NCBI GenBank assembly: GCA_902628375.1
Contig: CACOMS010000007.1
Coordinates: 1-52,840, forward strand
Length of the DNA: 52,840 bases
Direction: 5' to 3'
From: an uncultured SAR86 cluster bacterium
GTDB lineage: Bacteria; Pseudomonadota; Gammaproteobacteria; Magnimaribacterales; Magnimaribacteraceae
Position 1 is the stretch's first letter, and each line of letters opens with the position of its first letter. The notes below the pieces were generated by a model. The model worked only from the letters and a program-made list of their open reading frames with translations. It was not told the origin of the DNA and did not search any database. Below, piece by piece: positions 1-52,840 of this stretch. Made by a program: the position numbers and the translations under genes.

Positions 1-187
1 ATGAAATTGTTTTAGTTTTCTTTGACTGTTGGCTTTTAAGAAATTCTAAGAGTTTCTTCTTATCTTCATCTGTAACTTCGTCTCCAGCTGCATTATGATC
101 CATGCCAGCTTCTTTTAATTGCTCTAGGAGCTTGTCGACAGGAGTTCCTACAACTTTTGATAGATCTTCAACAGATAATTTTGCCAT
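1..187 (-). CDS. infB: Translation initiation factor IF-2, N-terminal fragment
   Basis: The first 62 codons of a minus-strand gene that runs off the left edge. Translation begins MAKLSVEDLSKVVGTPVDKL and continues as a small charged helical domain ending in a Lys/Gln-rich stretch. This matches the IF2_N domain at the start of gammaproteobacterial IF-2, the GTPase that places initiator fMet-tRNA on the 30S subunit. The ATG at 187 follows an AAGGAAC ribosome binding site and lies 12 bases after the nusA stop. The rimP-nusA-infB order is conserved in gammaproteobacteria and supports the call. The GTPase domain is outside the window, so its integrity cannot be judged. Confidence 0.93.
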   Translation of the reverse strand, partial: MAKLSVEDLSKVVGTPVDKLLEQLKEAGMDHNAAGDEVTDEDKKKLLEFLKSQQSKKTKTIS

Positions 188-199
188 GTTGTTCCTTTT

Positions 200-1669
200 T
201 TAAAACCAGTGCTCTCTAGCTTTCATAATTAAGCTGCCAGCTTGTTCTTCTTCTATATCAATTAGATCTTTTAACTCGTCTACAGATAACTCAGCTAGAT
301 CATCTCTTGTTTTGATACCTTTTTGACTTAATTCTAGAGCTAAATTCATATCAACTCCTTCAACCGCCATAATGTCTTCTTCAGAAGACTCATCATCCTC
401 TGTAGAAATTTCCATAGCTAAAGTTAATAAAGCTTCCTTAGCTCTATCGATCAAAGCCTCTGCTATCTCTTCATCAAATTCTTCAACAGCGCTTAGAGAT
501 TCAATGGAACTATTCGAGATCTTATCCAATGAATCAAAACCTTCTTCAATTAAAATTTGGGCTAGATCATCATCAACATCAAGGTATTCTTTTAGAGAAT
601 CTGAGACGTTTATTGATGCAGAATCTTCCTCTTCAGCATCCTTATCTATAACATTTAGCTTCCAACCAGTAATTTGACTACACAACCTTACATTCTGACC
701 ATTCTTTCCTATAGCCTGGGCTAAAGACTCTTTAGCTACAGCAACTTCCATTGTCTGACTTTCCTCATCTAAGACTATTGACCCAATTTCAGCAGGACCC
801 ATTGCATTTATCAATAGTTTAGCTGGGTCGTCGTCCCAAATAACTATATCTAGCCTTTCATTGCCTAGTTCAGCTGATACAGCTTGTACTCTTGAACCTC
901 TCATACCCACGCAAGCACCAACTGGATCTATTCGGTTATCGTTTGTTTTTACAGCTAATTTTGTTCTTGATCCAGCATCTCTTGCAACTGCCTTTATCTC
1001 AATAACTTGTTCTGATATTTCTGGAACTTCTAATCTAAATAATTCACTTACCATTTCTGGGCATCTTCTGCTCAATGATAATTGTGATCCTCTATTCTCT
1101 CTCTCTTCTTCTTGTAAAACTGCTCTTAGCCTATCCCCCATCCTGTAAACTTCACCAGGTATTAATTCATTTCTGGATAAAACAGCTTCTGCTCCATCTC
1201 CCAAGTCTACTATCAAGAACTCCCTTGTAACTTTTTTTACTGATCCACTTACCATTTCACCCAAATAAGGTCTATATTGATCAACTATTTTTGCCCTTTC
1301 AGCTTCTCTAACTTTTTGTACGATTACTTGTTTTGCTGCTTGTGCTGCTATTCTTCCGAAGGCCACATTATCAACTTTTTCTGAAATAAAACTTCCTAAC
1401 TCCAGATTTTCATCTCTTGATTTAGCATCCTCGATTAGTAATTGAAATCCTGCGTCTTCAAAGTCTTCTTCAGATACAACTTCCCATAATCTGAAAGTTT
1501 CATATTCTCCTGTTGTCTGATCTATTGATACGCTTATATTGGTAGGCTCTTGATACCTTTTCTTGGTAGCTGTAGCTAATGCTTGCTCAATAGCTTCAAA
1601 AATTGATTCCTTAGGTAAATCCTTCTCACCTGATACTGATTCAGCTACTAATAAAATCTCATTTTCCAT
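200..1669 (-). CDS. nusA: Transcription termination/antitermination factor NusA
   Basis: NusA binds RNA polymerase and nascent RNA and modulates pausing, intrinsic and Rho termination, and antitermination. The 489-residue protein is close to the 495 of E. coli. It has an N-terminal polymerase-binding domain (about 1-125), an S1 domain starting near GEMVSGSVKK (about 136-200), two KH domains (the first with GACVGMRGSRVQAV, the second with AIGKNGQNVRL), and two acidic helix-hairpin-helix repeats at the C-terminus (about 365-489) like E. coli AR1 and AR2. The two C-terminal repeats are typical of gamma/betaproteobacteria and absent from many other phyla. Its ATG shares one base with the rimP stop (TAATG), implying translational coupling. 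NusA is known in E. coli to feed back on its own operon; the terminator upstream of rimP would be a natural target here (inference). Confidence 0.98.
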   Translation of the reverse strand: MENEILLVAESVSGEKDLPKESIFEAIEQALATATKKRYQEPTNISVSIDQTTGEYETFRLWEVVSEEDFEDAGFQLLIEDAKSRDENLELGSFISEKVDNVAFGRIAAQAAKQVIVQKVREAERAKIVDQYRPYLGEMVSGSVKKVTREFLIVDLGDGAEAVLSRNELIPGEVYRMGDRLRAVLQEEERENRGSQLSLSRRCPEMVSELFRLEVPEISEQVIEIKAVARDAGSRTKLAVKTNDNRIDPVGACVGMRGSRVQAVSAELGNERLDIVIWDDDPAKLLINAMGPAEIGSIVLDEESQTMEVAVAKESLAQAIGKNGQNVRLCSQITGWKLNVIDKDAEEEDSASINVSDSLKEYLDVDDDLAQILIEEGFDSLDKISNSSIESLSAVEEFDEEIAEALIDRAKEALLTLAMEISTEDDESSEEDIMAVEGVDMNLALELSQKGIKTRDDLAELSVDELKDLIDIEEEQAGSLIMKAREHWF

Positions 1670-2121
1670 TAAGTCACCTCTTTAAATTCTAAGTTTGCTC
1701 TTTCTATGTCATTGAATTTTATATAATTTTTCTCATTTCCAGAACATAAGATAATTTCTTTATTTTCAACATCCAGCAATTCACCTTTCTTAGTTATAAA
1801 TTTATCTTCTTCTTTAAATCTTACTTTAAGTTGTTCTCCAACAAATTTAACATATTGCTCTATTTTAAAAAATTTTCTATCGACCCCAGGAGAGGAAACC
1901 TCTATAGATCCATTTTCATGAAAATATTCATTGTCTAAAAGGAGTTGATAAACATGTTTATTTACCTTTTCGCAATCCTCTAGGGTAACTCCCTCTTCTT
2001 TATCAATGTATATTCTTAATAAAGGACTATGAGAATTTCCGATAATCTCGATTCCCCAAAGGGAACAGCCAAAGGATTCAATGTCCTTTGTTAAGAGTCC
2101 TTCAAAATATCCAATATCCAT
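1669..2121 (-). CDS. rimP: Ribosome maturation factor RimP
   Basis: RimP assists late assembly of the 30S subunit. The 150-residue product matches the usual length and begins MDIGYFEGLLTKDIESFGC, followed by the family pattern W/G-I-E-I and LRIYIDKEEGVTLEDCEKV. A conserved S-S-P-G-V-D-R segment (near residues 75-82) marks the junction between the N-terminal alpha/beta domain and the C-terminal SH3-like domain. It lies directly after the initiator tRNA and first in the rimP-nusA-infB run. I see no clear Shine-Dalgarno sequence before the ATG at 2121; the preceding bases are A/T only, immediately after the U-tract of an intrinsic terminator. Translation may therefore be weak or depend on read-through transcript structure (inference). 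Confidence 0.96.
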   Translation of the reverse strand: MDIGYFEGLLTKDIESFGCSLWGIEIIGNSHSPLLRIYIDKEEGVTLEDCEKVNKHVYQLLLDNEYFHENGSIEVSSPGVDRKFFKIEQYVKFVGEQLKVRFKEEDKFITKKGELLDVENKEIILCSGNEKNYIKFNDIERANLEFKEVT

Positions 2122-2133
2122 TTTTTAACTAAC

Positions 2134-2155
2134 AAAAAAGCCCATAAAGGGCCTT
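2134..2155 (-). terminator. Intrinsic terminator between tRNA-fMet and rimP
   Basis: On the minus strand a short stem (GCCC/GGGC, extended by one G-U and two A-U pairs; loop UUUAU; 2137-2155) is followed by six U residues (2134-2139). It lies 5 bases after the tRNA CCA end and 12 bases before the rimP ATG. It fits an intrinsic terminator that ends the tRNA transcript and only partly passes RNA polymerase into rimP-nusA-infB. Efficiency cannot be judged from sequence; the GC core is only 4 bp. Confidence 0.7.
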
Positions 2156-2160
2156 AACTT

Positions 2161-2237
<77 letters not shown>

Positions 2238-2250
2238 TCAAAGGGAGCGA

Positions 2251-2279
2251 AGTATAGGTCTCCCTATATGTATGGTCAA
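2251..2279 (-). promoter_or_regulatory. Sigma-70-type promoter for tRNA-fMet
   Basis: On the minus strand, a -35 box TTGACC (2274-2279) and a -10 box TATACT (2251-2256) are 17 bases apart; each matches five of six consensus bases. The predicted start is near 2244, about 7 bases before the mature tRNA 5' end. The discriminator (TTCGCTC) is GC-richer than most of this genome, as in growth-rate-controlled stable-RNA promoters; stringent control is an inference. A GGGAG/CTCCC inverted repeat spans the -10 region. Confidence 0.75.
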
Positions 2280-2285
2280 GAAAAT

Positions 2286-2371
2286 TGGTGCCGAAGAGAG
2301 GATTCGAACCTCCACGAGCAATGCTCACTACCCCCTCAAGGTAGCGTGTCTACCAGTTCCACCACTTCGGC
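2286..2371 (-). tRNA. tRNA-Leu (GAG)
   Basis: An 86-base class II tRNA with an encoded CCA end. The acceptor GCCGAAG pairs with CTTCGGC, the anticodon stem CTACC/GGTAG encloses loop TTGAGGG (anticodon GAG), and the long variable arm pairs GAGC with GCTC. The T-loop TTCGAAT is standard. It corresponds to leuU, which follows secG in E. coli and pseudomonads. Its first base (2371) is also the last base of the secG stop codon TAG, so the tRNA must be released from the secG mRNA by 5' processing. No separate promoter is possible downstream of secG; it depends on the carA-to-secG transcript or an internal promoter. Confidence 0.97.
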
Positions 2372-2673
2372 TAATCAGGTATTTTATCAGTGTTTTCTTC
2401 TTGAAATATCTGCGAAGTATCTTCTACTTCTAGAGGCTTAGACTCTTCTCTTGTTTGATAGGTTATGTAAAGGCTTAAGCAAAAGAAAATGACAGCTAAA
2501 ACACTTGTTATTTTTGCTAAAGGACTCAGCGCGCTGTTTGGCCCAAACATATTGTTGCTTGCTCCACCTCCAAATGCACTACCTATATCAGAACCTTTTC
2601 CTTGTTGTAATAAAACTAAAATAACTAAAACTACCGAAACAAGAACAAAAAAGAATATTAATAAAGTTTCCAT
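2371..2673 (-). CDS. secG: Preprotein translocase subunit SecG
   Basis: SecG is the small membrane subunit of the SecYEG channel that stimulates SecA-driven export. The product has two hydrophobic segments (about residues 3-24 and 51-72) separated by the family signature LVLLQQGKGSDIGSAFGGG, then a short acidic tail. I chose the ATG at 2673 (100 residues) over an in-frame TTG at 2685. The ATG lies 4 bases after the tpiA stop, and a GGA inside the tpiA end is suitably placed as a ribosome binding site. The TAG stop overlaps the first base of tRNA-Leu. The glmM-tpiA-secG-tRNA-Leu order is conserved in pseudomonads. Confidence 0.95.
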   Translation of the reverse strand: METLLIFFFVLVSVVLVILVLLQQGKGSDIGSAFGGGASNNMFGPNSALSPLAKITSVLAVIFFCLSLYITYQTREESKPLEVEDTSQIFQEENTDKIPD

Positions 2674-2677
2674 GATT

Positions 2678-3391
2678 TTATCCAATAATTTTCAAGAATT
2701 GCTCACCATCTAAAGAAGCCCCACCTATCAATAAACCAGAGACTGACTTCAGCTGATAAATCTCTTTAGCATTAGAAGCATCTACGCTTCCTCCATAAAG
2801 TATTGTAATCTCTTCTTGCTTATGTCCCAAAGATATTAATTCATCGATAAGATAATCACTAGTTTCAGATATATCTTCTAAGAGAGGTATTCTTCCAGAT
2901 CCAATAGCCCAAACAGGTTCATAAGCCACCATTAGATTTTCTGAAGAAAAACCATCTAAAGCCCTCAACTGTTGCGACAATATTTCTTTAGTTTGACCTG
3001 AATTTCTCTCTTCAAGAGACTCTCCAATACAAAAAATTACTTTTATGCCTTCTTTTAAACAAATAGAGACTTTATCAATTAACAAAGTTGAATCTTCCTT
3101 ATAGAAATTTCTTCTTTCTGAGTGACCTATTATTGAATACTTGCATCCAACGTCTTTCAGCATAGAGGGAGATATTCCTCCAGTTAGGCTAATATTATTT
3201 TCAGGGTCAATATCTTGTGCCCCCAAAGATAAAGATAATTTTTTTTCAGAAATAAATTCATTTGCTTCCTTTAAATATAAAAGAGGCGGACAAAAAATGC
3301 ATTTATTCAAATTGTCTGAGGAAGAGATGATGTTCAGCCACTCCTTAACTGTAATGGAGCTTCCATTCATTTTCCAATTTGCTACAAACAT
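2678..3391 (-). CDS. tpiA: Triosephosphate isomerase
   Basis: Interconverts dihydroxyacetone phosphate and glyceraldehyde 3-phosphate. At 237 residues it is slightly shorter than the usual ~250. The substrate-binding lysine is in NWKMNG near the N-terminus, the electrophilic histidine in IIGHSERR, the catalytic glutamate in VAYEPVWAIGSG, and the phosphate-binding loop in ILYGGSV. The lid after AIGSG reads RIP where many family members have KTA. An in-frame TAA stands immediately before the ATG at 3391, so the start is fixed; no clear ribosome binding site is visible in the 10-base gap after glmM. tpiA between glmM and secG is normal for pseudomonads. Confidence 0.97.
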   Translation of the reverse strand: MFVANWKMNGSSITVKEWLNIISSSDNLNKCIFCPPLLYLKEANEFISEKKLSLSLGAQDIDPENNISLTGGISPSMLKDVGCKYSIIGHSERRNFYKEDSTLLIDKVSICLKEGIKVIFCIGESLEERNSGQTKEILSQQLRALDGFSSENLMVAYEPVWAIGSGRIPLLEDISETSDYLIDELISLGHKQEEITILYGGSVDASNAKEIYQLKSVSGLLIGGASLDGEQFLKIIG

Positions 3392-3401
3392 TTAAATTTT
3401 C

Positions 3402-4781
3402 TTAAATTATATTTTTTGTAGATTCAGCTAAATCATTAACTATTCCTTCTACTAAATCTTTATTTTTTGCCTCAGCCATAATTCTTAGAACCGGCTCAGT
3501 ACCCGAGGGTCTGATTAATATTCTGCCTGAATCGTGTAATAGCTTTTCATTTTTACTTAATGCCTCTATAAATCTTTGGTCTAAAAGGCATAAATTGGGG
3601 TCTTTAACTTCAACATTGACCATAAATTGTGGGAATTTAACAAAACCATCAACCAGATCATCTATTCTGAAGTCTTGTTTTTTTATTGAATCTAAAATCT
3701 TCAAACTTGCAACCAGAGCATCTCCACTTGAAACCTCATCTAAAAACATCAAATGACCAGAAGATTCTCCACCAAATGTCCATCCTCTTTTCTCAAGTTC
3801 TGCATGTACATATTTATCCCCAATATCAGATCTAAAGAAATTTATTCCATTCTTCTTTAGATAGTTTTCTAAAGATAAATTTGTCATGTGTGTTCCTACA
3901 ACCCCATCTCCGTTTCTAAATCTATCCAAATTTTCCTCATTTTGAAGAAATAGATACATTAAGTCATCACCATCTAAAACCCTCCCTTTTGAATCTACCA
4001 TAGATAACCTATCTCCATCTCCATCAAAAGCTATTCCGAAATCAGCTTTATTTTCGATAACACTTTTTGATAGATTTTCTGGATTTGTTGAGCCACAGCT
4101 CTCATTAATATTTATGCCATTAGGCTCACAAGCTATTTTTATTATTTCTGCTCCTAAATCTTCAAAAACTTTAGGTGCAATCCTATAGTTTGCTCCATTT
4201 GCAGCATCCAAAACTATTTTTCTTCTTGATAGATCTAAATCTGGTGTTTTTGATTTACAAAATTCAATATAAAGGTCTTGAGCTTCTATTAGTCTCGAAG
4301 CCTTACCTAATGTATTGGCATCATTTATTAAGAAATCTTTATTCCATTGTTGCAATCTTAGTATGTAATTTTCAATTCTTTTTTCTAAAGAGGAAGAAAT
4401 TTTTTCTCCTTTAGAATTAAAAAATTTAATGCCGTTATCAAGATAAGTGTTATGGGAAGCGCTTATAACTAAACCAAAGGCATTTTCTCTTCTTAAAGCA
4501 GTTAGAAATGAGACCGCTGGAGTTGGAACTGGCCCCAAAAGTACTACATTTATGCCAGAAGAAATAAAACCAGCTTGAAGAGCTGATTCAATCATATAAC
4601 CTGAGATTCTAGTGTCCTTTCCAATAAGAATCTCTTCAATACCTTCTTCTTTTAAAACTTTCCCAGCTGCCATTGCAACCGTAGTCATAAAAACTGGTTG
4701 CATCTTAGAAGCAACCTTCCCTCTAATACCATCGGTACCAAACCTCCAACCTTCTGGCAGATATTCTTCTGTTTTGGTCAT
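3402..4781 (-). CDS. glmM: Phosphoglucosamine mutase
   Basis: Converts glucosamine 6-phosphate to glucosamine 1-phosphate on the way to UDP-GlcNAc for peptidoglycan and lipid A. 459 residues against a usual ~445, the extra length being an N-terminal extension before the RFGTDGIRG start motif. Visible motifs are the phosphoserine loop ISASHNTYLDNGIKFF (active-site serine about 109), the metal-binding DGDGDR, the sugar-binding GGESSGH, and the C-terminal phosphate-binding RPSGTEPVLRIM. The phosphoserine loop has Thr112 where this family almost always has proline (SASHNP). It directly follows ftsH; folP, which separates the two in E. coli and Pseudomonas, is absent here. Confidence 0.97.
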   Translation of the reverse strand: MTKTEEYLPEGWRFGTDGIRGKVASKMQPVFMTTVAMAAGKVLKEEGIEEILIGKDTRISGYMIESALQAGFISSGINVVLLGPVPTPAVSFLTALRRENAFGLVISASHNTYLDNGIKFFNSKGEKISSSLEKRIENYILRLQQWNKDFLINDANTLGKASRLIEAQDLYIEFCKSKTPDLDLSRRKIVLDAANGANYRIAPKVFEDLGAEIIKIACEPNGININESCGSTNPENLSKSVIENKADFGIAFDGDGDRLSMVDSKGRVLDGDDLMYLFLQNEENLDRFRNGDGVVGTHMTNLSLENYLKKNGINFFRSDIGDKYVHAELEKRGWTFGGESSGHLMFLDEVSSGDALVASLKILDSIKKQDFRIDDLVDGFVKFPQFMVNVEVKDPNLCLLDQRFIEALSKNEKLLHDSGRILIRPSGTEPVLRIMAEAKNKDLVEGIVNDLAESTKNII

Positions 4782-4807
4782 GGGTATTAGTCCTGAAGAT
4801 ATTAGCT

Positions 4808-6706
4808 TTACAACTGCTCTGCAGGATCTCCTACTTTAGGGTCACTTTTCTTATCTTCTTTATCTTCTTTTTTATCTCCAGGTGCTCTTGGTTCTGCTCC
4901 AGCCATAATGTCATCTATTTGATTAGAATCTATAGTCTCATAATCAACTAATGCCTTAGCCATGACATGAAGTTTATCAAGATGTTCCTTTAAGATTGAG
5001 GTTGCTTGATCATAACAATCAGTAAGAATAGACTTAACTTCTTGGTCTATAACCCTTGCTGTTTCATCAGAAATATCTTGTCTTGAACTCCCTGCTGTCA
5101 TTCCTAGAAAAGGTTCGTCAGATTCATCACCGTATCTCATTGGGCCTAATTTAGATGACAAGCCCCACTTAGTAACCATATTCCTAGCTAATTCAGTAGC
5201 TCTTTCTATATCATTTGAAGCGCCTGTAGTAATTCCTTTCTCACCGTAGACTAGTTCTTCAGCTATTCTTCCACCATAAAGACCACAAATTCGATCTAAG
5301 ATGTATTGTCTGCTATGACTATACTTGTCTTCTTCTGGTAAAAATACAGTTACTCCCAGTGCTCTACCTCTAGGAATAATTGTTACCTTGTATACTGGGT
5401 CGTGTTCTTCTAAAGATCTACCTACAATAGCATGTCCGGCCTCATGATAAGCTGTTTTAAGTTTTTCATCTTCAGACATAACCATGGATCTCCTTTCTGT
5501 ACCCATCATTACCTTATCTTTTGCAAATTCTAATTGTTCCATACCCACAATTTTTTTACCTGATCTTGCAGCTACCAGCGCTGCTTCATTTACTAAATTT
5601 GCTAAATCAGCTCCAGAGAAACCTGGTGTTCCTCTAGCTATTAACGAAGCATCCACATCATCCCCTATTGGAACTTTTTTCATATGAACCTTTAGAATTT
5701 GTTCTCTACCTCTTATGTCTGGTAAAGGGACAACTACTTGCCTATCGAACCTTCCCGGTCTTAACAAGGCTGGGTCAAGTACATCAGGTCTATTTGTTGC
5801 GGCAATAATTATTATTCCTTCATTTTCTTCAAACCCATCCATTTCTACTAGAAGTTGATTAAGAGTCTGCTCTCTTTCATCGTGTCCGCCCCCCAAGCCT
5901 GCGCCTCTATGCCTTCCTACAGCATCTATTTCATCTATAAAAACTATGCATGGAGATTGTTTTTTTGCCTGTTCAAACATATCTCTAACTCTTGAAGCAC
6001 CTACTCCGACAAACATTTCTACGAAATCTGAACCAGATATAGAAAAGAATGGAACTTTAGCCTCTCCCGCTATTGCTTTGGCTAAAAGTGTTTTTCCAGT
6101 TCCAGGAGATCCTACCATTAAAATCCCAGTCGGTATCTTTCCTCCTACCTTCTGAAATTTTGTTGGATCTCTCAGAAAATCAACTAATTCCTGAACTTCC
6201 TCTTTTGCTTCTTCTACTCCTGCTACATCGGCAAAAGTAATCTTAACTCTTCCGCCTTCTAACATCTTTGCTTTACTTCTCCCAAAACTCATAGGTCCTG
6301 ATTTTCCTGACATGCCTCCCTGCATTTGTCTCATAAAGAAAATGAAAACAAGTAAAATTATTAAAATAGGAAAACTTGCCACTAATAGCTGCCTAAGTAT
6401 TGACTGTTCTTCAGGTTTTTGACCTGCAACTTGAACTCTGTGTTCCCTTAAAACTTCACTCAAATTGTCTTGCAAGAAAGGTGGTTTTACCGTCTCAAAT
6501 TCTTCACCATTAACCGTTTTACCCTTTATCGTATAGTTATCGTTCAAAAACTGAACACTAAGAACTTGATCGCTCTCTACTTGAGCTATAAATTCTGAAT
6601 ACTCAAGAACTTGCTTCTGAGTCCCATTAGAGAAGTTTCCTAGAAAAGCAAATATTGTTACGACTATAAAAAGCCACATTAAGATATTTTTAATTATTTC
6701 ACTCAT
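4808..6706 (-). CDS. ftsH: ATP-dependent zinc metalloprotease FtsH
   Basis: Membrane-bound AAA+ protease that degrades misfolded membrane proteins and short-lived regulators; in E. coli it controls LpxC and sigma-32. 632 residues. There are two membrane segments (about 5-24 and 102-124) flanking a small periplasmic domain. The Walker A motif GSPGTGKT is at 199-206, followed by Walker [13 protein letters not shown], the second region of homology [20 protein letters not shown], and the zinc site HEAGH (421-425). The C-terminus is charged and rich in Lys/Asp/Glu. It overlaps the end of rlmE by 8 bases, the conserved rlmE-ftsH pairing. Given the lipid A genes elsewhere in the window, control of LPS synthesis is a plausible role (inference). 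Confidence 0.98.
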
Positions 6707-7307
6707 AATTTTTTCCTATTGCGAGAACATAAAGCTCACTTGAGTTGGGTCTCGAAGCAGATGGTTTTCTAATTCTAACCTGTTGGAAGTTAGATTTCAC
6801 ATAATTCATCAATTTTTCATGGGGCTCTCCATGAAATACTTTCACTAATAAGCTGCCCTTATTAGATAAGAATTCACCACTAACTGATTTAATGATTTCT
6901 ATAAGTTCCATCATTTGAGCTTCATCTCTTTCTTTTATACCACTTATATTGGGGGCCATATCAGATAAAACAAGGTCAAATTTATTTGTTTTTATTCCAT
7001 ATTCCAAAAGTAAATCTTTAGAAAAGTTAACAATATCTTCTTGTATTAATGTTACTCCTTTTATCGGCTCTACTTTTTTTAGATCAATTCCTACCACCAA
7101 ACCCTCCTTACCTACTATTTCAGAACATAGTTGACTCCAACCTCCAGGGCTACATCCTAGATCTAGAACTCTACTTCCTCTTTTAAGCAATCTATCTTTA
7201 TCAGAAATTTCCTTTAATTTAAGTGCTGCTCTAGATCTATATCCGAGCTTTTTAGCTTGTAGTGCAAAAGAATCTTGTTTGCTATAAGTATTAGATGACT
7301 TTGCCAA
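6699..7307 (-). CDS. rlmE: 23S rRNA 2'-O-ribose methyltransferase RlmE (FtsJ/RrmJ)
   Basis: Methylates the 2'-OH of U2552 (E. coli numbering) in the A loop of 23S rRNA late in 50S assembly. 202 residues against 209 in E. coli. The SAM-binding motif is [13 protein letters not shown] (about 47-59). The K-D-K-E catalytic tetrad is recognisable: Lys near 30 in ALKLKEI, Asp in LVLSDMAPN, Lys in LLVKVFHG, and Glu in [10 protein letters not shown]. The gene starts 2 bases after the greA stop. In E. coli and pseudomonads yhbY lies near this point; there is no room for it here. Confidence 0.96.
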
Positions 7308-7309
7308 GA

Positions 7310-7786
7310 TTATTTATGTTTAACAGAGATGATTTCGTATTCTTTTGTTCCTGCTTGAGTCTTGAATATAAAGATATCTCCTTCGATTTTACCAACTAAG
7401 GATCTTGAGAGAGGTGAATTTACTGAAATTTTACCTTTTGCTACATCAGCCTCATCTTCTCCTACAATCTGATATGTAACCCTATTGCCTTCTCCAGTAT
7501 CTTCTATCTCAACGGTTGTTCCAAATATAACTTTTCCCATAGGCTCAATGTTTTTTACGTCGATTACTTGAGAATCAGCTAGCTTAGATTCTATATCTTT
7601 AATTCTAGATTCTATTAAGCCTTGTTGTTCTTTAGCAGCATGATATTCAGCATTTTCCTTTAAATCTCCAAATTCTCTAGCTTCTGCTATGGCTTTTACT
7701 ACATCTGCTCTATCTTTAGTCTTGAGTTTTTTTAGTTCTTCCCTTAACAAAGATTCACCTAAAGGCGTCATTGGATATTTCGTCAT
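7310..7786 (-). CDS. greA: Transcription elongation factor GreA
   Basis: Rescues backtracked RNA polymerase by stimulating transcript cleavage. The 158-residue length is exactly typical. The N-terminal coiled coil carries the family pattern [17 protein letters not shown] and the acidic tip [15 protein letters not shown], whose Asp and Glu act in the secondary channel. The C-terminal FKBP-like domain follows from about residue 80. Its ATG overlaps the carB stop by 4 bases (ATGA), so translation is probably coupled to carB. carAB-greA is a conserved neighbourhood in pseudomonads. Confidence 0.97.
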
Positions 7787-10700
7787 ATTTTAAGTCTATC
7801 ATGAAGGGATTGCAGCTTCTCAACAGTCCAAGAATCCTTATTTCTAATTACCGAACAAACTGCTCTACCTCCTTCAATTGTTGTAGTGCAGTAAACTTTT
7901 TCTTCTAAGGCTGTTCGTCTAATAGAAGCTGAATCTATAATTGACTGTCTTCCTTCAGAAGTATTAATTACTAAATCTATTTCTCCATTCTTAATCATGT
8001 CAACTACATGAGGTCTTCCTTGGGCTACCTTCTTAACTACTTTTGCCGGTATATTTTTTTCCTTTATTATCTCTGCTGTTCCCCTTGTAGCTACAATTTC
8101 AAAACCAAGTTCATGAAACTCTTGAGATAATTCTGCTACAAGATCTCTATCAGAATGCCTCACACTAATAAAAACACACCCTTCAGTGGGGATTTTTTCT
8201 CCTGCTCCTAGTTCAGCTTTAGAATAGGCTTCAGCAAAACTTTTACCAATTCCCATAACCTCACCAGTGGACTTCATCTCTGGACCTAATATTGGATCAA
8301 CACCTTGGAATCTTGAAAAAGGTAAAACCGCTTCTTTAACAGAAAAATAAGGAGGAATTATTTCACTAGTAAATCCTTGATCAATTAGAGAAATGCCCGC
8401 CATGCATTTTGCTCCAATATCAGCTAAAGACCTTCCTATACACTTTGACACAAAGGGTATAGTTCGAGAGGCTCTAGGATTAACCTCAATCAAATAAAGA
8501 GTGCCTTGAAAATAAGCAAGTTGAACGTTTAGAAGACCAATAGCTTTAATTTCTTTCGCTATATTTTTAACCATGTCATTGATATCTGAAACTAGTTCCA
8601 GAGGTAGGCTATAAGGGGGTAAAGAACAGGCAGAATCTCCAGAATGAATACCAGCTTGCTCAATATGTTGCAATATCCCTCCAATGACAACATCCGTACC
8701 ATCTGTGACTGCTTCAACATCTATTTCAGTTGCCTGATTTAGAAAACTGTCTAATAAAACAGGACTGCTCTCGCTTGCTTGAACTGCATCTGTTAAATAA
8801 TCTTTTAAGTCTTTATCGTTATATACAATTTCCATAGCTCTTCCCCCTAAAACATAAGAAGGTCTCACTACGAGAGGATAGCCAATATCTTTCGATACAT
8901 TCATGGCTTCTTCCATATTTGTAGCTAACCCATTTGGAGGTTGCAGAAGATTCAATTTTTGTACGAATTCTTGAAATCTTCCTCTATCTTCAGCTAAATC
9001 GATAGAATCAGGTGAAGTTCCCCAAATTGGAACTCCATTTGCTTCTAATTCTCTCGCTAATTTTAAAGGGGTTTGTCCTCCATATTGAACGATTACGCCT
9101 TCTGGTTTCTCAATATCTATAATCGATAACACATCTTCAGTAGTTATAGGCTCAAAATACAATCTATCTGAAGTATCGTAATCAGTTGAGACAGTCTCTG
9201 GATTACAATTGACCATAATGGTTTCGTAACCAAGATCTTTCATTGCCATAGAGGCATGTACGCAACAATAATCAAATTCTATGCCTTGTCCTATTCTATT
9301 AGGGCCTCCCCCTAAAACTACGACTTTTTTATTTTTAGTAGGACGAGATTCACATTGAGATTCATAAGAGGAGTACATGTAAGCAGTAGAGGATTCAAAT
9401 TCTGCAGCACAAGTGTCCACTCTTTTATATACAGGCTTTATATTCAAAGAAAGTCTTTTCTTTCGAATAGATTCCTCTTCAGTATTAAGAAGACAAGCTA
9501 ATCTTTTATCAGAAAATCCATGGCATTTAAATTTGTACAAATTTTCTTCATTTAATGAATTAAGATCTAAATTTTTAATCTCTTCTTCTTCCGCAACTAA
9601 TTCTTGAATATGCGAAAGAAACCAAGGATCTACTTTAGAAAGTTCAAATATCTCCTCCAAGGAAAAATTTTGTCTAAACGCATCTGCTAGATACCACAAC
9701 CTATCTGGACTTGGTATTGAAACCCCGGTTTTCAGTACTTGAATTTCTTGCTCTTCTTCATTGAAAACTTCATTTAAACCATCTTTACCTATTTCCAAAC
9801 CTCTTATCGCTTTCTGAAAAGATTCTTTAAAGGTTCTTCCTATAGCCATAACCTCTCCAACAGATTTCATCTGAGTAGTTAAGACAGGTTCAGCTCCAGG
9901 AAATTTCTCAAAATTAAATCTAGGTATCTTAGTTACAACATAATCTATAGAGGGCTCAAAAGATGCGGGTATAACTCCTCCAGTTATATCATTCTCCAAC
10001 TCATCTAATGTATAACCTACGGCCAATTTCGCAGCTACTTTGGCTATAGGAAATCCTGTTGCCTTAGAAGCTAGGGCAGATGATCTTGAAACCCTAGGAT
10101 TCATCTCAATGACCAGCATCTCACCGTCTTCTGGGTTGATAGTGAATTGAACGTTTGATCCTCCTGTCTCGACTCCTATTTCCCTTAAAATAGCCATCGA
10201 AGCATTTCTCATCAATTGATATTCTTTATCGGTAAGAGTCTGGGCTGGTGCTACTGTTATGGAATCACCAGTATGAACTCCCATAGGGTCTAGGTTTTCA
10301 ATACTACAAACAATAATACAGTTGTCATTTTTATCTCTAACAACTTCCATTTCATATTCTTTCCAGCCACCTAAGAATTCATCAATAAATATTTCACTTG
10401 TTGGAGATAGATCAAAACCTCTTATGCAAATCTCTTCAAATTCTTCTACGTTGTAGGCAATTCCTCCTCCACCTCCACCCATAGTAAAATTTGGCCTCAA
10501 TACACAAGGGAATCCAATATCATCTAATATCTCTTTAGCTTCTTCTGCATTATGTGCTAACGCAGCTTTAGGAGTTCTTAAACCAATTTTTTCCATCGCA
10601 GCAGCAAATAAATCTCTGTCTTCTGCTTTATCTATAGCCTCCTTGGTAGCTCCAATCATTTCTATATCATGCTTTTTCAATATACCTTTGCTGTGAAGAT

Positions 10701-11001
10701 CTAATGCAGTGTTTAAGGCGGTTTGCCCTCCCATTGTTGGTAAGATTGCATCTGGTTTTTCCTTTTCTATAATTTTTTCTACAGTCTCCCAATGTATTGG
10801 TTCAATATAGGTGGAATCTGCCATAGAAGGGTCAGTCATTATGGTTGCAGGATTTGAATTAACTAAAATCACTCTGAATCCATCTTCTTTCAGAGCCTTA
10901 CAAGCTTGAGCTCCAGAATAATCAAACTCACATGCCTGCCCTATTACAATTGGTCCAGCCCCTAAGATTAAGATTGAATTAATATCTTTTCTTTTAGGCA
11001 A
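7783..11001 (-). CDS. carB: Carbamoyl phosphate synthase large chain
   Basis: Makes carbamoyl phosphate from bicarbonate, ammonia (delivered by CarA) and two ATP, feeding pyrimidine and arginine synthesis. 1072 residues matches E. coli. Two homologous ATP-grasp halves are visible: the first opens with [20 protein letters not shown] and has a glycine-rich loop near 173; the second opens with [18 protein letters not shown] near residue 560. Both have metal-binding E-x-N-P-R motifs ([10 protein letters not shown] and EVNPRASRT). The last ~130 residues form the MGS-like allosteric domain that binds UMP and ornithine in E. coli. It overlaps carA by 8 bases and greA by 4. Confidence 0.98.
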
Positions 11002-12112
11002 CTCTGTTCTCCATAAGATCTATAAATTTGTCAAAAAGCCCTTTTATGTCATGAGGTCCTGGGCTTGCCTCAGGGTGTCCTTGAAAACTAAATGCTGGTA
11101 AGGTTTTGTGGCTAATTCCTTGTATAGAACCATCAAAAAGTGATTTATGAGTGATCTCAACATCCTCATCTAGGGAATCTTCATCAACCATGAAGCCATG
11201 ATTCTGACTTGTTATAAAAACTTTCTGAGTTTGTAGATCTTGAACTGGATGATTGGCGCCATGATGACCAAATTTCATTTTTGATGTTTTAGCCCCCAAG
11301 GCTAAAGCTAATAACTGATGCCCCAGGCAAATTCCAAACACTGGTATGTTTGCTTGAATTACTTGCTTAATTGTTTCAATAGCGTAATCACATGGTTCAG
11401 GATCACCAGGTCCATTTGAGAGGAAGACTCCATCCGGCTTATGAGAAAGGATTTGTTCAATGGTTGTTTTAGCAGGAACAACTTCAATCTCACAGCCTCT
11501 ATTATGGAGAATCCTTAAAATATTCTTCTTTACACCAAAATCCAATGCAACAACTTTATATTTTGTAGATCTGCTGTCTTCTCTCCATACACCGTCTTTC
11601 CAAGAATAATTTCTACTAGTAGTAACTTCTTTAGCTAAATCTAATCCTGATAAACCAGGAAAGCTATTTGCTAAATCAAACCCTTTATCTTTATTTGGAT
11701 TTTTTCCAGTGATTATTGCACCCGGTTGGGCTCCTTTCTCTCTAATAATATTTACTAATTTCCTAGTATCAATATTAGAAATGGCTACTGTTTTATTATT
11801 TATTAAAAATTCACTTAAATTTGTTTCATTTCGCCAACTACTTAAAGTAGAAGGTAGATCTTTAATAATTAATCCAGAGCACCAAACTTTTTCTGATTCA
11901 AAATCTTCAATATTTGTTCCGGTATTACCTATATGAGGATAAGTTAAAGTAACAATTTGCTGGCAATAAGATGGGTCTGTAAGAATTTCTTGATAGCCAG
12001 TCATTGCTGTATTAAATACAACTTCACCACATGATTCCCCCTGAAACCCTATGCTTTTTCCAGAGAAAGTAGTGCCATCTTGTAATACTAATATGGCGTT
12101 CGAAGACTTCAT
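10994..12112 (-). CDS. carA: Carbamoyl phosphate synthase small chain (glutaminase)
   Basis: Hydrolyses glutamine and channels ammonia to CarB. 372 residues. The N-terminal CPSase small domain (about 1-150) begins [18 protein letters not shown]; the C-terminal class I glutamine amidotransferase (about 185-372) has the nucleophile Cys262 in FGICLGHQL and the His346/Glu348 pair in GHPEASPG. It is the first gene of a minus-strand run that continues without a large gap to infB. The 169-base region upstream is shared with divergent map and contains a promoter, a hairpin and a candidate attenuator terminator. No strong ribosome binding site is visible before the ATG at 12112. Confidence 0.98.
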
Positions 12113-12152
12113 TTCTAATTAGAACTGATTAAAATAGATGTAATTTTTAGGT

Positions 12153-12189
12153 AAAAAAAAAGCGAACCAGAGATTATTTCTAGGTCCGC
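12153..12189 (-). terminator. Candidate attenuator terminator in the carA leader
   Basis: On the minus strand, GCGGACC...GGTTCGC forms a stem (12162-12189) with one mismatch (A-C at 12165/12186) and one bulged base (12182). An inner 3-bp stem and a 7-base loop follow, and then nine U residues (12153-12161). It points towards carA and lies between the predicted carA promoter (12226-12254) and the carA ATG at 12112. On the plus strand no comparable T-run follows. Its position, about 40 bases before carA, is what a transcription attenuator would have. Confidence 0.72.
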
Positions 12190-12197
12190 ATTTATGT

Positions 12198-12221
12198 TTT
12201 TAATGCTTATTGGCATTAAAA
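12198..12221. promoter_or_regulatory. Perfect inverted repeat at the carA transcript start
   Basis: TTTTAATGC and GCATTAAAA form a perfect 9-bp inverted repeat around a 6-base centre. In the predicted carA transcript (start near 12219) it would fold as a hairpin at the very 5' end. Its GCATT arm could instead pair with AATGC just before the attenuator stem. As DNA it could equally be an operator for a dimeric regulator controlling carA and map. It does not look like an E. coli ArgR box. Function unproven. Confidence 0.55.
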
Positions 12222-12225
12222 CCAC

Positions 12226-12254
12226 ACTATAATAAACCTACATTAATATGTCTA
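12226..12254 (-). promoter_or_regulatory. Sigma-70-type promoter for carAB
   Basis: On the minus strand, -35 TAGACA (12249-12254) and -10 TATAGT (12226-12231) are 17 bases apart, each matching five of six consensus bases. The predicted start is near 12219, giving a leader of about 107 bases before carA. The -10 overlaps a plus-strand TATAAT (12228-12233) that would serve map, so the two divergent promoters cannot be occupied at once. Confidence 0.7.
12228..12233 (+). promoter_or_regulatory. Candidate -10 box for map
   Basis: A perfect TATAAT lies 48 bases before the map ATG. The -35 side is weak: TTATTG at 12207-12212 with a 15-base spacer is the best I see, and it lies inside the inverted repeat at 12198-12221. 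The element overlaps the carA -10 on the other strand. Confidence 0.45.
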
Positions 12255-12281
12255 TTTAATTCAACTAAAATAAACAAAAAA

Positions 12282-13043
12282 ATGATAAAAACATTATCTG
12301 ATATTAAAGAAATGAGAGTAGCTGGAAAATTGGCTGCTGAAGTTCTTGAAATGATCACTCCCTTTGTGAAGCCAGGCATTTCTACTGGTGAATTAGATTC
12401 GATTTGCCACGATTACATTATTAATGAACAAAACGCCATTCCTGCTAATGTTGGATATAGAGGATTCGAGAAAACAATTTGCAGCAGTCTTAATCAAGTT
12501 GTTTGTCATGGCATACCAGACTACAAAAGAATTCTTAAAAATGGTGATATTCTGAATATAGATGTAACAGTGCTAAAAGATGGCTGGCATGGCGATACCT
12601 CTAAAATGTTCTTAGTGGGCAAATGTAAACCTCATAATGAAAGGTTAGTGAAAATAACTCAAGAATGCCTCTATAAGGCAATAGAAATAGTTAAACCAGG
12701 AGCATATCTAGGTGATATAGGTCATGTGATCCAAAAACATGCGGAAAAAAATTACTATTCTGTAGTTGAAGAATATTGTGGCCATGGCATAGGAAAGGTC
12801 TATCATGAAGATCCACAGATACTTCATTATGGTGAGCAAGGAACTGGTCTACAGCTTAAAGAAGGCATGTGCTTTACCATCGAACCAATGATAAATTTGG
12901 GTTCTAAGTTTACTAAGTCTTTAAGTGATGGATGGACAGTTGAAACAAAAGATGGAAGAAATTCAGCCCAATGGGAACATACCCTAGCCGTAACTTCAGA
13001 TGGGTGTGAAGTTTTAACAAAAAGAACTGAAGAGACTTTTTAG
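12282..13043 (+). CDS. map: Methionine aminopeptidase, type I
   Basis: Removes the initiator methionine from nascent proteins. The ATG at 12282 gives 253 residues and a start, MIKTLSDIKEMRVAGKLAAE, that aligns with family N-termini. A TTG 72 bases upstream would add 24 residues with no family counterpart and would overlap the promoter. The metal ligands are in DVTVLKDGWHGDTSKMF (two Asp), CGHGIGKVYHEDP (His), FTIEPM (Glu) and the C-terminal AQWEHTLAV (Glu). map followed by glnD is the E. coli order; in E. coli rpsB-tsf lies on the other side, whereas here carA does. Confidence 0.97.
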   Translation: MIKTLSDIKEMRVAGKLAAEVLEMITPFVKPGISTGELDSICHDYIINEQNAIPANVGYRGFEKTICSSLNQVVCHGIPDYKRILKNGDILNIDVTVLKDGWHGDTSKMFLVGKCKPHNERLVKITQECLYKAIEIVKPGAYLGDIGHVIQKHAEKNYYSVVEEYCGHGIGKVYHEDPQILHYGEQGTGLQLKEGMCFTIEPMINLGSKFTKSLSDGWTVETKDGRNSAQWEHTLAVTSDGCEVLTKRTEETF

Positions 13044-13051
13044 TTGAAAGG

Positions 13052-15568
13052 ATGAATAGAGAAGTTCCTTCCTTAAAAACTATCAAGCAGACTTTACAAA
13101 AAAGAGCTAAAGAGGCTGACAAATTTTTACTTCTTTCCTGGGAAGAGTCTGGACTTCACAATCAAAATGAATTGGGATTATTTGCCGTAGGGGGTTATGG
13201 AAGAAAGCAGTTACATCCTCATTCAGATATCGATCTTCTTTTATTGTCAGAACAAAAAATAAATCCAGTCTTAATTCCAAAAGTTGAAAATTTCATTCAA
13301 AAACTATGGGACTTAGACTACCAAGTTGGTCATAGCGTCAGAACTCTCAAAGAAGAAGAAAATCAAATAAAAAAAGATGTCCAAGCCATGACAAATATCT
13401 TAGAAGTTAGAAATTTAAATGCTACCAATCAATTGGAGTGTCAATTAAGTAAACTTATTCATTCAAAAAAAATATGGCCTAAAGATTCTTTTCTATTAGA
13501 AAAAATTGAAGAACAGAAAGATAGACATCATAGGTTTGATAATACTGAATACAACTTAGAGCCTAACCTAAAGCACTCCCCTGGCGGACTTAGAGATATA
13601 CATACTATTGACTGGATAAAGCTAAACTATTTGAGAAGCAATTTTGATTTATCTTTGAGACAAGAATTATTGTCTAGTGAAGAAATTAAAGAACTGACTA
13701 AGGCTAAGCAATGGTTGTGGTTACTTAGATACCACCTTCATTTATATGCTGGAAAAGAAGAAGATAGACTCTTGTTTAATTACCAGATTCCAATCGGTGA
13801 CAGCATGTTCCCAAATTTGTCTCGCGAAAATGCTTCTACTGAAAAGTTAATGCATAGGTACTTTAGATCCGCTCAAAGCGTTTCAGAAATTAATTTAGGA
13901 TTCATAGAAAACATATCATCCAAACTTAAGAAGAAAAAGAATAGCAAAAGAAAGAAAATAAGTGATGATTTTGAATCAATTGATAATCAAATCGCATTAA
14001 AAAAAGGAAAAAGTTTTAAGAGAAATCCCTCTTTGATGATAAAGCTGTTCATAGAAATGAGCCTAAATGAAAATATAAACAGTATAGAAAATAGAACTCT
14101 AAGAAAATTAAAAGCCAATAGGAGTCTCATAAATTATAGCTTCAGAAGAAAAAGAAAGAATGATGATCTTTTTCTTGAATTACTATCTTCAAATAGTTCT
14201 AAAATGGTAGATGAACTAAAAAGAATGCATACCCTGGGAGTACTACCCAGACTAATACCAGAATTTGGAAGAGTTACAGCCCAAATGCAATATGATTTAT
14301 TTCATATCTATACTGTAGATATTCATACTCTAAAACTTTTGAAAAATATGAATAAGCTTATTCATGATAAGAATGATGGCATGTTTGAATTAGCTTCCGA
14401 TATTGCCAAACAATTACCAAAAGTTCTCAATCTTTATTTAGCAGGTTTTTTTCATGATATTGGTAAAGGAAGAGGCGGAAATCACTCTAGTCTCGGAGAA
14501 AGAATTGTTAAAAGATTTTGTAAAAGAAATAGCTTTTCAGAAGAAGACTCTGATCTTATTCAATGGTTAGTAAGAAATCATCTATTGATGTCCAAAACTT
14601 CGCAAAAAGAAGATCTAAGCGATTTGAGTGTAATAAAAAAATTTTCTAGAGAGGTAGGAAGCATGGATAGACTTAATCATTTGTACTGTTTAACTGTCTC
14701 AGATATTTCAGCAACTAATCCAAATTTATGGAATTCTTGGAATTCTTCACTTCTTAGAGAGCTTTGGTTAAAAGCTAGAAGAGAAATAATTAATGAAGGT
14801 CATGAAGAAGATAAAAAGGAATTACTCATAGAGAACTTCAAAAAACTAGATCATAAAAAAATAAAACTAATATGGAGTAATTTGTATGATTCTTATTTTC
14901 AAGCTCTTAATATCAGTCAAATAGAGAGCCAAACTCGTCTTCTACTAAACAAAGAAAAAGGCGAAACCATTGCTAAATTTATTGAAGACAGAGAAGAGGG
15001 TCTGTTGAATTTACTGATATACACTTCTGACAGGCCAAATGTCTTTTCTAGTGTAGTCTCGGTGTTAGATTCTGAAAACGTAAATATCTTGGATGCTAAA
15101 TTATTTGGCACTAAAGATGGTTTTTGCATAGAAAATATAACAATAGCTGACGATTCGAGAGAGAGCCTACTTGATGAAACTGAAAAATTAAGAGAAATAG
15201 AAAAGAAATTAAAACAAATCTTGAGAATTAAAGATTTAAAACCTTCTTTTGTAACTAAGAGACTACCAATTAGATTAAAAAGTTTTTCAAAAAAAACAAC
15301 AATAGAAATTACGCAAGATGATGAAAACGGCTGGACTCAGTTAGACATAAAAACTCTAGATAGACCTGGACTTCTAGCCTCTATATGTAAAATTTTTACA
15401 GAAAATAAACTCTCCATAAAAAAGGCAAGTATTTCAACTTATGGAGAAACAGCAGAAGATAGGTTCTGCGTGGTAACAGACAAAGATAGTAAACTCGAAA
15501 ATGAAGACAAATTAGCAGAGCTTACAGATTTACTTTTACAAAATTTGTCGGGAGAAGACAGTGAATAA
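13052..15568 (+). CDS. glnD: PII uridylyltransferase / uridylyl-removing enzyme GlnD
   Basis: The nitrogen sensor that uridylylates and deuridylylates PII proteins in response to glutamine. 838 residues against ~890 in E. coli; the missing part is at the N-terminus, which reaches the catalytic motif VGGYGRKQLHPHSDIDLLLL by residue 46. Domains in order: nucleotidyltransferase (metal-binding Asp59 and Asp61), a linker with a lysine-rich stretch near 292-302, an HD hydrolase domain with the H468-D469 pair in FFHDIGKG, and two C-terminal ACT domains (about 645-720 and 762-838). It starts 8 bases after map. A GAAAGG sequence abuts the ATG with no spacer, so the start codon is less certain than the gene. 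The PII gene itself is not in this window. Confidence 0.96.
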   Translation: MNREVPSLKTIKQTLQKRAKEADKFLLLSWEESGLHNQNELGLFAVGGYGRKQLHPHSDIDLLLLSEQKINPVLIPKVENFIQKLWDLDYQVGHSVRTLKEEENQIKKDVQAMTNILEVRNLNATNQLECQLSKLIHSKKIWPKDSFLLEKIEEQKDRHHRFDNTEYNLEPNLKHSPGGLRDIHTIDWIKLNYLRSNFDLSLRQELLSSEEIKELTKAKQWLWLLRYHLHLYAGKEEDRLLFNYQIPIGDSMFPNLSRENASTEKLMHRYFRSAQSVSEINLGFIENISSKLKKKKNSKRKKISDDFESIDNQIALKKGKSFKRNPSLMIKLFIEMSLNENINSIENRTLRKLKANRSLINYSFRRKRKNDDLFLELLSSNSSKMVDELKRMHTLGVLPRLIPEFGRVTAQMQYDLFHIYTVDIHTLKLLKNMNKLIHDKNDGMFELASDIAKQLPKVLNLYLAGFFHDIGKGRGGNHSSLGERIVKRFCKRNSFSEEDSDLIQWLVRNHLLMSKTSQKEDLSDLSVIKKFSREVGSMDRLNHLYCLTVSDISATNPNLWNSWNSSLLRELWLKARREIINEGHEEDKKELLIENFKKLDHKKIKLIWSNLYDSYFQALNISQIESQTRLLLNKEKGETIAKFIEDREEGLLNLLIYTSDRPNVFSSVVSVLDSENVNILDAKLFGTKDGFCIENITIADDSRESLLDETEKLREIEKKLKQILRIKDLKPSFVTKRLPIRLKSFSKKTTIEITQDDENGWTQLDIKTLDRPGLLASICKIFTENKLSIKKASISTYGETAEDRFCVVTDKDSKLENEDKLAELTDLLLQNLSGEDSE

Positions 15569-16748
15569 AGACCTAGATTCTCTAAGCCAATATCCCTTCT
15601 ACTTTCTTTCTAAGTTACTTAATGTTGGAAATAAAGTAGATCCTGACTCAATAAATCTATCTATTGGAGAGCCTAAGCAGAGCCCTCCTCAAGAATGTTT
15701 AGACTTAATACATAAGGATTCAAAAGCCTTATCTCAATACCCCACCTCTAAAGGTTTAGACCAATTAAGAGATAGCTATGAGGGGTGGTTAAAAAGAAGG
15801 TTTAATTTAGAACCTCAAACTAAACTTGAACAGTGCGTATTACCTCTAGGAGGAACCAGAGAAGGTATTTTTTCTTTTATGCAGGCTAGCATTGACAGAA
15901 ATCAAAAAAAACCAACAGTGATCGTCCCCAATCCTTTCTATAAAATCTATGAAGGTGCTGCAAAAATGGCAGGAGCAGATTGCTTCTATTTGAACTCTGA
16001 AAAAGAGAATGATTTTAGGCCTGATTTTAATTCTATTCCAGAAGATGTCCTTGAAAATTGTCAGATTTTAATTCTTTGTTCTCCCTCAAACCCCACCGGA
16101 TATTGCCTTACTGAAAAAGATTATTCAGAGGTTATTAGATTAGCCAATAAATTTAACTTCATAATTTGTTCAGATGAGTGTTATGTGGATATATACCCTA
16201 GTGATAAAAAAGCTCCATTAGGGCTATTAGAATTCCTGAAGTTTGATCAAACAGACCCCAAGTTTGCTGTTTTTCATAGCTTATCAAAAAGATCTAACTT
16301 AGCCGGGCTAAGATCTGGATTTATTGTAGGTTCTGAGGAATTAATAGAAAAAGTTCTTTTATATAGAACTTATCATGGAGTTACTATCCCTATACCTTCA
16401 CAAAAAGCTAGTATTTGGGCCTGGGAAGATGAACTACATGTAGAACAAAATAGACTAAACTACGACAAAAAGTACGATTTATCTTTAGAAATACTGTCAG
16501 ATTACCCACATATAAGAAGACCCAATGGATCTTTTTATTTCTGGATAGAGACACCTTGCTCTGACGAAGAATTTACTCAAGCTCTCTATGAAAGAGAAAA
16601 GGTAATTGTGCTTCCTGGAAGTTATTTAGGACAAGAAAACTTTGGAGTTAACCCTGGGTATGGCTTTATAAGGGTAGCTGTAGTTCATGAAATAGATACA
16701 GTTGAAAAATCTATGATTTCTATTCTCAATGTTCTAAATTCTTATTAA
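15561..16748 (+). CDS. dapC: N-succinyldiaminopimelate aminotransferase (DapC type)
   Basis: A class I/II PLP aminotransferase of 395 residues. It begins LDSLSQYPFYFLSKLL and has the nucleotide-like P-x-NP-F-Y loop IVPNPFYKIY, the SPSNPTG motif, and the PLP lysine at about 243 in FHSLSKRSNLAGLRSG. The sequence alone allows related succinyl-ornithine or aspartate-type activities. Placement between glnD and dapD/dapE, as in Pseudomonas, argues for the step from N-succinyl-2-amino-6-ketopimelate to N-succinyl-LL-diaminopimelate. It starts with GTG at 15561, overlapping the glnD end by 8 bases, with GGGAG a suitable distance upstream. Confidence 0.88.
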   Translation: MNKDLDSLSQYPFYFLSKLLNVGNKVDPDSINLSIGEPKQSPPQECLDLIHKDSKALSQYPTSKGLDQLRDSYEGWLKRRFNLEPQTKLEQCVLPLGGTREGIFSFMQASIDRNQKKPTVIVPNPFYKIYEGAAKMAGADCFYLNSEKENDFRPDFNSIPEDVLENCQILILCSPSNPTGYCLTEKDYSEVIRLANKFNFIICSDECYVDIYPSDKKAPLGLLEFLKFDQTDPKFAVFHSLSKRSNLAGLRSGFIVGSEELIEKVLLYRTYHGVTIPIPSQKASIWAWEDELHVEQNRLNYDKKYDLSLEILSDYPHIRRPNGSFYFWIETPCSDEEFTQALYEREKVIVLPGSYLGQENFGVNPGYGFIRVAVVHEIDTVEKSMISILNVLNSY

Positions 16749-16752
16749 TTTA

Positions 16753-16780
16753 TTGACTGTTTAAAGATCAAGCTTATGAT
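16753..16780 (+). promoter_or_regulatory. Sigma-70-type promoter for dapD-dapE
   Basis: TTGACT (16753-16758) and TATGAT (16775-16780) are 16 bases apart, each five of six consensus. They lie in the 52-58 base gap between dapC and dapD. The predicted start near 16787 leaves a leader of about 20 bases. This would let dapD-dapE be expressed independently of map-glnD-dapC. Confidence 0.65.
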
Positions 16781-16806
16781 TCAGCTTCCAAAATTTAAAA
16801 TTGAAT

Positions 16807-17805
16807 ATGAATACTGTTAAATGGTCAGCAATAGGTATTGGAACAAAGAACCAAGAAGGCAATTGGTTAGAAATTTTTTATCCAAAAGATTTAATTAACC
16901 TAGACTCTAATATCATTGAGGAAGCCTCAAAATTTTCAGCAGACGATTTTGAAACACCGTTAGATCTCTCAAAAGAGATAGTCAAGGAATTAAGTACTAT
17001 TAATCTTAATGATTATTTATCTGACTCTTCTCACTTAGTCATGATTGTCTTAAGAGAAGATAAAAAAATAGAAAGTGTTCCTGAAGCTTACCTAAAACTG
17101 CATTTACTTTCTTATAGGGAAGTTAAACCAAACTCAATAAATTTGGACAATATATTTGCTATGCTTCCAACAGTAGCATGGACATCTGAAGGACCCAAGG
17201 ACCCAGATGAGTTACCCGAGATTATTAAAGACAGAAAAATTTCAGGTAGCCAAATTCATGTCTATTCTTTAGATAAATTTCCTAACTTGACTGATTATGT
17301 GATTCCAGAAGGAGTAAGAATAGCTGATTCTTCAAGAGTAAGATTAGGGGCATATGTGGGTGAAGGAACAACCATAATGCATGAAGGCCAGATCAACTTT
17401 AATGCAGGAACTCTTGGTAAAGGTATGGTTGAAGGAAGAATAGCTCAAGGCGTTATAGTTGATGAAGGAAGCGATATAGGTGGTGGAGCTAGTACATTGG
17501 GTACTTTATCAGGAGGAAACGACTTAGTTATATCAGTTGGTAAGGATTGTTTGCTTGGAGCTAATTCAGGATTAGGAATTTCTCTTGGAGACAGATGTAT
17601 TATTGAATCCGGTCTATACCTTACTTCAGCTTCGAAAGTTGAAATAATCGATGACAATAACCAAGTCTTAAAAACGGTAAAAGCTGAAGAACTTTCTCTT
17701 AAACCTGATCTGCTGTTTATAAGAAATTCTCTAACAGGCTCTATCCAATGCAAAGAAAGGAAGAAAGACGTAAATTTAAATGAAGATTTACATTCAAATA
17801 ACTAA
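16807..17805 (+). CDS. dapD: 2,3,4,5-tetrahydropyridine-2,6-dicarboxylate N-succinyltransferase
   Basis: Adds succinate to tetrahydrodipicolinate, the committed step of the succinylase route to diaminopimelate. 332 residues from the ATG at 16807; an in-frame TTG at 16801 would add two residues. This is the longer Pseudomonas-type DapD with a large N-terminal domain (about 1-165) rather than the ~274-residue E. coli type. The C-terminal left-handed beta-helix shows hexapeptide-like repeats (VRIADSSRVRLGAYVGEGTT onwards) and the family segment GGGASTLGTLSGG. No clear ribosome binding site precedes it. dapE follows after 5 bases. Confidence 0.95.
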   Translation: MNTVKWSAIGIGTKNQEGNWLEIFYPKDLINLDSNIIEEASKFSADDFETPLDLSKEIVKELSTINLNDYLSDSSHLVMIVLREDKKIESVPEAYLKLHLLSYREVKPNSINLDNIFAMLPTVAWTSEGPKDPDELPEIIKDRKISGSQIHVYSLDKFPNLTDYVIPEGVRIADSSRVRLGAYVGEGTTIMHEGQINFNAGTLGKGMVEGRIAQGVIVDEGSDIGGGASTLGTLSGGNDLVISVGKDCLLGANSGLGISLGDRCIIESGLYLTSASKVEIIDDNNQVLKTVKAEELSLKPDLLFIRNSLTGSIQCKERKKDVNLNEDLHSNN

Positions 17806-17810
17806 TCCAG

Positions 17811-18941
17811 ATGTCTAAAACTTTAGATTTAACAAAAGAACTTATATCTAAGCCTTCGGTAACTCCGAATGATATGGGGTGCCAAGATTTAATTATGCAA
17901 AGACTAAAACCTTTGGGTTTCAATATAGAAAAGATAGATTTTGGAGAAGTCTCTAATCTTTGGGCTACTGTTGGTGAAGGCAATAAAATGCTTGTCTTAT
18001 TAGGTCATACTGACGTTGTCCCAACAGGTCCGATAGAACAATGGGATTCAGATCCTTTTATTGGAACTGAAAGAGATGGCTTGCTATACGGAAGAGGTGT
18101 TGCGGACATGAAAAGTAGTGTTGCTGCTTTTATCACTGCATGCGAAGACATATCTAGCGAGAAAATCCCTTTAAAAGGCAAGTTGGGGATTATGCTTACA
18201 AGTGATGAAGAAGGTCCGGCTGAGGACGGTGTCAAAAAAGTCGTGGAAGAACTAAAAAGTAGAGGTATAAATATAGATTGGTGTCTTGTAGGAGAGCCTA
18301 CGTCTGAGGATGTGCTTGGAGATGCAATAAAAATTGGCAGAAGAGGTTCAGTAGGAGCTTCAATTACAATCAAAGGGGTCCAGGGGCATATTGCTTATCC
18401 TTCAAAAGCAGATAATCCAATACATAAATCAATGATAATAGTAAATGATATCGCTTCATTGAAATGGAAAGATAATACAGGGAAGTTTCCAGATAGTGTT
18501 TTACAAATTTCAAATCTTAACTCAGGAACGGGAGCTGAAAATGTTATTCCTGGAGAACTTAATTTTAAATTCAATGTTAGATACTCCCCTTCCATAACAG
18601 CAGAAAAGATAAAGGAAGAAGTAGAAAATATTCTTAAGTCACATGAAGTTGAATTTGAATCTGAGTGGAAGGAAAGTGGACTCCCTTTTTTGACTGAAGA
18701 GAAAGAGCTCATAGATGCAGTTACAAGCTCCATCAAAGAAGAGTTGAACCTAAAAGACGTAAAGTTATCTACAGAAGGTGGAACTTCGGATGGAAGATTT
18801 ATTGCTCCAACTGGCAGTCAAGTTGTAGAACTTGGACCCAGGAATGAATCCATTCATAAAATAAATGAATCTGTAAGAGTTAATGACCTAGATAAACTCT
18901 CTAAGTTATACAAAAGAATTATTTTAAAACTTCTTGGTTAG
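17811..18941 (+). CDS. dapE: Succinyl-diaminopimelate desuccinylase
   Basis: Hydrolyses N-succinyl-LL-diaminopimelate to LL-diaminopimelate and succinate. The 376-residue length fits the family. It is an M20 zinc enzyme: His66 and Asp68 in LLGHTDVVPTG, the bridging aspartate in GRGVADMKSS (about 99), the catalytic/metal glutamates in TSDEEGPAEDG, the substrate segment STEGGTSDGRF, and the C-terminal metal histidine in NESIHKINESV. The middle lid/dimerisation domain is present. With dapC and dapD this gives three successive steps of one pathway. Its stop lies one base from the stop of the convergent transporter gene, with no terminator visible. Confidence 0.97.
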   Translation: MSKTLDLTKELISKPSVTPNDMGCQDLIMQRLKPLGFNIEKIDFGEVSNLWATVGEGNKMLVLLGHTDVVPTGPIEQWDSDPFIGTERDGLLYGRGVADMKSSVAAFITACEDISSEKIPLKGKLGIMLTSDEEGPAEDGVKKVVEELKSRGINIDWCLVGEPTSEDVLGDAIKIGRRGSVGASITIKGVQGHIAYPSKADNPIHKSMIIVNDIASLKWKDNTGKFPDSVLQISNLNSGTGAENVIPGELNFKFNVRYSPSITAEKIKEEVENILKSHEVEFESEWKESGLPFLTEEKELIDAVTSSIKEELNLKDVKLSTEGGTSDGRFIAPTGSQVVELGPRNESIHKINESVRVNDLDKLSKLYKRIILKLLG

Positions 18942-18942
18942 T

Positions 18943-20418
18943 TTAATCTTCTAATTCTTTGCCCTTGACCACAAAGGAAAGAACAAAAAGAGCAACAGCT
19001 AAGACTAAGCAATAAATCACAAGCTGTTCAAAAACTGGGCTCATGCTTTCTAATCCAGATTCTGTTGCTTCCCCTCCTAACAAGCCAGCAAGAACTCCTC
19101 CTAAGGAAGAAGCTAAAAACCATATACCCATCATTTGGCCGGCATACCTTTTCGGAGAATATTTTGAAAAAGCTGAAAGGCCAACTGGAGATAGTGCAAG
19201 CTCACCAAAAGTGTGAATAAGATATGTTATTAGTAACCACTGAACTCCAACAGTGGATTCTGCTAGAGCCAGTTTTACCGCGAATATCATGACTATGAAA
19301 CCTATTGCCATAAATAATAACCCTATAGCAAATTTAATTGGAGTCGAAGGGTCAAGGTTTCTTTTGCCCAAGAATACCCATAAGTTTGCAAAGAAAGGAG
19401 CAAAAATTACTATGAATAAAGGATTTGCAATTTGCGTCCAACTAACTGGGACCCAATATAAATTTACATAATCTCTCGTAAAAATAGTAAATGATCCAGC
19501 TGACTGATCAAACCCTGACCAAAATGCAGCAGCTCCTAAAAATAACAACATTAACATTAATACATTCTTTTTTTCGTCCTTAGATAGATTAGCGAGGAAA
19601 AATAAGTAAAAGAAATAAATAGCCGAAATTGCTATCAAAAAGTCCCTGAATCTTTCGGCAAAAAATACTGGGTCAACAGACCATAAGCCCATTAAGCCAG
19701 TTATAACTATCAGAGCAACAATTGAAGAAACAGAAAGAGTAATATTTTTATAGAAGCTTCTTTTCTTTTCTTCCATTGAAATAGGTTCCAAACCAGCTGA
19801 ACCTAAGAATTTTTTAAAATATATGAATTGGATAACACCTGCCAACATTCCAATACCTGCAGCTCCAAAACCCCAGTGCCAGCCTATCTTTTCACCTAAC
19901 CACCCACAAACAAAAAAACCAAGCATACTTCCTATATTTATAGACATATAGAATATTGTGTACCCTGCATCTCTCCTGGAGTCATTTGATTGATAAAGCT
20001 GCCCTACTATTGTAGATATATTCGGTTTTAAAAGACCCGTTCCAACGGCAACAAATACGAGCCCAAGTATGAAAGTTTGCTCTAAGGGTATTGCTAAAGT
20101 GAAATGACCTAAGGTTATTATCAAAGCTCCAATCATTACAGCTCTTTGGTAACCTAATAAGTTATCTGCAAGCCATCCACCAGGGACAGCTAAGAAATAT
20201 ACCATTCCGGCATAGATACCATATATAGCGTTAGCCTGAACATTAGACCACTCCATTCCAGGATTACCTGCCACACCTATAGTCATGTAAAGAACCAACA
20301 GCCCTCGCATACCGTAATAAGACATTCTTTCCCACATTTCGGTAAAGAAAAGAGTCATTAGTCCTTTAGGGTGACCAAAGAAACTTGTGTCTTGATATTC
20401 TTGTGCTGATTGATTCAT
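18943..20418 (-). CDS. Proton-dependent oligopeptide transporter (POT/PTR2 family)
   Basis: An MFS-type di/tripeptide-proton symporter of 491 residues with about 12-14 hydrophobic segments. The N-terminus carries the family signature FFTEMWERMSYYGMRGLL, including the E-x-x-E-R motif needed for proton coupling in studied members. Other family features are PGGWLADNLLGYQRAVMIG in the first half and the FGELALSPVGLSAFSK segment in the second. Which peptides are carried cannot be told from sequence. It is a single-gene unit divergent from the RDD gene by 47 bases and ends one base from dapE. Confidence 0.93.
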   Translation of the reverse strand: MNQSAQEYQDTSFFGHPKGLMTLFFTEMWERMSYYGMRGLLVLYMTIGVAGNPGMEWSNVQANAIYGIYAGMVYFLAVPGGWLADNLLGYQRAVMIGALIITLGHFTLAIPLEQTFILGLVFVAVGTGLLKPNISTIVGQLYQSNDSRRDAGYTIFYMSINIGSMLGFFVCGWLGEKIGWHWGFGAAGIGMLAGVIQFIYFKKFLGSAGLEPISMEEKKRSFYKNITLSVSSIVALIVITGLMGLWSVDPVFFAERFRDFLIAISAIYFFYLFFLANLSKDEKKNVLMLMLLFLGAAAFWSGFDQSAGSFTIFTRDYVNLYWVPVSWTQIANPLFIVIFAPFFANLWVFLGKRNLDPSTPIKFAIGLLFMAIGFIVMIFAVKLALAESTVGVQWLLITYLIHTFGELALSPVGLSAFSKYSPKRYAGQMMGIWFLASSLGGVLAGLLGGEATESGLESMSPVFEQLVIYCLVLAVALFVLSFVVKGKELED

Positions 20419-20465
20419 ACAATTAGCTATAGAATAATGATATTAAAAAAAAAGACCATAGTTTT

Positions 20466-20888
20466 ATGAAATATGCAGGCTTCTTTAGAAGAATTTTTTC
20501 CTTGGTTTATGACAGCTTTTTAGTTTTAGGGATTATTTTAGTTTTTACTTTTGGGTTAGTTTTTCTCCACGGAGGTTATGAGAAAATGGGAATCGTAGGG
20601 CAAATCTTACAATTGTTTATAATCTTACTAAGTGGACCTTGTTATTACATTTACTTCTGGTTGAAGAACAAAGGTCAAACAACTGGCATGCAAGCTTGGA
20701 AGATCCAACTTGTATCTCACGATGATAAACCAATCAAAATAAAACAAGCTTTTATAAGATGCATAAGCTCCATATTTACAGGACTTTTGTTTGGGCTAGG
20801 TTACTTCTCAATATTTTGGTCCAAAGATAAAATTTCATGGTCAGATAGAATTTCTAATACAAGAATAGTAAATAAGAAGCTTACTTAA
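20466..20888 (+). CDS. RDD family membrane protein
   Basis: 140 residues with three to four hydrophobic segments and the RDD-domain pattern: FFRRIFSLVYDSFLVLG at the start, GQTTGMQAWKIQLVS in the middle, and WSDRISNTRIV at the end. Members are small inner-membrane proteins of unproven role; some have been linked to cation/proton exchange. RDD genes often neighbour lptG in gammaproteobacteria, and here it converges on lptG with an 8-base overlap. No ribosome binding site is obvious before the ATG at 20466. Confidence 0.85.
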   Translation: MKYAGFFRRIFSLVYDSFLVLGIILVFTFGLVFLHGGYEKMGIVGQILQLFIILLSGPCYYIYFWLKNKGQTTGMQAWKIQLVSHDDKPIKIKQAFIRCISSIFTGLLFGLGYFSIFWSKDKISWSDRISNTRIVNKKLT

Positions 20889-21933
20889 GGCGTCTCAAGC
20901 TGATGAGGCCGAATACAGATACCACGAGAGCAGGAAGCAAAACAGCTAAAAATACTGATGTTCCAGTTACTATGGAAATACTTCCTAGAAGTTTATTGGA
21001 CAGATCAAAACAAAATGCAACTACTAAAGATACTATAATTCTCTGACTAGATTTCTGATCTCTCATAGGTCCAAAAATAAATGATAAGGACAATAACAGT
21101 AGTGAAAAGGTAATGAATGGTTGGAGAATTTTTTTCCAATATTCTAGTGATAATGATCTTTTTCTAAAGCCTTCATTTGATGTTTTGATTAGTAGACTGA
21201 GGTCAGATAAAGAAAGGTATTTTGGATCAAGCACTGTTTTAATTCCCTGCACTCCTTTGCTAATAGATATTTTTTCTGAAGGTGTGGTTAAAATATTATC
21301 GTTGATAGTCTTTGTTGATGGTTTAGATAAAATCCAGTTGTCCTTTTCTGCAACAGCAGTATCTGATTTTATTAAATTCAATGGTTTAAAATTTTTATCG
21401 TGTTGAATAAATTTAATGTTTTTTATTGTTTCCTTATCTGGGGCATATTGGAAATATAAAAATCCTTCAGGGTTATTCATCCAATACCCTTCCTCAGAAG
21501 CTAATTCTTGTTTCTTCTCAGCTCTTCCTTCTATGGCAGATTGAGATATATTAGGTATATAGTATTCAGAGGCCAAAAGACCTAAAAACATAAGAATTAT
21601 GAGAGGTCGAAATGCTGCTATGCCTATTAAAAGATAGGATTTTCCTAAAACCCTAGCTCCTATCATTTCTCCACTGTCTACTAGAGACCCTAAACCAACC
21701 ACCATGCCTATTAGACAAAAATAAGGCAGAAGATCATAAAGACGAAAAGGCATACTAGAAAAACAGTAAAATAGAGCATTGCTTAAAGAATAATTATCAT
21801 CTATATCCTGAAATTCATTTAGAAGCTGAAAGAAGAAATCTAGAAATCCTATAACTAAAAATACTACAAATAAACTAATTGCTACCTGAGTACTAATCAG
21901 CCTATCTAGCTTATCTCCAAGAATTATATTCAT
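20881..21933 (-). CDS. lptG: LPS export ABC transporter permease LptG
   Basis: One of the two permeases of the LptB2FG transporter that extracts lipopolysaccharide from the inner membrane and passes it to LptC. 350 residues from the ATG at 21933, close to E. coli (360). There are six predicted membrane helices, three on each side of a periplasmic beta-jellyroll domain (about 125-250). The N-terminus (ILGDKLDRLISTQVAISLF) and the SMPFRLYDLLPYFCLIG segment, with the coupling-helix glycine and glutamate (SGEMIGARVLG), are typical. An in-frame TTG at 21942 is less likely because the ATG overlaps the lptF stop by exactly 4 bases (ATGA). Confidence 0.95.
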   Translation of the reverse strand: MNIILGDKLDRLISTQVAISLFVVFLVIGFLDFFFQLLNEFQDIDDNYSLSNALFYCFSSMPFRLYDLLPYFCLIGMVVGLGSLVDSGEMIGARVLGKSYLLIGIAAFRPLIILMFLGLLASEYYIPNISQSAIEGRAEKKQELASEEGYWMNNPEGFLYFQYAPDKETIKNIKFIQHDKNFKPLNLIKSDTAVAEKDNWILSKPSTKTINDNILTTPSEKISISKGVQGIKTVLDPKYLSLSDLSLLIKTSNEGFRKRSLSLEYWKKILQPFITFSLLLLSLSFIFGPMRDQKSSQRIIVSLVVAFCFDLSNKLLGSISIVTGTSVFLAVLLPALVVSVFGLISLRRLK

Positions 21934-22889
21934 GTGTACCAAGCCCTTTTTTTAATAAATAAATATATAGCTAAGAGCAAAAAAGGAATATGTATATACC
22001 AGCTAGCTAGATTCTCTTGGGACTCTTTAGTAAAAAGAAATAGGCCAAAGTAAATAATGTATATGATGAGTGAAGGTATAAGGTTCTTGTACCTACTTTC
22101 TCTGGGCTGTATCTCAGAGAGTAACAAAGCAATAACTCCAGAGATCATTAAAAATAATAAAAGCTCCCAGCTTGTTCTAAATTCAAAAGATTCTTGAGCC
22201 TCTACTGAAATATCTGAAAAGCTTAAATAAAGCTCATCAAAACTTAACCTTTGAGATGAACTTTCATTTTCAGAAAAGGAAGTTCCATTAATAAGCTTCA
22301 GTTGTTGTGCATTAATTTCTCCTTTCTCAGCAAAGATTATTGTTTCCTCGGTTTCCTTAGTAGAAATATGTATAAATAAATTACTCATATTTTTATTGTC
22401 TTTATCGTTTACATAAAAAAGAGTATCTTCTTGAACCTTCGTAAAGTACCCAGGGCGGATTAGATTTATCTTTTGGTATAAATTCTTTTCAGCTTTAATT
22501 TCAAGGAGTTGCTTATTCGCTAATGGAGACAAAAGATAATTAATAGACAAAAGGATAAGTCCCAAAAGGAGACCTATAGAAACCAGTATCTTAGAAATAT
22601 TTAAAGTTGATAGGCCATTCTGCTGGAAAATCACATATTCTCCTTCCGAATACAACCTGCCAATAACTAAAAGTATTGCTATGAAAAAGCTAAAGGGAAT
22701 AATTATTTCTAAGAACTCTGGTATTCTAAGTAAAATTAACCAAATTACAGCTTCACTATCTAAATTACCTTTAACTACTTCCTCTAAATATTGAATGGAT
22801 CTTGAAGAAAATGTGATGAAAAGAAAAATTAAACTTACAGACAAAGTATGTGAGAAAATATCCTTAACTAAATAACGAACTAAAATCAT
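21930..22889 (-). CDS. lptF: LPS export ABC transporter permease LptF
   Basis: Partner of LptG in lipopolysaccharide extraction. It begins MILVRYLVKDIFSHTLSVSL, like E. coli LptF, and has the coupling segment GRLYSEGEYVIFQQNGLS after the second helix. At 319 residues it is clearly shorter than E. coli LptF (366). The six hydrophobic segments are present, so the reduction appears to be in the periplasmic domain (about 130-230). It stands divergent from pepA with a 106-base gap, the same arrangement as in E. coli. Confidence 0.94.
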   Translation of the reverse strand: MILVRYLVKDIFSHTLSVSLIFLFITFSSRSIQYLEEVVKGNLDSEAVIWLILLRIPEFLEIIIPFSFFIAILLVIGRLYSEGEYVIFQQNGLSTLNISKILVSIGLLLGLILLSINYLLSPLANKQLLEIKAEKNLYQKINLIRPGYFTKVQEDTLFYVNDKDNKNMSNLFIHISTKETEETIIFAEKGEINAQQLKLINGTSFSENESSSQRLSFDELYLSFSDISVEAQESFEFRTSWELLLFLMISGVIALLLSEIQPRESRYKNLIPSLIIYIIYFGLFLFTKESQENLASWYIHIPFLLLAIYLFIKKRAWYT

Positions 22890-22995
22890 AATCTTATAAT
22901 TAAATACATTGTCCTATTGAAATAATAATTCGACAAGAAAAGAGTACATAGGTTCTTCATTAAACATATAAAATACCTATATAAAGGAGAAAAAA

Positions 22996-24501
22996 GTGAA
23001 AAAAAGACTAACCATAACAATTAATAAATTAAATCCTTCCGAGTTAAGTAAAGTAAACACTGACTGCTTGGTTTTAGGTCTTAATTCAGATAAGACTCTA
23101 AATAAGTATGCAAATGAACTAAACAAAGTTTCTGGAGGTTCAATAAAGAAATTACAAAATAAGCAATTTCTTAAAAGCGATATAGGTGCTACTGGAAATT
23201 TAGCTGCACCTCAAGGTATTAAATCTGATCTTGTTTACCTAATTGGAATAGGAAAAACAAAAGATAAGTTATCTATGGAAAAAGCAAAGTCTATTTTATC
23301 TTCTATGGTTAATTCCATTCTTGGAACTAAAGCTAAAAGTGCCTCTATAGTTTTACCTGATATATCGATTGATGGACAGGATAAAAACTGGCTAATTCAA
23401 CAGTTGTCTTTTTTAGCAGAGAATCAAAGCTACACCTATGATGCAAAAATAAATAAAAAGGATAAAAAAGTTATTACACTTAAAAAGCTAAACGTCTTTA
23501 TTAGCTCCTCACCTTCTTCTGCAAATAGAAAGAGCTTAAAGATAGGTCAAGCAATAGGGAGAGGATCAAACACAGCAAAAGATTTTGGTAACCTGCCTGG
23601 GAATATATGCACTCCTTCTTACCTAGGAACTCAATCAAAAGCTGCTGCAAAAAAATATAAGAATCTTAAATGCAAAGTGCTAGGTGAAAAAGAAATGGAA
23701 AAACTCGGTATGCATTGTCTTCTTTCAGTTGGAAATGGAAGTGCACAAGAATCTAAATTAGTAATTTTAGAATACTCTGGAGGAAAAAAAGGAGATCAAC
23801 CACATGTTTTAGTTGGTAAAGGTATTACTTTTGATACGGGAGGAATAAGCCTTAAACCAGGTGCAGCAATGGATGAAATGAAATTTGATATGTGCGGAGC
23901 CGCAAGTGTTATATCGACAATACAAGTAATGGCAGAATTAAAAATACCTCTAAATGTTGTTGCAGTTGTTGCGAGTGCAGAGAACATGCCTGGAAGTAAA
24001 GCTACTAAACCAGGAGATGTTGTAAAAACTCTTTCTGGACAAACTGTTGAAATATTAAATACAGATGCAGAAGGTAGATTAGTTTTGGCTGACGCATTAA
24101 CTTACATAAAAAGATTTAATCCTAAAACAGTTACTGATGTTGCGACCCTAACAGGTGCATGCATTATTGCTCTTGGTCATGCCACTTCAGGTCTTATGAG
24201 TAATAATGATAGGCATGCCAATGATTTGTATGAAGCAGGCTTAAAATCACAAGACAAAGCATGGAGACTGCCTATCTGGGACATCTATCAGAAAGATTTA
24301 AATAGCAATTTTGCTGATATAGCAAACATAGGAGGTAGAGCTGGAACAATTACAGCTGCATGTTTCTTGTCTAGATTTACTAAGGATTATGAATGGGCTC
24401 ATTTAGATGTTGCAGGAACGGCTCATGTTGGAGGTCTAGCAAAAGGTGCTTCTGGAAGACCAGTTCCTTTACTAAGTCAATTTCTAATAGATAAAGCATA
24501 A
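22996..24501 (+). CDS. pepA: Leucyl aminopeptidase PepA
   Basis: A cytosolic M17 aminopeptidase with two zinc or manganese ions. In E. coli it is also a DNA-binding protein that acts in Xer recombination and represses carAB. 501 residues (503 in E. coli). The C-terminal catalytic domain has the first metal lysine/aspartate in VGKGITFDTGGISLKPG and the family signature NTDAEGRL at 355-362. The N-terminal domain, which binds DNA in E. coli, is present but diverged and lysine-rich. Translation starts at GTG 22996, backed by an AAGGAG site 6-7 bases upstream. A 6-bp inverted repeat (ATAGGT/ACCTAT, 22948-22980) lies before it; its meaning is unknown. Confidence 0.97.
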   Translation: MKKRLTITINKLNPSELSKVNTDCLVLGLNSDKTLNKYANELNKVSGGSIKKLQNKQFLKSDIGATGNLAAPQGIKSDLVYLIGIGKTKDKLSMEKAKSILSSMVNSILGTKAKSASIVLPDISIDGQDKNWLIQQLSFLAENQSYTYDAKINKKDKKVITLKKLNVFISSSPSSANRKSLKIGQAIGRGSNTAKDFGNLPGNICTPSYLGTQSKAAAKKYKNLKCKVLGEKEMEKLGMHCLLSVGNGSAQESKLVILEYSGGKKGDQPHVLVGKGITFDTGGISLKPGAAMDEMKFDMCGAASVISTIQVMAELKIPLNVVAVVASAENMPGSKATKPGDVVKTLSGQTVEILNTDAEGRLVLADALTYIKRFNPKTVTDVATLTGACIIALGHATSGLMSNNDRHANDLYEAGLKSQDKAWRLPIWDIYQKDLNSNFADIANIGGRAGTITAACFLSRFTKDYEWAHLDVAGTAHVGGLAKGASGRPVPLLSQFLIDKA

Positions 24502-24503
24502 TT

Positions 24504-24938
24504 ATGTTGGATGTAAAGTTTCTAGCTGCAGGTTCTAATGCAGAGGAAGCCATGTCCTTCATTTGTAAACTTTCGTTCAACCTAATTAATGAAAGTAAAG
24601 GGAAACAAAAAATAGATATTAGATGTCAAAATATAGATGAAGCAATAAAATTAGATTCTGAACTATGGATCAACCCTAAGGATTCCTTTATGCCACATAA
24701 CCTCTCAAATAATAGGTCTGAAGAGGATATTATTGAAATAGGATATCCGGGTACTAAATTCTCCAAAAACAATAATAAGATTCTTATTAATTTTAGCCCT
24801 TCCCTTCCTAACCAACTCACCAACTATAGCGACTATCTGCAAATTGTGGTTGAAGATAATTCAGTGTACAGAGAGGAAGTTGCAAAAACTTGGAAGGAAT
24901 GTAAAACAATGAGTCTAGATCCTAAATTTATTAAATGA
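24504..24938 (+). CDS. holC: DNA polymerase III chi subunit
   Basis: Chi links the clamp loader (through psi) to single-stranded DNA-binding protein. The 144-residue product has the family outline: a start of the form VKFLAAGSNAEEAMSFICKL, a middle LWINPKDSFMPHNL (family form LW...FLPH), and the strand KILINFSP. It is diverged, but its position between pepA and valS is the conserved one. It starts 2 bases after pepA and overlaps valS by 4 bases (ATGA). A candidate psi gene (holD) lies at 32691-33092. Confidence 0.9.
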   Translation: MLDVKFLAAGSNAEEAMSFICKLSFNLINESKGKQKIDIRCQNIDEAIKLDSELWINPKDSFMPHNLSNNRSEEDIIEIGYPGTKFSKNNNKILINFSPSLPNQLTNYSDYLQIVVEDNSVYREEVAKTWKECKTMSLDPKFIK

Positions 24939-27697
24939 ATAAGAATTTTGATCCGAGTGAAATAGAGACTAAGTGGTATAAATTCTGGGAGGAATCAGGC
25001 TTCTTTGAAGCCAAGCCTGAATCAAATAAAGATACTTTTTGTATCATGATTCCTCCTCCTAATGTAACTGGTACTCTACATATGGGTCATGGGTTCCAAA
25101 ATGCCCTAATTGATACTCTTATAAGATTCAAGAGAATGAATGGTTACGATGCTCTTTGGCAAGTTGGAACTGATCATGCAGGAATAGCAACTCAAATGGT
25201 AGTTGAAAGACAACTTGAATCAGAAGGTATAACTAAAGAAGATCTAGGAAGAGAAGAATTTATCAAAAGAGTATGGGATTGGAAAGAATCTTCTGGAAAT
25301 ACAATAACTAAACAAATAAGAAGATTAGGTTCATCAGTTGATTGGTCTCGTGAAGCTTTCACAATGAGCCCAGATATGAGTCAAGCCGTTCTAGAAGTTT
25401 TTATAAAGCTTTATAAAGAAGACCTGATTTACCAAGGAGAGCGTCTGGTTAACTGGGATGTGGAGCTTCAAACAACACTTTCAGATCTAGAAGTAGACAA
25501 TACGGAAGAAAATGGGAGTTTATGGCATCTTAAATATCAAATTACTAACGAAAGTAAATATCTAATAGTAGCCACCACCAGACCAGAAACAATGCTAGGT
25601 GATACAGCTGTGGCAGTAAATCCTGAAGATGATAGGTATAAAAAATATATAGGAAAGTCTATAACTCTACCTATAACCAATAGACAAGTTCCTATAATTG
25701 CAGATGAATATGTAGATGAAGAGTTTGGAACTGGGTGCGTAAAAATTACACCTGCACATGATTTCAATGATTTTGAGATAGGAAAAAGACATGGTCTTGA
25801 AATAATTAATATTCTTAATAAAGACGGAACTTTGAATGAAGAAGTTCCAAAATCATTCATTGGTCTTGATAGAAGTTCTGCAAGAAAAAAAGTTTTATCA
25901 GAACTAGAAAAATTGAATTTATTAGAAAAAACAGAACCTTACAAGGTAACAATTCCAAGAGGAGATAGGAGCGGATCCATACTCGAACCTTTTTTAACCA
26001 AGCAATGGTTTATGGATGTTAATGAGATATCAAAGAAAGCAATTGATGTCGTAAAATCAGAAGAAAGCACCTTCCACCCCAAGAACTATGAGAATACTTA
26101 TTTTGCTTGGATGAAAGAAATTAGAGATTGGTGCATTAGTAGGCAGTTATGGTGGGGTCATCAAATCCCGGCTTGGTATGACAAGGATGGAAAAGTATAT
26201 GTTGGTAGTTCTGAAGAAGAAATAAGAAAAGAAAATAACCTAGATGAGCAAGTTAAGTTAAAACGTGATGAGGATGTATTAGACACTTGGTTTTCGTCTG
26301 CATTATGGACATTTTCTACCCTAGGATGGCCAAAAAGTAGGAAACTGCTTGATCGCTATCATCCCACTGATGTTTTAGTGACTGGATATGACATTATCTC
26401 CTTATGGGTCTCAAGAATGCTTATGATGACAACTCACTTCATTAATGAAGTGCCCTTCAGAAAGATCTTTGTGCACGGTCTAATAAATGACTCTAGTGGA
26501 CAAAAAATGTCTAAATCTAAAGGAAATATAATCGACCCTCTCGATATCATAGATGGAATTGACTTAAAGAGTCTTATTGAGAAGAGAATATCGGGTTTGA
26601 TGCAGCCAAAAATGGAGGAAAAAATAAAGAACCAGACAATTAAAGAATTTCCTGAAGGAATTAAACCTTATGGAACAGATGCATTGAGATTGACATTCTG
26701 TTCCTTAGCTTCTGGAAGCAGAGAAGTTCGGTTCGATTTTAAGAGAGTTGAAGGATATAGAAATTTCTGTAATAAACTTTGGAATGCATCAAGGTTTATC
26801 CAAATGCAATTAGATAATTTTGAAAACTTTGAAAGGACAAAGCCTTCTGGAATTTTAGACGATTGGATTAATGCAAGAATGGATATTGCTATAGAAAAAA
26901 CAAATAATGCTTTGAGTGACTATAGATTTGATCTAGCGACTCAATCAATTTATGAATTTATTTGGTATGAACTTTGTGATTGGTATATAGAATTTTGTAA
27001 GATCAATTTAAACTCTCAAAGTTTAGAGGCATCAGAAAAAAATCTTTTGTTAAATTCAATGATTGAAATTCTCGAAAAAACATTACGTCTTTCTCATCCT
27101 TTTATGCCTTTTATTACTGAAGAAATTTGGCAAAACTTTAAAGATTTACATCAATCAAAAAATGAGAGTGTTGCTATTTCATCTTTTCCTCAGAAAAAAG
27201 AGAAGTATGGTTCAAAAAATGCAGATGACATTGAATGGGTTAAACAATTTATATCAGGGGTAAGAAATATAAAAGGAGAAATGAAAATTTCTCCTTCGAA
27301 GACAATAACCTCAATTATTCAGTCTGCAAATGAAGAAGATAAAAGAAAAGTAAAAAAGCATAAAGAATTATTATTCGAATTATTAAAAATAAAAGAACTT
27401 AACTTTATTGATGAAAAAAATGCACCACCTTCTGCAATATTCACTTTGGGAGGAATGAAAATATTAATACCGCTTGAAGGTCTAATTGAGCCTGATAAGG
27501 AAATAACAAGAATAGATAAATTGATAAATAAGCTTCAAACTGAATTAAACTCAATAACCTCTAAACTTAATAATGATAATTTTATCGAAAATGCACCTCA
27601 AGAATTAGTTAATCAACAACGAGATAGATCAAATTATTTATCTAATGAAATCAATAACTTAGAGATACAACATAAAGAAATAAATAAGCTAATTTAA
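24935..27697 (+). CDS. valS: Valyl-tRNA synthetase
   Basis: Class Ia synthetase charging tRNA-Val. 920 residues (951 in E. coli). The HIGH motif appears as HMGH (49-52) in PPPNVTGTLHMGHG and KMSKS at 524-528. The CP1 editing domain that clears mischarged threonine has TTRPETMLGDTAVAVNP and the GTGCVKITPAHD segment. The C-terminus has the anticodon-binding helical domain and a terminal coiled coil (about 855-920) typical of ValRS. It is translationally coupled to holC. The unit probably ends here or continues into the cold-shock-domain gene 43 bases on, which has its own promoter-like -10. Confidence 0.98.
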   Translation: MNKNFDPSEIETKWYKFWEESGFFEAKPESNKDTFCIMIPPPNVTGTLHMGHGFQNALIDTLIRFKRMNGYDALWQVGTDHAGIATQMVVERQLESEGITKEDLGREEFIKRVWDWKESSGNTITKQIRRLGSSVDWSREAFTMSPDMSQAVLEVFIKLYKEDLIYQGERLVNWDVELQTTLSDLEVDNTEENGSLWHLKYQITNESKYLIVATTRPETMLGDTAVAVNPEDDRYKKYIGKSITLPITNRQVPIIADEYVDEEFGTGCVKITPAHDFNDFEIGKRHGLEIINILNKDGTLNEEVPKSFIGLDRSSARKKVLSELEKLNLLEKTEPYKVTIPRGDRSGSILEPFLTKQWFMDVNEISKKAIDVVKSEESTFHPKNYENTYFAWMKEIRDWCISRQLWWGHQIPAWYDKDGKVYVGSSEEEIRKENNLDEQVKLKRDEDVLDTWFSSALWTFSTLGWPKSRKLLDRYHPTDVLVTGYDIISLWVSRMLMMTTHFINEVPFRKIFVHGLINDSSGQKMSKSKGNIIDPLDIIDGIDLKSLIEKRISGLMQPKMEEKIKNQTIKEFPEGIKPYGTDALRLTFCSLASGSREVRFDFKRVEGYRNFCNKLWNASRFIQMQLDNFENFERTKPSGILDDWINARMDIAIEKTNNALSDYRFDLATQSIYEFIWYELCDWYIEFCKINLNSQSLEASEKNLLLNSMIEILEKTLRLSHPFMPFITEEIWQNFKDLHQSKNESVAISSFPQKKEKYGSKNADDIEWVKQFISGVRNIKGEMKISPSKTITSIIQSANEEDKRKVKKHKELLFELLKIKELNFIDEKNAPPSAIFTLGGMKILIPLEGLIEPDKEITRIDKLINKLQTELNSITSKLNNDNFIENAPQELVNQQRDRSNYLSNEINNLEIQHKEINKLI

Positions 27698-27716
27698 GCT
27701 TCCCAATCCCTAGCTC

Positions 27717-27725
27717 TGCTATAAT
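27717..27725 (+). promoter_or_regulatory. Extended -10 promoter element before the cold-shock-domain gene
   Basis: TGCTATAAT is a perfect extended -10 in the 43-base gap after valS. No good -35 is visible, as is usual for extended -10 promoters. The predicted start (about 27732) would fall within the AAGG (27730-27733) that would act as ribosome binding site for the ATG at 27741, so the exact start needs mapping. Confidence 0.5.
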
Positions 27726-27740
27726 ATTTAAGGTTTTATT

Positions 27741-28139
27741 ATGTTTTTCAGGGCACTGGTTACAAGCGGATTCTTAGCTCTACTTTTTTGGGGGATCTTG
27801 AACTATTTTAGAGAGAATAATGTTCTAGATTACACCTCCCTTATAAATACAAATTACCTAATTTTATTTCTTTGGTTTATGGGCTTTCTTTCAACTGTTG
27901 CTTTTGTGTACGGAAGAAGGTTAAGGAAAATTTTTGGAACTGAGACAGGAAAAATAAAATGGTTTGACCCTAGCAAGGGGTATGGTTTTTTAATAAGAGA
28001 CAAAGGAGGTGATCTTTTTGTTCATCTTAGATCTGTTAATCCAAATGATAGAAGGAAACTAAAAGAGAATACAAGAGTAAGATTTGTAGTAGAAGATACA
28101 GAAAAAGGACCACAAGCAGATAAAATAAAAATTATCTAA
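27741..28139 (+). CDS. Membrane-anchored cold-shock-domain protein
   Basis: 132 residues in two parts. The N-terminal half has two hydrophobic segments (about 5-22 and 40-62), the second followed by the basic stretch GRRLRKIFG. The C-terminal part (about 70-132) is a complete cold-shock domain, with GKIKWFDPSKGYGFL containing RNP1 and DLFVHLRSV containing RNP2, ending in the usual beta strand GPQADKIKII. Cold-shock domains bind single-stranded RNA or DNA. The orientation predicts that the domain faces the cytoplasm, tethered to the inner membrane. I do not know a named family with this order; DUF1294 proteins carry the cold-shock domain at the other end. It converges on the HupE-like gene with a 4-base overlap. 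Confidence 0.88.
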   Translation: MFFRALVTSGFLALLFWGILNYFRENNVLDYTSLINTNYLILFLWFMGFLSTVAFVYGRRLRKIFGTETGKIKWFDPSKGYGFLIRDKGGDLFVHLRSVNPNDRRKLKENTRVRFVVEDTEKGPQADKIKII

Positions 28140-29323
28140 AAGCTCCTTTGTATGAACCAAAAAATACCTACACTCACTAAGCTTATTGCTATCAAAGATT
28201 CAATAATGTTTTTACTTAATAAATTAAGACTCTTATTAAGATACAAAAGAAAAAGAAAAATTAAAGCTGCAATTATCTGACCAAATTCAACGCCTAAATT
28301 AAATCCTATCAAAGCTAAATAGAGTACATTGTCTGGTAAGCCTACTTCGGATAAGTACCCTCCAAAACCAAATCCATGGACCAGTCCAAATAAAGAAGTT
28401 ATGAGAAGTGAAAAAGATAAGCTTTTTGAGTTCTTAGATAAAGCTAAATAACTAAAACTAAAAATCATTAATCCAAAGTAACCATAAATTAAATAACTAC
28501 CATTTATATAATAAAAACAAAGCAGAAATAAAGCCCAGAAAATTAACATAAAAAACAGGTATTGATTAAAGATCTTCTTATTCTTTGAAAGATACTCTAT
28601 GCCTAAGATAAATATAGAAAATCCTATTGTGGCTTCAACAAAGCTTGATGCAGGTGAAATTAACCCTAGAACTGCTAAACAAAATGACAAAGTATGACCT
28701 AAAGTAAAGCCTGTTATAGCTATTAAAATATTCTTAAATCTATGACTAATAAGTAAAAGGCCAAGCAAAAATGCCAAATGATCAAACCCAGTAGATATAT
28801 GGTCTAGACCAAGGCTAAAATACGAAAGAAATGAAGAAAGTAGGCTTTTTTCGGGAATATCAGAGCTTTTTAAACTAACTTCCAAGACTCTATCAGAGTT
28901 TAAGAATATTTTTTCAGGAAAAGATTTACCGTCTATCTTGATCTTGGCAATATGACTATGTGTAGTATCAAGATCAAAAAATGCATCATTATTAATATGG
29001 AAACTATTTTCATCTAGCAATAAGCACTCTTGATTAATTGAAAACTTATACAAACCTTCTCTATAAGTTAACTTTGTTACAGAATCATCGATATTACAGT
29101 TAGAAAAGTAAATTGAATTGATGAGATAATTTTCTAAAGAAGAAAAATCATCTAAATTTAAATTTATTAAAACTGATTCCCTTACACTGAGAGTTGATTG
29201 AACTTTTATAACTTCATCTGTTATTTCAATATTCCAATTAGAATAAGATTCACTCCTCTGATGTGAACTTATAAATAAAGGAAGAAATAGAAAAAAGACT
29301 ACAAGCCTTTTGAGAGACTTCAT
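28136..29323 (-). CDS. HupE/UreJ family membrane protein with large extracytoplasmic domain
   Basis: 395 residues. A signal peptide (about 1-19) is followed by an extracytoplasmic domain (to about 165) that I do not recognise. Then come about seven membrane helices with the HupE/UreJ_2 pattern: LGLDHISTGFDHLAFLLGLL, GFTLGHTLSFCLA and LFGLVHGFGFGGYL. Family members near hydrogenase or urease genes are thought to move nickel or cobalt. No hydrogenase, urease or other nickel-enzyme gene is in this window, so substrate and function are open. The conserved histidines are all in or near membrane segments. It begins immediately after the stop of the parvulin-like gene, suggesting a functional pair. 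Confidence 0.85.
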   Translation of the reverse strand: MKSLKRLVVFFLFLPLFISSHQRSESYSNWNIEITDEVIKVQSTLSVRESVLINLNLDDFSSLENYLINSIYFSNCNIDDSVTKLTYREGLYKFSINQECLLLDENSFHINNDAFFDLDTTHSHIAKIKIDGKSFPEKIFLNSDRVLEVSLKSSDIPEKSLLSSFLSYFSLGLDHISTGFDHLAFLLGLLLISHRFKNILIAITGFTLGHTLSFCLAVLGLISPASSFVEATIGFSIFILGIEYLSKNKKIFNQYLFFMLIFWALFLLCFYYINGSYLIYGYFGLMIFSFSYLALSKNSKSLSFSLLITSLFGLVHGFGFGGYLSEVGLPDNVLYLALIGFNLGVEFGQIIAALIFLFLLYLNKSLNLLSKNIIESLIAISLVSVGIFWFIQRSF

Positions 29324-30172
29324 TTATAGTTCCTTAATCCTTTTTATTTCATACCATCCTTTTAAGTCTTCAAGATATTCTCTAAGAGAATTATCATCTC
29401 TTCTTCTCTGATACTCCTTAAGTATTTTTGGTTGAATTGAATCAAATTCTTCAGGCTCTGATAATTCTTTATCAAATAAATAAATTATCTTGTGCCCTCC
29501 TGCAACTTCCATTGGAACAGAAAACTCTCCCGGCTCTAGTCTTCTAGCTAAATTCATCAGGGTTGGACCAATATATTCTCTAACTTTAGATAAATTCATC
29601 ATTGAATTTGGAATGGTTAAGGCAGATTGATCAGCCATCTTAGAAACTTCATCATATGAGGCTCCTTCTTTTAAATATTCAAAAGCTTCTTCGGATCTCT
29701 CTTTAGAATCTCCGCTTGAATTAGAAAAATAAATTTGCTGAAGTCTTAATCTTGAAGCAGAAGAGAAGAAGCCGATATTTTGCTCATAAAATTTTCTTAA
29801 TGTTTCTTCTTCAACAGATTCTAAATAGTTTTCTGAAATAATTAACTTAATCATTTGTTGAATTATTGACCCCCTAACTATCTGATTATTCTCAAACAAG
29901 CCTAACTCTTTAGCTCTAATGATTAATAATTCTTCTTCGATCATTCTCTCTAGAACATAATTTTTATCTCTTTCTGTAATCGGGTTTTTTTTATCTTTTG
30001 CTAGCCCTTCAAGCTGTGAATAATACTTTTCTTTACTTATTTGAACTCCTCCAACATTAGCAACCCAATCATCTTCGATAAGGTTAGATTCTTGAACAAT
30101 AGAATTTGCTGCTAAAAAAACGCCTATAAATAATCCAAAAATAAGTAAGCTGTTCTGAAGTCTTTCGTTCAT
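29324..30172 (-). CDS. Parvulin-like peptidyl-prolyl isomerase/chaperone
   Basis: 282 residues. One N-terminal hydrophobic segment (about 7-25) is a signal anchor or uncleaved signal, placing the rest in the periplasm. A SurA/PpiD-like helical region (about 35-130) precedes a parvulin-type domain (about 135-240) and a helical tail. The domain is diverged: where active parvulins have histidine in RHIL/SHIL, this one reads LRLQQIYFS, with Gln in the histidine position. The second family histidine may be the one in AGGHKIIYL. It may therefore be a chaperone rather than an efficient isomerase (inference). It overlaps the elaA-like gene by 4 bases and abuts the HupE-like gene. Confidence 0.8.
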   Translation of the reverse strand: MNERLQNSLLIFGLFIGVFLAANSIVQESNLIEDDWVANVGGVQISKEKYYSQLEGLAKDKKNPITERDKNYVLERMIEEELLIIRAKELGLFENNQIVRGSIIQQMIKLIISENYLESVEEETLRKFYEQNIGFFSSASRLRLQQIYFSNSSGDSKERSEEAFEYLKEGASYDEVSKMADQSALTIPNSMMNLSKVREYIGPTLMNLARRLEPGEFSVPMEVAGGHKIIYLFDKELSEPEEFDSIQPKILKEYQRRRDDNSLREYLEDLKGWYEIKRIKEL

Positions 30173-30633
30173 TTAGACACCATTTCAATATGCAATATCC
30201 CATCTTCATCATAAGGGTCGCCTAGTCTCTTAAAACCAAGGTTTTCATAATAGTCTTGGAGGTGAATCTGAGCAGATATCTTAATTGGTTTATTGGGAAA
30301 TAATTGGTAACACTTCTCTTTACCTTTATTTATTATTACTTTCCCAAGCCCTGCCCCTCTAAAGTTTTCAGTAATAATAATCCTACCTAGGCTAGGTTCA
30401 GGATATGAAGTTCCTGGCTTCAAAAGCCTCAAGTAACCTATTAAATTTCCTTGATTCTTTACCGAGAGATGTAAGGCTTCTTGGTCCTTTCCATCAGCAT
30501 CTTGATACCAGCATTCTTGCTCTACTATAAAGATATTCTGCCTAAGACATAAAATCTCATAAACTTCCTCGTTAGATAGATCTGAAAAACTTGACCATTC
30601 ATAATCTAAAGATTCGTGTAAGCTATTTGTCAT
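30169..30633 (-). CDS. GNAT acetyltransferase, ElaA type
   Basis: 154 residues from the ATG at 30633, which overlaps the upstream reductase stop by 4 bases; an in-frame TTG at 30639 is less likely. The ElaA family pattern is clear: LRQNIFIVEQECWYQDADGK near the N-terminus, the acetyl-CoA-binding LGRIIITENFRGAGLGKVI, ISAQIHLQDYYENLGF, and the ending YDEDGILHIEM. ElaA proteins are GNAT enzymes whose substrate is not established. Its place in a tight four-gene run with a reductase, a periplasmic folding factor and a membrane protein gives no clear hint of substrate. Confidence 0.88.
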   Translation of the reverse strand: MTNSLHESLDYEWSSFSDLSNEEVYEILCLRQNIFIVEQECWYQDADGKDQEALHLSVKNQGNLIGYLRLLKPGTSYPEPSLGRIIITENFRGAGLGKVIINKGKEKCYQLFPNKPIKISAQIHLQDYYENLGFKRLGDPYDEDGILHIEMVSK

Positions 30634-31667
30634 GGACAAGGATTAGGGCATTGATAATGAATTTCTTCTATAGCCTTAAAATCTTCTTCACTTAAATTAA
30701 CTTCAAAACTGTCTATAGCTAACTTTAATTGGTCCATAGTAGTTGCCCCTATGATATTAGAGGTTACAAAATCTCTGGAATTAACGAAAGCATTTGCAAA
30801 TACAGCAGGATCCATTCCTATTTTCTTAGCATACTCTACATATTGAATAATTGCTTTTTCTGCATGAGGAGTCTCGTATCTCTGACCTCTTTCAAATAGA
30901 GTTGTTCTTGCTCCTTCAGGTCTAGCTCCATTTATATACTTTCCAGTTAAGTAACCCTGAGCAAGCGGCGAATAAGCTAAAAGGCCAACAGAAGACCTAT
31001 GATAAAACTCTGACATTCCGCTTTCATAAGACCTGTTTAAAAGGTTATAAGCATTTTGCACAGAAACTACCATAGGAAGATCCAATAATTCTGCTTGCTT
31101 GATAAACTCTCCTAAGCCCCATGGGGTTTCATTTGATAGTCCTATATTCCCAATTTTTCCACTCTTGCATAAATCTCCCAATACCTCCAAGGTCTCGGAT
31201 ATAGCTATGCTTTCTACATCTAAGTGTTTATAAGAGAGACCTCCTCCAAAAAGGTTAATTGGTCTATCTGGCCAATGTAATTGATAAAGGTCAATATAAT
31301 CAGTTTGCAGTCTTTTTAAACTCGCATTTACTGCCATCTCAATATTTTTTCTATCTAACCTAGTGTCGCCTCCCCTGAACCAACTCATATTGCTCCTGCC
31401 AGCAACTTTCGTAGCTAATATAATCTTGTCTCTATTTCCTGTTTTCGCAAACCATGTTCCTATAATTTCTTCTGTTCTTCCTTGAGTTTCTGCCATAGGA
31501 GGTATTGAATATAACTCAGCGGTATCGAAGAAATTTATTCCTCTTTCAAAAGCATAATCCATTTGCTCATGACCTTCTTCTTCTGTGTTTTGCTGACCCC
31601 ATGTCATCGTTCCTAAGCAAATAAGACTCACATCTATATCTGTATTTCCTAATTTTCTATATTCCAT
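30630..31667 (-). CDS. Aldo/keto reductase, Tas type
   Basis: An NADPH-dependent TIM-barrel reductase of 345 residues, the length of E. coli Tas. The catalytic tetrad is visible: Asp48 and Tyr53 in FFDTAELYS, Lys87 in ILATKVAG, and His131 in LYQLHWPDR. The cofactor-binding C-terminal segment reads SNIIGATTMDQLKLAI. The physiological substrate of Tas is not known. It is the first gene of a four-gene minus-strand run (reductase, ElaA-type acetyltransferase, parvulin-like protein, HupE-like protein) joined by 4-base overlaps or no gap. It is divergent from gpx by 62 bases. Confidence 0.92.
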   Translation of the reverse strand: MEYRKLGNTDIDVSLICLGTMTWGQQNTEEEGHEQMDYAFERGINFFDTAELYSIPPMAETQGRTEEIIGTWFAKTGNRDKIILATKVAGRSNMSWFRGGDTRLDRKNIEMAVNASLKRLQTDYIDLYQLHWPDRPINLFGGGLSYKHLDVESIAISETLEVLGDLCKSGKIGNIGLSNETPWGLGEFIKQAELLDLPMVVSVQNAYNLLNRSYESGMSEFYHRSSVGLLAYSPLAQGYLTGKYINGARPEGARTTLFERGQRYETPHAEKAIIQYVEYAKKIGMDPAVFANAFVNSRDFVTSNIIGATTMDQLKLAIDSFEVNLSEEDFKAIEEIHYQCPNPCP

Positions 31668-31729
31668 TAATAATCCCTAATTCAAAAAAAGAAACTATAA
31701 TAATCAAACTTTAAGGAGAAACAAATCAA

Positions 31730-32215
31730 ATGGAAGAATCTATTTTTAATTTTACTTGTAAAGATGTTCATGGATATGAAAAAAAATTATCTGATCTTGA
31801 AGGAAAAGTAACTCTAGTTGTAAATACAGCCAGTAAGTGTGGTTTTACTCCTCAATACAAAGGCCTAGAAGATCTTTACCAAAAATATAAAGATCAAGGT
31901 CTAGAAATTCTTGGATTTCCTTGCAATCAATTTGGAAATCAGGAACCTGGGGCCGATAGTGAGATTGAAGAATTTTGTACTCTTAACTATGGGGTAAGCT
32001 TCCCAATTTTCTCTAAAGTAGATGTTAACGGAGATTCTGCAGATCCTCTTTTTAAGTTCTTAACTTCTAATAAAAAAGGATTACTAGGCTCAAGCCAGAT
32101 TAAGTGGAACTTCACAAAATTCTTAGTTGATAAGAAAGGAAAACCTGTAAAAAGGTTTTCTCCGACTACTACTCCTGAAAAACTTGCTGAAGATATAGAA
32201 AAGATATTAGTTTAA
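31730..32215 (+). CDS. Glutathione peroxidase family protein (cysteine type)
   Basis: 161 residues. The peroxidatic residue is cysteine (Cys37, in NTASKCGFTPQY), not selenocysteine. The second family motif is LGFPCNQFGNQEPG with the catalytic Gln and a resolving-type cysteine, and the Trp/Asn motif is IKWNFTKFLVDKKG. Many bacterial enzymes of this form use thioredoxin rather than glutathione. It removes hydrogen peroxide or lipid peroxides in the cytoplasm. AAGGAG at 31713-31718 precedes the ATG with an 11-base spacer, and a TATAAT at 31696-31701 is a likely -10 without a clear -35. It ends 2 bases from the convergent rimI stop. Confidence 0.95.
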   Translation: MEESIFNFTCKDVHGYEKKLSDLEGKVTLVVNTASKCGFTPQYKGLEDLYQKYKDQGLEILGFPCNQFGNQEPGADSEIEEFCTLNYGVSFPIFSKVDVNGDSADPLFKFLTSNKKGLLGSSQIKWNFTKFLVDKKGKPVKRFSPTTTPEKLAEDIEKILV

Positions 32216-32217
32216 AA

Positions 32218-32691
32218 CTAAATTAACATCCATTTCCTTTTAACTGTTTTTGAAAAAAGAAGAGCATCTTCTTTTTCATAATTTGGAGAAGATCGATAAT
32301 ATTCTTTCCGCAAACCTACTTGTTTAAAATTATTATTCTTGTAAAGGTTTATAGCATTTGTATTTGATTTCCTTACTTCCAAAACTACCTTCTTACACCC
32401 CATGGCCTTAGCAGCAAGCTCTAGTTTATCCAGTAGACTTGTTCCTAGGCCTCTTTTTCTAAATCTAGAAGCAACTCCTATATTAAGTAAATGAGCTTCA
32501 TCTAAAGAAAAAGATGTAATTGAAAATCCAGAAAATTTCCCCTGATATTCTTGGATAAGGCAGTAGTAATCCTTTTTTAAACAATCTAGGAAGTTTTTTT
32601 CTGACCATGGGACGGGATTGGAAGCTCTCTCAATTTCTAGGACCGCCTTAAGGTCATCTTCTTCCATATATCTATAAACTACTTTTGACAT
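32218..32691 (-). CDS. rimI: Ribosomal protein S18-alanine N-acetyltransferase RimI
   Basis: A small GNAT enzyme that acetylates the N-terminal alanine of ribosomal protein S18. I place the start at 32691 (157 residues, MSKVVYRYMEEDDLKAVL), where the ATG shares a base with the upstream stop (TAATG); an ATG at 32715 would add eight residues not seen in the family. Visible features are IERASNPVPWSEKNF near the start, the acetyl-CoA loop VASRFRKRGLGTSLL, and EVRKSNTNAINLYKNNNFKQVG, all typical of RimI. Placement after a holD-like gene is the E. coli arrangement. Confidence 0.93.
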   Translation of the reverse strand: MSKVVYRYMEEDDLKAVLEIERASNPVPWSEKNFLDCLKKDYYCLIQEYQGKFSGFSITSFSLDEAHLLNIGVASRFRKRGLGTSLLDKLELAAKAMGCKKVVLEVRKSNTNAINLYKNNNFKQVGLRKEYYRSSPNYEKEDALLFSKTVKRKWMLI

Positions 32692-33092
32692 TAATCTTGA
32701 ATAATATCCTGCCATATATCTTTCTTGATTGACCCAACTTCTAAAATTTCTGAAATAGAACTAAACAAGTGATATTTCTTAAATTTTTCCATATTGTCTT
32801 GGGTTAGTACTTCACTTCCAAACACTATCAAAGTTATATCTTTATACTCTTTGTTGCTGTTTATTCTAATCTCTTCGATTATGCCCCCTCCTCCTAAAGC
32901 CATACTAAGTTGTTTAAGAAAAACTTCTTCTTCTTTATCTCTCTCAATAGGATTTTTGCTGACGTAAATTTTTTTACTGATCAAAAGCAAAGATAAAGCT
33001 TCATTTTTGCTTGAAGGTATATCACTATTATTCTTCTCTCTCCAAAAAGTATAACCAAGGGATTTTAATTTTTCTAAAGGCTCTAGACTCAT
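32691..33092 (-). CDS. holD: Probable DNA polymerase III psi subunit
   Basis: 133 residues. Identification rests on weak similarity and strong context. The N-terminus (LEKLKSLGYTFWREK) resembles the psi segment that binds the clamp loader, the middle has a short LSLLLISKKI strand, and the C-terminal half has VFGSEVL and a final helix with IWQDI. Length and order match E. coli HolD (137 residues), and it is translationally coupled to rimI as in E. coli. Psi sequences diverge so fast that family searches often miss them. A chi gene (24504-24938) elsewhere in the window supports the presence of a chi-psi pair. Confidence 0.6.
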   Translation of the reverse strand: MSLEPLEKLKSLGYTFWREKNNSDIPSSKNEALSLLLISKKIYVSKNPIERDKEEEVFLKQLSMALGGGGIIEEIRINSNKEYKDITLIVFGSEVLTQDNMEKFKKYHLFSSISEILEVGSIKKDIWQDIIQD

Positions 33093-33113
33093 AATAAACT
33101 GAATTTTTATAAT
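33084..33113 (+). promoter_or_regulatory. Candidate promoter for the leuA leader transcript
   Basis: TAGACT (33084-33089) and a perfect TATAAT (33108-33113) are 18 bases apart, overlapping the start of holD on the other strand. The predicted start is near 33120, leaving a leader of about 158 bases before leuA. A second candidate, TTGACC (33131-33136) with TATGCT (33154-33159) at 17 bases, would start inside the leader ORF. Confidence 0.5.
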
Positions 33114-33154
33114 ATATTATCACTCATAACTTGACCCACATAGAAGGCATATAT

Positions 33155-33223
33155 ATGCTTCGTCGGATGTTTAAGGTCATAGAAAGCTTTTTTCTGCTTC
33201 GACTGATTTACCCGATCTTTTAA
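33155..33223 (+). CDS. Possible leucine leader peptide before leuA
   Basis: A 22-codon ORF with ATG at 33155 and TAA at 33221-33223, preceded by AGAAGG (33142-33147) at a 7-base spacing. It contains Phe-Phe-Leu-Leu-Arg-Leu-Ile, with leucine codons CTG, CTT and CTG at 33194-33205 and another CTT at codon 2. CTG and CGN codons are uncommon in the neighbouring genes, which prefer TTA and AGA. Its stop codon falls in the loop of a GC-rich hairpin (33211-33236). This resembles amino-acid leader peptides such as LeuL, but the leucine run is short and no strong T-tract follows the hairpin. A perfect palindrome (33147-33158) covers its start codon. Confidence 0.45.
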   Translation: MLRRMFKVIESFFLLRLIYPIF

Positions 33224-33236
33224 TAAAGATTTCGGG
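33211..33236 (+). promoter_or_regulatory. Hairpin in the leuA leader
   Basis: CCCGATCTTT pairs with AAAGA...TCGGG to give a 10-bp stem with a 2-base bulge and loop TAAT. It lies at the end of the putative leader ORF and 41 bases before leuA. The bases after it are T-rich but interrupted (GCCATTTCATTTACTTTT), so it is not a canonical intrinsic terminator. A TCGG at 33163-33166 could compete for CCGA in the stem, an arrangement that would allow alternative folds. Confidence 0.5.
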
Positions 33237-33274
33237 GCCATTTCATTTACTTTTAATTTCCAAACTTTCAATAG

Positions 33275-34945
<1,671 letters not shown>

Positions 34946-34976
34946 TTTTTTTCCTTTCTTATAACCTATATCTTAT

Positions 34977-36392
34977 ATGGGGGAAAACGGAACTGCAGTA
35001 AGCAGAAATAAAATTTTAGCATATGGAGGGCTAGCTACTCCTCTTGCCATGATTGGCTACCCTATCGCTATCTGGCTTATACCTTTTTACTCAGAAGTCA
35101 CAAAATTTGAACTTGCTCTACTAGCTGACCTTCTGCTTTTAGCAAGATTTACTGATGTAATTACTGACCCACTTCTGGGTCAATTAGGAGATTCAACCAA
35201 AACAAGAATAGGAAGGCGAAAACCATGGATAGCTTTGGGCGTTCCATTGATGATGTATGCAATCTACAGACTATTTATGCCAGGAGATGACGTTACAGTT
35301 AGTTATTTTCTTATCTGGATAATGCTTATGTATCTAGGTTCTACTGCAATAGGCATACCTTATGGAGCATGGGGGGCAGAGATATCCCCTGATTATCACC
35401 AAAGATCAAGAATAGTCAGCGGAAGAGAAGGATGGACCCTAATTGGATTGTTAATTTCAGCATTAATTCCGTTAGCAATAGAAGTATCAGGAAATGGCAT
35501 AGGCATGAGAGAGTCTATATCAAGGATGTTGTCAGCCATATTCCTGTTTGAAGATTTTGAAACATCTGGAAAGATGAGAGATATTCTTGCTTATATGGGG
35601 CTTGGAATTATCTTACTCTTACCTATTTTTGCTGCTTGGGCCCTTTGGAAAGTCCCCGATCCTATGCCAGAGGTTCAAAAGAAGATTCCTTTAAAAGAAG
35701 GCTTGAGATATGCAGCAGAAAACCCACTCTTAGTTAGAATACTTTTAATTATCTTCTTAGTTATAGCTGGAGAATCTTTTAGAAACACCCTTTCATTATG
35801 GTTTGTAAGAGATGTTATAGGTATAGAAACTGTGGGAGCATCTTATGCTAGATATTTTATAGCAGGATTAATTGGTATACCTTTTTGGCTTTGGCTAGGT
35901 AAGACCATAAGCAAACATAAAGCCTTTTGTATAACCCTTGTAGGAACTGGGACAGTAAGTTTCTTATGTTTTTTCCTAGAACAAGGAGATTATGCTCAAT
36001 TTCATGCTCTATTCTTGCTTAAAGGATTTTGTTTTGGAGGGCTTCAATTCCTACCTGCTTCTATGTTAGCTGATGTAGTAGATCTAGATTCTTTAAAAAC
36101 AGGAGGTAGGAGAGCAGGAACATTCTTTGCTCTTAACGGAATGATCGCAAAGGTATCTGCGATGCTAGCAGTTTGGGCAGCGGCTAGATTAGTTGATGCC
36201 TTTGGCTTTATTCCTGGAATAGAAAATACTGATGATGCTATGCTTGCCTTAAGGGTATTTTATTGTATTGGCTGTGCTGCTTTCTTTGTTCCCGCTTTAT
36301 TTCTAACTTGGTTCTATCCATTGACACCAAAAAAGCATGAAGAATTAAGAAAAGAACTAGAAGAGAAAACTCAAAGAGAATTAAGTTCCTAA
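34977..36392 (+). CDS. GPH-family (MelB-like) MFS symporter
   Basis: 471 residues with about 12 membrane segments. The glycoside-pentoside-hexuronide:cation symporter family is indicated by RFTDVITDPLLGQLGD (about 57-72), where MelB binds its coupling ion, followed by TKTRIGRRKPWI. The second half has GLQFLPASMLADVVDLD and GGRRAGTFFALNG, also typical. Substrate cannot be told; marine members without sugar-enzyme neighbours are hard to assign. It starts 31 bases after leuA, without a clear ribosome binding site. It runs 12 bases into the end of tilS on the other strand. Confidence 0.9.
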   Translation: MGENGTAVSRNKILAYGGLATPLAMIGYPIAIWLIPFYSEVTKFELALLADLLLLARFTDVITDPLLGQLGDSTKTRIGRRKPWIALGVPLMMYAIYRLFMPGDDVTVSYFLIWIMLMYLGSTAIGIPYGAWGAEISPDYHQRSRIVSGREGWTLIGLLISALIPLAIEVSGNGIGMRESISRMLSAIFLFEDFETSGKMRDILAYMGLGIILLLPIFAAWALWKVPDPMPEVQKKIPLKEGLRYAAENPLLVRILLIIFLVIAGESFRNTLSLWFVRDVIGIETVGASYARYFIAGLIGIPFWLWLGKTISKHKAFCITLVGTGTVSFLCFFLEQGDYAQFHALFLLKGFCFGGLQFLPASMLADVVDLDSLKTGGRRAGTFFALNGMIAKVSAMLAVWAAARLVDAFGFIPGIENTDDAMLALRVFYCIGCAAFFVPALFLTWFYPLTPKKHEELRKELEEKTQRELSS

Positions 36393-37697
36393 TTTATCCT
36401 TCCAGATAAAATCAATACCTTCTTCTTCTGCAGAAACAGAGAATTCTTTAGAAATCCAAAGGCTTGGAACTGCTGCCAATTTATTTTCTATATAAATTAA
36501 CGGGATACGGTCTCTAGCCCATGGAGGAATTTTAGATTCTTGATAAAGCTTTTTTAAAGATTTGGTCTTATCCTTTTCTGCAGGACAAAACTTCTCTCCT
36601 CCTATTCTTGATCTAACCTCTAGATTTGATTTAACTAAAGCAGGAGATATTCCTTTTCCTTTATTTTTGGTAGCTTTAAGAACACCTGTATCTAATCTGA
36701 GTTCATCACTCATATCCCAACATAGTTTTATATTAAGTCGATGATCAGATGTTTCCTCAGGCAGTAAGGTAATTTTTCCATTGTATCTTCTCATCTCAAA
36801 TTTATTGCCTTTAGAATCTTTAAGTCTAATGATGGGAGAAGAGTCAATCTTGGCATTCATAAAGCTAGAAATAATCTCTGAAACAACTGAACTAGTTGGA
36901 TTTATGTTCATAGAATCTAACCAAAATCTAAATAAGTTTCTAAGCCTTGGATCAGATAATCTAGCAAGATATTTCAATGAAAGTTCTTCATCTAGAGTGG
37001 CTTTATCTATGTCTTCTTTTGCTCTTTCATTTAAAAGAAATGTTGCTTGCAGAGATTCTCTAGATATAAATTCAATTGCCTTAGATAAATTTGGCCATCT
37101 TTTAAGGATAACTGGAATAATTTTATTTCTAATATAGTTTCTAGAAAAATAATCATCTGTATTTGATAAGTCTTCTATCCAGTTCAATTTTCTTTCTCTC
37201 GCAAATTCTAGAATATCAGTTTTATCAGTATCTAATAGAGGTCTCATTAATATAAATCTACTATCTTCTTTAATATTAGGAATACCTGTCAGACCCTTTA
37301 TGCTTGTTCCACGAAATAGCCTAAACAGAATTGTTTCCATCTGATCTTCTTTATGATGCGCAGTTAAAATGACATCTCCATCTAGAAACCAATTTTCTAA
37401 CTTCTTATATCTTAAGCTTCTCATTTCATCTTCACTTGAACCTTTTGGTAGATTTAGAGAATAGCTCTGGAAATTTACACCTAGACCTTCAGCAACTCCT
37501 TTACAGTGTTTTTCCCAAGAGTCAGATTCTTCATTTATTCCGTGGTTAACATGCAAAGCGTAAATCTTTTTTTTATTTAAATTTAGCTCACTTAATCTCT
37601 TTAAAAGCGAGTGAGAGTCCACTCCGCCTGAGTAAGCTACACCAATACGATTAAATTTGGATAATTCTTTTTCGGATATAGAAAGATTGAAAGACAA
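36381..37697 (-). CDS. tilS: tRNA(Ile)-lysidine synthase
   Basis: Converts C34 of the CAU-anticodon tRNA-Ile to lysidine so that it reads AUA. 438 residues (432 in E. coli). The PP-loop ATP motif is AYSGGVDS (21-28), followed by HVNHGINEESDSWE and TAHHKEDQMET. The central and C-terminal TilS substrate-binding domains are present (about 215 to the end, with KKLYQESKIPPWARDRIPLI). It follows accA by 2 bases and closes the long minus-strand envelope block. AUA codons are common in this AT-rich DNA, so the enzyme would be heavily needed (inference). Confidence 0.96.
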   Translation of the reverse strand: MSFNLSISEKELSKFNRIGVAYSGGVDSHSLLKRLSELNLNKKKIYALHVNHGINEESDSWEKHCKGVAEGLGVNFQSYSLNLPKGSSEDEMRSLRYKKLENWFLDGDVILTAHHKEDQMETILFRLFRGTSIKGLTGIPNIKEDSRFILMRPLLDTDKTDILEFARERKLNWIEDLSNTDDYFSRNYIRNKIIPVILKRWPNLSKAIEFISRESLQATFLLNERAKEDIDKATLDEELSLKYLARLSDPRLRNLFRFWLDSMNINPTSSVVSEIISSFMNAKIDSSPIIRLKDSKGNKFEMRRYNGKITLLPEETSDHRLNIKLCWDMSDELRLDTGVLKATKNKGKGISPALVKSNLEVRSRIGGEKFCPAEKDKTKSLKKLYQESKIPPWARDRIPLIYIENKLAAVPSLWISKEFSVSAEEEGIDFIWKDKLGT

Positions 37698-37699
37698 GA

Positions 37700-38647
37700 C
37701 TACTTACCGTAACTCATTAGCCGCTGATATCTTCTATCTAATAAATCTTCCATAGAGTACTTTGAAAGTTCAGTTAAATTATTGATTATAGATTTCTTTA
37801 TAGAGGTTGCTGCTTGATCAGGATCTCTATGAGCTCCTCCAAGGGGCTCCTCTATTATTTCATCAATTAATCCTAGATTTAGAAGGTTTTCTGAATTTAG
37901 TTTCATTGCTTCTGCTGCTTGTGGTGCCATAGAAGGATCCCTCCATACAATAGAGGCACAAGCTTCTGGAGAGGCTACTGAATAAGTAGAATATTCCATC
38001 ATAGAGATCGCATCTCCAACACCTATAGCCAAAGCACCTCCTGAGCCTCCCTCTCCAATAACATTAACTAATATAGGGGTTCTTAAGTTAGACATTATTT
38101 CAAGGTTGGATGCTATTGCCTCACTTTGCCCTCTTTCTTCACTATCGATACCTGGATATGCCCCAGGAGTATCTATAAATGTAACTATTGGAATTTCAAA
38201 TCTTTCAGCTAGTTTCATTAGCCTTCCTGCTTTTCTGTATCCTTCCGGTTGTGGCATGCCAAAATTATGTTCCAACTTTTCTTCCGTTGTTCTTCCTTTT
38301 TCATGACCGATAACAACAACTGAATAATTTCCTATCTTTGCTAATCCTCCTACTAAGGCCCTATCATCTCCAAAACTTCTATCTCCATGTAATTCATCAA
38401 AATCTTCAAAAACTTTTTCTAGATAATTAAAAAAATGAGGTCTAGAAGGATGTCTAGCTACCTGAACACATTGCCAAGGAGTAAGCTTCTTATAAATTTT
38501 TTGAGTAGTCTCTATAATTGATTTATTTAAAACTTCTATCTCGGAAGAGATATCATCAGCACTTAAATCTCCAGCAGATTCTAACTCTAAAATTTGTCTT
38601 TCTATTTGAGCAATTGGTTCTTCAAATTCTAAATATTCTCTGGTCAT
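37700..38647 (-). CDS. accA: Acetyl-CoA carboxylase carboxyltransferase subunit alpha
   Basis: Transfers the carboxyl group from biotin to acetyl-CoA together with AccD, giving malonyl-CoA for fatty-acid synthesis. The 315-residue length is typical (319 in E. coli). The family N-terminus FEEPIAQIERQILELE is followed by WQCVQVARHPSRPHF, FDELHGDRSFGDD and the crotonase-fold active-site segment DTPGAYPGIDSEERGQSEAIA with GEGGSGGALAI. It is 5 bases downstream of dnaE; dnaE-accA adjacency is conserved. Biotin carrier and other subunits are elsewhere. Confidence 0.98.
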   Translation of the reverse strand: MTREYLEFEEPIAQIERQILELESAGDLSADDISSEIEVLNKSIIETTQKIYKKLTPWQCVQVARHPSRPHFFNYLEKVFEDFDELHGDRSFGDDRALVGGLAKIGNYSVVVIGHEKGRTTEEKLEHNFGMPQPEGYRKAGRLMKLAERFEIPIVTFIDTPGAYPGIDSEERGQSEAIASNLEIMSNLRTPILVNVIGEGGSGGALAIGVGDAISMMEYSTYSVASPEACASIVWRDPSMAPQAAEAMKLNSENLLNLGLIDEIIEEPLGGAHRDPDQAATSIKKSIINNLTELSKYSMEDLLDRRYQRLMSYGK

Positions 38648-38652
38648 TCTTA

Positions 38653-41600
38653 TTAATGTAGGTTGGGCCTAGGATGATACACTAATTGAACATTGTTATT
38701 TCCACATAATTCCCTTAATAAACTGATTGAGTCGTCACTCAAGCTTATCAATACATCTTTTGGTAAGGCTATATCTCCTGAAGCTATACCCCCAGAATAG
38801 TTAATTACTATAGGACTTCCTTCAGAGGCAGACATCTCTTTTAAAGAAGAAGTTAATTCTTCAACATCTGTTTTATTCTCATCTAGTATTATTTGTACAT
38901 GACTTGTGTACTCATTTTGAGCTTGTTCCCAATTGAGCACTCTATCTGCAACAATTTTGTATGACCCTTTCGTAAAATCATCTTTTTCTACAACCCCTTC
39001 AACGACTACTAATTGACCTTTCCTTAACGCATTTCTATATAAGTCAAAAGCTTCAGCCCAAATAGAAACTTCTATTTTAGAATTTCCATCATCAAGAGTA
39101 GCAAAAGCATATCTACCATGCCTTCCTTGCCTTACATTTATATACAAAACCATCCCGGCAACTCTTTGAGGATGAGGAGCTTCTTCTATTTCATGGATCA
39201 GAAGTCCGCACATTTTTCTAACTTCTTCTTCTCGACCATCCATAGGATGTGCATCCAAGTAAAATCCAAGTGCACTCCATTCATGACTTAACCTGTTATA
39301 GTGTTCGTTGGTTAAAACCATCTCATCTTCAGTTATTTTATTCTCCTCGTAACCAAATAAATCATTAATTTTGCTTTCCAATCTTTCGGATGCTTGCTCT
39401 ACTTTCTTTAGAACTGAATCAATTTGATTATAAATAATATCTCTTTTACCTAGGCTATCCATGGCACCTGACCCAATTAATGCGGTTAGAATCCTTTTAT
39501 TAACTCTGTTAGAACCTACTCTTAAGCAGAAATCATATAGGTCAATAAATTCGCCATTAGTCCTGACTTCTAGGATTCTAGCCACCAATGAATCTCCTAT
39601 GCCCTTAATAGCCCCTAGACCATAAAGTATTGTATTCTGATCTAGATCTTCAAAAATGTAATTACTCTGATTTATATCTGGTTTTAAAACTATTAACCCT
39701 GCTTCTCTAGAATCTTGCACAAACATTTGAATCCTATCTGTAGAATCTAATTCACATGAAAGCATAGAAGCCATAAATTCCGATGGATAATGTGCTTTGA
39801 GCCATGCAGTTTGGTATGCGATTGTGGCGTAACCAACTGAATGAGATCTGTTAAATCCATATCCTGCAAATTGCTCAATTTGATCAAATAGATTTTCTGC
39901 ATACCTTTTATTTACTTTATTTTTAGAGGCTCCTTCTATGAAAGCACTTCTTTGCTCCTCCATCTCCTCTTTCTTTTTCTTTCCCATTGCCCTTCTAAGA
40001 ATATCTGCTTGTCCTAAAGAAAAACCTGCAAGCTCTTGAGCAATCTGCATTACTTGTTCTTGATAAACAATTACGCCATAAGTTGTTTCTAGTATTCTCT
40101 TGACTGCTTCATGGCCATAAGTAACCTCTTCTCTTCCATGTTTTCTATTTATATAGGCATCTACCATATTCATGCCTAATGCACCTGGTCTATAGAGTGC
40201 GTTCATACTAACTAAGTCTTCGAATCCATTAGGTACTAACTGCCTCAGATACTCTCTCATGCCTCTAGATTCAAACTGAAATACTCCAGTAGTTTCTCCT
40301 TTTTGGAGCATAGCAAAAGTCTTCTTGTCATCTAACGGAAGCTTATCAATATCCACTTCCTTAGAAGTAGATTTTGCATTTATTCTTTTTACAGTTTGAT
40401 GAATTACTGTCAGTGTTTTTAATCCTAAGAAATCAAATTTAACTAAACCAGCAGATTCAATATCTCCCATATCAAATTGAGTTGCTACAGTTCCTTTTTC
40501 TTGATCAACGACCAATGGGGTAAAGTCAGTAAGTGCCGTAGGTGCAATTACTACTCCAGCAGCATGCGTTCCAACACTTCTTGAAAGCCCTTCAAGTTTA
40601 AGTGCCATTTCAAAAACTTCCTGGGATTCTTCACTTGAATCAATTACCTCTTTAAAATCTTTTTCTTTATAAGCTTCTTGCAAAGAAATGCCTAAAACAT
40701 CAGGGATCGCTTTAGCTAACCTATCTCCAAAACCATAAGGTTTACCAAGAACTCTTACGACATCCCTAAGAACTGCTCTAGCGGCCATTGTTCCTCTAGT
40801 ACTGATTTGAGCTACTGAGTCTTTTCCATATTTAGTAGTTACATACTCTAAAACCCTATCTCTTCCTTCCATACAAAAGTCTATGTCAAAATCAGGGTTA
40901 CTAACCCTGTCAGGGTTTAAGAATCTTTCGAATAAAAGATCATACTTTATTGGATCAATGGATGTTATACCTAAAGCATAAGCAGTGATAGATCCCGCAC
41001 CAGAACCTCGTCCAGGTCCTACTGGAATATCGTTATTTTTGGCCCAATTAACAAAATCTGAAACAATTAAAAAATATCCTGCAAAATCTAGTTTACAAAT
41101 CATATCTAGCTCATATTCCAATCTAGAAAAATATACTTCTTCATTAATTGTATAATCTTGGAGCGAATTTTGAATTTGATAGATCCTCTCCTTAAGCCCC
41201 TCCTTAGATTGGCCTCTTAAGTATTGTTCAGTGGTTAAATTGTCAGGAACTTGAAAATCAGGGAGATAAAATTCTCCGAGCTCTAGCTCTAGATTACATT
41301 TTTTAGCTATTAAAACTGTGTTTTCTATGGCTTCTGGAAAGTCTTTAAACTTTTCAATCATTTCCTCATTAGAAGCAAAGTACTGAGTCTCCAAGTATTT
41401 CTTCTCTCTTCTTGGGTCATCTAATATTTCACCAGATTGAATACAAACTCTTGCCTCATGTGCCTCAAAATCAGAAAGGCTCTCATCTTCAATCTCAGTA
41501 TTAGATAGAAACTGAACATTATTAGTGGCAACAATTGGTATAGAGTTTTTACCAGCAATCTCTATAGCTTGGTTTATATATTCTTCTTCACCTCTTCTTC

Positions 41601-42117
41601 CTAACTTAGATATTTCGATAAAGAAGTCCTTACCAAATATTCCTTTCAAAAACTCTGCTCTAGACTCTGCTAATTTATTGTTGCTTGCCATAATGGCTTG
41701 TCCAATGTGGCCTTCTTGACCACCAGACAAAGCAATCAATCCCTCTGAATATTCGCTAAGCCATTCTATCTTTACTAAAGGATCGCCTTTTTTTTGCCCC
41801 TCAACATAAGCTTTAGATACTAGTTTCGTAAGATTTGTATATCCTGTTTGATTTTTAACTAGAAGAACTAAAGGACCTGGAATTGAGTCATAATCCTTTA
41901 TAACTAAAATTTCAGAACCAATAATTGGCTTTATGCCATGTGCTCTTGCGCTGTTATAAAATTTTATTAGACCAAATAAATTAGAAAGATCTGTGAGAGC
42001 AACGGCAGAAAATTTCTTTTCAACAGAATTTTTTACTAGGTCATCTATTCTTATAATCCCATCATTTAAGGAGAATTCAGAGTGTACATGGAGGTGAACA
42101 AATCCTGGGCTAGTCAT
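38653..42117 (-). CDS. dnaE: DNA polymerase III alpha subunit
   Basis: The catalytic subunit of the replicative polymerase. 1154 residues (1160 in E. coli). The N-terminal PHP domain begins FVHLHVHSEFSLNDGI. Two catalytic aspartates are Asp409 and Asp411 in PDFDIDF, with GPGRGSGAGS just before, and the third is expected in the palm segment around GLVKFDFLGLKTL. A helix-hairpin-helix, an OB fold (about 995-1080, VAGMVLYINVRQGRHGRYAF) and the tau-binding C-terminal domain follow. It lies 12 bases after rnhB in the conserved lpxB-rnhB-dnaE-accA order. Confidence 0.98.
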   Translation of the reverse strand: MTSPGFVHLHVHSEFSLNDGIIRIDDLVKNSVEKKFSAVALTDLSNLFGLIKFYNSARAHGIKPIIGSEILVIKDYDSIPGPLVLLVKNQTGYTNLTKLVSKAYVEGQKKGDPLVKIEWLSEYSEGLIALSGGQEGHIGQAIMASNNKLAESRAEFLKGIFGKDFFIEISKLGRRGEEEYINQAIEIAGKNSIPIVATNNVQFLSNTEIEDESLSDFEAHEARVCIQSGEILDDPRREKKYLETQYFASNEEMIEKFKDFPEAIENTVLIAKKCNLELELGEFYLPDFQVPDNLTTEQYLRGQSKEGLKERIYQIQNSLQDYTINEEVYFSRLEYELDMICKLDFAGYFLIVSDFVNWAKNNDIPVGPGRGSGAGSITAYALGITSIDPIKYDLLFERFLNPDRVSNPDFDIDFCMEGRDRVLEYVTTKYGKDSVAQISTRGTMAARAVLRDVVRVLGKPYGFGDRLAKAIPDVLGISLQEAYKEKDFKEVIDSSEESQEVFEMALKLEGLSRSVGTHAAGVVIAPTALTDFTPLVVDQEKGTVATQFDMGDIESAGLVKFDFLGLKTLTVIHQTVKRINAKSTSKEVDIDKLPLDDKKTFAMLQKGETTGVFQFESRGMREYLRQLVPNGFEDLVSMNALYRPGALGMNMVDAYINRKHGREEVTYGHEAVKRILETTYGVIVYQEQVMQIAQELAGFSLGQADILRRAMGKKKKEEMEEQRSAFIEGASKNKVNKRYAENLFDQIEQFAGYGFNRSHSVGYATIAYQTAWLKAHYPSEFMASMLSCELDSTDRIQMFVQDSREAGLIVLKPDINQSNYIFEDLDQNTILYGLGAIKGIGDSLVARILEVRTNGEFIDLYDFCLRVGSNRVNKRILTALIGSGAMDSLGKRDIIYNQIDSVLKKVEQASERLESKINDLFGYEENKITEDEMVLTNEHYNRLSHEWSALGFYLDAHPMDGREEEVRKMCGLLIHEIEEAPHPQRVAGMVLYINVRQGRHGRYAFATLDDGNSKIEVSIWAEAFDLYRNALRKGQLVVVEGVVEKDDFTKGSYKIVADRVLNWEQAQNEYTSHVQIILDENKTDVEELTSSLKEMSASEGSPIVINYSGGIASGDIALPKDVLISLSDDSISLLRELCGNNNVQLVYHPRPNLH

Positions 42118-42129
42118 GAAATTATAATG

Positions 42130-42687
42130 TTATAAATACTTCAAAATAGGTTTAAATGTTTTTCTATGATGCACACAGATACCTTTTAATTCTATAGCCT
42201 CTAGGTGTTGTTTGGTAGGGTAACCTTTATGATTTTTGAAAGAATATTCAGGAAATTTCTTATCTAGATTAATCATATAATTATCTCTGTGATATTTAGC
42301 TAGTATTGATGCAGCCATCACCTCTTTAAATTTATCATCAGCCTTAATGATAGCTCTCATCTCTATATCCATATCAAGAATAAAATTTCCATCGATTATT
42401 AATTCTGAAGGTTTTATATCTAAAGATATGACAGCTCTTTTCATTGCTAATAATGAAGCGTTTAAGATATTAAATTTCTCTATCTCCTCAACAGATGCAG
42501 AGCTTACTGACCAGCTTAATGAATGCTTCTTTATTTCTTCTGCAAGTAAAGCTATCTTATTTTTGTTGAGTTTTTTTGAGTCGGCTAAATCAGGGATTGC
42601 TTTTTCTGGATTTAGTATAACCGCAGCAGCATAAACTGGTCCTGCTATCGGCCCTCTTCCAGCCTCATCTACTCCAGCTATTTTCAT
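42130..42687 (-). CDS. rnhB: Ribonuclease HII
   Basis: Cleaves RNA in RNA-DNA hybrids, including single ribonucleotides in DNA. The 185-residue product begins with the family signature IAGVDEAGRGPIAGPV, which supplies the first Asp-Glu of the active site. The other acidic residues are in LIIDGNF and in the AIIKADDKFKEVMAASILAK segment. A basic C-terminus (HHRKTFKPIL) is usual. Its ATG shares one base with the lpxB stop (TAATG). Confidence 0.97.
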   Translation of the reverse strand: MKIAGVDEAGRGPIAGPVYAAAVILNPEKAIPDLADSKKLNKNKIALLAEEIKKHSLSWSVSSASVEEIEKFNILNASLLAMKRAVISLDIKPSELIIDGNFILDMDIEMRAIIKADDKFKEVMAASILAKYHRDNYMINLDKKFPEYSFKNHKGYPTKQHLEAIELKGICVHHRKTFKPILKYL

Positions 42688-43796
42688 TAACTATCTATAA
42701 TTTCCAAGACTCTTGCGGCTGCTGTATTTGGGCCATCTGAAAGCAAGCTTGTATGAATCCTTTCAAAATCTTTCAAACAATTTAGATAATTATTTTGAAT
42801 GTTTTTAAATCCCTCCAATAGCCTTTCAGGGTTAACGTCATCTTGTAAGAATTCAGGTAATAATTCTTTTTCAGATAGTATATTAGGTAGAGAAATATTT
42901 TTTATCCTTAACAATGGTTTTATTACTTTATAAGAAAGCCAATTTGTTTTATAGGCAACCACTACAGGAGTTCCAAACAAAGCAGCTTCCAAACTAGCCG
43001 TACCAGAAGTAACAAACCCCATAGAAGAATCTTTTAAAACCTCTTTAGCATTTCCTATTGAAATTTCTATCCAATCTTCATTTTTCAATCCTTCTATGAG
43101 ATTTATATGAGATTCATCTACTAAGGGCATATGAAAAGAAAATCCTTGATCATATTTTTTTATTTTTTTAGCCGTCTCTAAAAAAATATTACCGTGAGCT
43201 AAAATTTCTGATTTTCTGCTTCCTGGCATCAAAACTATCTTCTTATTAGATCTTTTATCAATCTTATCTTGTTTATTTATTAGGTGAGCTAGAGGATGAC
43301 CAACAAACGTCACATGCACAGAAGAGCCTTTATAGGCATTGGATTCAAACGGGAAGAGAGTTAGAACTTCATCAACAGACTTTTCTATTGTCTTAATCCT
43401 TCCTTGTCTCCATGCCCAAATAGATGGACCAACATACTGAATACTCTTAATACTTCTTTTCTTTAGATACTTTGAAATAGATAGATTGAAATCGGGAGAA
43501 TCTATGCCTATAAATAAATCTATTTGTTGATTAATTAAGTATTCTTTTAAACCCTTTCTCAAGGATAAAATCTCTTTTAAATTTTTGAGAGGCTCTACAA
43601 TTCCCATAACGGAGATCTTTTCCATATCAAAAAAAGAATTTAGTCCTTCTTTTATCATTTGAGGTCCGCCCACACCTACAAATTCCACTGAGGGTTCAAT
43701 TTCCTTTATTTTCTGTATTAAAGAAGCTCCCAGCTGATCTCCGGATTGCTCACCGGCAACAATGCCAATTTTAAATTTTTTATCTAGCGATCCCAC
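42687..43796 (-). CDS. lpxB: Lipid-A-disaccharide synthase
   Basis: Joins UDP-2,3-diacylglucosamine and lipid X to form the lipid A disaccharide. 369 residues. The start (KIGIVAGEQSGDQLGASLI) and the segments VGVGGPQM, FIGIDSPDFN, IQYVGPSIWAWRQGRI and the GT-B C-terminal LLPGSRKSEI-like motif are typical. The predicted start is GTG at 43796, inside the end of lpxA (17-base overlap); I see no better start. lpxA-lpxB-rnhB is the E. coli order. Confidence 0.96.
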   Translation of the reverse strand: MGSLDKKFKIGIVAGEQSGDQLGASLIQKIKEIEPSVEFVGVGGPQMIKEGLNSFFDMEKISVMGIVEPLKNLKEILSLRKGLKEYLINQQIDLFIGIDSPDFNLSISKYLKKRSIKSIQYVGPSIWAWRQGRIKTIEKSVDEVLTLFPFESNAYKGSSVHVTFVGHPLAHLINKQDKIDKRSNKKIVLMPGSRKSEILAHGNIFLETAKKIKKYDQGFSFHMPLVDESHINLIEGLKNEDWIEISIGNAKEVLKDSSMGFVTSGTASLEAALFGTPVVVAYKTNWLSYKVIKPLLRIKNISLPNILSEKELLPEFLQDDVNPERLLEGFKNIQNNYLNCLKDFERIHTSLLSDGPNTAAARVLEIIDS

Positions 43797-44550
43797 GAGT
43801 AGATTTCTTTATCGTGGAGGTAAATAATTTTACTTCTTTATGTTTGGTTGCCAGCGGTCTGATCTCTTTTAAAGCCTCCTCAACGGTTAAATTCTTTCTA
43901 TAGACAGATCTATAAGCTGATTTAAGTGATTCTATTGCAGACTTACTAAACCCTTGTCTTCGAAGTCCAATTGAATTGATACCATAAACTCCGGCCGGAT
44001 TACCTCTTACTCTTACAAATGCAGGAACATCTTTATTCACTGCACTTCCCATAGCGCAAAAACTATAAGCTCCTATTGAACAATATTGATGAACAATGGC
44101 GTATCCACCTAAAATAGCGCCCTCTCCTACTTTTACAGCCCCAGCTAAAGCTGCTTGGTTTGTTAAGACAACATTATCAGCAATCTCGCAATCATGTGCG
44201 ACATGAGAGTAAGCCAATAATAAATTATTATTTCCTATTTTTGTTACTCCTTTTTCTTGAACGGTGCCTCTGTGAATTGTTACACCTTCTCTAATTTGAT
44301 TGCCATCTCCAATAGTTAGTTTTGTTGGCTCTCCCTTATATTTTTTGTCAGGACTGCCATCTCCTACAGTAGAAAACTGAAAGATATGATTATTTTTTCC
44401 TATTTTTGTAGGACCAGAAAGGATTACATGTGATTCGATAATGGTTCCCTTTGATATTCTTACTCCAGGACCTATAACAGAGTAAGGTCCAATAGTTACT
44501 CCCTCATCTATTTTCGCTTTCTTATCAATTATTGCTGTCTCGTGATGCAT
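43780..44550 (-). CDS. lpxA: UDP-N-acetylglucosamine acyltransferase LpxA
   Basis: First step of lipid A synthesis: O-acylation of UDP-GlcNAc at the 3 position. I take the ATG at 44550 (256 residues, beginning MHHETAIIDKKAKIDEG), which matches the family start and lies one base after the fabZ stop. An ORF extension to 44601 overlaps fabZ and has no family counterpart. Left-handed beta-helix hexapeptide repeats run from residue 6 to about 185. The catalytic histidine is expected in AYSHVAHDCEIAD. The C-terminal helical domain (RRQGFSKSAIESLKSAYR) follows. Confidence 0.97.
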   Translation of the reverse strand: MHHETAIIDKKAKIDEGVTIGPYSVIGPGVRISKGTIIESHVILSGPTKIGKNNHIFQFSTVGDGSPDKKYKGEPTKLTIGDGNQIREGVTIHRGTVQEKGVTKIGNNNLLLAYSHVAHDCEIADNVVLTNQAALAGAVKVGEGAILGGYAIVHQYCSIGAYSFCAMGSAVNKDVPAFVRVRGNPAGVYGINSIGLRRQGFSKSAIESLKSAYRSVYRKNLTVEEALKEIRPLATKHKEVKLFTSTIKKSTRGIAR

Positions 44551-44551
44551 G

Positions 44552-44995
44552 TTATTTTGGTCTATCTGCACAAAGTATAACTGCTTCACCGATGATTTCA
44601 TCTTCTACAGTGGCCTTGCAGTCAAATTTCCATATGCCCTTCTTATTAGTAATAATTTTTGATTCTAGAATGATTCTATCCCCTGGAATTGCTGGTTTTT
44701 TAAATCTCAAAGAATCAGCTCCAACAAAATAGTACATGGATCCTTCTTCGGGTTTTTTATCCATAGTCTTAAAACCGAGTATTCCTGAAGCTTGAGCCAT
44801 TGCCTCCAAAATAAGAACACCAGGCATTACTTGTTTTTCTGGAAAATGCCCTGGAAAAAAGGGCTCATTAGTAGTTACATTCTTATAGGCCTTTATATAT
44901 TTCCCTAGTTCTAGCTCAATAACCCTATCTACAAACAAGAAAGGATATCTGTGAGGAAGATATTCCTGAATTTCTTCTATTTCCATTTCTTTCAT
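44552..44995 (-). CDS. fabZ: 3-hydroxyacyl-ACP dehydratase FabZ
   Basis: Dehydrates 3-hydroxyacyl-ACP in fatty-acid elongation and competes with LpxA/LpxD for hydroxyacyl-ACP. The 147-residue hot-dog protein contains [14 protein letters not shown], the catalytic histidine in [15 protein letters not shown], and the catalytic glutamate in [10 protein letters not shown]. It sits between lpxD and lpxA, as in E. coli, joining membrane lipid and lipid A supply in one transcript. Confidence 0.98.
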
Positions 44996-45001
44996 AATTT
45001 T

Positions 45002-46006
45002 TTATTTCTTTATCAAGTCTTTTAATTTCTTAAAAGCTACAGCGTTCTTTTTCCATAGACCATGATCCATAACAGGAGTTCCAGAAGAGTAAGTACCCGG
45101 CTTAAGGATAGATTTAGTGACTAATGTCAATGCAGTTATATTCACTTCATCTCCGATGATAATGTTGTCAATAATTCCGCAGTTACCAGAAATTGTACAA
45201 TTTTTTCCTATCTGGGTACTGCCAGCTATTGCTGAATTTGCTGCAATAGCAGTTGAATCTCCAATTGTTACGTTATGAGCTATGTGAACCCCGTTATCTA
45301 GCTTTACATTATTTCCAAGTACAGTGTTTCCTGCTGATCCTCTATCAATGGAACAATTTGCACCCAACTCAACTTTAGTTCCTAGAATAACTTTTCCTAG
45401 ATGCTCTATCTTAAACCACTCTCCATTTTCCTTTGCAAATCCTAAACCGTCAGAACCAAGAACACTACCAGAATGGATAATACAAAATGAACCTATTTCA
45501 ATATCGTGATATATAGATACATTTGGATATATTATGGTGCTTTCTTCAATCTTTGAATTCTTTCCTATATAAACTCCAGATCCTATTTCTACATTATCTC
45601 CGATAACAGCTCCATCACTTATAACGCTGTAGGAACCAATACTAATATTTTTCCCTAATTTAGCTTCGGGGGAAACTTCAGATAACTCAGATATCATTAC
45701 TTCTTTTTTAGTATGCATTAGCTCTTTAAATACATGAGAGGCTTTTGCATAAGATAAATAAGGGTCTTTAGAGATCAAATAATCGCAAGGACAAGAATCG
45801 ATATGCTCTTCACTTAGAATAACTGCAGCTGCTTTAGTTTCATTAAGCTGCTTTAAATATGAAGATCTGGATAAGAACGAAACTTGTGTGTCATTAGCTT
45901 CATTCAAAGTACCTAGACCTGAAATAGACTTATTTTCATCACCAACCAACTTTAGACCTAATTTTTTAGCTAATAGGCCTAAAGTTAAAGCAGGATCCAA
46001 GCTCAC
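45002..46006 (-). CDS. lpxD: UDP-3-O-acylglucosamine N-acyltransferase LpxD
   Basis: Adds the N-linked hydroxyacyl chain in lipid A synthesis. 334 residues (341 in E. coli). The N-terminal uridine-binding domain (about 1-100) has the family GLGTLNEANDTQVSFLS pattern. Beta-helix repeats (about 105-290) include the catalytic histidine in DNGVHIAHNVTIGD, and a short C-terminal helix with LWKKNAVAFKKLKDLIKK follows. It lies 7 bases after skp and 6 before fabZ. Confidence 0.97.
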   Translation of the reverse strand: MSLDPALTLGLLAKKLGLKLVGDENKSISGLGTLNEANDTQVSFLSRSSYLKQLNETKAAAVILSEEHIDSCPCDYLISKDPYLSYAKASHVFKELMHTKKEVMISELSEVSPEAKLGKNISIGSYSVISDGAVIGDNVEIGSGVYIGKNSKIEESTIIYPNVSIYHDIEIGSFCIIHSGSVLGSDGLGFAKENGEWFKIEHLGKVILGTKVELGANCSIDRGSAGNTVLGNNVKLDNGVHIAHNVTIGDSTAIAANSAIAGSTQIGKNCTISGNCGIIDNIIIGDEVNITALTLVTKSILKPGTYSSGTPVMDHGLWKKNAVAFKKLKDLIKK

Positions 46007-46013
46007 AAAAAAA

Positions 46014-46550
46014 TTATTCTTCTTTTTGGTTAAGTAGTTCTATAACTTCAGGTGTTAAGTTAAGACTTGGATCTCCCTGATCCCAGCCTAGTACAGACTC
46101 CTGTCTTAATAAGAATTTGATTCCCTTTGCTTTCATAAGCTCAGAAGTTACCACTGAAAATTTTTGTGCTTGATCTCTAACTACCTGATTTCTTAATTCT
46201 TCTTGCATTTGCCCAAGTTTTTGCTGTAAGAATTGAATATCTTGGGAAAGAGACCTAAGTCTATTCTGAGCTTCAGCCTTGTCATCATCAGACATAGTTG
46301 GTCCTTCTTTCTCAAGCTTTTGTTGAATCTCTTGAGCTTCAGTAACCTTAAGTTGAGCTTCTTCTGCAACTTCAGTCCAAGCTTTACTATTTTGTAGTTC
46401 CTCTATTGCTTGCTTAGCTGCTTCTGTGCTTAATAAAGCCCCCTGAACATCAATTACAGCAATACCTCCACTTGATTGTTCGGAATAAGCAGATATAGAT
46501 AGCAAGGATGTTAAGAGTCCTAAAAGGACCATCTTGAAACTTAATTTCAT
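46014..46550 (-). CDS. skp: Periplasmic chaperone Skp/OmpH
   Basis: A trimeric periplasmic chaperone for outer-membrane proteins. 178 residues: a cleavable signal peptide (about 1-23, ending SISAYSEQ), a small beta core (GGIAVIDVQGALLSTEAAK) and a long helical region (about 50-150) rich in Glu, Gln and Lys that forms the tentacles. The ATG at 46550 follows a strong TAGGAG site. The 83-base gap from bamA is the widest inside this envelope run and may hold a promoter, but I could not pick out a convincing one. Confidence 0.93.
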   Translation of the reverse strand: MKLSFKMVLLGLLTSLLSISAYSEQSSGGIAVIDVQGALLSTEAAKQAIEELQNSKAWTEVAEEAQLKVTEAQEIQQKLEKEGPTMSDDDKAEAQNRLRSLSQDIQFLQQKLGQMQEELRNQVVRDQAQKFSVVTSELMKAKGIKFLLRQESVLGWDQGDPSLNLTPEVIELLNQKEE

Positions 46551-46633
46551 ATTTTTCTCCTAAACTTTTATAAATAAATTCTTCTAAAGGCGCAGTTTAT
46601 ACGTTAAACCCCTTTTTCATCCAGTTAATATTT

Positions 46634-49048
46634 CTAAAATTGTGTTCCTATTTCAAATTGGAAAGACTCTGTTCGATCTAAATCCCCAGCGTTTCCAGTT
46701 TGTGCAATAGCTAAAGACATAGGACCCAATTGAGTTATCCAAGTTGCACCCACACCAATAGAGTATCGTAACTCACCAAAATCTATCTCACTACAATTTA
46801 TATTAACAGTTTCGTCTCCACAATCCTGGGCGAAGACATTACCAAAATCTACAAAAAACGAAGTTCTAACAGATCTTTGGTCTTCTAGGAAAGGCAATTT
46901 AAATATGAAGTCAAATCCCCCTTCTATCAAATAAGCGCCACCTATAGACCTGTCATCTCTATACCCATAGTAGGGATTAAAATAATAATCTCCATTCTCA
47001 TCTTCTAAAGGCTCTCCATTTTCATCTAATATATAAAGAGAGTGATTTGCTCTAGGTCCCAAAGTATTTGCCTTGAATCCTCTTACTGAAGTTATACCTC
47101 CTGCATAGAAGTGTTCGTAAAAGGGAGGAACATTAGTATCTCCATAAGCCTCTAATGCTCCAATCTCCCCTCTAAGACCTATTACAAATTTACCATTTGC
47201 TATTGGTCTAAAATATTTATGTCGATACATCGCTCTAGCATAAGTTATAGAGCTACCAGGTAAGGATAACGATACATTAAATGATTGAGATTGACCTGCA
47301 GTTGGAAAGATTCCTCTATTTAGGGTTATTCTTTGCCAACTTAATTCAGTTTTATAAGCTTCAAATTTATTTCCTTCTGATTGAGTAAAAGCTAATACTT
47401 GTTGGGCTGATGAAGTACCAGTGTCAATGGTCGTATTTTCATATCTAAATCCTAGACCCACTCTCTCTATGTCGCTAATCGGTAGTCCAAATTGTATTCC
47501 TGCACCGAAAGAATCAGAGGTATAACTTGCTATATTGAATTGTCCATAATCGGATTCATTAAAGAAAATACTATAGCCTCTACTAACTCCATCTATGGTG
47601 AAATAGGGATCTAAGTAACTAAAGCTATAACTTCTCCTCCAGTTGCTATCATTAATTCCAATATTGACCTTCTTGCCCGTCCCAAATGCATTATTTTCAG
47701 CATAATTTAGACCTAAAACTAGTCCCCATGAGGAATAGCCAAAACTTCCCCCTATACTTCCAGAAACTTCTTCTTCAACTGTGAACTCAACATCAACTTG
47801 ATCACTAACTCCTGGAACAGGGACTGTCTCATACTGAACCTCACCTTTGAAAAAACCAAGCCTCTCTAGTCTTAGTTTAGAGTTTTCAATTAAACGGTTT
47901 GAGGCCCATGATCCCTCCATTTGTCTCATTTCTCTTCTTAAAACAACGTCATGTGTTCTATTGTTGCCTAAAAATACTATCCTTCTAACATAGGTTCTTT
48001 GTTGAGGATCAACATAGAAGGTTAAATCTACTTGACCTGTGTTTTCATCGATTTCAGGCACTCCGTTAACTTCAGCAAAGCTATATCCTTCATTACCTAG
48101 CACGTTAGTGAACAATTCCTCTGTCTCTGTAACCAAGAATTGAGAATATGTGCTTCCTTCTTCAATCAATATTAGAGATCTAAGTATTTCTTCATCAACT
48201 GGCAAATCTCCTACTAGATTTATTTTGTTTATTTCAAAAGTGTCTCCCTCTTTTATATTTAAAGTTATATAGACAGATTGTTTATCAGGAGAAATTGACA
48301 CTTGGGAGCTTTGAAGTTCAAACTTTACATAACCTCTATCTTTATAAAAAGAGGTTAGAGTTTCTATATCGCCTTTAAGCTTTTCCCTTGAATATTTATT
48401 ATCCCCTGAAAAAAAGGAGAGCCAACCTCCTTCACTTAGCTCAAAATCTCTGAGTATTTCTTCGTCTTCAAATAATGTATTTCCAACTATGTTAATACTT
48501 TCTATCTTCGCAACCTCGCCTTCTTCTATTTCTATATCTAAAGCTACTCTATTTCTTGCTTCATTTTCAGTTTTTACATCTACCTTAGCTCCATACCTTC
48601 CCTGAGATACATATTGCCTTTGTATTTCTAAAGATAAGCTATTTAATATAGATCGCTTAAAAACTTGACCTGCTGATAAACCAGCTCCTTCTAGTCCTTT
48701 AATTAAATCTTCGGTTTTAATTGCTTTATTTCCTTCTATATCTATTGATGAAATAGATGGCCTTTCGTCAAGACTTATAAGCAAGATATTTCCATCGCGA
48801 CCAATCTCGATATCATCAAATTGACCTGTAGAGAATAAAGACTTAGCCATATCTCTAAGTTTATATGAGTCTACTTTATCCCCTACGGAAACAGGTATGG
48901 CTGCAAATACACTCCCTGCTGATACTCTTTGTAGACCACTCAACCTGATATCACTAACTACCCATTCCTCTTCTTCAGAAAGAAGAGCTGAAGTGTATGA
49001 AAGCAAGAGGCTTAAAAATAATAAAGGAAGTGTTAGGCTTTTTTTCAT
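46634..49048 (-). CDS. bamA: Outer membrane protein assembly factor BamA
   Basis: Central Omp85 subunit of the BAM complex, which folds beta-barrels into the outer membrane. 804 residues (810 in E. coli). A signal peptide (about 1-22) is followed by five POTRA domains (about 24-430; the first begins VVSDIRLSGLQRVSAGSVF) and a 16-strand barrel. The VRGF motif of loop 6 is near residues 653-656 in GGITSVRGFKANTLGPR. The final strand ends in phenylalanine (FQFEIGTQF), the usual barrel signal. Its ATG shares a base with the rseP stop. Confidence 0.98.
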   Translation of the reverse strand: MKKSLTLPLLFLSLLLSYTSALLSEEEEWVVSDIRLSGLQRVSAGSVFAAIPVSVGDKVDSYKLRDMAKSLFSTGQFDDIEIGRDGNILLISLDERPSISSIDIEGNKAIKTEDLIKGLEGAGLSAGQVFKRSILNSLSLEIQRQYVSQGRYGAKVDVKTENEARNRVALDIEIEEGEVAKIESINIVGNTLFEDEEILRDFELSEGGWLSFFSGDNKYSREKLKGDIETLTSFYKDRGYVKFELQSSQVSISPDKQSVYITLNIKEGDTFEINKINLVGDLPVDEEILRSLILIEEGSTYSQFLVTETEELFTNVLGNEGYSFAEVNGVPEIDENTGQVDLTFYVDPQQRTYVRRIVFLGNNRTHDVVLRREMRQMEGSWASNRLIENSKLRLERLGFFKGEVQYETVPVPGVSDQVDVEFTVEEEVSGSIGGSFGYSSWGLVLGLNYAENNAFGTGKKVNIGINDSNWRRSYSFSYLDPYFTIDGVSRGYSIFFNESDYGQFNIASYTSDSFGAGIQFGLPISDIERVGLGFRYENTTIDTGTSSAQQVLAFTQSEGNKFEAYKTELSWQRITLNRGIFPTAGQSQSFNVSLSLPGSSITYARAMYRHKYFRPIANGKFVIGLRGEIGALEAYGDTNVPPFYEHFYAGGITSVRGFKANTLGPRANHSLYILDENGEPLEDENGDYYFNPYYGYRDDRSIGGAYLIEGGFDFIFKLPFLEDQRSVRTSFFVDFGNVFAQDCGDETVNINCSEIDFGELRYSIGVGATWITQLGPMSLAIAQTGNAGDLDRTESFQFEIGTQF

Positions 49049-50403
49049 TAAATTGTTCTACTTATATCATTAAAAATAGCAAATATACTCAAACCTAATA
49101 TTAGGAATACGCCAATTCTATACGAATATTCAATAAAAGCTTCTGAAAGCTCTGATCCTTTAACCTTTTCTATACCGATAAGTACCAATCTACCGCCATC
49201 TAAGACAGGAATCGGTAGTAAATTTATTAAGCCCAAATTAATACTCATAATAGCTAGAAAAGTGATGAAGGGTACTAATCCAGCTTTGGCTGCAGAACCA
49301 GAGAGTTGGGCTATTTGGATAGGACCTCCTATATTATCTGTTGATACTTGTCCAAAAATTAATTTTTTGATTGAGTCTAATATAAGTAAAGTATATTCAA
49401 TGGTTCTCTCTGTTCCCTTAGCTAATGCTGTTATTGGATTATGGGTAATTTCAATAATCAATGCGTTAGGTAATTTAGATATAGGAATGAAATAAATACC
49501 TAATCTTCCCTTGATTTTTCCATCTACATTCACAGAAGGTATAACCCAGATCTTAGAAAGAGCCACTCCGTCTCTTTCAATGACAAACTGAACTTCTTCC
49601 TCTGGTCTAGATGAAATTTCCTGAATTAAATCTTCTTGTGTAAGAATTTCAATTTCATTTACTGAAGTTATTTTGTCTCCTGCAAAAAGCCCCATTTCAC
49701 TGGCAGCGCTACCTTCAACTACACTCTCTATAATTGGTGGTCTAAAAGGACTTATCCCTAATTGATTAATAGGGCTGATTTGAGAAGAGTCATTTAGCCA
49801 ATCATTAATCTCTATAGATGTAGATTTGTAGGACTCGTTATGGATATATTTTATATCTATAGTTCCAGACTCCCCCATTCTGCTAGCCAATCTTGTATTA
49901 ATGTCAGTAAAGCTATTAATCTTGTATCCATCAACTTCTAAAATCTTAGATCCTGTTTGTAAACCATACTCTTCTGCTAATGAGCCTTTTTGAACATGTC
50001 CCACTAAAGGAGCAAGATCCTTAACTCCGATCATAAAAACTAGTGAGAAAGCTAATACAGCCAAGATAAGATTTGCAAAAGGGCCTGCAAATGCGATTAT
50101 TGCTTGTTCTTTAAGACTTGCTTCTGAGTAGGTTTTTAATTTCTCTGGGTTAGGTATTTTTTTATAATCTGGAAAATCATGCTCTCCAAGCATTTGTATA
50201 TACCCCCCCAAAGGCAGTATTCCTATGGAAAAATCAGTTCCATTTTTGTCTGGTCTACTAAAAAGTTCCTTACCAAAACCAATCTTAAATTTTAATACAT
50301 GGACTCCACTCCACTTAGCAGCAACAAAGTGTCCAAATTCATGAAAGCCAACAATCACTGCTATAACAATTAAGACAGAAATTACAAATAATAAATAATC
50401 CAT
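49048..50403 (-). CDS. rseP: Site-2 protease RseP
   Basis: An inner-membrane zinc metalloprotease that cleaves the anti-sigma factor RseA and remnant signal peptides. 451 residues. The zinc motif HEFGH is at 21-25, within the first membrane helix. Two PDZ domains occupy about 115-300. The second zinc-binding motif is in LLPIPVLDGGRL near residue 400. It lies between dxr and bamA, so the sensor of envelope stress and the barrel-assembly machine are co-transcribed. Start and stop overlap neighbouring genes by one base on each side. Confidence 0.98.
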   Translation of the reverse strand: MDYLLFVISVLIVIAVIVGFHEFGHFVAAKWSGVHVLKFKIGFGKELFSRPDKNGTDFSIGILPLGGYIQMLGEHDFPDYKKIPNPEKLKTYSEASLKEQAIIAFAGPFANLILAVLAFSLVFMIGVKDLAPLVGHVQKGSLAEEYGLQTGSKILEVDGYKINSFTDINTRLASRMGESGTIDIKYIHNESYKSTSIEINDWLNDSSQISPINQLGISPFRPPIIESVVEGSAASEMGLFAGDKITSVNEIEILTQEDLIQEISSRPEEEVQFVIERDGVALSKIWVIPSVNVDGKIKGRLGIYFIPISKLPNALIIEITHNPITALAKGTERTIEYTLLILDSIKKLIFGQVSTDNIGGPIQIAQLSGSAAKAGLVPFITFLAIMSINLGLINLLPIPVLDGGRLVLIGIEKVKGSELSEAFIEYSYRIGVFLILGLSIFAIFNDISRTI

Positions 50404-51572
50404 TACGCAGCTAAACCTTTAATTATTAAGTCGGCACTTCTTCTGGCTATTAAATCAACTTCCTTTATAGAGCTTATATTATCTACTTTCTTTATTTCAT
50501 TTATTTCTAGAACTTCAGAGATTACTCTTGGTATATCTAAATATTTTATAGATTCATTGAGAAACGCCTCTACAGCTACTTCATTTGCTGCATTTAATAA
50601 TGCAGGAGCCGTTCCTCCTGTGATCAAGGCTTCCGTAGCAAGTCCTAAGCAAGGAAATTTATCAAAGTCAGGGTCTAAAAAAGTTAAGGGGCCAAGCTCT
50701 GAAAGATTAAGAGATTCAACATTAGAATTAATTCTATTCGGAAAGCCTAATCCATAAGCTATAGGTATCTTCATATCAGGTTTGCCTAATTGGGCAATGA
50801 TGGAATTATCTTTAAATTCTACTAATGAGTGAACTATACCCTCAGGATGTATAATTATTTCTATTTCATTAGTATCTGATTCAAATAACCATTTTGCTTC
50901 TATTAGCTCCAAGCCCTTATTCATTAATGTAGAAGAATCAACTGATATTTTTCTTCCCATTGTCCAAATGGGGTGGTTTATAGCTTCTTCCATCGTTACA
51001 TTAGCCAAGTCAGTCTTCTTTTTATTTAAAAAAGGCCCTCCTGAACCAGTCAATATGATCCTAGAAGCTTTTTCTTTTTGGTTTCCTCTGGAAAGACATT
51101 GATGTATTGCGCTGTGCTCACTATCCAGAGGAATAATTAATCCTCCGTTTTCTTTGCATAATTTATTAAGGTACTCTCCAGCAACAACATAAGATTCTTT
51201 GTTTGCCAATAGAACTCTTTTTCCTGAAGATAAAGCCGCTTCTACACCATTTAATCCTGCTATACCAACTACAGCTGCTACGACTGTATCTATAATATTG
51301 GAGGAAATTAAACTTAAAAGATCTTGCTCATTATTTATCACCTCCAAAGATTGATCTATGTCTTTTATTGCATCTTTTATGCTAATGAAGGAACTCTCAT
51401 CTTCTAAATAAATATAATTCGGCTTAAATAATTTTATTTGTTCTAGTAACAAAGGATGGTTGCTTTTAGCAGCAAGAAGCTGAATATCAAACATGCCTGG
51501 ATTTGATTTAACTACATCTAGCGTAGAACTTCCTATTGAACCAGTAGAACCTAGAATAGCTAAATTTCTCAT
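50403..51572 (-). CDS. dxr: 1-deoxy-D-xylulose 5-phosphate reductoisomerase
   Basis: Makes 2-C-methyl-D-erythritol 4-phosphate in the non-mevalonate isoprenoid pathway, which supplies undecaprenyl phosphate for the cell wall. 389 residues. The NADPH-binding GSTGSIGSSTLDVV motif is at the N-terminus. Metal ligands are in IIPLDSEHSA and in NKGLELIEAKWLF, and the flexible substrate loop is around NHPIWTMGRKISVDSSTLM. The cdsA-dxr-rseP order is that of Pseudomonas. The ATG overlaps the cdsA stop by 4 bases. Confidence 0.98.
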   Translation of the reverse strand: MRNLAILGSTGSIGSSTLDVVKSNPGMFDIQLLAAKSNHPLLLEQIKLFKPNYIYLEDESSFISIKDAIKDIDQSLEVINNEQDLLSLISSNIIDTVVAAVVGIAGLNGVEAALSSGKRVLLANKESYVVAGEYLNKLCKENGGLIIPLDSEHSAIHQCLSRGNQKEKASRIILTGSGGPFLNKKKTDLANVTMEEAINHPIWTMGRKISVDSSTLMNKGLELIEAKWLFESDTNEIEIIIHPEGIVHSLVEFKDNSIIAQLGKPDMKIPIAYGLGFPNRINSNVESLNLSELGPLTFLDPDFDKFPCLGLATEALITGGTAPALLNAANEVAVEAFLNESIKYLDIPRVISEVLEINEIKKVDNISSIKEVDLIARRSADLIIKGLAA

Positions 51573-52393
51573 TTGATAAGGTGGAAAACAAAAAAGTTAA
51601 AAAATAAAAAAACAGGAAATGCAGCTAAATGACTATCTATTCTGTCGAAAATCCCTCCATGACCAGGAATCAAATTAGATGAATCTTTGGTTCCAGATAC
51701 TCTCTTAAATAGGCTAGCCGAAGCATCCCCTATAATTGAAAAAGTAGAAGTAATAAGTATTAGAAGCAATACGGGGACAAATGACACTTCCTTGAAAATA
51801 GAAATTGAGATGCTAAGAAAAAGTGAAGTTAAAATTACCCCTCCGATAAATCCCTCTAGAGTTTTTTTTGGACTAACATTCTGGAGAAATTTTCTTTTAC
51901 CTAGAGATTTACCTATGAAATAAGCAAAAACATCTGTAAAGGCTGCTATACAGATTATAAATAAAAGAATCCCCCTTATATTAAATTCTGGGCTCAAGGC
52001 AAACTGATTAAATAAGACTAAATTAACTCCAGCTGAAAAACCTAAGAAAGAAATAACTCCGAAAAAAATCCAAGCCTTAGACGACTGTAAGAAGGATTTA
52101 TTATGAGGAAAAGCTAGTATTAGAGGAATTAAAAATATCCACAAAGAAAAACTAAGCGTGATAAATAAAATATTAAACATTAGTAAGTCTTTAATTAAAT
52201 AAGCGAGAGTAAAGAAAGAAATTGACCATATAGAAGCAGTTAAATTACTGAACCTTAGTCTTACAAATTCTAAACAACAAAGAGAAATAATTATATTGAA
52301 TGCAAACCACAAGGGCATATCAGGTGTAAATAAAATCAATCCGGTCACTAAAAGCGCCATTGAAATTCCACTTATAAACCTTGCCTTATCCAT
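51569..52393 (-). CDS. cdsA: Phosphatidate cytidylyltransferase
   Basis: Makes CDP-diacylglycerol, precursor of all phospholipids. I place the start at 52393 (274 residues, MDKARFISGISMALLVTGL), matching family N-termini and giving an 8-base overlap with uppS. An upstream start at 52423 would add ten residues and a 38-base overlap. About eight hydrophobic segments are visible. The C-terminal signature contains SLFKRVSGTKDSSNLIPGHG followed by GIFDRIDSH, with the catalytic aspartates. Confidence 0.95.
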   Translation of the reverse strand: MDKARFISGISMALLVTGLILFTPDMPLWFAFNIIISLCCLEFVRLRFSNLTASIWSISFFTLAYLIKDLLMFNILFITLSFSLWIFLIPLILAFPHNKSFLQSSKAWIFFGVISFLGFSAGVNLVLFNQFALSPEFNIRGILLFIICIAAFTDVFAYFIGKSLGKRKFLQNVSPKKTLEGFIGGVILTSLFLSISISIFKEVSFVPVLLLILITSTFSIIGDASASLFKRVSGTKDSSNLIPGHGGIFDRIDSHLAAFPVFLFFNFFVFHLIK

Positions 52394-52840
52394 TACTGCC
52401 CTGAAAATTAGATTTATCTCCAAAATTTCTTTTTCTAATAGAGTAATCTTCTAGCGCTCTATCAAACTCTTCTTCATCAAAATCAGGCCATAAGATATCC
52501 GTGAAAAAAAGCTCTGTATAAGCTAAATGCCATAACAAAAAGTTACTTATTCTTTTCTCTCCTCCAGTCCTTATACAGAGATCTGGGTCAGAGAAACCTG
52601 ATAGGGAAGTATTTAGCGAAAATAACTCTTCATCTACTTCTTTATTTAGTTCCAGAGATCTTAGTTTATTTACCGTTTCTAATATTTCCCAGCGACCGCC
52701 ATAACTTGCGGCAATCAACAAATCCAGCTGTTTATCCTTTTCTTCTTGATGGGTTTGAATTTCAGATTCCTTCATCTCTTCCTGCAGCTCTATTGTGAAT
52801 TTGCTTAAGTCACCAATGAATTTCAAGCTTACTTTATTCT
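52386..52840 (-). CDS. uppS: Undecaprenyl diphosphate synthase, C-terminal part
   Basis: Makes the C55 lipid carrier for peptidoglycan by adding eight isopentenyl units to farnesyl diphosphate. The window holds about 151 C-terminal codons; the frame stays open to the right edge (NKVSLKFIGDLSKF), so the gene continues outside and an in-frame TTG at 52826 is internal. Family motifs are AASYGGRWEI, IRTGGEKRISNFLLWHLAY and ELFFTDILWPDFDEEEF. The N-terminal catalytic Asp region is not in view. uppS-cdsA-dxr-rseP is the pseudomonad order. Confidence 0.96.
   Translation of the reverse strand, partial: NKVSLKFIGDLSKFTIELQEEMKESEIQTHQEEKDKQLDLLIAASYGGRWEILETVNKLRSLELNKEVDEELFSLNTSLSGFSDPDLCIRTGGEKRISNFLLWHLAYTELFFTDILWPDFDEEEFDRALEDYSIRKRNFGDKSNFQGSNG

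Follow-up and report, generated by a model that had tools for sequence, protein, structure and literature searches.

The DNA between map and carA in a SAR86-cluster gammaproteobacterium is, on balance, best explained as a whole by a pyrimidine-sensing, ribosome-mediated attenuator of carAB, or of pyrF-carAB in part of the same family (f1). By the window we mean the whole stretch of 52,840 nucleotides that was analysed, in which the leader region occupies positions 12254-12113 of the minus strand. Sequence comparison among SAR86 relatives shows a promoter with its spacing, a 5'-terminal hairpin, a terminator and an open leader frame. We are confident that the region is an attenuator in general and consider pyrimidine its probable signal; a switch between transcription start sites has at best an even chance of being the sensor.

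Promoter, hairpin and terminator before carA

The gene for the small subunit of carbamoyl-phosphate synthase, carA (10994..12112, minus strand; TIGR01368, 496 bits), is followed by carB for the large subunit (7783..11001, minus strand; NF003671, 1711 bits) and heads a long same-strand row of carA, carB, greA, rlmE, ftsH, glmM, tpiA, two tRNAs, rimP and nusA. On the promoter side lies map, encoding a type I methionyl aminopeptidase (12282..13043, plus strand; TIGR00500, 326 bits), and since this neighbour is divergent, the terminator described below serves the car promoter. The minus strand at 12225-12110 folds at -23.6 kcal/mol (z = -4.0), with 0/200 shuffles equally good, and none of the Rfam cis-regulatory families reached its gathering score, the best weak matches being Phe_leader (16 bits of 55) and greA (13.4 of 60). 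By a simple rule, a Shine-Dalgarno-like tetramer stands upstream in only 12 of the 37 window genes; starts lacking one may be common among them, and because of this count the missing ribosome site before carA is unusable as evidence.

The car promoter consists of a -35 hexamer TAGACA (12254-12249, minus strand) and a -10 hexamer TATAGT (12231-12226, minus strand), separated by 17 nt and identified from a promoter scan and from 60 SAR86 leaders (29 of f1, 15 of f2 and 16 of f3). As the scan of a 601-base region gave 2 promoter-like sites against 2.8 in shuffles, a promoter-like match alone is not evidence. All 60 leaders carry T[AG]GACN at the -35 position and a spacer of 17, where the search pattern allowed 16-18. 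An ATG follows 9 nt past the -10 in 60/60 leaders, a spacing that the pattern required; locus L118, which the pattern missed at offset 6, also has it by eye. Since the pattern demanded TAATG, an ATG 9 nt past the -10, a spacer of 16-18 nt and a T at each of offsets 6 and 8, the counts for the start region are partly by construction. Dropped from the set were L024, whose contig ends in the leader, L118, which fails the start pattern, the duplicates L090 and L096, and L116, which lies in the wrong place.

Past the -10 stands TTTTAA (12216..12221, minus strand; offsets 5-10), a conserved stretch taken as the initially transcribed region, within which the transcription start or starts are predicted. 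Every one of the 60 leaders has A at offset 9 and pyrimidines from 6 to 8, with 6, 8 and 9 fixed by the pattern; offset 7, which was free, is T in 48 leaders and C in 12. According to the available part of PMC5730371, transcription usually starts 7 nt past the -10, and purines are strongly preferred. Sought elsewhere in four genomes, the start motif was absent except for one extra site each in G005 and G036, both of which lead into frames of only 8-9 codons. On the plus strand, a consensus TATAAT directed toward map (12226-12232) overlaps the carA -10 and may serve map as its own -10. This shared -10 is kept in 29/29 f1, 12/16 f3 and 0/15 f2 leaders, and it resembles the bidirectional promoters described for E. 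coli and Salmonella.

Folding, pair counts and alignment point to a 5'-terminal hairpin that holds the leader ATG, TTTTAATGC-CAATAA-GCATTAAAA (12198..12221, minus strand), in which the arms at 12221-12213 and 12206-12198 form a perfect 9-bp inverted repeat. Counted by offset from the -10, pairing is found at offsets 10, 9 and 8 in 51/51 leaders, at 7 in 50 of 51 (TA 35, CG 10, TG 5), at 6 in 46, at 5 in 40 and at 4 in 17; this loss of pairing near offset 4, taken with the usual start position, suggests that the hairpin ends approximately where the RNA should begin. In the joint alignment of f1 and f3, hairpin column 7-26 is UA in 18, UG in 3 and CG in 8 of 30 distinct rows, and the covariation score of the hairpin was matched by 0/500 shuffles, although the tool warns that relatedness can also cause such a score. 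A mismatch stands opposite the U of the AUG in 13 of the 30 distinct hairpins, and the f2 hairpin pairs are nearly invariant, without covariation, and say little either way. RNAalifold did not pick the first hairpin on the f1 alignment, and the covariance model R1 (see below) has another small helix there; we think that this miss is due to the mismatch and to a gap placed in the A run. In the f2 loci L133-L142, a second kept leader stretch, ATTTTAGCTCATTAAA, was noticed by eye, and its TTTTA could possibly pair with the 3' arm of the 5' hairpin, which would give two exclusive small hairpins in f2.

Folding and comparison also identify an intrinsic terminator (12153..12189, minus strand), whose stem pairs GCGGACC (12189-12183) with GGTTCGC (12168-12162) and is followed by nine T (12161-12153), 40 nt before the carA ATG at 12112. 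A simple terminator scan, with a loop limit of 8, gave none. Terminators were detected in 27/29 f1, 16/16 f3 and 0/15 f2 leaders, and the T-tract is 8 or 9 long in all 45 f1 and f3 leaders. The stem sequences differ between the families, GCGAAC in f1 versus ACGCG or ATCGCGA in f3. Both sides of a terminator pair changed in 7/16 f3 leaders (UA 9, AU 7), as did both sides of the outer pair in 2/23 of f1 (GC 21, AU 2), and covariation over the whole f1 terminator does not beat column shuffles, of which 98/500 reach its score.

An earlier note on this DNA had described the promoter (TAGACA, 17, TATAGT), the 9-bp repeat and the stem-loop with nine T 40 nt before carA, and all of these lie where it placed them; the overlap that it saw between the -10 boxes of carA and map is likewise borne out by the plus-strand TATAAT. 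As for the conservation and covariation that it proposed to look for in relatives, both hairpins are kept and column 7-26 of the first covaries, but covariation over the f1 terminator as a whole does not exceed that of shuffles. Its mutually exclusive fold, in which GCATT would pair with AATGC, did not survive the comparison, being possible in 1/29 f1 leaders, namely the window's own.

The leader frame and its distribution

From the ATG at 12216, a leader ORF of 33 codons (12115..12216, minus strand) runs through the terminator to a TAG ending at 12115, 2 nt before carA. Whether this frame is a leader ORF or chance had previously been left open; comparative frame counts indicate that it is real, since 55/60 leaders keep it open to a point no more than 15 nt from the next gene, against 2 and 3 for the other two frames, or, counted per genus, 16/17 against 0 and 0. 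By family, it is open in 28/29 leaders of f1, 15/15 of f2 and 12/12 of f3 without genus g13. In g13 it is open in 0/4, the frame ending after 15 codons inside the terminator in 4/4, where a stopping ribosome would still cover part of the stem. The frame of L118, which was excluded from the counts, has 8 codons. In f2 the frame's stop overlaps the carA start in 15/15 loci, mostly as TAATG, TAGTG, TGATG or ATGA. Shuffled tails give a per-sequence chance of 0.36-0.50 for an open frame, and because this is not small, the case for the leader frame rests on many lineages; judged across them, the frame is not chance.

The leader pN/pS is about 0.9 in f1 and f2, and in f2 it is not clearly below that of the other frames. 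With the peptide sequence thus unconserved, the act of translation seems to matter, and the amino acids appear largely free. Arg codons number 0-2 per leader in f1 and f2 and are absent from 19/29 f1, 7/15 f2 and 6/16 f3 leaders, and no conserved run of regulatory Arg codons was found in the leaders of these three families. Attenuation through arginine codons was rejected, as Arg codons are not enriched and the peptide is not conserved.

When the leader and its surroundings served as a query, 53 of 101 genomes (the window's own included) gave a match at E <= 0.001. The covariance model R1, built from 23 distinct leaders, found one copy in 29 of the 35 genomes of f1 and weaker matches in f3, and among 274 genomes of the class it matched only G000 and G036, both of the window's order. 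Leaders with the exact core TATAGTG-N3-TTTTAATGCC in named genomes come from SAR86-cluster members or from records titled only Gammaproteobacteria. In f2 and f3, carA is likewise divergent from map and lies behind a related leader. At the level of sequence, relatives conserve the promoter, the 5' hairpin and the terminator ahead of carA or pyrF-carA, and the pair counts favour both hairpins. Two kinds of match were set aside: a weak f2 match of R1 in G151 (L116), which is not at carA, and pattern-scan hits outside SAR86, which are likely chance and show no promoter plus hairpin by eye.

The wider class was sampled through 69 carA upstream regions of other Gammaproteobacteria (L195-L263), drawn from 109 genomes with a match. 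An intrinsic terminator was detected between the promoter side and carA in 34/69 of these; in the first 29 regions it was found in 18, against 9/145 in the shuffled control. A promoter of the form T[AG]GAC-N17..19-TANANT occurs in 31/69 regions, compared with 3/1380 shuffles, at a median of 99 nt before carA. Being found in about half of the sampled regions, the car promoter-terminator arrangement occurs widely and belongs to a known kind, and car attenuation may be general in Gammaproteobacteria. An ATG stands 8-10 nt past that -10 in only 1/31, and an ATG plus hairpin at the predicted RNA 5' end is, as far as these sequences go, the SAR86 variant of the arrangement. By eye, L209 from a non-SAR86 gammaproteobacterium has an ATG 8 nt past TATAAT, opening a frame of 12 codons whose first residues, MNTAL, resemble the MQTAL of SAR86 f3. 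Our literature searches found no report of a SAR86 car leader.

Proposed pyrimidine sensing and its alternatives

Among the 29 distinct f1 leaders, 11 precede carA and 18 precede pyrF, and pyrF was followed directly by carA in 6/6 f1 loci read further (L126-L131). Genus g6 and part of g4 have pyrF between leader and carA. The window's own genome carries pyrF on a different contig, where this leader does not precede it. By eye, five genomes showed no such leader ahead of pyrB, and five showed none ahead of a pyrF located elsewhere. Judged by position, a pyrF gene under the leader speaks for pyrimidine control. The earlier note had proposed a pyrimidine- or arginine-responsive attenuator ahead of the long row that reaches nusA: the attenuator gains support from the conserved hairpins with some covariation, and the pyrimidine link from pyrF in 18/29 f1 leaders, but arginine finds none in the 0-2 Arg codons of f1 and f2.

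We infer that the terminator is blocked when the leader is translated and that pyrimidines are sensed at initiation. Transcription would begin a few bases before, or at, the leader AUG, which would then lie no more than about 5 bases from the RNA 5' end. A ribosome on the leader frame would cover the terminator hairpin and let the polymerase continue, and would finish close to the next gene's start codon; from an untranslated leader the terminator would form, and transcription would stop at 12161-12153. When UTP or CTP is plentiful, initiation at the pyrimidines of offsets 5-8, or slippage on the T run, would yield either RNAs whose full 5' hairpin buries the AUG or abortive RNAs. When pyrimidines are scarce, a start at the A of offset 9 or 10 would leave the RNA almost leaderless and its hairpin weak, and this RNA would be translated and escape termination. 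For 27 leaders the modelled hairpin energy was -4.7 to -9.9 kcal/mol with a start at offset 5 and -1.1 to -3.8 kcal/mol with a start at offset 9. For f2, which has no terminator, we would expect the shared start region and frame to work by coupling to carA translation. We tentatively suggest that two E. coli devices may be combined here in fewer than 110 bases, a pyrC-like start-site switch and leader translation that decides attenuation (f1, f3) or coupling (f2).

Kinetic attenuation of the pyrBI type would work differently: low UTP would slow the polymerase in the leader, the ribosome would catch up and block the terminator, and the 5' hairpin would serve only for pausing or stabilisation. 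The leader frame does pass through the terminator in most leaders with its sequence free, as if only translation counts, and tight coupling across the pyrL leader peptide is described as preventing the terminator (PMC5021804, in its available part). However, the spacer between hairpin and terminator is 5-9 nt long and A-rich (A 0.62, T 0.24 in f1), with TTT in 1/29 f1 and 6/16 f3 leaders, so that a U-rich pause stretch ahead of the terminator is lacking, and f2 has no terminator to block; we regard this explanation as unlikely. Smaller still is the chance we give to the first inverted repeat being a DNA operator for a repressor at the transcription start, with frame and terminator secondary. 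In its favour are the near-palindromic form of the repeat and an overlap with the downstream edge of the promoter, but the distance between the TAATG and CATTA arms varies (8 in f1, 7 in f3, 19 in f2), G-U pairs are tolerated in the hairpin, and pairing ends at the transcript's expected 5' end. Besides, TAATGC-N4..6-GCATTA has only 1-3 copies per genome in 8 genomes, with the car site present in all 8 and 4 non-car sites spread over 3 of them.

Equally improbable, in our view, is UTP-dependent reiterative transcription alone, as at E. coli carAB P1, in which slippage on TTTT at high UTP would abort transcription and hairpin and frame would only couple translation. The start GTTTTAAT / ATTTTAAT resembles that of E. 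coli carAB P1, given as GUUUGC in the available part of PMC6245113, and TTT lies within offsets 3-8 in 53/60 leaders; yet the T run is missing in 7/60, all of them f3, and terminator and hairpin pairing would be left unexplained. A constitutive leader without sensing, in which the frame would couple translation to carA and the terminator only lower the basal level, would agree with f4, where 8/8 carA loci are by eye without such a leader, but is very hard to credit given that the start region is conserved across three families, suggesting control worth keeping, that the terminator is kept despite different stem sequences, and that pyrF has been placed under the leader.

If the two devices are combined as suggested, the region would be a protein-free sensor of pyrimidines, with NTP supply read at the first nucleotide and signalled through the ribosome. 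SAR86 bacteria are abundant in the ocean and have small genomes, in which a switch made of promoter, RNA and ribosome would show cheap pyrimidine control, and its families offer a natural series with hairpin, frame and terminator, with hairpin and frame only, and with nothing.

Comparison with known systems

Start-site switching is known from E. coli pyrC, where a start at U or C needs that nucleotide, the strength of the 5' hairpin depends on the start, and the ribosome site that the hairpin occludes belongs to the enzyme gene. The SAR86 sequence layout fits this device, with pyrimidines at offsets 6-8, a purine at 9 and a start-dependent 5' hairpin, whereas the SAR86 hairpin would hide the AUG of a leader frame and not the enzyme gene's ribosome site. 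Attenuators of the pyrBI/pyrL type carry a U-rich, UTP-dependent pause stretch before the terminator. The leader ORF through the terminator, another feature of this type, is found in f1 and f3 except genus g13. With E. coli pyrBI/pyrL, the SAR86 leader shares a leader frame at an intrinsic terminator, a pyrimidine operon and the role proposed for translation, which averts termination in E. coli (PMC5021804, as far as its available text goes). In contrast, the SAR86 leader lacks the U-rich pause stretch, leaves little or no 5' UTR for the leader frame, and has its terminator directly after the 5' hairpin.

A U run just past the start, as in SAR86, also marks E. coli carAB P1 and the reiterative starts of pyrBI, codBA and upp in the accessible portion of PMC6245113. 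The contrast that the earlier note drew with E. coli carAB holds, since the same portion of that source places car control at initiation, with DNA-binding proteins, and names no leader attenuator; however, pyrimidine attenuation of carAB with a leader peptide has been described in Pseudomonas (PMC4997734, in part). The carA motif RNA of Polynucleobacter is likewise located upstream of carA, but it is an extended imperfect hairpin beside the carA ribosome site and belongs to Betaproteobacteria, according to the part of PMC8632094 at hand.

In Pseudomonas carAB (P. aeruginosa, and by prediction P. syringae), the pyrimidine response requires a stem-loop between promoter and carA, and the carA promoter region gives rise to a leader peptide, as stated in the available sections of PMC4997734. 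SAR86 also has a stem-loop between the car promoter and carA as well as a leader peptide frame. The title of Kwon 1994, on the Pseudomonas carAB leader, reportedly states that 'no untranslated region exists'. Set against the Pseudomonas leader, of which the source at hand gives a partial picture, the SAR86 features are the small 5'-end hairpin with the AUG, the frame ending at the next gene, the terminator-less members of f2 and the control of pyrF in part of f1. Our best reading is that the SAR86 leader is a compact variant of the car promoter-plus-terminator arrangement found in other Gammaproteobacteria and described in Pseudomonas.
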